Virus record (IMG/VR): IMGVR_UViG_3300020411_000891 | Span: 1 to 35,378 of that record | Source: a virus | Direction: 5' to 3' (one strand) | Length of the DNA stretch: 35,378 nucleotides | Shown here: positions 1-35,378 of the stretch, in pieces | How positions within the stretch are numbered: position 1 is the first letter of the stretch | Layout: every line of letters begins with the position of its first letter | Made by a program: the position numbers and the translations under genes | Notes under the pieces: generated by a model | Databases searched by the model: none | Told to the model about the DNA's origin: nothing | Seen by the model: the letters and a program-made list of their open reading frames with translations, nothing else

Positions 1-28
1 AGGGAGCATTATATCACATAATCTCCCT
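1..28. terminator. strong imperfect hairpin, possible terminator of an upstream gene
   Basis: AGGGAG (1-6) pairs with CTCCCT (23-28), and ATTAT (8-12) pairs with ATAAT (18-22), giving an 11-bp stem with one bulged C at 7 and a 5-nt loop. A T-rich tract follows at 42-55, but about 14 nt from the stem, so it is not a textbook intrinsic terminator. The stem starts at base 1 and may extend to the left. It lies 40 nt before a sigma70-like promoter, which would suit the end of one transcription unit and the start of the next. Confidence 0.4.
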
Positions 29-69
29 AATTACAAGAGAATTTTTATATTTTTTAACATAAAGATTGC

Positions 70-99
70 TTGACAGTTTTATAGTTTGTATGGTACAAT
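70..99 (+). promoter_or_regulatory. sigma70-type (early) promoter
   Basis: TTGACA at 70-75 and TACAAT at 94-99 are separated by 18 nt, a near-consensus host RNA polymerase promoter. Transcription would start near 106 and read rightwards into the leader that carries the small ORFs at 290 and 481. A 6-bp hairpin (AGAACC 125-130 / GGTTCT 137-142) would lie near the 5' end of that transcript. T4-like phages use host-type promoters for early genes, so this is inferred to be an early promoter. Confidence 0.6.
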
Positions 100-124
100 T
101 ACTATATGAATGTATAACCAAACT

Positions 125-142
125 AGAACCAGTTTAGGTTCT
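125..142 (+). other. short perfect stem-loop in the leader
   Basis: AGAACC (125-130) and GGTTCT (137-142) form a perfect 6-bp stem around a 6-nt loop, about 20 nt downstream of the predicted start site of the promoter at 70-99. It could protect the 5' end of the RNA or act in attenuation. There is no T-run directly after it, so a terminator is unlikely. Confidence 0.35.
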
Positions 143-183
143 TATATAACACAAACAGTTACAGCACTAAGTATCAACAACTA

Positions 184-204
184 TGTGGAAAAACCTGTGG
201 AAAA
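184..204 (-). promoter_or_regulatory. tandem DnaA-box-like 9-mers
   Basis: TGTGGAAAA occurs at 184-192 and again at 196-204, 12 nt apart. Read on the minus strand each is TTTTCCACA, which matches the form of DnaA box reported for cyanobacteria. Two exact copies in phase at about one helical turn are unlikely to be chance alone, but no AT-rich unwinding repeats or further boxes were identified. The function is unproven. Confidence 0.35.
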
Positions 205-289
205 GTAACACAAACCCTTTGTAAGATTGTGTCTACTAAATGTTACTCACCAGTAAAGTTCCCCTATAGTGACTAACACTTTTAATGCT

Positions 290-406
290 ATGACTTCCTA
301 TCACAAACTATTACAAACTATTGAACAATTACAGTCTGAAGGTAAGAACGTAAAGGTCACAATCCTTCCCTCTACAATAACAAGAAAGAGGAAGCAATTA
401 CTGTAA
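290..406 (+). CDS. small hypothetical protein (38 aa)
   Basis: The ATG at 290 opens a 38-residue frame ending at TAA 404-406. The product is strongly basic at its C-terminus (TITRKRKQLL) and has a helical-looking N-terminal half (HKLLQTIEQLQSEGK), which looks more protein-like than random translation. No clear Shine-Dalgarno sequence precedes the ATG, which weakens the call. It lies downstream of the promoter at 70-99 and before another small frame at 481. I do not recognise the family. T4-like phages often carry many tiny early proteins that redirect the host, and this is a candidate of that kind by position only. Confidence 0.4.
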   Translation: MTSYHKLLQTIEQLQSEGKNVKVTILPSTITRKRKQLL

Positions 407-480
407 GGAAAGTATTACTTAGTTGTGGAATGTGTTTGCCCTAAAGTTACACAAATTGAACACCTAATTACAGAGGAAAA

Positions 481-585
481 ATGTCAAGAAACTTTGCTTA
501 TTTCTTGCTAGAAAATGCGAACAATGGTAGTGAAATCCTATCAGTGCTCGATGATATTGTGGAGGTGCAATTTACTGTGCTTTAG
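481..585 (+). CDS. small hypothetical protein (34 aa)
   Basis: The ATG at 481 is preceded by AGAGGA at 472-477, a reasonable though closely spaced ribosome binding site. The frame ends at TAG 583-585. The product starts MSRNFAYFLLENANNGSE and continues with an acidic, hydrophobic segment (LSVLDDIVEVQFTVL), suggesting a small amphipathic two-helix peptide. I do not recognise a function. The stop codon abuts the first arm of the inverted repeat at 586-625, so the hairpin run begins exactly where the coding frame ends. Confidence 0.5.
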   Translation: MSRNFAYFLLENANNGSEILSVLDDIVEVQFTVL

Positions 586-715
586 TGTTACTTAAGCAGT
601 GCAATTTGTGTGTTAGTTAGTAACAGTGGGGACAGTGTAATCTGTCCCTAATTGTTAATACTTAAGGAGGACAGTTTAATTCTCCTAAGTATAATTGAAG
701 GGGGGTTGCGATGCC
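586..715 (+). ncRNA. run of stem-loops: candidate structured RNA or leader
   Basis: Four potential stems follow one another. TGTTACT (586-592) pairs with AGTAACA (619-625). GGGACAG (629-635) pairs with CTGTCCC (642-648) around a 6-nt loop. CTTAAGGAG (661-669) pairs with CTCCTAAG (682-689) with one bulge. A GGGG/CCCC stem spans about 702-715 and would enclose the ATG at 711. Stems two and three share a GGACAG-T-TAAT core and a trailing CCTAA, so they look like diverged copies. No known riboswitch was recognised. It could be a UTR element, a processing site or a small RNA. Confidence 0.4.
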
Positions 716-776
716 CCGTTCGAAAAAAGCAAACAACCCTAACCTACAACAGTGGGAAACCGCTAGAGAGATATAA
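711..776 (+). CDS. possible 21-aa peptide
   Basis: The ATG at 711 is preceded by a purine-rich AAGGGGGG (about 698-705) that could serve as a ribosome binding site. The frame runs to TAA 774-776. The product begins MPRSKKANNPNLQQW and is basic and polar. It is very short. The G-run and the CCCC just after the ATG can pair and would then sequester the start, so translation could be controlled by RNA structure. No family is recognised, and this may be a leader peptide or chance. Confidence 0.25.
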   Translation: MPRSKKANNPNLQQWETAREI

Positions 777-799
777 AACAATAAAAAAAATTCTGAGAT

Positions 800-955
800 A
801 TGAAAAATTTTTTGAGAGGATTTTCGCACGTGATATACCCTTTGAGATACTTGGTGTATGTTTCTCTGGGATGCATTGTAATGTTATCCCTAAACAATTG
901 CGTGCCTGAGCCAAATAGTAATAACCCCCCACAGAGTGTGGAGAGTAGTTATTGA
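800..955 (+). CDS. small membrane-anchored or lipoprotein-like protein (51 aa)
   Basis: The ATG at 800 opens a 51-residue frame ending at TGA 953-955. The layout resembles an export signal: a basic N-terminus (MKNFLRGFSH), a hydrophobic stretch (about residues 17-31, YLVYVSLGCIVMLSL), then LNNC at 31-34 followed by a polar proline/asparagine/serine tail. The Cys suggests lipid attachment, but LNNC is not a canonical lipobox, so a simple single-pass membrane protein is equally possible. The start site is weak (GAGAT upstream). Its stop codon lies inside the TTGACA of the next promoter, so the gene ends where the next transcription unit begins. No function can be assigned. Confidence 0.45.
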   Translation: MKNFLRGFSHVIYPLRYLVYVSLGCIVMLSLNNCVPEPNSNNPPQSVESSY

Positions 956-980
956 CACTCTCTAAATATGGGAGTATAAT
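952..980 (+). promoter_or_regulatory. consensus sigma70 promoter
   Basis: TTGACA (952-957) and TATAAT (975-980) are separated by exactly 17 nt, a perfect host-type promoter. Transcription would start near 987, just before the GGAG ribosome binding site (993-996) and the ATG at 1008. The spacer contains CTAAATA (962-968), which resembles the T4-type late box. Inverted repeats overlap the -35 element: GAGTGT (934-939) with ACACTC (955-960), and GAGAGT (941-946) with ACTCTC (957-962). Early, host-polymerase transcription of the accessory block is the likely role. Confidence 0.75.
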
Positions 981-1007
981 AATAAGTGAAATGGAGTAAT
1001 TATCTAC

Positions 1008-1856
1008 ATGGCTAAAGGATTTACTGTTAAGGCATCATCCCCCAAAGCAAAAGAGAAAAAGGAAGAGTGGGATTATGATGCTATTAAAAAGAGATGGAGA
1101 GGGAAGAAGATAGTTTTCTGTTTACCTGGTAGAGGAGTCTCATACACATATCTCAAAAACTTTGTACAGCTCTGTTTTGACATGGTATCAAATCAAATGA
1201 GTGTGCAAATTTCTCAAGACTATTCATCTATGGTAAACTTTGCTAGATGTAAGTGTCTTGGTGCAAATGTATTGAGAGGACCAGACCAGATTCCTTGGGA
1301 CGGAAAGTTAGACTATGACTACCAGTTGTGGATTGACTCTGATATTGTCTTTAACACTGAGAAGTTCTGGCAATTGCTTGACCTAGCTCTCCCTGCTGAA
1401 GCAGTCACTCAGGAAGACATCACAGATGATGATGGGAATGTCACAGGTATGAGACAGATTATTGATAATGAGAAGGAGAGACAGATTGCAGCAGGGTGGT
1501 ATTCCACTGAAGATGGTAAGACTACCTCTGTGGCACATTGGTTGGATGAGGATGATTTCAGAAGCAATGGGGGTGTTATGAACCATGAGATGGTTGATGG
1601 TATCTCTAAGAGGAAGAAGCCCTTCACAGTTGACTACACAGGGTTTGGATGGGTGCTGATTAAGAAGGGTGTGTTTGAGCATAAGGATATGCCTTACCCT
1701 TGGTTTGCTCCTAAGATGCAAGTCTTTGAATCAGGTGCTGTCCAAGACATGTGTGGTGAGGATGTGAGTTTCTGCTTAGATGCTATGGATGCTGGATTTA
1801 AGATCTGGTGTGATCCAAGGATCAGAGTGGGTCATGAAAAAACTAGGGTGATATAA
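1008..1856 (+). CDS. GT-A-type glycosyltransferase-like protein
   Basis: The 282-residue product has a basic, lysine-rich N-terminus (1-33), then KKIVFCLPGRGVSYTYLKNF, typical of the first strand and loop of a nucleotide-sugar transferase. LWIDSDIVF carries a DxD-type metal motif (D110-S-D112). A late segment, GEDVSFCLDAMDAGF (from G250), followed by H276 (VGHEKT), matches the catalytic acid and metal-binding His layout of many GT-A enzymes. The substrate is unknown; a role in modifying phage or host surface polysaccharide or protein is inferred. GGAG at 993-996 supports the ATG at 1008. It is the first gene after the consensus promoter and lies 2 nt before the next small gene. The general fold is fairly sure, the activity is not. 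Confidence 0.7.
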   Translation: MAKGFTVKASSPKAKEKKEEWDYDAIKKRWRGKKIVFCLPGRGVSYTYLKNFVQLCFDMVSNQMSVQISQDYSSMVNFARCKCLGANVLRGPDQIPWDGKLDYDYQLWIDSDIVFNTEKFWQLLDLALPAEAVTQEDITDDDGNVTGMRQIIDNEKERQIAAGWYSTEDGKTTSVAHWLDEDDFRSNGGVMNHEMVDGISKRKKPFTVDYTGFGWVLIKKGVFEHKDMPYPWFAPKMQVFESGAVQDMCGEDVSFCLDAMDAGFKIWCDPRIRVGHEKTRVI

Positions 1857-1858
1857 TC

Positions 1859-2005
1859 ATGGCAGTTAAGAAATCTCTTGCTGGTGGGGAGTTTGTTGAA
1901 GCAACTCCCAAGAAGACTAGACAGGGACTTGGTAAGCACACCAAGTTTGCTGCTAGTTCCAGAAACAAAGCAAAGAAAAAATACAGAGGGCAGGGAAGAA
2001 AATGA
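1859..2005 (+). CDS. small basic conserved-type protein (48 aa)
   Basis: The ATG at 1859, 2 nt after the preceding stop, opens a 48-residue frame ending at TGA 2003-2005. The product is very rich in Lys and Arg (MAVKKSLAGGEFVEATPKK at the start, RNKAKKKYRGQGRK at the end) and has no hydrophobic core, so it may be disordered and bind nucleic acid. It resembles small basic proteins I recall from marine T4-like phages, but no function is known to me. Its stop overlaps the next start in ATGA, which indicates translational coupling. Confidence 0.65.
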   Translation: MAVKKSLAGGEFVEATPKKTRQGLGKHTKFAASSRNKAKKKYRGQGRK

Positions 2006-2136
2006 CTAAGGTTGCCAATAGACCTGTGGATATGTCTGAGGACTTCAGAAAGAATGGTTGGGCGTACTGTAAGTACTTGATAACCGATCCCAGGTCTGAT
2101 GCATACCTGAAGGGGAAAAAACCCTCCTCTCTCTAA
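2002..2136 (+). CDS. small hypothetical protein (44 aa)
   Basis: This frame starts at 2002 inside the ATGA overlap with the preceding gene and ends at TAA 2134-2136. The product begins MTKVANRPVDMSEDFRKNGW and has an aromatic centre (WAYCKYLITDP) and a Lys-rich tail. No domain is recognised. The overlap start and the compact spacing support real translation coupled to the upstream gene. Confidence 0.5.
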   Translation: MTKVANRPVDMSEDFRKNGWAYCKYLITDPRSDAYLKGKKPSSL

Positions 2137-2169
2137 AATCCGCGAAAATCTCTCGGGTCTCTCTATACT

Positions 2170-2259
2170 ATGAATTTTATTGTAGCTTACAGTATTGTTA
2201 TTATTCTGATACTTTTACTAGTATTGGGTAATGAGATAAGAAAAAAATTACTTAAATAG
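2170..2259 (+). CDS. single-helix membrane peptide (29 aa)
   Basis: The ATG at 2170 encodes 29 residues, ending at TAG 2257-2259. Residues 3-19 (FIVAYSIVIILILLLVL) form a clear transmembrane helix, followed by a basic cytoplasmic-type tail (NEIRKKLLK), so N-out/C-in insertion is expected. The ribosome binding site is weak. Such peptides in phages can affect membrane transport, photosystems or lysis, but nothing here chooses among these. Confidence 0.45.
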   Translation: MNFIVAYSIVIILILLLVLGNEIRKKLLK

Positions 2260-2283
2260 TTTTGTACCTAATGGAGGTCAACC

Positions 2284-2526
2284 ATGACTAATGCATATAT
2301 TGAAAAAGATGGTAAGGAGCACATCAATCACGGGATGATTGAATATACCAAGGAAGACTTAGAATTACGTAATGATGCTTTTGAACATTCCCATGATGGA
2401 GAAGTGGTAGATCCTAATGAGGGCAAAATAAACGATTGGCACAATAGACATCATCCTGGCACTGCATTTGAAGAGTTTTGTGACGTGCATCCTGATGCTA
2501 TGGAGTGTAGAGTCTATGATGAGTAA
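2284..2526 (+). CDS. cp12: CP12-like protein, probable auxiliary metabolic gene
   Basis: The 80-residue product ends in FCDVHPDAMECRVYDE. This is the C-terminal signature of CP12: Cys66 and Cys75 separated by eight residues, then RVYD/E. CP12 is a small redox-sensitive, partly disordered protein that binds glyceraldehyde-3-phosphate dehydrogenase and phosphoribulokinase and shuts down the Calvin cycle when its cysteines form a disulfide. Known cyanophages carry cp12, and the accepted view is that it diverts host carbon towards the pentose phosphate pathway. Here the C-terminal cysteine pair is intact and there is no N-terminal pair. The N-terminal half (Asp-, Glu- and His-rich, HNRHHPGTAFEEF before the motif) is more divergent. 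GGAGG at 2273-2277 is a strong ribosome binding site. The gene lies between small accessory genes and the baseplate block. Confidence 0.75.
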   Translation: MTNAYIEKDGKEHINHGMIEYTKEDLELRNDAFEHSHDGEVVDPNEGKINDWHNRHHPGTAFEEFCDVHPDAMECRVYDE

Positions 2527-2551
2527 ATAGATAATAATATTCAAAATACAA

Positions 2552-2695
2552 ATGGCAGATACATTACTACGTGAAACCTTAAGTGATAGATATGTACCTA
2601 AAAATGGTACTAAAACTACAAATGATTTGTATGAAAAGGTAGAGGAAGAGGATCTCTTTGATGAATTCGGGAATCCAATTTCTCTACAAGATTAA
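2552..2695 (+). CDS. small acidic hypothetical protein (47 aa)
   Basis: The ATG at 2552, 25 nt after the CP12-like gene, opens a 47-residue frame ending at TAA 2693-2695. The start MADTLLRETLSDRYVPKNG is followed by an acidic patch (YEKVEEEDLFDEFG). No membrane segment or known domain is seen. It is the last small gene before the late promoter of gp25, and no Shine-Dalgarno sequence is evident. Function unknown. Confidence 0.5.
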   Translation: MADTLLRETLSDRYVPKNGTKTTNDLYEKVEEEDLFDEFGNPISLQD

Positions 2696-2710
2696 TTTTT
2701 TTAGAAACTG

Positions 2711-2719
2711 TAATAAATA
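2711..2719 (+). promoter_or_regulatory. T4-type late promoter (gp25 operon)
   Basis: TAATAAATA matches the T4 late-promoter -10 octamer TATAAATA in seven of eight positions. It lies 26 nt before the gp25 start, the spacing expected for a short late leader. The identical 9-mer lies before the fibre gene and before gp8. In T4 such sites are read by the phage late sigma factor gp55; its gene is not in this window. Confidence 0.65.
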
Positions 2720-2745
2720 AACCTAGATTATAGTAACGTAGATAC

Positions 2746-3147
2746 GTGCCTGTTCAAAGACGTAGCCAAGGATTTTTGGATTTAAGCGCAAGCTTCCAGA
2801 ATAATCCTTTAAGCAATGATTTAATTACATTAAAGAATGAGAACGCTATTGCACGCTCAGTTCGTAATCTAATTTTAACCACACAAGGTGAAAGACCATT
2901 TCAACCAGTTCTTGGGTCAAATGTGAATAACCTTTTGTTTGAGAATATGGATAAGTTGACTGCAGCTGCATTAAAGGATGAGATTAGAAATACTATTGAA
3001 AATTATGAACCACGTGTAGAACTTGAAGAGATCATAGTAGATCCTAATTTTGAAAATAATGAATTTAATGTAACTATCCAATATTACATCGTTGGCATTG
3101 ATGTGCCAGAACAAGAACTATCATTTGTATTAGAATCCACTAGGTAA
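2746..3147 (+). CDS. 25: baseplate wedge protein gp25
   Basis: The 133-residue product matches T4 gp25 (132 residues), which forms part of the inner baseplate wedge around the tail tube and sheath, in the gpW/gp25 family. The diagnostic block is GERPFQPVLGSNVNNLLFEN, followed by NYEPRVELEEIIV; T4 has the corresponding RPFDPEFG, LFENMTPLTA and NYEPRI. The start is GTG at 2746. It is forced by an in-frame TAG at 2731-2733 with no ATG after it. The stop TAA is directly followed by the ATG of gp6, so the two wedge genes are probably translated together. Transcription is expected from the late promoter at 2711-2719. Confidence 0.93.
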   Translation: MPVQRRSQGFLDLSASFQNNPLSNDLITLKNENAIARSVRNLILTTQGERPFQPVLGSNVNNLLFENMDKLTAAALKDEIRNTIENYEPRVELEEIIVDPNFENNEFNVTIQYYIVGIDVPEQELSFVLESTR

Positions 3148-5211
3148 ATGCCTTTAGTTAATTTTAGTAACGTCGATTTTGATCAGATTAAGACCTCGAT
3201 AAAAAATTATCTGAGGTCAAATTCTAATTTCACTGATTATGATTTTGAAGGATCTAATCTTTCGGCGATTATAGACACACTTGCTTATAACACTTATATT
3301 TCCTCATATAATGCCAATATGGTAACTAATGAGGTATTCATTGATTCTGCCACTCTGAGGGAGAATGTGGTGTCCCTGGCAAGGAATATAGGTTATGTTC
3401 CTAGATCAAGGAAAGCAGCAGTAGCAAATGTTTCATTTAGTGTTGATTGTTCTAATATAACTGCAGTTACTCTTACCCTTAAAGCAGGTATAGTTTTAAC
3501 TACAGCAGAAAGATTTGGAGGAAATAGTTATACTTTTGCAATACCTGAAGATATTACAGTTCCTGTTTTATCCACTGGATTTGCTTATTTTGATAATATT
3601 AAGGTGTATGAGGGTACATATATTAATCAGACCTTTACAGTAAGTTCTAGAAACCCAAATCAGAAGTTTATTCTTCCAAATGCAGGAATAGATGCTGATT
3701 TGATACGTGTAATTGTTAAAGATAATGAAACTTCTTCAGTTAGAGACAAATATAACAAGGCAGATAGTCTATTTTCAATAGATTCAGAGTCTCAAATATG
3801 GTTTTTGCAAGAAATAGAGCAAGAAAGGTATGAAATTATCTTTGGAGATGGTGTTTTTGGTAAGGCAGTAGAAGAACCCAACTTTATTGAGGCAAGTTAC
3901 ATCACTTCTAGTGGTGCAGATGCTAATGGAATGAGTGCTTTTACCTATGCAGGTAGATTAGTAAGCAATAATGGTGATTCAGTTACTTCAGGAGTGTCTA
4001 TTGTCTACACTAATTCACCTTCTTCTGGTGGTAGTGCAATAGAAAGTATAGAATCTGTTAAGAAATATGCTCCTCAAATCTATGCTTCTCAGAATAGAGC
4101 AGTTACAGCAGCAGATTTTGAAGCATTATTACCTAGAATCTATGCAGAAGCAGAGTCAGTCTCTGCATATGGTGGTGAAGAATTAGATCCCCCTAGATAT
4201 GGGGAGGTTTTTATCAGTGTTAAACCCTATAATGGTGTTTATCTCTCTAGTGCTATTAAAGAAAACATCAAAAGAGAGTTGAAAAAGTATTCTTGTGCTG
4301 GAATTATCACTGAAATATTAGATTTGAAGTATTTGTTTGTAGAAACAGACAGTACTGTATACTATGATACAAGTAAAGCAGCATCTCCAGATGGTGTTAA
4401 GAATCAAATAATAAGCAATATAGTAAATTATTCAGAATCTAGTCAATTAAATAAGTTTGGTGCAAGATTTAAGTATAGTAAATTCTTAGGAATTATTGAT
4501 AATAGTCAAGCTTCTATTACTTCCAATATCACTCATGTTCATATGAGAAGGGATATGGAACCGAGGTTAAATACTTATACTGAATATGAGATTTGTTATG
4601 GAAACAGAATACATGTTAAGAGTGAGGATGGATACAATATAAAATCTTCAGGATTTTTTGTAAATGGTATTAGTGATTGTGTTTATCTTGGAGATCTTCC
4701 TGGAACTGATCTTTTAACTGGAACAATATTTTTGTTCAAATTGAATTCACCAACCCAACCAGTTGTTGTTAAAAGAGCAATAGGAACCATAGATTATAAA
4801 AAAGGTGAGATTATGTTAAATCCTCTCAACATTACATCCTCTAAAATTAATCTTGGAGCAACAGGATTTACAACACCATTGATTGAAATATCTATGTGTC
4901 CTTATTCTAATGATGTTATTGGATTACAGGATCTATATTTACAGTTAGATGCTTCTAATACAACAGTTACTATGGTTCCTGATGAAATTACCTCTGGTAC
5001 TAATACATCTGGTTCCAGTTATAAGGTAACATCTAGTTATTCTAATGGGAGTTTAGTTAGAGGAACTCCTCATTTAACATCAGCAACATTTGAAAATGGT
5101 AATGGTGATAGTAATGGTACAACAACCACTACAGCATCAGTAAATAATCGTACTACTAGTACACCTAGCACACCTTCCACACCCTCTACAGGCGGTGGAT
5201 CTGGATACTAA
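3148..5211 (+). CDS. 6: baseplate wedge protein gp6
   Basis: The 687-residue product is near the length of T4 gp6 (660). It begins with the N-terminal region typical of gp6/J-like wedge proteins (SNVDFDQIKTSIKNYLRS, then SAIIDTLAYNTYISSYNANM). gp6 forms the continuous ring that links the six wedges of the baseplate. The segment around residues 315-400 (APQIYASQNRAVTAADFEAL, then GEVFISVKPYNG) is the conserved J-like part. An oddity is the last 50 or so residues, a Ser/Thr/Pro/Gly-rich low-complexity tail (TSTPSTPSTPSTGGG) that T4 gp6 lacks. It starts on the base after the gp25 stop, and the giant protein gene follows 6 nt after its stop. Confidence 0.9.
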   Translation: MPLVNFSNVDFDQIKTSIKNYLRSNSNFTDYDFEGSNLSAIIDTLAYNTYISSYNANMVTNEVFIDSATLRENVVSLARNIGYVPRSRKAAVANVSFSVDCSNITAVTLTLKAGIVLTTAERFGGNSYTFAIPEDITVPVLSTGFAYFDNIKVYEGTYINQTFTVSSRNPNQKFILPNAGIDADLIRVIVKDNETSSVRDKYNKADSLFSIDSESQIWFLQEIEQERYEIIFGDGVFGKAVEEPNFIEASYITSSGADANGMSAFTYAGRLVSNNGDSVTSGVSIVYTNSPSSGGSAIESIESVKKYAPQIYASQNRAVTAADFEALLPRIYAEAESVSAYGGEELDPPRYGEVFISVKPYNGVYLSSAIKENIKRELKKYSCAGIITEILDLKYLFVETDSTVYYDTSKAASPDGVKNQIISNIVNYSESSQLNKFGARFKYSKFLGIIDNSQASITSNITHVHMRRDMEPRLNTYTEYEICYGNRIHVKSEDGYNIKSSGFFVNGISDCVYLGDLPGTDLLTGTIFLFKLNSPTQPVVVKRAIGTIDYKKGEIMLNPLNITSSKINLGATGFTTPLIEISMCPYSNDVIGLQDLYLQLDASNTTVTMVPDEITSGTNTSGSSYKVTSSYSNGSLVRGTPHLTSATFENGNGDSNGTTTTTASVNNRTTSTPSTPSTPSTGGGSGY

Positions 5212-5217
5212 TAAAAA

Positions 5218-8200
5218 ATGACAATAGAGACTAGAGTAAAATTCCAAGATATAGTTGAGAATCAACTTCCTCGCTTTGTGAGGGAGGATTTTCCGCTTTT
5301 ACCTGATTTTCTTAAATCTTACTATGTTTCACAAGAAATTCCTGGTGGACCTTATGATTTGATCCAAAATTTGGACAGATATGTTAAGTTAGATGAATTA
5401 TATGACATAAAAGACTCAACAATTCTTAATGGCGACCTCTCAATGGACGCTACACAGATTGAAGCAGGTCAAGATGGCAATTTTACTGTAGGTTTTCCTG
5501 ATAATTATGGTCTAATTAAGATAGATGATGAAATAATATCTTACGAATACAAGACAGATAGCACTTTTGAGGGGTGTACAAGAGGTTTTAGTGGCATTAC
5601 TTCTTACATAGGGTCAAATACACCAGATAAGTTGGTATTTTCCTCTTCAGTAGGTGTTGCGCATACTTCTGGGACTAGAATTGAGAACTTAAATGTAATA
5701 TTTCTTCAAGAATTCTTCAAAAAGATCAAAACTCAGTTTGCTCCAGGCTTTACTGAGAGACCATTTTCTGAAAATATAGACCAAAGGAACTTTTTATTCA
5801 ATTCGGAGAGTTTTTACACTTCTAAAGGTACTGATAATGCCTTCGAAATACTTTTTAAGGCACTTTATGCTGCAAAAGTAGAGGTTGTTCACCCAGATAC
5901 CTACTTATTTCGTCCTTCTAATGCAGATTATAAGATTACAAAGGACTTTATTGTTGAAGAAATCAGTGGAGACCCTCTAAAACTCAAAAATTTAACATTT
6001 AATCAAAAATCTACAGGTGCAAGAGGTACAGTTACTGATGTAGTACCTATTTTGTATGGTCCTAAAGAGGGTGAACGTCCTTATTTTGCTGTTAGTATAG
6101 ATTCTGGTTACTCTAGAGACATTAGTGTTCAGGGTACAATTAAGAGTGAGTTTGTAGTTAACCCTAAAACTAAGCTTACTAATGATGTAAGTATTGGATC
6201 AACAGTTTTAGACGTGGATTCTACTCTAGGATTCCCTTGGACTGGAAAACTTATTATAAAAGATCCTGATGATAATCCAGTATCTTTAGCATATACAGGT
6301 AAGTCAGTAAACCAATTCTTTGATATTACTGGAATTAATAACACTTTTAAGTCTACTACTGATGTTAGAGAAGATGATTATTCATTTTCTTATGTTGGAA
6401 TCAACACAGATGAACAAATTCAGGTAAGAATTGCAGCATGTCTTCAAGATATTGAGTTTAAAGAGCCAAATTATTCATATGAGCCAGGCGATGTCATCAG
6501 ATTGCAGTCAATAGGTGTTGAAACTAAGGTAGAAAAGGCATATAATTTCACTTATAACATCAAAACTAACTGGGAAATAAAAGAAATAAGAATAATTGAT
6601 GAAGAACAGAACAAATATACCTTTATTACATGGGATACCCAGTATCTAAAACCTGGTCATAAACTTATTATAAAGAGTGATGATACTATTCCTGTAGTAA
6701 TTACAGGTACAGTAGGTCAAATCACTTCAGATAGGTCATTTGAGGTGATTGTATCCTCTACTATGAACCTAGTAAGGCAGTGGTCATTTGAAAATCAAAT
6801 ATTAAAAGGAAATTCTTCAAAATATCCTTATATTGATGATTTCATTGCTAATACTCTTAACAGTTATATCATACCTGCTAGTGGAGATGTTCTTGTTACA
6901 TCCAACTCTTTACCTTCTTATGATAATAAAGAGACTAATCCATATGATAGAAAGGTAACATATACTGGACGTCTTGTTAGTCAGGAGCAAATTCCTTTAA
7001 CAACTACTACTGATCATGGTTTTTACACTGGTGATGCAATATTCTATAAAGCTGGTATTACTGATGTAGTAAGTACAACTCCTGATGGATTGACATTTAC
7101 TACTCCAATTGAAAGTAGATTTAATAATGTAGAAGATGGAGTTTATTATGTAAGAAGGATTGACCAGTTTAAAATTAGCATGTCTCGTAGTAAAGGAGAC
7201 TTGTATAATGACATCTATGTTGAATTTACTGGAGATGTAACTGATAATCAATTTATTTACTTTGAGTTTAAAGATAAAATCTGGAATGCTCAAAAATTAG
7301 TAAGAAAACTTCTTCCTTCTGATACTAAGAGTGGAAATTGGCCAACAGATCCAGGATATACTGGAATATTGAATAATGGTGTTGAAATATTAAATTATAA
7401 GTCAAATAATAGCACAATCTATTATGGTGATGTTAGATCATTTGAAGTTAAGAGAGGTGGATATAATTATGATGTTGTAGCACCTCCTTTATTGGTTATT
7501 AATGATACTGTAGGTACTGGAGCTACTGGTATTGTTGCTACAGAGGGTGAATTAGTAAGAGTTGATGTTGTAGATACTGGATATGACTATGTTGATGATC
7601 CTGTTGTTACTTTTAGTGGTGGTAATCCAAAAGAAGTAGCAGAAGCAGAAGTTCAAACTATTGCAGTTGTTCATGAACTACCTTTTAATGCAGGAGAGGA
7701 ATCTGCTGGAAGTAAAGGTGTAGGATTAAGCACTAATACTAATACAGAGAATACAATAGGATTCACTACATTCCATAAATTCAGGGATGCTGAAGAAGTA
7801 ATATATGATTCTAGAAATTTACCAAATGTTATTGGATTATCTACAGATTCTCCTTATTATGTTCGTGTTGTTGATAACTTTAGGGTTAGATTCCATAATA
7901 ATGAAGGAGATGCTCTTGCAGGGATTAATACAGTAGATTTGACTGGTTATGGATCTGGTAGACAATTCATTAGAGCAGCACAATTAAAGAGAATTGTATC
8001 TAGTGTAATAGTATCCAAACCAGGTAAAGGATATCAAAATAAAAAGAGAACTATTAGGACTGCAAGCACTGGAATTAGCACTGCAAAGGATTCATTTGTC
8101 ATTGAAAATCATGGATACCTTGATAAAGAGATAATTAAGTACTCTGCTCCTCTTACTGGAGACTCTGTAACAGGATTATCTGAAAATGATGAATATTATG

Positions 8201-11200
8201 TTAGAAAGATAAGTGATAATGAATTTAGTCTTAATTTAGTTGGTGTTGGGTCTACAGCAGTTGATTATTATTGGAATAATTACATCCCTGTAGACATAAT
8301 AAAGAGTGGTGGGGGTACATTTAACTATAAACCAATTACGGCAACCGTACAGGGGACTATAGGGGTCTCTACAAGGGCAGGAGGACAGGACTTCAGTGCT
8401 GTATTACAACCTATTGTAAGGGGTGAAATTAAATCAGTTGATATGACTCTTGCTGGAGTGGGATATGGTGCTTCTGAGATAATTAATTTTAATAGACAAC
8501 CAGAAATTACATTTGAAAATGGAGAACTTGCTCAATGTAAGCCAATCATTAATAATGGTAAAATTGTAAGTATTCTTATTCAAAATGCTGGTAGAAACTA
8601 TCATGCACCACCAGATGTAGAGATTAGATCTAGTCAAGGAGATTATGCTCAATTAACTCCTAGAGTTGATGGTGGAGTAATATCAGAAATTAAGGTTATT
8701 AAAGGTGGAGCTGGATATGTTGATGGAGAAACTGAAATTTTACTAAAAGCTCCAGGATTAACTGCTCAAGTTGAAGCAAATATTAGAAGTTGGCAGGTAA
8801 ACCTATTTGAAAGGAATTTACAGAATCTTCAAAGTGATGATGGTGTTTTAGAAGAAAATATAAGTCATCAATCTTTAGAATATGGTCACATTTATGCACC
8901 TCGTCCTTTAAGAGAATCAACTTATGCTATATCTGGTGAAGAAGAGGATAATACATTATATGGTACACCAGATCTAGTTAAAGATCCTCTTTCTGGAGAT
9001 GAAATAGCAAGTGTTAATCATTCTCCTATTTTGGGATGGGCTTATGATGGACATCCAATTTATGGTCCTTATGCCTTTACAAATACTGATGGATCTGGTT
9101 CTATTGTAGAAATGACCTCTGGTTATGAATTAAAACCAGATTTAACAAATAGACCTCCAGTTGGAGTTTATCCTGCAGGTTTCTTTGTAGAAGATTATGT
9201 ATATACAGGAAATGGATATCTAGATGAGCATAATGGTAGATTTGCTATAACTCCTGATTATCCAAAAGGAATATATGCTTATCATGCTACTATTAATTTA
9301 CAAAATGATTCTACAGGTATTTTTGAAGGATATAGAAGACCTGCTTTCCCATACTTTGTAGGGACTAGTTTTAAATCAAAACCAGAGGTATTTAATTTCT
9401 TAATTACTTCTAATCAAGAAGAGTATGAGATTGAAAAGCATTCATGGATTAGAAATACTAGAGATTATCATACTAATTCTGTAAAGAGTGGTTATGACTA
9501 TATCTTTAACTCTAATGAAATTAAAGAACAAACATTAGAAATAACAGAAGTTTCTTTAGGTGAAATTAATGAAATAGGAATTACTACAGGTGGTTCTGGT
9601 TATAAAGTTGGTGATAGTGTAGTATTTGATAATACTGGAACTAATGGTAGAAATGCAGATGCTGAAGTTAAAATAGTGGGTGGTAAGACCATTGATACAG
9701 TTAGTCTTGCTACTACTAGTTTTTCAAATGTTGAGTTAATACCAAACAGAAGCAGTAATAGTTTTATTGGTGTTATGACTCAACCTCATTCTTTATTGAA
9801 TAAGGATATAGTAAGAATTACTGGATTATCTACTAATATTGCTGGTCTTGAAGGAAGTTATTCTGTTGGAGTTAGAAGTGAAGGTGCTCTTTTAGCTAAG
9901 ACTATAGCTGCTACATCTGGAGTAGAGTGGCTTAATGTTAGTGGTTTAAATGGATTAGGTCTATCTCCAAATGATATTTTAATAATAGATCAAGAAAAAG
10001 TTAAAGTATTAGAAATTAAAATTGATAGTGGACAATTAAAAGTTAGAAGAGCACAGGAAGGAACAAGTGCTGGAATTCATACTTCTGCTTCTATTCTTTG
10101 GGAAGATCCAAGAAGATTTTCTTTTAATACTAGAGCTGGAATTCAAACTGGTAAATCATTTAGAGTTAATCAAGAATATTATTTCAATCCCCCAGATGTA
10201 GTTGGTACAGGAACTGCAAGAGGAGTTGGTATTGGAACTACAATTACTTTCAGTAATCCAGGAACAGGATTTACTCAAGCTTTCTTACCGTCTCAAGAAT
10301 TGTGGTTTGAAGAGCATGGTTTCCAATTAAATGATGAAGTTGTATATAAAGCAAATGGTGGAACCCCTATTCAATCTTATAGTGGTGTAACTGGACATGC
10401 ATATGCAAATCTTGATACTTGGACTAACTTGTATGCTGTTCCTCTTAGTGCTAATACCATAGGTATAGCAACTGGTAAAGTAGGTCTAGGTAGTGATACA
10501 GATGGATATTATGTAGGTATTAATAGTACACTTGTACCTAGCACTCTTTACTTTACTAATACTGGAGTTGGTGATACTCATAGTTTAAGAACTAGATTGA
10601 AAGATGTTATATCTTCTAATGTTTCTCAGAATGTAGTTACAGTTTCTACTGCTTCAACTCATCAACTTCTTCTTGATGATACTGTTTGGGTTAGTGTAAA
10701 ACCAATTGGAACTACAACTGTTACAGTAAAATATAATGATTATAATAGAAGAATAGTTTTTGATCCTCAAGATTTTGTTGCTGGTAATGTAGATCTTTCT
10801 CTAAACACTATTACAGTAACAGAAGGAGTTTTCTCAAGAGGAGATAAAGTAATTCATACTGCTAGTACTCCTTGTGGTGGATTAACTAATGAGAAGATGT
10901 ATTATGTAATCTTCTACACAGATACTCAGATTCGTTTAGTTGAAGATAGAGCACAATTAGAATCACCTAATCCCACTTATGTAATTCTTACCAGTGCATC
11001 TGCTGGAACTTTATCTAAAGTTAATCCTCCCATATTGGCAAGAAAGAATCAACAATGGAAGTTTGATCTTTCAGATTCTTCTTTATCATTCCAAGGTAAT
11101 GGTACAACATACTCAGCTTTCAGTATGGGTCTTTATAGAGATGCTTTATATAAAGATGAATTTATCACTACTAAAGAAGGAGATGTTTTTGAAGTAGTCA

Positions 11201-14200
11201 AAACTGGAAAACCTGGTATAGATGCTAATGCAAATCTTCTTCTTTCTATAACTGATGATATCCCTAAGGCTCTTTTCTATAAATTTACACCAGATAATAT
11301 TGATAAAATTCCTAATGTTAAAAATGAAATTATAATTGATGCTTTAGTTCCAAATTATAATAGAATTGATATACAACCAACTTATTATGATGGAAATTGG
11401 AGTATTACTGGAATAGGAACAACAACATTCAGTTATAATATTCCAAATACACCAGATGTTACTTCTTATACTAAAACTAATGCTGATGCTAGTTATGTAA
11501 CTAATTCTAAAACTGCAGAAGGTAGAATAGTAGAATTTGATATTAGAAGTGGTGGAGCAATGTATAAGACTGCTCCTAAAATAACAAATGTATCTGCTGG
11601 AACTACAGTTAGAGCTGGAGTTGGTAGTGGAGCAGTATTGACTACACAAACAAGTAATATTGGTGCTATAACCAAAACAAAACTCAATGATATAGGTTTT
11701 GATTATCCTAGTGATCCAACTCTTAAAGTAATTCCTAATCTTCCTGATATTGTAGAAGTGGAAAGATTAAACAAATTAGGAAGGGTAGGAGTTTTATCTC
11801 AAGGTAGAAATTATGTAGTATCTCCAGACTTAGTTGTTATGGATGGTTATACTAAAGAGGTTCTACTAGATGTTGATTTAGAATATCAGTTGGGTGATGA
11901 TACTGTTAAGATAGTAAGAAATGTTGAGGGAATATATGATGTTCCACCTAGAATTATTCCTGTTGGAAACTCTAATGGTGTAGGTATTAGAGATCTTCTT
12001 TATAGTCCAGATGGTGCTGGAACTGATACTTTAAAACCTCATACAGTTAGACTTTATATTGATGATGTATTCAATGAAGCTTCAGATTTTGAAGCAGGTG
12101 AATGGTATCCTGGTGAGAAGTTCCTACTTGAGAATGTTAATGTTGGATTAGGAAGTACTGGTTTAGGATATAACTCTAAAGAGTATAATTATGAATTATG
12201 GGAAATAACTGCTGCTAGTGGTCAAATTGGTGGTGCAAATGCATATATTGAGTTTGCATTCCCAGAAGGATTTATTGGTGCTGGTCAAACACCAGGTAAA
12301 ATGATTCCTTCTCAATCTGCTGGACGATTAATATTACAGAATCATTTCCCAATATATGATGTGGAATTAGTACAAAGTCAATTCTTTGTTGGAGAGAAAG
12401 TAGAGGATGAAGTTGGTGCTGTTGGATTTGTACAAAGATGGGTTCCTGAAAGTAATACATTAACTATTTCTGCTCAACAAGAATTTGATGTAGATTCTAA
12501 AATTAAGGGATTAAGTTCTTTAGTTCAAGCATACATTAGAAAAAATATTAGTTTTGCAGCAGAAATTAATACTGGTGCTGGTACTACAGTTTTTCATGGT
12601 TTCCAATCAGATTCTGGATTCCTTAATAATAGTTTCCAGAGACTTCCTGATAATGGTTATTATCAGAGATTTGCTTATGCATTAAGATCACAAGTTCCTA
12701 TTGATAAATGGGGTGAGGATGTTAAAGCATTAAGTCATGTTTCTGGTTTTGCTAGATTTAGTGATTTAGAAATTGAGAGTAAAGATCCAAATGCTGTTAT
12801 TACTAGAACTGAACCAGCAAACTTTGAATTAATTGCAGAAATGGAGAGTATTCACTCTATTTTTGATTATCCAGATTTTGATGATGTTAGTGAAGTAACA
12901 ATTGATGTAAATGGAGAGATTATCTCTAAAGATGTCTTATTTGCTAATAGACCAATTACTGATTACTATCAGTCTATTGGAAATAGAGCACTTAATATTA
13001 CAGATTTTAGTGATACATTTAATAATCAAGAAAGATCTACTAAGTACTCTACAATTGGAGAATTTAGTGATCATGATGTCTTCAATAAGGTATTCACTTT
13101 AGTAAAAGATCAAACTTATTCTGATGAAAGACAATTCTCTGTTGTTTCTCTTCTTCAACATTCTGATATAGCATATATTAATGAATATGCTACTCTAGAC
13201 ACTTATTTGGAGTTAGGAACCTTTGATTATGTTCCTACAAAACAAGGATGGGATTTAACATATGTTCCTATCAAGAATGAGTGGAATTTATATGATGTTT
13301 CTAATGTTTCTATTAGTGTTAAAGATAATATTGTTGGTGTAGCAAGTACTGCTTTAGGTGATACTGTTTCTCTAGGAACGACTCATGTAGATATACCATA
13401 TGATTCTGATGCTGGTATTGGTGCTACTACAACTCTTGTTGCTATGGCAACAACATATAGAGCTGCTAAGTTAATGGTTCAACTTGAGAATACTAATCAA
13501 GAGTTCTTTGGTACTGAACTTAATATTGTTCATGATGGAACTAAGGTTGGTGTAACTCAATATGGTGATATAAGAAATAGTCTATCTGAAGGATCTATTG
13601 GATTTGGTACATTCCATGCTTATATTAGTGGATCTAACGTTTTAGTGGACTTTATTCCTAATGTAGGATTAGCTTTAACTGCAGATGCTTCTACTATCTT
13701 CTTTGGTAAGGCTTCTGAAGCTAGTGGTATTGGATCAATTACTATGGATGTTGGTAGGTTAATATCCTATTCACGTGATACTGCTGCAAGCACTGCTAGT
13801 ATCATAGCTTCATATCAATCTGATGATACTGTAGATGATTGGAAAGCAACTTGTGGATATTATATTGTATCTTTTGAGGGAACTGGTGCTGGAGACGGCA
13901 TGTATGAAATGTTTGAAGTTGCTATAATAAATTCTTCAACTAATGAATGTGAAGTATCTTGGGGTAATGTAGGACTTAATACTGTTGGTCTTGGTACAGT
14001 TGGTATTAGTTCTGTTGGATCTGCTAGGAATTTAACTTTTGAAAGTCATTTCCCAGGTACTGCTAGAGTTCTTGGTATAGAGATGCAAGTATATGAAGAT
14101 ATTCCTCTTGCTCCTAGTTTAGATTTAAGTAATGTTGAGTGGTATAATGATGTTGGTAGATATGTTGGAACTAAGTTAGACCTTAAAACTGCATTTAATT

Positions 14201-17200
14201 TAACACATAATGTTGGTGGTGATGAACTTGATATCTTTAGAAGACAGTTTAATGGTAATGATAATGCAGGATCAGGTGGTGCTGGAATTAATATTGAGAA
14301 CAATACTGTAGAAATTGTAGATCACTTCTTTGTAACTGGTGAAAGAGTTACTTACAGTTATACTGGAGCAACCAGTTTAAATGCTGTAGGTATTAAAGAT
14401 GCAACTGTTGGTGGTGCAACTACAGATAAACTACCAAAAGATTTATATGTAGTTAAAACTTCTAGTTCTACATTAAGATTTGCTGAAACTGCTGAAAAAG
14501 CTCTAAGAAAAGTTCCTGAAGTATTTGAATTAGATGCTGTTGGTATAGGTACTTCTCATCATATTACTGCTACTAATCAAGCTTCTAAGTCATTAGTAAC
14601 TATTGATAATATGATTCAGTCTCCTCTTGCAGGAACTGCTGTTACAACTGCACTTGGTGCTCCTGTTGTATTTGATCAAAAACTACCTTGTGTTGGTGTA
14701 ACTTCATTCGCTGCTGGCGATATGATACAACTCGAGAATGAAATATGTAAAGTATTGTCTATTGGTATAGGAAGTGCTAATAATATTACAGTTTTACGAG
14801 CACAGGTAGGAACTACTCTGGATTCTCATGCTGGTGGAGTGACTGTTACTAAGTTAGCTGGTAATTATAATATTGAGTATAATACTCTTCATTTTGTAGA
14901 AGCACCTGCAGGAAATACTCCTTTAAGTACAACTACAGATCCTGATGAAAATGATTGGACTGGAATTACTACTCACTCAACATTCCACGGTAGAATCTTT
15001 ACTAGAACTGCTCCTGTTCAATCTCAGAATGAGACCTATGCTACTAATGCTGTTTTCAATGACATATCAGATCAATTTACTGGAATACAAAGTTACTTTA
15101 GTTTAACAACTGGTATTGGTGCTAGTGAAACTAATGCATTAGGATTCTCCACTTATAATGGTGTGGTTTTGATTAATGATATGTTCCAAGAACCAACTGG
15201 TGCTGAACAAGGTAATTATGACTTTAAAGAAACTGCTGGACTTACTACTGTTACATTTACTGGTGAACCTTTAGATGTTGCTATTGATAGAAGACCTACA
15301 GACACTATCTTAGGTGAAAATGCAAATAGAACTTGGTATCCTAATGGTGGTAAGATTATTTCTGTTGGTTCTACTGGAGGATTTGCATATCAACCTCTAA
15401 TTAGTGCTGGTGGTACTGCTATAGTTTCTTCTGCAGGAACTATTACATCTATTAGTATTGGTAATAGTGGTTCTGGATATAGAGCTGGTATTCAAACAAC
15501 AGTTAATGTTGGTGTTCAAACTTATAGTGCAGGAATAGCAACTTATGTTGCAATTGGTACTGCTGCTATTAGTGGTGGTCATATTGTAAGTATTGCTGTT
15601 ACTAATCCAGGAGTTGGATACACATATTATCCAGATGTATCTACAACCTTTATGAATGCAGTAGCTGCTGCATCAACTACAATTATATCTGTTGCTGATA
15701 CTACTGGAATTGTTCCTGGTAACTTAATTTCTATTGCTCATACTACTACTGGATCACCATCTACTGTAGTTGGAGTGATGACTAATGTAACTGTTACAGC
15801 AGTTAATTCTGGAACAATTAGTATAGGTGCTTCAGATGTTATTTCTGCTGCAGTTGGTATTGGAACCACTACTGCTGCACCAGTAGTTACTATTAAGAGA
15901 AATGATCCACCTGATGTTATAATTGATGCTCCATTAAGTTACACAAATATTCCTTTGACATATCATCCTTCTTCTACTACAGGAGTTGGACAAAGTGCAT
16001 CTGTTGATATTGTTGTTGGACAAGGATCTAGCGTAGTACAATTTAAAGTTGGAAGAGAAGGATTTGGTTATGGTAATGGTGAAATATTAACTGTAGCTGT
16101 TGGAGGAGCAACTGGTATTCCTACTACTGCAGATACACATAAAGACTTTAAACTTACTATTGAAGATATTGCTACTGATGAGTTTAGTTCATGGCATTTT
16201 GGTCAACTACAACCATTAGATAATTTCAGTAGTGAATTTGATGGATTTAGAAAAGTATTCTTGATGAAGGTTAACACAGAAGCTGTAGCACTTAAAGCTG
16301 CTCCTGGTTGGGATGTTGATCCTATTCAATCGTTATTAGTATTTGTTAATGGTCTTCTTCAGGAACCAAATTATGCTTATAGTTTGGCTAATGGTGGTAG
16401 TGCATTAGTATTCTCAGATGCTCCCAAAGCAGATGATTATGTTCATGTTTTATTCTATAAAGGAACTCCTGGTATTGATGTAACTCTCTTGAAAGTTGCT
16501 AAGTATATCAAGAAGGGTGATCAAATTGATATTCAGAATAATCCTGAGAAGATGTATAATGGATTCCCTCAAGGTATTGGATTAAATCAAGAACCAAGAG
16601 TTATTATTGGAATTACATCTTTAAGTTCTGATGCTGTGTCTACCAATCCTTATAATGGATTAGGTATAACAACAGATACAAGTCTACTTAGACCTGCTTC
16701 ATGGAAGAAACAAACTGAAGATTTAGTTATTAACCAAAGAAAAGTTGGAAAAGATAGACCTGAACTAGAAGCAGATGTATATCCAGCTTCTTACTTAATC
16801 CAAAATGTTGCTGGAATTACCACTTATCTTTATGTTGATAGTGTAAGACCATTCTTTAATCCATATGATGAGCAAACTGCTAGTTTAGATACACTTCAAA
16901 ACTTTGTTGATATAAAATCTCAAGATCCTGGAGTTCAAGGTATTGCAACTGCTACTGTATCTGATACAGGTACTATTAGTGCTATTACTATTAGTAATGT
17001 TGGTAGTGGTTATACTGGTGCTCCAACAGTTCAGATTACACCTCCTCCAGAAGGTAGTAGTTATACACAAGCAACTGCTACTGCAACAATTGTTGGGGAT
17101 AAGATTAATACTGTAACTGTTTCTAACGCAGGTACTGGTTATACTAATACTAATCCACCTGCTGTTCATATATCAGCACCAAATAGTGTTGTATCATATA

Positions 17201-18174
17201 AAGTTGATGTAGATGAATATGCTGGAGACTTTGGATCTATAGTTGGATTTGGTACTACCACTACAGGTGGCAATAATCAAGTAATCTTTGATTTCTATAT
17301 TCCAGATGGTTCTCCTTTAAGAGACTATGCATCTAATGGAAGTGGTCAAGTTTCTGCTGCTACTACTGTAAGTGGAATTACTACTGGTGATTTCTTTGTT
17401 GCTTATGATACTAATCACATAATCAGTGGACCTGATGCTGTAAATATTCCAACTAGAGTGGAATTAACTGCTGGTGGTACTGGATATAAGACTGAAGCAG
17501 GAGAAACTACAGGAACTAGAACTGTAGGTACTACTGGTGGTGGTGGAGGTCAATCACTGACTTTAGATATTACCATTGCTAGTGGTGTTATAACAGCAAT
17601 TGAAATTAATAATCAAGGTACTGGTTATGTACTTAATTCAGTAGGTGGTATTGATGGAGCTAATGGATCTGGATGTACCTTTAATATTACTGAAGTTATT
17701 GGAACTCTAGAAACTAGAAAAACTGATGGTCAGACTAAAGTTGGTGCAACAACATCTTATATGGATTGTGTATACCAGGTAGCAAGTGCAGAAACAGTTA
17801 CTGTCACAAATGCTTCTATTGGTGCAACCAGTCTAAATGGACCATATACAGGTCTTACTACTGATGTGAGAAGGGTATTCTGCAATATAGCAGGTATTGC
17901 TACTGATAATTTTGATTCTACATTACTTACATTTGATTCTAATAAGACTGGTGTAGGAACAGTTACTTGGGATACTCAAAATACATCATCTTACTCAGGA
18001 TCAATTATTCATATGCCAAATCAAGGCAAATATAGCTGGGGTAAAATAACTGTTGCTCGAGCTGACTCTAAAACTTATAACTATTATGGTGATAATGGAG
18101 TTATAGGTCTTCAAACTTCTGGTATGGTTATAAGATATAATCCACTAGAAGCTAGTGATTATGTTATTTCATAA
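5218..18174 (+). CDS. 7: giant gp7-related baseplate protein with YHYH domain
   Basis: At 4318 residues this is over four times T4 gp7 (1032). The first 240 residues resemble the C-terminal part of T4 gp7: an LPDFLKSYY region (about 28-36) and FYTSKGTDNAFEILFKALY (about 199), matching T4's FYSTKG...FLFKVLYNEEVEI. gp7 is the wedge initiator, and the position between gp6 and gp8 agrees. The rest is a chain of beta-rich modules. There are about 16 GxGY repeats (about 741 to 4140) and about six HGF/GD...YYV repeats (598-3098). Three RG..GT...H modules start near 97, 1585 and 3165, and two FVNGLLQEP-type segments lie near 3315 and 3704. A YHYH domain spans about 1260-1395 (GWAYDGHPIYGPYAF, YAYHATI, FPYFVGTSF). 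No frameshift or stop interrupts the frame. No Shine-Dalgarno sequence precedes the ATG. The gp7 assignment is by synteny and N-terminal match. Confidence 0.8.
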   Translation: MTIETRVKFQDIVENQLPRFVREDFPLLPDFLKSYYVSQEIPGGPYDLIQNLDRYVKLDELYDIKDSTILNGDLSMDATQIEAGQDGNFTVGFPDNYGLIKIDDEIISYEYKTDSTFEGCTRGFSGITSYIGSNTPDKLVFSSSVGVAHTSGTRIENLNVIFLQEFFKKIKTQFAPGFTERPFSENIDQRNFLFNSESFYTSKGTDNAFEILFKALYAAKVEVVHPDTYLFRPSNADYKITKDFIVEEISGDPLKLKNLTFNQKSTGARGTVTDVVPILYGPKEGERPYFAVSIDSGYSRDISVQGTIKSEFVVNPKTKLTNDVSIGSTVLDVDSTLGFPWTGKLIIKDPDDNPVSLAYTGKSVNQFFDITGINNTFKSTTDVREDDYSFSYVGINTDEQIQVRIAACLQDIEFKEPNYSYEPGDVIRLQSIGVETKVEKAYNFTYNIKTNWEIKEIRIIDEEQNKYTFITWDTQYLKPGHKLIIKSDDTIPVVITGTVGQITSDRSFEVIVSSTMNLVRQWSFENQILKGNSSKYPYIDDFIANTLNSYIIPASGDVLVTSNSLPSYDNKETNPYDRKVTYTGRLVSQEQIPLTTTTDHGFYTGDAIFYKAGITDVVSTTPDGLTFTTPIESRFNNVEDGVYYVRRIDQFKISMSRSKGDLYNDIYVEFTGDVTDNQFIYFEFKDKIWNAQKLVRKLLPSDTKSGNWPTDPGYTGILNNGVEILNYKSNNSTIYYGDVRSFEVKRGGYNYDVVAPPLLVINDTVGTGATGIVATEGELVRVDVVDTGYDYVDDPVVTFSGGNPKEVAEAEVQTIAVVHELPFNAGEESAGSKGVGLSTNTNTENTIGFTTFHKFRDAEEVIYDSRNLPNVIGLSTDSPYYVRVVDNFRVRFHNNEGDALAGINTVDLTGYGSGRQFIRAAQLKRIVSSVIVSKPGKGYQNKKRTIRTASTGISTAKDSFVIENHGYLDKEIIKYSAPLTGDSVTGLSENDEYYVRKISDNEFSLNLVGVGSTAVDYYWNNYIPVDIIKSGGGTFNYKPITATVQGTIGVSTRAGGQDFSAVLQPIVRGEIKSVDMTLAGVGYGASEIINFNRQPEITFENGELAQCKPIINNGKIVSILIQNAGRNYHAPPDVEIRSSQGDYAQLTPRVDGGVISEIKVIKGGAGYVDGETEILLKAPGLTAQVEANIRSWQVNLFERNLQNLQSDDGVLEENISHQSLEYGHIYAPRPLRESTYAISGEEEDNTLYGTPDLVKDPLSGDEIASVNHSPILGWAYDGHPIYGPYAFTNTDGSGSIVEMTSGYELKPDLTNRPPVGVYPAGFFVEDYVYTGNGYLDEHNGRFAITPDYPKGIYAYHATINLQNDSTGIFEGYRRPAFPYFVGTSFKSKPEVFNFLITSNQEEYEIEKHSWIRNTRDYHTNSVKSGYDYIFNSNEIKEQTLEITEVSLGEINEIGITTGGSGYKVGDSVVFDNTGTNGRNADAEVKIVGGKTIDTVSLATTSFSNVELIPNRSSNSFIGVMTQPHSLLNKDIVRITGLSTNIAGLEGSYSVGVRSEGALLAKTIAATSGVEWLNVSGLNGLGLSPNDILIIDQEKVKVLEIKIDSGQLKVRRAQEGTSAGIHTSASILWEDPRRFSFNTRAGIQTGKSFRVNQEYYFNPPDVVGTGTARGVGIGTTITFSNPGTGFTQAFLPSQELWFEEHGFQLNDEVVYKANGGTPIQSYSGVTGHAYANLDTWTNLYAVPLSANTIGIATGKVGLGSDTDGYYVGINSTLVPSTLYFTNTGVGDTHSLRTRLKDVISSNVSQNVVTVSTASTHQLLLDDTVWVSVKPIGTTTVTVKYNDYNRRIVFDPQDFVAGNVDLSLNTITVTEGVFSRGDKVIHTASTPCGGLTNEKMYYVIFYTDTQIRLVEDRAQLESPNPTYVILTSASAGTLSKVNPPILARKNQQWKFDLSDSSLSFQGNGTTYSAFSMGLYRDALYKDEFITTKEGDVFEVVKTGKPGIDANANLLLSITDDIPKALFYKFTPDNIDKIPNVKNEIIIDALVPNYNRIDIQPTYYDGNWSITGIGTTTFSYNIPNTPDVTSYTKTNADASYVTNSKTAEGRIVEFDIRSGGAMYKTAPKITNVSAGTTVRAGVGSGAVLTTQTSNIGAITKTKLNDIGFDYPSDPTLKVIPNLPDIVEVERLNKLGRVGVLSQGRNYVVSPDLVVMDGYTKEVLLDVDLEYQLGDDTVKIVRNVEGIYDVPPRIIPVGNSNGVGIRDLLYSPDGAGTDTLKPHTVRLYIDDVFNEASDFEAGEWYPGEKFLLENVNVGLGSTGLGYNSKEYNYELWEITAASGQIGGANAYIEFAFPEGFIGAGQTPGKMIPSQSAGRLILQNHFPIYDVELVQSQFFVGEKVEDEVGAVGFVQRWVPESNTLTISAQQEFDVDSKIKGLSSLVQAYIRKNISFAAEINTGAGTTVFHGFQSDSGFLNNSFQRLPDNGYYQRFAYALRSQVPIDKWGEDVKALSHVSGFARFSDLEIESKDPNAVITRTEPANFELIAEMESIHSIFDYPDFDDVSEVTIDVNGEIISKDVLFANRPITDYYQSIGNRALNITDFSDTFNNQERSTKYSTIGEFSDHDVFNKVFTLVKDQTYSDERQFSVVSLLQHSDIAYINEYATLDTYLELGTFDYVPTKQGWDLTYVPIKNEWNLYDVSNVSISVKDNIVGVASTALGDTVSLGTTHVDIPYDSDAGIGATTTLVAMATTYRAAKLMVQLENTNQEFFGTELNIVHDGTKVGVTQYGDIRNSLSEGSIGFGTFHAYISGSNVLVDFIPNVGLALTADASTIFFGKASEASGIGSITMDVGRLISYSRDTAASTASIIASYQSDDTVDDWKATCGYYIVSFEGTGAGDGMYEMFEVAIINSSTNECEVSWGNVGLNTVGLGTVGISSVGSARNLTFESHFPGTARVLGIEMQVYEDIPLAPSLDLSNVEWYNDVGRYVGTKLDLKTAFNLTHNVGGDELDIFRRQFNGNDNAGSGGAGINIENNTVEIVDHFFVTGERVTYSYTGATSLNAVGIKDATVGGATTDKLPKDLYVVKTSSSTLRFAETAEKALRKVPEVFELDAVGIGTSHHITATNQASKSLVTIDNMIQSPLAGTAVTTALGAPVVFDQKLPCVGVTSFAAGDMIQLENEICKVLSIGIGSANNITVLRAQVGTTLDSHAGGVTVTKLAGNYNIEYNTLHFVEAPAGNTPLSTTTDPDENDWTGITTHSTFHGRIFTRTAPVQSQNETYATNAVFNDISDQFTGIQSYFSLTTGIGASETNALGFSTYNGVVLINDMFQEPTGAEQGNYDFKETAGLTTVTFTGEPLDVAIDRRPTDTILGENANRTWYPNGGKIISVGSTGGFAYQPLISAGGTAIVSSAGTITSISIGNSGSGYRAGIQTTVNVGVQTYSAGIATYVAIGTAAISGGHIVSIAVTNPGVGYTYYPDVSTTFMNAVAAASTTIISVADTTGIVPGNLISIAHTTTGSPSTVVGVMTNVTVTAVNSGTISIGASDVISAAVGIGTTTAAPVVTIKRNDPPDVIIDAPLSYTNIPLTYHPSSTTGVGQSASVDIVVGQGSSVVQFKVGREGFGYGNGEILTVAVGGATGIPTTADTHKDFKLTIEDIATDEFSSWHFGQLQPLDNFSSEFDGFRKVFLMKVNTEAVALKAAPGWDVDPIQSLLVFVNGLLQEPNYAYSLANGGSALVFSDAPKADDYVHVLFYKGTPGIDVTLLKVAKYIKKGDQIDIQNNPEKMYNGFPQGIGLNQEPRVIIGITSLSSDAVSTNPYNGLGITTDTSLLRPASWKKQTEDLVINQRKVGKDRPELEADVYPASYLIQNVAGITTYLYVDSVRPFFNPYDEQTASLDTLQNFVDIKSQDPGVQGIATATVSDTGTISAITISNVGSGYTGAPTVQITPPPEGSSYTQATATATIVGDKINTVTVSNAGTGYTNTNPPAVHISAPNSVVSYKVDVDEYAGDFGSIVGFGTTTTGGNNQVIFDFYIPDGSPLRDYASNGSGQVSAATTVSGITTGDFFVAYDTNHIISGPDAVNIPTRVELTAGGTGYKTEAGETTGTRTVGTTGGGGGQSLTLDITIASGVITAIEINNQGTGYVLNSVGGIDGANGSGCTFNITEVIGTLETRKTDGQTKVGATTSYMDCVYQVASAETVTVTNASIGATSLNGPYTGLTTDVRRVFCNIAGIATDNFDSTLLTFDSNKTGVGTVTWDTQNTSSYSGSIIHMPNQGKYSWGKITVARADSKTYNYYGDNGVIGLQTSGMVIRYNPLEASDYVIS

Positions 18175-18180
18175 TAAATA
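18172..18180 (+). promoter_or_regulatory. T4-type late promoter (fibre gene)
   Basis: TAATAAATA overlaps the stop codon of the giant gene (TAA 18172-18174) and lies 28 nt upstream of the ATG at 18209. It is identical to the 9-mers before gp25 and gp8, which supports a shared late-transcription signal. Confidence 0.6.
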
Positions 18181-18208
18181 CAGTTACGCAAACCACTAAG
18201 CGCAAATA

Positions 18209-20407
18209 ATGGCTAAACAAGGAATTAGTACAGGAACGACCCCTAATGATGGAACAGGTGATAGCCTATTAGGTGGTGCTGTCAAAATAAACTCAAACTT
18301 TGATGAAGTCTATGGTAAATTAGGAGATGGAACAAATTTATTTGTAGGAATTGTTAGTTCTATTGCTGTTGATGGTGCTCTGAGTATATCAACGTCTTAT
18401 GGTGCTCCTACTATCACAGGAACTGCAAATACTGCAGTAGTTAATGCAAGACAAATTTATAGTGCTGGAATTGTCACTTTCGCAAGTGACGCATCAATTG
18501 CAGGTGTTAATACCTTCTCAAGTGCTGGATATGATGTAGCAGGTATTGTAACTGCTCAACAAGTTTCTTTATATGATAGTGCAACAGTTGCTGGTATTAC
18601 AACAGTTGATTCTTATGGAATTAATGTAACTGGTGTTGGAACATTTAGTAATATAGCAGTTAGAGGAAATATAGAAAATAGTGTTGGTGTTCATAGTGTA
18701 TTCATAGATCAGACTGGTATTGCTGCTACAACTCTTACTATTTCAGATACAGCAACTATAGGAATAGCATCTGTTACTACTTCTCATGTAACTACAGCAA
18801 ATCTAACTACAGCAAATATTAATAGTGGAATTATTACTTCAGCAGTAGTTGGTTCTGGTGTTTCAATTTATGGATGGGGTATTGATGCTTCTGGTATTGT
18901 AACTGCTACTAGTTTTACTGGTAATGTCACTGGTACTGCTACTACAGCAACTCTTGCTGTTAATGCTCAAGGATTAACAGGATCACCTAATATTAATTGT
19001 GGAATAATAACTGGTACAAATTTACATGCTACTGGTGGTTCTGGTGCAAATATAAGTGGAGTATGTACTGCATCATCATTTAGTGTTGGTGCTAATGCTG
19101 TTGTTACTGCAGCAAGAAAATTAAGTAATATAGCATCTCTTGATGCTACAACTACAGCAACAATTGAATCTGCAATAGAAGCTACACCAAATGATTTCAC
19201 AGATTTAAATGTAGCAGGTCTTGCTACTGTAGGTCAATTATACATCAATGGACGTACTAATGGACTGAATATAATTGGTGTTACTACTGGTTTAAGTGTA
19301 TCTGGTGTTACCACTGTTGGTATTGTTACTGGTGCAACTTCAATACAGGTAACTGATGTATATTCAAACTTCTTATATGGGGATGGATCTAATTTAACAG
19401 GTATTGCTGTTACTGATAATATTACTACTTCTGGTATTGCTACATTTGCTGATGCATTAAATGTTACTACAACAGGTGTTTCTACCTTTAGTGGAGTAGC
19501 AAATGTTGCAATTGCTACTATTACAGATTTAAATGTATCTGGATTTGCAACTGCTACAACCTTTGTAGGTCAACTTGATTCTGGAATAGGAACAATAACC
19601 AAAGCCTTTATTGGTGCTGGTGTTACTATTGATCAGAAGAATATTGATGCTGGTCAAACTGGTATTGTAACTGCTGCTACCTTTAGTGGTAATTTGACAG
19701 GAACTCCCACTCTTGGTACTGGTGTTACAGTCACTACTTGGGGATTAGAAGTTCTTGGTGTTACAACATCTACTACATTTAGTGGTAATGTTAATTCTGG
19801 TGTTGCAACCATAACTACAGGAACCATAACTACTGGTACTGTTACTAATTTAACAGGAACCACTGCTACTATTGGTGCTGTTACTATTAATGCAACAGGA
19901 GTTAATAATAGTGGTGTTTCTACTGCAAGTAGTTTTGTTGGTAATATAACTGGTGATGTAACTGGTAATATTATAGGAACTCCAACTTTAGGTACTGGAG
20001 TTACAAATACTACAGGTGGATTGGTAGTTGGTGCTGGTAAATCTTACACAGGAGACTCATCTAGAGTTATTAGTGGAAGATGGATACTAGGTGCTAATGG
20101 TACTAGTGATTATACATTTACAGGTGTAGGATTTACTGCTACTGAAAATGATCCTGACCTATACCTTGCAAGAGGTAATACATATCAATTTGTAAATGCA
20201 TCTGGTGGGCATCCATTTAGGATACAATCTACTCAAAATGGATCTACTGGTGCTGCTTATGGTTCTGGTGTTATAAACAATGATGGTGGTGATGGTTCAA
20301 CTATTACTTTTGAAGTACCATTTAATGCTCCTGATACACTCTATTATCAGTGTACAGCACATACTGGAATGGGTGGTACTATCTTTATATACCCAGCTCT
20401 TAGATAA
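18209..20407 (+). CDS. tail-fibre-like virion protein with C-terminal cupredoxin domain
   Basis: The 732-residue product starts with the short domain seen in many marine T4-like fibre proteins (GTTPNDGTGDSLLGGAVKIN, then SNFDEVYGKLGDG). Residues about 50-620 are Gly/Thr/Val/Ile repeats of the GIVTATSFTGNVTG type, which suggests a trimeric beta-helical shaft. Residues about 625-732 form a cupredoxin-like domain: LARGNTYQF, GGHPFRIQ, then YYQCTAHTGMGG. The four type-1 copper ligands are all present (H668, C715, H718, M721), with a C-x2-H-x2-M spacing. Whether copper is bound is not known. The domain may be a structural tip or bind the host surface. The gene lies between gp7 and gp8, where T4 has no fibre gene, and has its own late promoter. 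Confidence 0.75.
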   Translation: MAKQGISTGTTPNDGTGDSLLGGAVKINSNFDEVYGKLGDGTNLFVGIVSSIAVDGALSISTSYGAPTITGTANTAVVNARQIYSAGIVTFASDASIAGVNTFSSAGYDVAGIVTAQQVSLYDSATVAGITTVDSYGINVTGVGTFSNIAVRGNIENSVGVHSVFIDQTGIAATTLTISDTATIGIASVTTSHVTTANLTTANINSGIITSAVVGSGVSIYGWGIDASGIVTATSFTGNVTGTATTATLAVNAQGLTGSPNINCGIITGTNLHATGGSGANISGVCTASSFSVGANAVVTAARKLSNIASLDATTTATIESAIEATPNDFTDLNVAGLATVGQLYINGRTNGLNIIGVTTGLSVSGVTTVGIVTGATSIQVTDVYSNFLYGDGSNLTGIAVTDNITTSGIATFADALNVTTTGVSTFSGVANVAIATITDLNVSGFATATTFVGQLDSGIGTITKAFIGAGVTIDQKNIDAGQTGIVTAATFSGNLTGTPTLGTGVTVTTWGLEVLGVTTSTTFSGNVNSGVATITTGTITTGTVTNLTGTTATIGAVTINATGVNNSGVSTASSFVGNITGDVTGNIIGTPTLGTGVTNTTGGLVVGAGKSYTGDSSRVISGRWILGANGTSDYTFTGVGFTATENDPDLYLARGNTYQFVNASGGHPFRIQSTQNGSTGAAYGSGVINNDGGDGSTITFEVPFNAPDTLYYQCTAHTGMGGTIFIYPALR

Positions 20408-20410
20408 CCT

Positions 20411-20419
20411 TAATAAATA
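20411..20419 (+). promoter_or_regulatory. T4-type late promoter (gp8)
   Basis: TAATAAATA lies in the 33-nt gap between the fibre gene and gp8, 21 nt before the gp8 ATG. This is the third exact copy of the 9-mer in a gene junction. Confidence 0.6.
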
Positions 20420-20440
20420 AAAAGAAAAACTGTTTAAACA

Positions 20441-22012
20441 ATGGCGGCGATAATCACTGATCAACTTCGTATAGTAAATGCGAGTAATTTTGTAGCTGGC
20501 GTTCAATCCAGTCAAAATTCATATTATGCATTTATTGGAATGCCCAATCCAGCTGACTATAGCTCTACTTGGGATTCAGATCCTCCTGCCCCAAAAGACA
20601 GTTTTAGTCAGGCAGATGATTACTATGACACAATGTTGGCATGTAAGAGAATTAACTCTGCAGATATAAGTCAAGTTGTTAGAAAGGTTAAGTGGACTTC
20701 TGGTGTCACTTATGATATGTGGAGGAATGATATTACTAGAGATAATCCATCACAACCTACTGGTTCTTTTGATGTTTACTCTGCCAATTATTATGTGATG
20801 AATAGTGATTATAGAGTTTATAGTTGTTTGTTCAATAATGCTAATCCAGAAAATAATAATCAAGGTGGTCCTTCTTTAGATGAACCAACACACACTGATT
20901 TAGAACCAAGAGCTGCTGGAAGTAGTGGTGATGGATATATTTGGAAATATCTCTTTAGTGTTAAACCATCTCAAGCAATTAAGTTTGATTCTACAGGTTA
21001 TCTTCCTGTTCCTGATGATTGGTTTACTAGTGCTTCTTATGCTCCTATAAGAGAAAATGCAGATGCTAGTGGACAACTTAAAATAGTTACTATTACTAAT
21101 CGTGGAGTAGGTTTAGGTACTGCTAATATCACTTATACAGGAGTTCCTATATTAGGTGATGGTCAAGGTGCTAAAGCAACTGTTGTTATCAACAATGATT
21201 CAAAGGTTGAGTCTGTAACTGTTGCTGATGGTGGTTCTGGATATACATATGGTAATGTTGATTTAGCAGCAGGTGGAGTTCCATTAGGAACTACAACTCC
21301 AACATTCAATGTGATTATTCCTCCTCCAGGTGGACATGGAAAAGATATATACTTGGAGTTGGGTGCATTAAATGCTATGGCATATGCACGTTTTGAGAAT
21401 GATTCTGAAAACCCAGACTTTATAACTGGAAACCAATTTGCTAGAATAGGGATTCTTAAAAATCCTCAAGCATATGGTTCTGATCAGATGATGATTTTAG
21501 ATAAAGCTAGTGCAGCATATGCTCTTAGATTAACTGGTACTGGATATAGTTCTGCGGTTTTCACTCCTGACTCTTTTATTACCCAAACTGTTGGTGTTGG
21601 TTCTACTGCTGTTGGAAGGGTTATATCATATGATCCCATAACAGGGGTATTGAAATATTGGCAGGATAGAACTACTGCAGGATTTAATTCTAATGGAACT
21701 GCTAATCCTTCTCCAATTTATGGATTTAGACAATGCCAGTTTAGTCATTTGGTAGATCAACCAGGTGCAACTGGTGGTGGTAGTTTTACTATTACTGGAG
21801 GTAGTGTTTCTTTAGGAATTAATACTGCTTTCCAAGGTGTTTCGACAGTAATAAATAATAGAACATATTATCTGGGGCAAAATTTTACTAGCGGTGTAGC
21901 TCAACCAGAAATTAAAAAATATTCTGGTGAAGTACTCTATGTTGATAATAGACCCTCTATAACTCGGTCTAAAGCCCAAAAAGAAGACGTTAAAATTATC
22001 TTGCAATTCTAA
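20441..22012 (+). CDS. 8: baseplate wedge protein gp8
   Basis: The 523-residue product is longer than T4 gp8 (334) but shares its landmarks. SSGDGYIWKYLFSVKPSQAI corresponds to T4 DGYVWEYLFEIPPDVSI. The C-terminus YSGEVLYVDNRPSITRSKAQ, then VKIILQF, corresponds to T4 HSGEMIYMENRPPI...INILFTF. gp8 is a dimeric wedge protein at the baseplate periphery. The extra length includes an insertion at about residues 215-290 with two GxGY-type modules (NRGVGLG and DGGSGYTYG), also found in the giant protein and gp14. The start context has no clear Shine-Dalgarno sequence. The gene after it begins 6 nt beyond its stop. Confidence 0.9.
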   Translation: MAAIITDQLRIVNASNFVAGVQSSQNSYYAFIGMPNPADYSSTWDSDPPAPKDSFSQADDYYDTMLACKRINSADISQVVRKVKWTSGVTYDMWRNDITRDNPSQPTGSFDVYSANYYVMNSDYRVYSCLFNNANPENNNQGGPSLDEPTHTDLEPRAAGSSGDGYIWKYLFSVKPSQAIKFDSTGYLPVPDDWFTSASYAPIRENADASGQLKIVTITNRGVGLGTANITYTGVPILGDGQGAKATVVINNDSKVESVTVADGGSGYTYGNVDLAAGGVPLGTTTPTFNVIIPPPGGHGKDIYLELGALNAMAYARFENDSENPDFITGNQFARIGILKNPQAYGSDQMMILDKASAAYALRLTGTGYSSAVFTPDSFITQTVGVGSTAVGRVISYDPITGVLKYWQDRTTAGFNSNGTANPSPIYGFRQCQFSHLVDQPGATGGGSFTITGGSVSLGINTAFQGVSTVINNRTYYLGQNFTSGVAQPEIKKYSGEVLYVDNRPSITRSKAQKEDVKIILQF

Positions 22013-22018
22013 GAGATC

Positions 22019-25000
22019 ATGCCACAGGAAACAAATTTAAATGTAGCCCCCTACTTTGATGATTTTACGCCTGATAGTAATTACTATAAGGTGTTATTCA
22101 AACCTGGAATGCCTGTTCAGGCAAGGGAATTAACGACTCTTCAATCTACATTGCAGAATCAAATTGAAGACATGGCTAATCATGTCTTTAAAGAGGGTTC
22201 AGTAGTAATTCCTGGTGGATTAACTTTTAAGGATTCTTTTAAATCTATTCAAATTGACCCTGAATTTTTAGGAGTACCTGTTTCTGTATATCTTGATCAA
22301 TTAGTTGGTAAAACTATTAAAGGATCTTCTTCTGGAGTTGAAGCTAGAGTTGTAACTTATCTTACTGATAAAGAATCTGAGAAAGGAAATTATACTTTAT
22401 ATCTTGCTTACTTATCAAGTGGAAATGCTGATGGAGTAATAACTTTCTTTGACAATGAGGTTTTAAGGACTACTACAGATATTAGTTACGCTACTACATT
22501 TATTGCTGCTGGTGAGGGATTTGCTAATACAATAACTGATAATGCCAATGCTACTGGAATGGCATTTCAATTAGGTCAAGGTGTATTTTATTTGAGAGGT
22601 TATTTTGTAGATGTTCCAGATCAAGTTTGTATATTAGATCAATATTCTAATACTGGTAGTTGGAGAGTTGGTTTAAAAGTAGAAGAAGATGTTATATCAT
22701 CAGATATTGATCCATCATTAACAGATAATGCTCAAGGATTTAATAATTTTACTGCGCCAGGTGCTGATAGATTAAGAATTACTGCTACTCTAGTTAAAAA
22801 AGGAATTAATGAACTTAATGATGAAAGTTTTGTTGAACTAACTAGAGTTAAAAATGGTGCTTTAGAAACTGGACCAATAAAACCAGAATATAATCAATTA
22901 GGTGATGAACTTGCAAGAAGAACATGGGATGAATCAGGTCATTATTATTGTAAAGATTTCACCACTACTGTCAGAGAGTGTTTAAATGATGGTAAGGGTA
23001 ATAGAGGAATATATTCTCCAGGACAATTAACAGAACAAGGAAGTGAACCTAATAAAAACTTGATGGTTTACAAGGTTTCTCCTGGTAAAGCATATGTTAA
23101 GGGATATGAAGTTGATAGAAGAACTCCTGCATTATTTGATGTTCAGAAACCAAGAAATGTAAATACTCTTACTGCACAATCTGTTAATTTTGGTTTTGGA
23201 CCATCTTTTACAGTTAATAACGTTACTGGATCTCCAATTATTGGATTTAACACTAGTGCAACTTTAAGTCTTAGAAGTGAAAGAGTTGGTTCTAATGGAC
23301 AACCATCTCATGATCATTATGCACCTAATGGAAACATAGATGGTGGTCATGTAGGAGCAGCAGGTAAGGAAATTGGTGTTTGTAGAATTTATGACTTTGC
23401 ATTAGAATCAGGATCTTATAATACTGCTAATGCTGGTGCTAATCAGTGGGATTTATCTACATGGGATTTACAGGTATATACTGATTTTACAGTTAGTTCT
23501 AAAGTTACTTTAACTGTTCCTACTCTTATTGAAGGTCAGTCTAGTGGTGCTCAAGCATATTTAAGATATTCTACAAGTGCTGGAGTTGCTTTTACTGCAT
23601 ATGATCAAAAAGGTGAGTTCTTTCCAGGAGAAAGACTTACATTTAATGGTGTAGATGATAATGATAGATATACAACTAAAATTGTAACTCATGAAATATC
23701 TGATATTCAGTCTGTTTATAGTTCAGTTAATTGGTCTGGAGTAGGTGTTGTTACATTCAGTGGTGATCTTATCCCAAATAAAGTATTATCATTTGATGCT
23801 GGTCAAGTAACTGCAGGTACTGCTGGTACAGGTAGTGCAGCTAGATCTACTTTAACAAGTCCTGGTAATAACTTTGCTGGTATTGTAACAACTGGAAATC
23901 TAGTTACATATAAAGTTCCTGGTGATACACTAACTACTATCAATAGAGTTACTGCTGTTTCAGATACTCAATTAACTTTAGCTGGTCTTTCTACTGTTGC
24001 TGGAGTTTTTGATGGAGGAATTCCTGTTAATGGTGGTGGTAATGTTACTGTATCTGACATACAAGTAGTTGGTACTCAAATACAAAAGATTAATGGTGGA
24101 GGAAATAAAGCAGATGGTGAAAGTCTCTATAGTATTTTCCCTAAGCAGAATATTCAAGCTGTAGATTTAGTAAATTCTAATTTAGTAGTAAGAAGACAAT
24201 TTAATACTTCTATTAGTAATAATCAAACAACAGCAATTACTGCTGGTGAAGGAGAAGTATTTTTACCATTTGATGAAGAGAGATATACTTTAATTAGAAA
24301 TGATGGATCTACAGAACCTTTAGCAGCTAATAAATTATTCTTAACTAATGGATCTAATACCCTTCAATTTAAAGGTTTAGGAACTGCTGATACTAATTGT
24401 AAATTAATTACTACTCTTCGTAAGAGTAATGTTACTTCTAAAATAAAAATTAAAAAAGTTTCAGAAAATACTCTTATTGATAAATCTTCTAATTCTGCTT
24501 CTGGTATAGGTGGAACAACATTAAATGATGGATTAACATATGCTGTAGATGGAGCTGTTTATCCTTATGGAACTAGAGTTCAAGACGAACAAATATGTTT
24601 GAATGTTCCTGATGTTATAAAGATATATGGTGTATATGAATCTAGAAATACAGATGATCCTCAATCACCAAATATGGTTATTGGTTCTATGGATGGTGCT
24701 TCATCTACTACAAGTGATTTAATTATTGGTGAAGAATTTGTAGGTGAGAGTACTGGAGCAAGAGGACTCTATCTTGTAAGAAAGAGTGATATTGCAATTA
24801 ACTTTGTATATCTCAATAATACTACTTTTGAACCTGGTGAAATAATTAAATTCCAAGATTCTGATGTAACTGGAGCTATAGCTAGTTTAGATATAGGTGA
24901 TGATAATATAACTACTGATTTTACTTTTGAAACTGGTCAAAAAGGAAGTTACTATGGATATTCTAGTATAGTTAGAAAACCAGATCAAACACCTCCATCT

Positions 25001-28000
25001 AGAAAATTGAAAATTTATTATGCTAGGGGAACATATGATACATCAGATACTGGAGATATAACTACAGCTAATTCATATAATTCATTTGATTATGGTACAG
25101 AAATAACCAGAGTTAACGGTAATAGAGTAACAGATTTAATTGATGCTAGACCAAGGGTTTCTGAATATACTGTATCTGCTGGTGCTAGATCTCCTTTTGA
25201 ATTCGAAGGAAGAGATTTTGATGATACTGGTAACAGTGGAGCACAGCATAGTTCTAAGTATATTCTTGCTTCTGATGAATCTATGAGTGTTGGATTCAGT
25301 TATTATCTTCCAAGGGTTGATAGAGTTTATATTGATTCTAAAGGGTTCATGCAGGTTGTTTATGGAACTCCTGCAGATGATCCTAGATTGCCAGAAGAGA
25401 TAACTGGAGCAATGAATATTGCTAATGTATTCTTACCTCCTTATCTCTATAAGACTTCTGATGCAAAGGTTAAATTCATTCAATATAAGCGATATCAGAT
25501 GAGTGATATTGCTAAGATTGAACAGAGAATTAAAAACTTAGAATATTATACCTCTTTAAATACAGTTGAATCAGACGCTTTAAATAAATTCATTCCAGAT
25601 GCTAATGGATTGAATAGATTTAAATCTGGTATATTTGTAGATAATTTTACAACTATAGAACCACAAGATACTGCTATTGGTGTTAGAAATTCTATTGATA
25701 AGAAGAAAGGTGTATTGAGACCTGCTCATTATTCAACTGCTATTAATTTACAGTTGGGATCTAATGCTATTCCTGGTATTGGTAATGGAAGTGCTTTAGA
25801 TACAAAATTTGCTACTGTTGAAGGTATTGATGTTAGAAGAACTGGTAATGTTGTTACTCTAGATTATACTGATGAATTACATACATTCCAACCTTATGCA
25901 ACTAGAGTTGAGAATGTAACTCCTTTCCTTGTTATGTTCTGGGAAGGATCTATAGAATTAGAACCAGATACTGATATTTGGATTGATGTCACTAAGATGC
26001 AACCAAATGATATTATGATGGAAGGTTCATTTGCTGCTGTTGCTTCTGCTATAGGAGCTGAAATAACAGAAGGTGCAGATGGAATGAGAATGGGTATCAC
26101 TCCAGTAGAATGGAATTCTTGGGAGACTGTGGGTGTTAGTATGGATCTTGGTCTATCTAACAATCAACAGACTTTACAGAATAATAGTGGTAATTCAAAT
26201 AATGCAGCAGTTCAAGGATTACTGTCTGGTATCAATGTTGGAAACCAACAAATATTAGATCCTAGTGATTCTATTGTTAATAATATAACTGCAAGTGGTG
26301 GAATTTCTCTTAATCAACAAAGAAGAGGTACTCAACAATCTATTGTTGAGACAATAGATACATCTTCTTTAGGAAGTAGAGTAGTTAATAGAGATATTAT
26401 CAACTTTATGAGATCCAGAGATATTATGTTTACTGGAAGAGAATTTAAGCCATATGAAAGAGTATATGCTTTCTTTGATGGAGTTGATGTTAATAAATTC
26501 TGTGTTCCAAAATTGATTGAAATTGAAATGTTATTTGGTCAATTTAGGGTTGGTAATATTGTTAGGGGTACTATGCCTTCTCGTCTAAGAAATAGGCAGA
26601 GTAATAGAAATGCATCTCCTAGAATAGTCTTCAGAGTTGCTCAATCCAATCATATGTTTGGACCATTTAATAATCCAACAGATATTTTTACAGCTAATCC
26701 TTATAATAGAGATTTAACTATTCCTGCTAATTATAGTACTGCATCTACTACATTGAATGTAGATTGTTTTGCTCTTGCTTCTGATGATCAACCAAATTAT
26801 TTTGGTTATATTGCTCCTGGTATGATATTAGTAGATATGAGCACTGGAGCACGTGCAAGAGTAACTAATGTAAGATTAATTCCTAATGGTGGTACAAATG
26901 TTATAGGTACATTCCATGTTCCTAATTCTGATGTAACTGATAATCCTATATTTGAAACAGGTAGATCAACATTCAAATTAACTGGTAGTCCAACAAATAG
27001 TAGTACTAAGGGTACATTTGATACTGCAGGGCAACAAACATTCTATTCTCAAGGTGATATAGATTCTACTCAAGAATCTACTTTATCATTAAGAAATGCA
27101 GAGGTTAGAAATAGTCAATTCCAAGAAACTCAATCAATTGGTGGATCAGCACAATCTAATACAATTCAAACTGTAAGTGGATTTGATGTTATTACTAATG
27201 TTACTCAGGATGTAACTGAAATTACTAATATTACTAATATTGATAGAAGAGTAACAAATGTAACTAATGTAACTAATGTAACCAATGTATCTCAGGTTAC
27301 TCAAGTTATTAGAGAACCTTGGGAAAATAATGATGATGACCCAATTGCACAAACATTTACAGTTAATGATCTTACTGGAATATTTGTTTCTAAAGTAGAT
27401 GTATACTTCCAAGCAAAAGCAGAAAATGGTTCTGCTCCTGTAGTATTCCAAATTAGACCAACAGAATTAGGAACTCCAACAACTAAAATTCTTCCATATT
27501 CTGAAGTTGTTATGCCTCCTGAAAAGATTAATATATCTGAGGATGCTACTGCTGCTACTGAATTTAGATTTAAAACTCCTGTTTATCTAGAACCAGAAAC
27601 AGAGTATGCTATGGTTATGAAATCAGCAATTACTGATTATAAGGTTTGGATTTCTAGACTTGGAGAGACTGATATTAGAACAGTAGCAAGTGAAGCTGGA
27701 AAAGTAGTTGTATCTGCTCAGCCATTACTTGGTTCATTATTTAAATCTCAGAATGCTTCTGTATGGACACCAAGTCAGTATGAAGATCTTAAGTTTGATT
27801 TATATAGAGCTAACTTTAAGACTAATGGTACTGTCAATTTCTATAATCCAGGAATGCCTGAAAATGGAGAGGACATACCTTCTAAAGGAGTAACAATTAC
27901 ACCTAACACTGTTAGAGTTTCAATTGGTGGTAGTATTAATCAAAATAGTATTACTGATGTAGAACTTCAAAGTGGAAATACAGTTTATCAAGGAACAAGT

Positions 28001-29941
28001 GGTTCTGTTAATTTAGAAGCTGTTCCTAATGGAACACTTACAGGATTTGCTGGATCTATTAGATCCTATGCTCCTACAACAGGTTCTGGAGTAAATGAAA
28101 GAACTGCATTATTAGTTACTAATCCTGGTGTTGGATATAGTCCTATATCTGGAACATTTAAATTCAATAATGTTACTCTAACTTCTGTTACTGGTAATGG
28201 ATCTGGTGCTGTTGGATTCTTAACTGTTACCGATGGTGCTGTAGTTGGAGCTGGTATTAGTTATAGTACAGCTGGTTCTGGTGGATCAGGATATAAAGAG
28301 GGTGATGTTCTTACTGCTACATTTGGTGCTGAATATGGTGAAGGATTAAGACTTACTGTTGTTTCAGCTGACACTGAAGTTTATGGAGATGCTCAACCTT
28401 CTGGTATAGGAGCATTTAATGAATTAGTCATAACAGATAACCAAGGAGATTGGGATACTAGTGGTAGTGCTGCTCAAATATGGTATATTGATTCTGTTGG
28501 TGTTTCTACTGAACTTAATGGTGGTAGTGAAGTTAATGGAAGAGTTATTCCACAATCTGTTGCTACAACTGATGATGGATTACATCTGAAGATTCATCAG
28601 AGAAATCATGGAATGTATAATAGTGTAAACCAAGTAACGTTAAAAGATATTGAAAGTAATGTAATTCCTAGTACATTAACATCTGATTATGGTAGAACAT
28701 CTACTGCTGCTATTAATGTTCAAGCTGGTACTGCTTACACTAACTTTGAAAATGTAGCAGTTGGTTCATCTAATCCAGGATATGTTAAAATTGATCAAGA
28801 AATTATCAAATATACTGGAGTATCTGGAAATACATTAACTGGTATTAGTAGAGGTGTAGATTCTACTTCTGCTGCTCAACATGAAAATAAAGATATAGTA
28901 TGGAAGTATGAGTTTGGTGGTGTATCACTAAGAAGAATTAATAGACAGCATAGTTTGGGTGATGTGAGTGTAACTAGTGAAGACGCTATTACTATAGACA
29001 CTTATCATGTGAAAATTAATACTACTGATACTGATTACGGTACTAATAGAAGTAGTGCAAATTCTGATACATTCTTACCATTGAAATTGAATACAAAGTC
29101 AGTTGGTGGAGGTCCTGATGCTAAAGGAACATATAATATTCCTTATTCATTAATGATTCCTAAGTTTGAAACTATGACTCCTACAGGATGTACTATTAAA
29201 GCACAAGCAAGAACAGTATCTGCTGCTAGTGTTAATGGTTCAGAAGCTGCATATAGAGATAAAGGATTTACTGAAGTAGCATTAGGACAGAAGACTTACT
29301 TTGATACTCCAAGAATGGTTGCATCTAAACCTAATGAAGATACATATCTAACTGATCTTCCTGGTAATAAGTCTCTAACTATGGTTTTAAATCTATCTGC
29401 TAGTGACCCAAGATTAAGTCCTATGGTTAATTTAGAACATGCATCTTGTACTTTCGTTAATAATAGAATTAATAGACCTATTACTGATTTTGCTGGTGAC
29501 TTTAGAGTTAACAGTTCTGTTAAAGACCCTGATAGATTCTTCTATGTGACTAAGAATATTATATTAGAAAATCCTGCAACTTCTCTTCAGGTTATTCTTG
29601 ATGCTTATGTTCCAGATGTGTGTGATGTAAGAGTATTCTATGCTATTAATCAAGATGCTCCAATTAAGGATACAATCTTTATTCCTTTCCCTGGATATAA
29701 AAATCTTAATATTAATGGTGATATTATTACACCAACATCTAGTGATGGACAGGCTAATCAGAAAGTTCCTAAAGTGGATACATATGTTCCAGAGGCAACA
29801 CCTGATCTTATGAAGGAATATACATACAGTACTGATGATCTTGCACCATTTAGTTCTTATAGAATTAAAATAATTGGAACTTCTACAAATTCAGCAGTTG
29901 TTCCACAAATGCAAAGACTTCGTGCTACTGCTCTTGCATAA
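22019..29941 (+). CDS. large DUF4815-type baseplate/fibre virion protein
   Basis: The 2640-residue product begins with a conserved marine-phage structural domain (LNVAPYFDDFTPDSNYYKVL, then KPGMPVQARELTTLQ), which I recall as the DUF4815 family. It occupies the place of T4 genes 9 to 12 (fibre-attachment and short-fibre proteins) as one chain, so a role at the outer baseplate or fibre base is likely. Residues about 1735-1765 form a VTN tripeptide repeat that leads into a beta-rich domain (DPIAQTFTVNDLTG). SGA-type modules (about 100, 500, 900), two GxGY modules (about 2034, 2086) and one RG...H module (about 2251-2300) are present. The C-terminal region (about 2430-2640) includes YSTDDLAPFSSYRIKI. 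TAAGAGA before the ATG could be a weak ribosome binding site. It is not clearly alignable to a T4 protein by eye. Confidence 0.75.
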   Translation: MPQETNLNVAPYFDDFTPDSNYYKVLFKPGMPVQARELTTLQSTLQNQIEDMANHVFKEGSVVIPGGLTFKDSFKSIQIDPEFLGVPVSVYLDQLVGKTIKGSSSGVEARVVTYLTDKESEKGNYTLYLAYLSSGNADGVITFFDNEVLRTTTDISYATTFIAAGEGFANTITDNANATGMAFQLGQGVFYLRGYFVDVPDQVCILDQYSNTGSWRVGLKVEEDVISSDIDPSLTDNAQGFNNFTAPGADRLRITATLVKKGINELNDESFVELTRVKNGALETGPIKPEYNQLGDELARRTWDESGHYYCKDFTTTVRECLNDGKGNRGIYSPGQLTEQGSEPNKNLMVYKVSPGKAYVKGYEVDRRTPALFDVQKPRNVNTLTAQSVNFGFGPSFTVNNVTGSPIIGFNTSATLSLRSERVGSNGQPSHDHYAPNGNIDGGHVGAAGKEIGVCRIYDFALESGSYNTANAGANQWDLSTWDLQVYTDFTVSSKVTLTVPTLIEGQSSGAQAYLRYSTSAGVAFTAYDQKGEFFPGERLTFNGVDDNDRYTTKIVTHEISDIQSVYSSVNWSGVGVVTFSGDLIPNKVLSFDAGQVTAGTAGTGSAARSTLTSPGNNFAGIVTTGNLVTYKVPGDTLTTINRVTAVSDTQLTLAGLSTVAGVFDGGIPVNGGGNVTVSDIQVVGTQIQKINGGGNKADGESLYSIFPKQNIQAVDLVNSNLVVRRQFNTSISNNQTTAITAGEGEVFLPFDEERYTLIRNDGSTEPLAANKLFLTNGSNTLQFKGLGTADTNCKLITTLRKSNVTSKIKIKKVSENTLIDKSSNSASGIGGTTLNDGLTYAVDGAVYPYGTRVQDEQICLNVPDVIKIYGVYESRNTDDPQSPNMVIGSMDGASSTTSDLIIGEEFVGESTGARGLYLVRKSDIAINFVYLNNTTFEPGEIIKFQDSDVTGAIASLDIGDDNITTDFTFETGQKGSYYGYSSIVRKPDQTPPSRKLKIYYARGTYDTSDTGDITTANSYNSFDYGTEITRVNGNRVTDLIDARPRVSEYTVSAGARSPFEFEGRDFDDTGNSGAQHSSKYILASDESMSVGFSYYLPRVDRVYIDSKGFMQVVYGTPADDPRLPEEITGAMNIANVFLPPYLYKTSDAKVKFIQYKRYQMSDIAKIEQRIKNLEYYTSLNTVESDALNKFIPDANGLNRFKSGIFVDNFTTIEPQDTAIGVRNSIDKKKGVLRPAHYSTAINLQLGSNAIPGIGNGSALDTKFATVEGIDVRRTGNVVTLDYTDELHTFQPYATRVENVTPFLVMFWEGSIELEPDTDIWIDVTKMQPNDIMMEGSFAAVASAIGAEITEGADGMRMGITPVEWNSWETVGVSMDLGLSNNQQTLQNNSGNSNNAAVQGLLSGINVGNQQILDPSDSIVNNITASGGISLNQQRRGTQQSIVETIDTSSLGSRVVNRDIINFMRSRDIMFTGREFKPYERVYAFFDGVDVNKFCVPKLIEIEMLFGQFRVGNIVRGTMPSRLRNRQSNRNASPRIVFRVAQSNHMFGPFNNPTDIFTANPYNRDLTIPANYSTASTTLNVDCFALASDDQPNYFGYIAPGMILVDMSTGARARVTNVRLIPNGGTNVIGTFHVPNSDVTDNPIFETGRSTFKLTGSPTNSSTKGTFDTAGQQTFYSQGDIDSTQESTLSLRNAEVRNSQFQETQSIGGSAQSNTIQTVSGFDVITNVTQDVTEITNITNIDRRVTNVTNVTNVTNVSQVTQVIREPWENNDDDPIAQTFTVNDLTGIFVSKVDVYFQAKAENGSAPVVFQIRPTELGTPTTKILPYSEVVMPPEKINISEDATAATEFRFKTPVYLEPETEYAMVMKSAITDYKVWISRLGETDIRTVASEAGKVVVSAQPLLGSLFKSQNASVWTPSQYEDLKFDLYRANFKTNGTVNFYNPGMPENGEDIPSKGVTITPNTVRVSIGGSINQNSITDVELQSGNTVYQGTSGSVNLEAVPNGTLTGFAGSIRSYAPTTGSGVNERTALLVTNPGVGYSPISGTFKFNNVTLTSVTGNGSGAVGFLTVTDGAVVGAGISYSTAGSGGSGYKEGDVLTATFGAEYGEGLRLTVVSADTEVYGDAQPSGIGAFNELVITDNQGDWDTSGSAAQIWYIDSVGVSTELNGGSEVNGRVIPQSVATTDDGLHLKIHQRNHGMYNSVNQVTLKDIESNVIPSTLTSDYGRTSTAAINVQAGTAYTNFENVAVGSSNPGYVKIDQEIIKYTGVSGNTLTGISRGVDSTSAAQHENKDIVWKYEFGGVSLRRINRQHSLGDVSVTSEDAITIDTYHVKINTTDTDYGTNRSSANSDTFLPLKLNTKSVGGGPDAKGTYNIPYSLMIPKFETMTPTGCTIKAQARTVSAASVNGSEAAYRDKGFTEVALGQKTYFDTPRMVASKPNEDTYLTDLPGNKSLTMVLNLSASDPRLSPMVNLEHASCTFVNNRINRPITDFAGDFRVNSSVKDPDRFFYVTKNIILENPATSLQVILDAYVPDVCDVRVFYAINQDAPIKDTIFIPFPGYKNLNINGDIITPTSSDGQANQKVPKVDTYVPEATPDLMKEYTYSTDDLAPFSSYRIKIIGTSTNSAVVPQMQRLRATALA
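27251..27289 (+). repeat. in-frame 9-bp tandem repeat encoding VTN triplets
   Basis: Four tandem copies of a GTAACTAAT-like unit (the first and last vary by one base) and a trailing GTA encode Val-Thr-Asn repeats. ITN and VTQ triplets on both sides extend the pattern in the protein. The third codon position varies between copies, so selection on the protein, not only recent slippage, probably maintains it. Confidence 0.7.
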
Positions 29942-29943
29942 TT

Positions 29944-30165
29944 ATGACTTTAATTCCTGTACAAGACTCACCTGGTATTTTTAGAGATAGTGAAACAAAC
30001 GCTATTATAAACAAAAATACCAATGATTATGATATCTACGTTAGAAGTAGAAATAAGATGAAAACCAAGGAAGAAAGAATTGGTGAACTTGAAAAGAAAG
30101 TAGATCATTTAACTGGTGATATTGGTGATATTAAGTCAATGCTCCAAACACTAATAAGTAAGTAA
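29944..30165 (+). CDS. small coiled-coil virion-module protein (73 aa)
   Basis: The product has a short N-terminal segment (TLIPVQDSPGIFRDSETNAI) and a C-terminal half with a clear heptad pattern (about 43-72, ERIGELEKKVDHLTGDIGDI), so it likely forms a coiled coil. It is packed between large structural genes with gaps of 2 nt and 1 nt and must be translated from the same late mRNA. I recall similar small proteins at this place in cyanomyoviruses but know no function. A chaperone, a linker or a minor baseplate component would fit. Confidence 0.7.
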   Translation: MTLIPVQDSPGIFRDSETNAIINKNTNDYDIYVRSRNKMKTKEERIGELEKKVDHLTGDIGDIKSMLQTLISK

Positions 30166-30166
30166 C

Positions 30167-30553
30167 ATGGCAAATAACACTATTACATTTGATCCAGATT
30201 CTGGAGTAGCATACGGTGTTAATTTAACTATTAACTCAGGAGCAGATTTTAAATCTACTTTTGCAGTTGTTAAACCAGATAAGTCTGCTTACAATTTTAC
30301 AGGTTATTCTGGTTCTTCTCAAATGACCAAATCTGTTGCTATTGGAGCAACTGCAGGAATATCAACTACTTTTGCAGTAGGATTTACTAGTGCTGCTGGT
30401 GGTGAATTTCAAATATCTTTAGGGTCTACTGATACTAGAAATTTAAAGAAAGGTAGGCACGTTTATGATATTTTAGTAAGTTCTGGTTCTACAATCTATA
30501 CAATAGTGTCAGGAAATATAATGGTTCAAGGAGGTATTTCTTCCGCTCCCTAA
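30167..30553 (+). CDS. small beta-rich virion protein (128 aa)
   Basis: The sequence is rich in alternating hydrophobic and Ser/Thr/Gly residues without a signal peptide or membrane segment. It contains DFKSTFAVVKPDKSAYNFTG and ends with GRHVYDILVSSGSTIYTIVS before a GNIMVQGGIS strand. This resembles the immunoglobulin-like or BppU-N-like domains of phage baseplate and fibre proteins. It sits where T4 has wac (fibritin), just before gp13, but has no fibritin-type coiled coil. A decoration or fibre-attachment role is inferred. Confidence 0.65.
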   Translation: MANNTITFDPDSGVAYGVNLTINSGADFKSTFAVVKPDKSAYNFTGYSGSSQMTKSVAIGATAGISTTFAVGFTSAAGGEFQISLGSTDTRNLKKGRHVYDILVSSGSTIYTIVSGNIMVQGGISSAP

Positions 30554-30556
30554 ATA
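30550..30556 (+). promoter_or_regulatory. late-promoter-like CTAAATA before gp13
   Basis: CTAAATA overlaps the stop codon of the preceding gene and lies 23 nt before the gp13 ATG. It matches the last six positions of the T4 late octamer apart from its first base, so it is a weaker candidate than the TAATAAATA sites. A similar TTAAATA precedes gp15. Confidence 0.4.
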
Positions 30557-30579
30557 ACTAAAAGGTAAAATCTATATAA

Positions 30580-31443
30580 ATGGCGCAACCTTCTTCACGA
30601 CAAGAATTAATAGATTATTCCCTAAGACAGTTGGGTGCTCCTGTTTTGGAGATTAATGTTGCAGAAGAGCAACTCCAAGACTTAGTGGATGATGCTATTC
30701 AATTTTACCAAGAAAGACATTATGATGGAGTTACTGAAAATTTCTTAAAATATAAATTCACTCAAGGTGATGTTGATAGGGGAACAGCAAGTGTAGCTGG
30801 AGATCCTGTAACTGGACCTGGTATTTCATCTACTACTGTTGATGCAACTCTAGCTGGTATAGGTGCTACTACTTTTAAATATTATGAGAGTGGAAATTAT
30901 CTACAAATTCCACCAAATGTTCTTGGTATTAAAAAAGTTTTTAAACTGAAAAACAATCAAGCAATGGGCATGACTGGTAACATGTTCAGCTTTAAATATC
31001 AGTTAGTTTTAAATGATCTATATTTCTGGGGAAGAACTGAATTATTAGGATATTCTATGGCTATGAGTTATTTGGAAACTATGGATTTCCTTTTAAATAC
31101 TCATACTAGAGTGAGATTTAATATCAGACAAGATAGGTTATATTTGGATGTTGATTGGGAGGAAACTGCTGCTGGAGATGTTATAATCATAGATTGTTTT
31201 ACTGCTTTAGATCCTGATGCATCTACTAAGGTATTCAATGATAGATTTGTAAAAGCATATCTTACTGCTTTAGTTAAAAAGCAATGGGGACAGAATTTAA
31301 TCAAATTCCAAGGAGTAAAACTTCCTGGAGGTATAGAATTAAATGGAAGACAAATATATGATGATGGTCAATCTGAAATTAGTGAAATTAAGGAGCAAAT
31401 GCTTAGTACTTATGAGATTCCACCTCTAGATATGATTGCTTGA
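30580..31443 (+). CDS. 13: neck protein gp13
   Basis: The 287-residue product matches T4 gp13 (309 residues), which closes the head portal and, with gp14, forms the neck where the tail docks. The diagnostic start is SRQELIDYSLRQLGAPVLEI, followed by LQDLVDDAIQFYQERHYDGV; T4 has [22 protein letters not shown] and ELYGEYHFDGI. The gene ends in a TGAGG sequence, in which its stop overlaps the ribosome binding site of gp14, suggesting coupled translation of the two neck proteins. Confidence 0.88.
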   Translation: MAQPSSRQELIDYSLRQLGAPVLEINVAEEQLQDLVDDAIQFYQERHYDGVTENFLKYKFTQGDVDRGTASVAGDPVTGPGISSTTVDATLAGIGATTFKYYESGNYLQIPPNVLGIKKVFKLKNNQAMGMTGNMFSFKYQLVLNDLYFWGRTELLGYSMAMSYLETMDFLLNTHTRVRFNIRQDRLYLDVDWEETAAGDVIIIDCFTALDPDASTKVFNDRFVKAYLTALVKKQWGQNLIKFQGVKLPGGIELNGRQIYDDGQSEISEIKEQMLSTYEIPPLDMIA

Positions 31444-31454
31444 GGTAGAATAAC

Positions 31455-32876
31455 ATGGCACTTAATTCCTATTTTTTACAAGGATCTAAAAGCGAACAAA
31501 ATTTAGTTCAAAGTCTTATCAACGAACAGTTGTCAATTTATGGCGTTGAGGTATATTATATTCCTAGAAGATATATTAGTCAAAATACAGTTATTAGAGA
31601 AGTTATTGAATCTCAATTTGATAGTGCATATCCTATTGAAGCATATATTGATAGTTATGAAGGATATGGTGGACAAGGAACATTACTTTCTAAGTTTGGA
31701 ATACAAAATGTGGATGATTTGACTCTTATAATTTCTAGAGAAAGATATGAGACTTATATTACTCCTTTAATAAAGAATTTACCAAATATTGAATTAGCAA
31801 CTAGACCTAAAGAAGGAGATCTTATTTACTTCCCATTAGGTGATAGGTTATTTGAAATTAAGTACGTTGAGCATGAGCAACCATTTTATCAACTCAAAAA
31901 GAATTACGTTTATCAATTGAGATGTGAACTCTTCCGTTATGAGGATGAGGTTATTGATACTGGTGTTGAGACTATTGATGATGAAGTAGAACAACTAGGA
32001 TATATTGCTACTCTTACTTTGATAGGAGCTGCTACCACTGCTACTGCTACAGCATCTTATGTTTCTACAGGTGGTGTACAGAAAATTTATATGTCCAATA
32101 TGGGTAATGGGTATCAAGCTCAACCTTTAATTGGTATATCTTCTTCACCTTCTGGTTCTGAGAATGCAGTTGGTGTTGCTTCTATTGCAAATACTTGGAT
32201 AGATTGTAATACTGGATTAACTGATGGAAAAATATCAGCAGTTCATATATCTAATGCTGGTGCTGGATATACAGAAGCTCCTTGGTTAACTATTCAAGAT
32301 CCTACTGGATTTGGAGTAGGTGCTGCTGGTACAGTAGGAATTACAACTCGTGGTTCAATAGGAGTAGTTACTATTACTAGTGGTGGTTCTGGATATACCA
32401 CACATCCAACATTCACTGTAAGTGCTCCTGGAGCACCTACAGGAATTGGTAGTACTTCTGCACATGGTATTGGATATATTAATGCTGCTGGTATTGTAAC
32501 AGTTGCATATATTACTAATGCTGGTGTTGGATACTCTGAAGTTCCAACTGTTACATTTGAAGCACCTACTGGTGCTGGAGTGGGTATGGGAACAGGTTCC
32601 TTTGTCTTTAATGAGACTATTACAGGTCAGACTTCTGGAGCAACTGCAAGAGTTAAGGAATGGGATGCAGTTAATAACACATTAGAAATATCTGGAATAT
32701 CTTCCAACTTTACTAATGGAGAAACAATTATTGGATCTAATTCTGGTGCTAAGTTTGCTGTTAGGAAGACTAATAAGGATGATTTGGTTTCTGGATTTGC
32801 AGAAAATGATGTTATTCAGTCAGCAGGAGATGATATTATAGACTTTACTGAAACTAATCCTTTCGGAATGCCTTGA
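31455..32876 (+). CDS. 14: neck protein gp14 with repeat-bearing C-terminal extension
   Basis: Residues 1-175 match T4 gp14: EVYYIPRRYIS, YIDSYEGYGGQGTLLSKFG, KEGDLIYFPLGDRLFEIKYV and PFYQL correspond in order to the T4 motifs. T4 gp14 has 256 residues and this protein has 473. The added part (about 195-440) contains four GxGY modules (starting near 214, 267, 308 and 355, for example NAGVGYSEVPTVTF) and one SGA module (about 384-436, GQTSGATARV). The end (NPFGMP) resembles the short tail of T4 gp14 (SSPFDNDF). The extension appears to be inserted before a conserved terminus. GAGG at 31442-31445 is a good ribosome binding site. Confidence 0.9.
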   Translation: MALNSYFLQGSKSEQNLVQSLINEQLSIYGVEVYYIPRRYISQNTVIREVIESQFDSAYPIEAYIDSYEGYGGQGTLLSKFGIQNVDDLTLIISRERYETYITPLIKNLPNIELATRPKEGDLIYFPLGDRLFEIKYVEHEQPFYQLKKNYVYQLRCELFRYEDEVIDTGVETIDDEVEQLGYIATLTLIGAATTATATASYVSTGGVQKIYMSNMGNGYQAQPLIGISSSPSGSENAVGVASIANTWIDCNTGLTDGKISAVHISNAGAGYTEAPWLTIQDPTGFGVGAAGTVGITTRGSIGVVTITSGGSGYTTHPTFTVSAPGAPTGIGSTSAHGIGYINAAGIVTVAYITNAGVGYSEVPTVTFEAPTGAGVGMGTGSFVFNETITGQTSGATARVKEWDAVNNTLEISGISSNFTNGETIIGSNSGAKFAVRKTNKDDLVSGFAENDVIQSAGDDIIDFTETNPFGMP

Positions 32877-32886
32877 TTTTATTTCG

Positions 32887-32893
32887 TTAAATA
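32887..32893 (+). promoter_or_regulatory. late-promoter-like TTAAATA before gp15
   Basis: TTAAATA lies in the 39-nt gap before gp15, 22 nt upstream of the ATG. Its position is similar to that of the late boxes before gp25 and gp8, but the match is weaker. A TATAAT (32899-32904) is also present without a convincing -35 element. Confidence 0.35.
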
Positions 32894-32915
32894 GTAAGTA
32901 TAATGGTATAAAATA

Positions 32916-33911
32916 ATGTTTGAGTATTTTTACAACGAAATCTTCAGGTCTGTTATTATAGGATTTGGTTCTTTATTTAATGGAATTGAAATTAAAAAAT
33001 CAAGTTCCATCATTAAGGTTCCCTTAGCATATGGACCAACTCAAAAGTTTCTTGCAAGGATGCAGCAAGAGGCAGATCTTAATAAGCCTGTTTCTATAAC
33101 TCTTCCAAGAATGGCATTTGAGTTTTTAGGATTGCAATATGACCCTACAAGGAAGTCAACACAAACTCAAACTATTATTAATCAAACTCCTGATGGATCA
33201 GAAGTAAAAAGAAATTATATGCCTGTTCCTTATAATATGAGATTTGAACTATCAATCATGACAAAGTTGAATGATGATATGCTTCAAATTACAGAACAGA
33301 TTTTACCATATTTTCAACCTGCATATCAACTCCCTATTAACTTCTTAGGTAATTTAAAAGAGAAGAGAGATGTTCCTATTCAATTAGATAATATTTCTAT
33401 GGAAGATGATTATGAAGGAAATTTTGATACTAGAAGAGCATTAATATACACTTTATCATTTACAGCAAAAACAACTCTATTTGGTCCTATTACAGATGTT
33501 TCTGGATCTGTTATCAGAAAAACTTCTGTTGGATACGTTGCTGGTTCTAAAGCACCTGGTGTTGCTGCAGAAAGAGACTTGTCTTATACTACAACTCCAA
33601 GAGCAACTAAGGATTATACTGGTGATGTAGTAACACTTCTTGCTGAGAATGTGGATCTAATTGAGACAGTCATTGAAGTTGATGATGGAACTAAGATTGA
33701 AGCAGAGAAATACATCTATGTTGGTCAAGAAGAGATGTATGTTGAATCTGTCACTGGTAATAAGATGACAGTTAGGAGAGGTGAAGATAATACAATGGAA
33801 CAAAATCATGTGAAGGGAGCACAAGTTAAGGGTATTAATTATCCAGGAACTGATGATAATGCTCTTATCCAATTTGGTGATGATTTTGGATTTGATGGCA
33901 CTATAACATGA
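32916..33911 (+). CDS. 15: tail completion and sheath stabiliser protein gp15
   Basis: The start MFEYFYNEIFRSVIIGFGSL mirrors T4 gp15 MFGYFYNSSFRRYATLMGDL, and ELSIMTKLNDDMLQITEQIL followed by PYFQP matches T4 ELSIFTRYEDDMFQIVEQILPYFQP. gp15 forms a hexamer that ends the tail tube and sheath and docks the tail to the neck. The protein is 331 residues against 272 in T4. The extension includes an RG...H module at about 255-307 (YIYVGQEEMYVESVTGNKM, then VRRGEDN and NHVKGAQV), also seen in the giant protein and the 2640-residue protein. The stop codon overlaps the AGGAG of the next gene. Confidence 0.92.
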   Translation: MFEYFYNEIFRSVIIGFGSLFNGIEIKKSSSIIKVPLAYGPTQKFLARMQQEADLNKPVSITLPRMAFEFLGLQYDPTRKSTQTQTIINQTPDGSEVKRNYMPVPYNMRFELSIMTKLNDDMLQITEQILPYFQPAYQLPINFLGNLKEKRDVPIQLDNISMEDDYEGNFDTRRALIYTLSFTAKTTLFGPITDVSGSVIRKTSVGYVAGSKAPGVAAERDLSYTTTPRATKDYTGDVVTLLAENVDLIETVIEVDDGTKIEAEKYIYVGQEEMYVESVTGNKMTVRRGEDNTMEQNHVKGAQVKGINYPGTDDNALIQFGDDFGFDGTIT

Positions 33912-33921
33912 GGAGTGAATT

Positions 33922-34383
33922 ATGCCAGTAAATGATGCTAAATTAGATAAAACTTTAAATATTACTCCAACTGAGGTAAGTAATATTCCAGAAGGTGGTT
34001 GTGTTAAAAGGCAAGATCAACTTACAGATGTTACCAATGTTGGTATATCTAAACCTGATAGATTAACTAAAACTGATATTGAAAAAGATTATGATTATAC
34101 TCGTGGTAATCTTTACAGCATTATAGAAAAGGGTCAGGAAGCAATTAATGGTATTCTTGAATTAGCACAAGATAGTGAAATGCCTAGAGCATATGAAGTG
34201 GCTGGTCAGTTGATTAAGAGTGTTTCTGATGCAACTGATAAATTGATGGATCTACAAAAGAAAGTAAAAGATGTTAATAAAGAGGAAGAAGCAAAGAGTC
34301 CTACCACTGTAAATAATGCACTTTTTGTTGGTTCAACAGCAGAATTGCAAAAGTTATTAAAAAAGAATACTCCAAATAAATAA
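33922..34383 (+). CDS. 16: small terminase subunit gp16
   Basis: The 153-residue product matches T4 gp16 (164 residues), the ring-forming subunit that recognises DNA and regulates the packaging motor gp17. The order of features agrees: an acidic start, DYDYTRGNLYSIIEKGQEAI (T4 [20 protein letters not shown]), a central helix with DSEMPRAYEVAGQLI (T4 NADSPRHMEVFATLM), a basic coiled segment (DKLMDLQKKVKDV), then NNALFVGSTAELQKL (T4 NATVFMGSPTELMDE). A strong AGGAG at 33911-33915 supports the ATG at 33922. The next gene starts 3 nt after the stop. Confidence 0.9.
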   Translation: MPVNDAKLDKTLNITPTEVSNIPEGGCVKRQDQLTDVTNVGISKPDRLTKTDIEKDYDYTRGNLYSIIEKGQEAINGILELAQDSEMPRAYEVAGQLIKSVSDATDKLMDLQKKVKDVNKEEEAKSPTTVNNALFVGSTAELQKLLKKNTPNK

Positions 34384-34386
34384 AGT

Positions 34387-35378
34387 ATGGAGAAAAATAC
34401 ACCTGACAATCTTAGCGATTTTTTCTCTTTAGTGAAGGAAGAGAAGAGGAAAAAAGACGAAGAAAAAAAGCAATTGATAGGTGAGATTTCTCTTGAGACT
34501 ATGTTTCAAGATATAGCAGTAGAAACTGCTAGAGTAAAAAAAGAATTACAAGAAAAAGAAAAGGAAAAAGAAGAAGCAAGAAAGAAATTAGTTGCTGATG
34601 CTAAGATCTTTGAGAATTTCTTATTCTCAGAGCCTAAGAAGAAAATTAAGAAGAAAGCGAAGAAAGATGATTATGAAGAATTAAAACAAGAGATTGGTAG
34701 TAAAGAAAAACCAGTTAAACCAGCTGTTGATGAAATTGCTACAGAAGAGACTACTGCTGATCATGCAATTAAAATATTAGATACTATTAATGAGAAGACT
34801 GGAAAAGAAATAATAAAGGAAAATACAACTGAATCTGAGATTGCCAAATTAAGAAAAGAACTTGATGTTCTTAAGCAAGCTGTATTCACACAAGGTGGTG
34901 GAGGAGAAGTCAACCTCAAATATCTTGATGATATTGTAGGTATTGCAACTAATGCATCTGCCTATAATGGTATGGTATTGTCATATGATCATGATATAAA
35001 CAAATTTAAATTCGTAGAACAAGCAGGTGCAGGAAGCACTACTTGGGCTACTGATTCAGTTGGTATTCATACTATCTCTAGTGTAGGTATAGCAACAAAT
35101 GCTGCTAATGCTGGTTATAAATTAGATGTTGGTGGAAATGCAAGAATCACTGGAATACTAACAGTAGGTACTGACACTATTGTTTTAGATGGTTCCAGCA
35201 ATACAATTAATGTTGGTACAGGAATTACATTAGATGCTGCTAATGAAACTATAACAGTAGGTGGTGCTCAAATTGCAGATGCTAGTGGTCAAGGTAACTA
35301 TACTGGTATTGTTACTGCTGCTGCTTTTGTAGGTCCTTTGACTGGAAATGTTGATGGAACTACTGGTACATTTAGTGG
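34387..35378 (+). CDS. coiled-coil and fibre-repeat virion protein (partial, runs off the window)
   Basis: The ATG at 34387 opens a frame of at least 330 codons with no stop before the window ends. Residues about 15-115 are highly charged and helical (EEKRKKDEEKKQLIGEISLE and a KKKIKKKAKK basic patch), and a second coiled coil lies near 149-167. After GGGGEVNLKYLDDIVGI (from about 170) the sequence becomes a Gly/Thr/Val fibre: YKLDVGGNARITGILTVG near 244 is a familiar phage-fibre repeat, and YTGIVTAAAFVGPLTGNV near the end matches the repeats of the 732-residue protein. It replaces gp17 directly after gp16. A structural or adhesin role is inferred; the C-terminus is missing. Confidence 0.65.
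   Translation, partial: MEKNTPDNLSDFFSLVKEEKRKKDEEKKQLIGEISLETMFQDIAVETARVKKELQEKEKEKEEARKKLVADAKIFENFLFSEPKKKIKKKAKKDDYEELKQEIGSKEKPVKPAVDEIATEETTADHAIKILDTINEKTGKEIIKENTTESEIAKLRKELDVLKQAVFTQGGGGEVNLKYLDDIVGIATNASAYNGMVLSYDHDINKFKFVEQAGAGSTTWATDSVGIHTISSVGIATNAANAGYKLDVGGNARITGILTVGTDTIVLDGSSNTINVGTGITLDAANETITVGGAQIADASGQGNYTGIVTAAAFVGPLTGNVDGTTGTFS

Follow-up and report, generated by a model that had tools for sequence, protein, structure and literature searches.

Why would a protein that appears to be built into the baseplate of a marine phage end in a domain carrying all four ligands of a type-1 copper site? The question was raised by an initial annotation of the IMG/VR virus record IMGVR_UViG_3300020411_000891, which placed a plastocyanin-like cupredoxin domain on a fiber-like protein. 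The whole stretch of 35,378 nt (hereafter, the window) carries genes for the baseplate and neck of a T4-like marine phage, namely those for gp25, gp6, a 4318-aa wedge protein, the 732-aa protein under study, gp8, a 2640-aa protein and a head-tail adaptor, together with head closure, tail sheath stabilizer, terminase small subunit and a second fiber. The 732-aa gene is flanked by the giant wedge gene and gp8, and the gene order is that of gp085-gp096 in Prochlorococcus phage P-TIM68 (Kyanoviridae, Haifavirus). Among isolated phages, the nearest relative found for the 732-aa protein is gp087 of P-TIM68 (54% identity over 74% of the protein). Two baseplate wedge components of T4, gp10 (E = 1.3e-8) and gp9 (E = 1.9e-4), match the first 40 residues, and a match to PHROG 677 ('baseplate wedge tail fiber protein connector', 1.9e-45) spans the C-terminal part and covers the head domain in full. 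By these sequence matches, the protein is assigned as a T4 gp10-like baseplate fiber of a P-TIM68-like phage. The gp10-like N-terminus, PHROG 677 and the baseplate gene block agree with the earlier description of a fiber-like protein with the domain at its tip. What it has in common with T4 gp10 and gp9 is the N-terminal 40 residues and the baseplate gene block, whereas the remaining ~690 residues, including the head, have no T4 gp9/gp10 match (PDB searches with residues 1-64 and the head). In some phage records (e.g. GU071103 gp9, NC_028955 gp087), the name given is 'baseplate wedge tail fiber connector' (gp9), which appears to be based on the short N-terminal anchor, although the anchor is closer to gp10 than to gp9.

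Table 1. Features of the two fiber genes and candidate copper ligands in the window.
Feature	Positions	Strand	Basis
gp10-like baseplate fiber protein, 732 aa	18209..20407	+	ORF; gp10-type N-terminus; PHROG 677; P-TIM68 gene order
N-terminal baseplate-anchor module, residues 1-45, common to T4 gp10/gp9	18209..18343	+	PHROG and PDB matches
Repetitive, hypervariable shaft, residues 46-618	18344..20062	+	Identity to relatives
Cupredoxin head domain (predicted), residues 619-732	20063..20404	+	AlphaFold2 model, Foldseek, PDB profile search, identity
H668, putative first ligand histidine, H-P-F motif	20210..20212	+	Aligns with ligand His of plastocyanin 1b3i
C715, putative thiolate ligand	20351..20353	+	Profile alignment, conservation
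H718, putative second ligand histidine	20360..20362	+	Profile alignment, conservation
M721, putative axial ligand methionine	20369..20371	+	Profile alignment, conservation
Second fiber protein, cut by window end	34387..35376	+	PHROG 30742; P-TIM68 gp096 orthologue

The same anchor-shaft-head layout was found in 12 complete relatives, against which the median identity is 70% for the anchor, 22% for the shaft and 61% for the head. When compared with four near relatives, the head has a dN/dS of 0.10-0.22. The tip is thus almost as conserved as the anchor, and since the tip of an adhesin would be expected to be its most variable part, this argues against a classic host-range adhesin. Matches to the head domain at E ≤ 1e-3 were obtained in 352 phage records. 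The second fiber is related to the head through PHROG 30742, whose positions 1-334 match the ORF at the window end and whose positions 364-446 match the head domain. Because P-TIM68 gp096, the orthologue of that ORF, has a further cupredoxin copy with H-C-H-M shortly after the part that matches, the window phage probably has two copper-type fibers.

The fold of the head was examined by structure prediction and by profile comparison. The AlphaFold2 model, built with 31 relatives, has eight strands, with a pLDDT of 94.6 and a pTM of 0.87. A Foldseek search of this model against the PDB gave 52 matches at E ≤ 1e-3, and all among the matches listed have the cupredoxin fold (rusticyanin, plastocyanin, amicyanin, pseudoazurin, auracyanin, NirK, multicopper oxidases and coagulation factors V/VIII); their TM-scores of 0.42-0.60 by query length imply superfamily-level rather than close kinship. 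The sequence-profile search of the PDB returned almost exclusively blue-copper proteins, and the profile alignment places all four head ligands in register with those of plastocyanin 1b3i. The best Pfam family is PF00127 (Copper-bind), for which the window domain scores 17.8 bits, below the 21.2-bit cut-off. Judged from sequence and model, the head is a member of the cupredoxin superfamily that is not assigned to PF00127: the predicted structure is a Greek-key beta-sandwich of about eight strands, and the ligands follow the order His...Cys-x2-His-x(2-7)-Met/Gln. The C-terminal cupredoxin domain first proposed is therefore upheld by predicted structure and by PDB fold and profile matches. Of its original extent (20080-20404), the end stands and the start moves slightly upstream, to residue 619.

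The four ligands (H668, C715, H718 and M721) and the C-x2-H-x2-M loop are present in the ORF exactly as first read. M721 is the sole methionine besides the start in the entire protein, which has only three cysteines and five histidines (positions 162, 193, 273, 668 and 718). The pattern H-x(40-73)-C-x2-H-x(2-4)-M appeared in 11 of 300,000 shuffles of the domain's own composition and in 4 of 100,000 shuffles of the whole protein; together with the scarcity of Met, Cys and His, these frequencies reject an origin of the ligand pattern by chance or composition. The loop has the length of that of amicyanin, its His-Met gap being two residues shorter than that of plastocyanin, and its residues are small and polar.

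Ligand sets were then compared in 189 copies of the domain from 158 loci. The complete H-C-H-M set is present in 165 copies, while H-C-H-Q and Y-S-A-M occur once each and in the other 22 copies no residue aligns with the C-H-M loop. Type-1 copper is known to accept Gln as its axial ligand (PMC6400189). Across 33 clusters below 60% identity, C, H and M are the lowest-entropy columns (entropy of these three being counted only over copies having a letter there), and the first His ranks fifth. The patterns used to recruit loci partly included the ligand loop; nevertheless, all 58 copies with a non-ligand recruiting motif have complete ligands, which speaks against recruitment bias as the source of the conservation. 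The His-to-Met spacing is two residues in 175 copies, four in nine (eight of which are Prochlorococcus proteins) and three in one, with the ligands kept.

The ligands are lost as a block. One clade contains two sub-groups without C-H-M, and the second ORF of locus L148 (residues 306-410) carries the changes H to Y, C to S and H to A together, with complete copies in the same protein. The L148 loss is separate from the clade lacking C-H-M and its sister L032 is complete, so block loss has occurred in at least two lineages. No single loss among the three strong ligands within a full loop was seen among the copies examined. Ligands that are kept despite changes of loop length and lost as a block form the pattern expected from selection for a type-1 copper site, and on this comparative evidence the head ligands are under selection. 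The initial annotation had reasoned that a domain with a structural role only would not be expected to keep such a ligand set and had asked for its conservation in homologues; both the high proportion of complete sets and the relatives losing them as a block speak in its favor. The head relatives without C-H-M include ~860-aa proteins (L037, L055, L066, L140 and others) as well as L073, L076 and L156, in which the copy immediately precedes a YHYH-like stretch. The AlphaFold model of one ligand-free relative (A2) reached a pLDDT of 64.6 and had no PDB match at E ≤ 1e-3, with immunoglobulin-like matches only above this threshold. A YHYH domain (Pfam PF14240, 1.3e-25, residues 1263-1361) is present in the 4318-aa baseplate wedge protein of the window (5218-18174, + strand).

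We consider the most probable reading, at roughly 60%, to be a copper-binding cupredoxin cap or contact head on a gp10-like baseplate fiber, conserved rather than host-range-like. Copper binding by the head is likely, judging from the ligand pattern and its conservation. The C-terminal, distal end of the gp10-like and probably trimeric fiber would be closed by a cupredoxin with an amicyanin-length loop, in which two His, one Cys and one Met would form a type-1 copper site. Virions are assembled in a reducing, copper-poor cytoplasm, which counts against a copper site, and copper would probably be taken up during or after lysis. The metal could then hold the final two strands of the head and its loop in place and shield the thiol, and the capped head would serve as a conserved baseplate contact module, for host-surface contact or fiber capping, rather than as a variable host-range adhesin. 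We infer the trimer, the distal position in the particle, the copper occupancy and the contact role. No virion proteome containing a protein of the 732-aa type was found in the literature searched, and the domain was not found in two genome stretches of S-CREM2, a phage with a virion proteome (PMC10665884), which is neutral as to virion location.

Instead of binding copper, the cupredoxin beta-sandwich might have been reused as a copper-free adhesion or capping head, as in ephrins, whose receptor-binding domains are cupredoxins that have lost copper (PMC6485061); the four residues would then owe their retention to something else, such as a Zn site or a core network. Several phage copies are indeed without the C-H-M loop, and most ligand-free copies of one sub-group retain the HP dipeptide, which suggests that the first His may have an additional structural part. 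However, ephrins have lost the ligands, whereas in the phage head they form the best-conserved columns, and even the axial Gln variant and the changes of loop length leave a copper-type set. A copper-free head is thus unlikely.

Comparison with known systems places the proposed copper-binding head closest to short-loop cupredoxins. Amicyanin (C92/H95/M98) and TsNirK (C428/H431/M434) have the same C-x2-H-x2-M loop (PMC12723479, PMC6400189), and both amicyanin and the C-terminal T1 centre of three-domain NirK (6hbe) have the same fold and H-C-H-M order. In contrast to them, the head places its first His in H-P-F rather than P-H-N, is the C-terminal domain of a phage fiber without a signal peptide and has an identity to them of ~20% or lower; amicyanin was matched in the PDB profile search with E from 0.0096 to ~0.5 only. 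No gene for a methylamine dehydrogenase partner is present among the annotated window ORFs. Compared with the plastocyanin/azurin family PF00127, the window domain stays below the cut-off and its loop is shorter than that of plastocyanin, whereas a host homologue passes. This Prochlorococcus homologue, found by the same profile (L177, L179-L185), is a stand-alone protein of 134 aa with a signal-peptide-like start and C-x2-H-x4-M, and scores 33.2 bits against Copper-bind (cut-off 21.2). Short single-domain matches of this secreted-cupredoxin kind were present in about 30 of the 151 genomes searched, and no obvious copper-related gene lies beside the secreted cupredoxin in three Prochlorococcus neighborhoods read by eye. 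Cyanophage petE is also a phage-borne cupredoxin, but it encodes a soluble plastocyanin, an auxiliary metabolic gene product for the infected cell (PMC2984593), whereas the window head is part of a structural protein; identity with phage petE plastocyanin was rejected since the domain belongs to a fiber. A metal site in a phage fiber is known from the iron of T4 gp37 and of marine HxH fibers, while the head would be expected to have a mononuclear His2-Cys-Met site per chain; in a marine phage, the iron in HxH motifs of tail fibers has been proposed to act as a lure (PMC11705849). An HxH iron fiber was rejected because the 732-aa protein contains no HxH motif. In the literature searched on phage and cyanophage cupredoxins and copper-binding tails, which covered few subscription journals, no virion was found described as bearing a cupredoxin.

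The standard site for electron transfer combines a full type-1 set with a loop of amicyanin length (PMC12723479), and the head may accordingly be redox-active, its copper switching from Cu(I) to Cu(II) and back and exchanging electrons with a host envelope or surface protein, for example as a baseplate trigger or for live-cell sensing. The secreted plastocyanin-family homologue of the hosts and the conservation of the head across many phages are in line with such a role. Known electron carriers have a hydrophobic docking patch, in contrast to the small, polar ligand loop of the head; moreover, no partner is known and no described precedent was found for a carrier fixed at a fiber tip. We regard a redox-active head as quite doubtful, and still more so the broader proposal that marine T4-like phages bear redox-active type-1 copper at the tips of baseplate fibers and pass electrons to and from a partner on the host surface or in the periplasm during host sensing or baseplate triggering. 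It is highly improbable that the fiber copper mimics a nutrient complex and so targets a host metal-uptake receptor, as suggested for iron, given that the HxH motif is lacking, copper is tightly buried in a type-1 site and related domains in cellular proteins show no sign of an uptake role.

If the head does bind copper as a cap or contact module, a large group of abundant ocean phages would carry virion copper in an electron-transfer fold. Phage tails would then have a metal site of a new kind, infection would be tied to trace-metal chemistry in a way that can be tested, and a large collection of natural cupredoxins whose ligand loop is very short would be at hand. In a tree of 64 domains, the window head clusters with phage heads. 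The same domain with all four ligands was also observed in cellular proteins, in L082 and L083 (Bacteroidetes MAG) and in L085 (Prochlorococcus single-cell genome), with open frames of 1011, 2296 and 2303 aa and up to 60% identity to the phage head. Besides, matches in BFVD included A0A481YWX9, A0A481Z6J5 and others, which are Marseillevirus- or Pithovirus-like 'beta-sandwich' proteins with the same fold.
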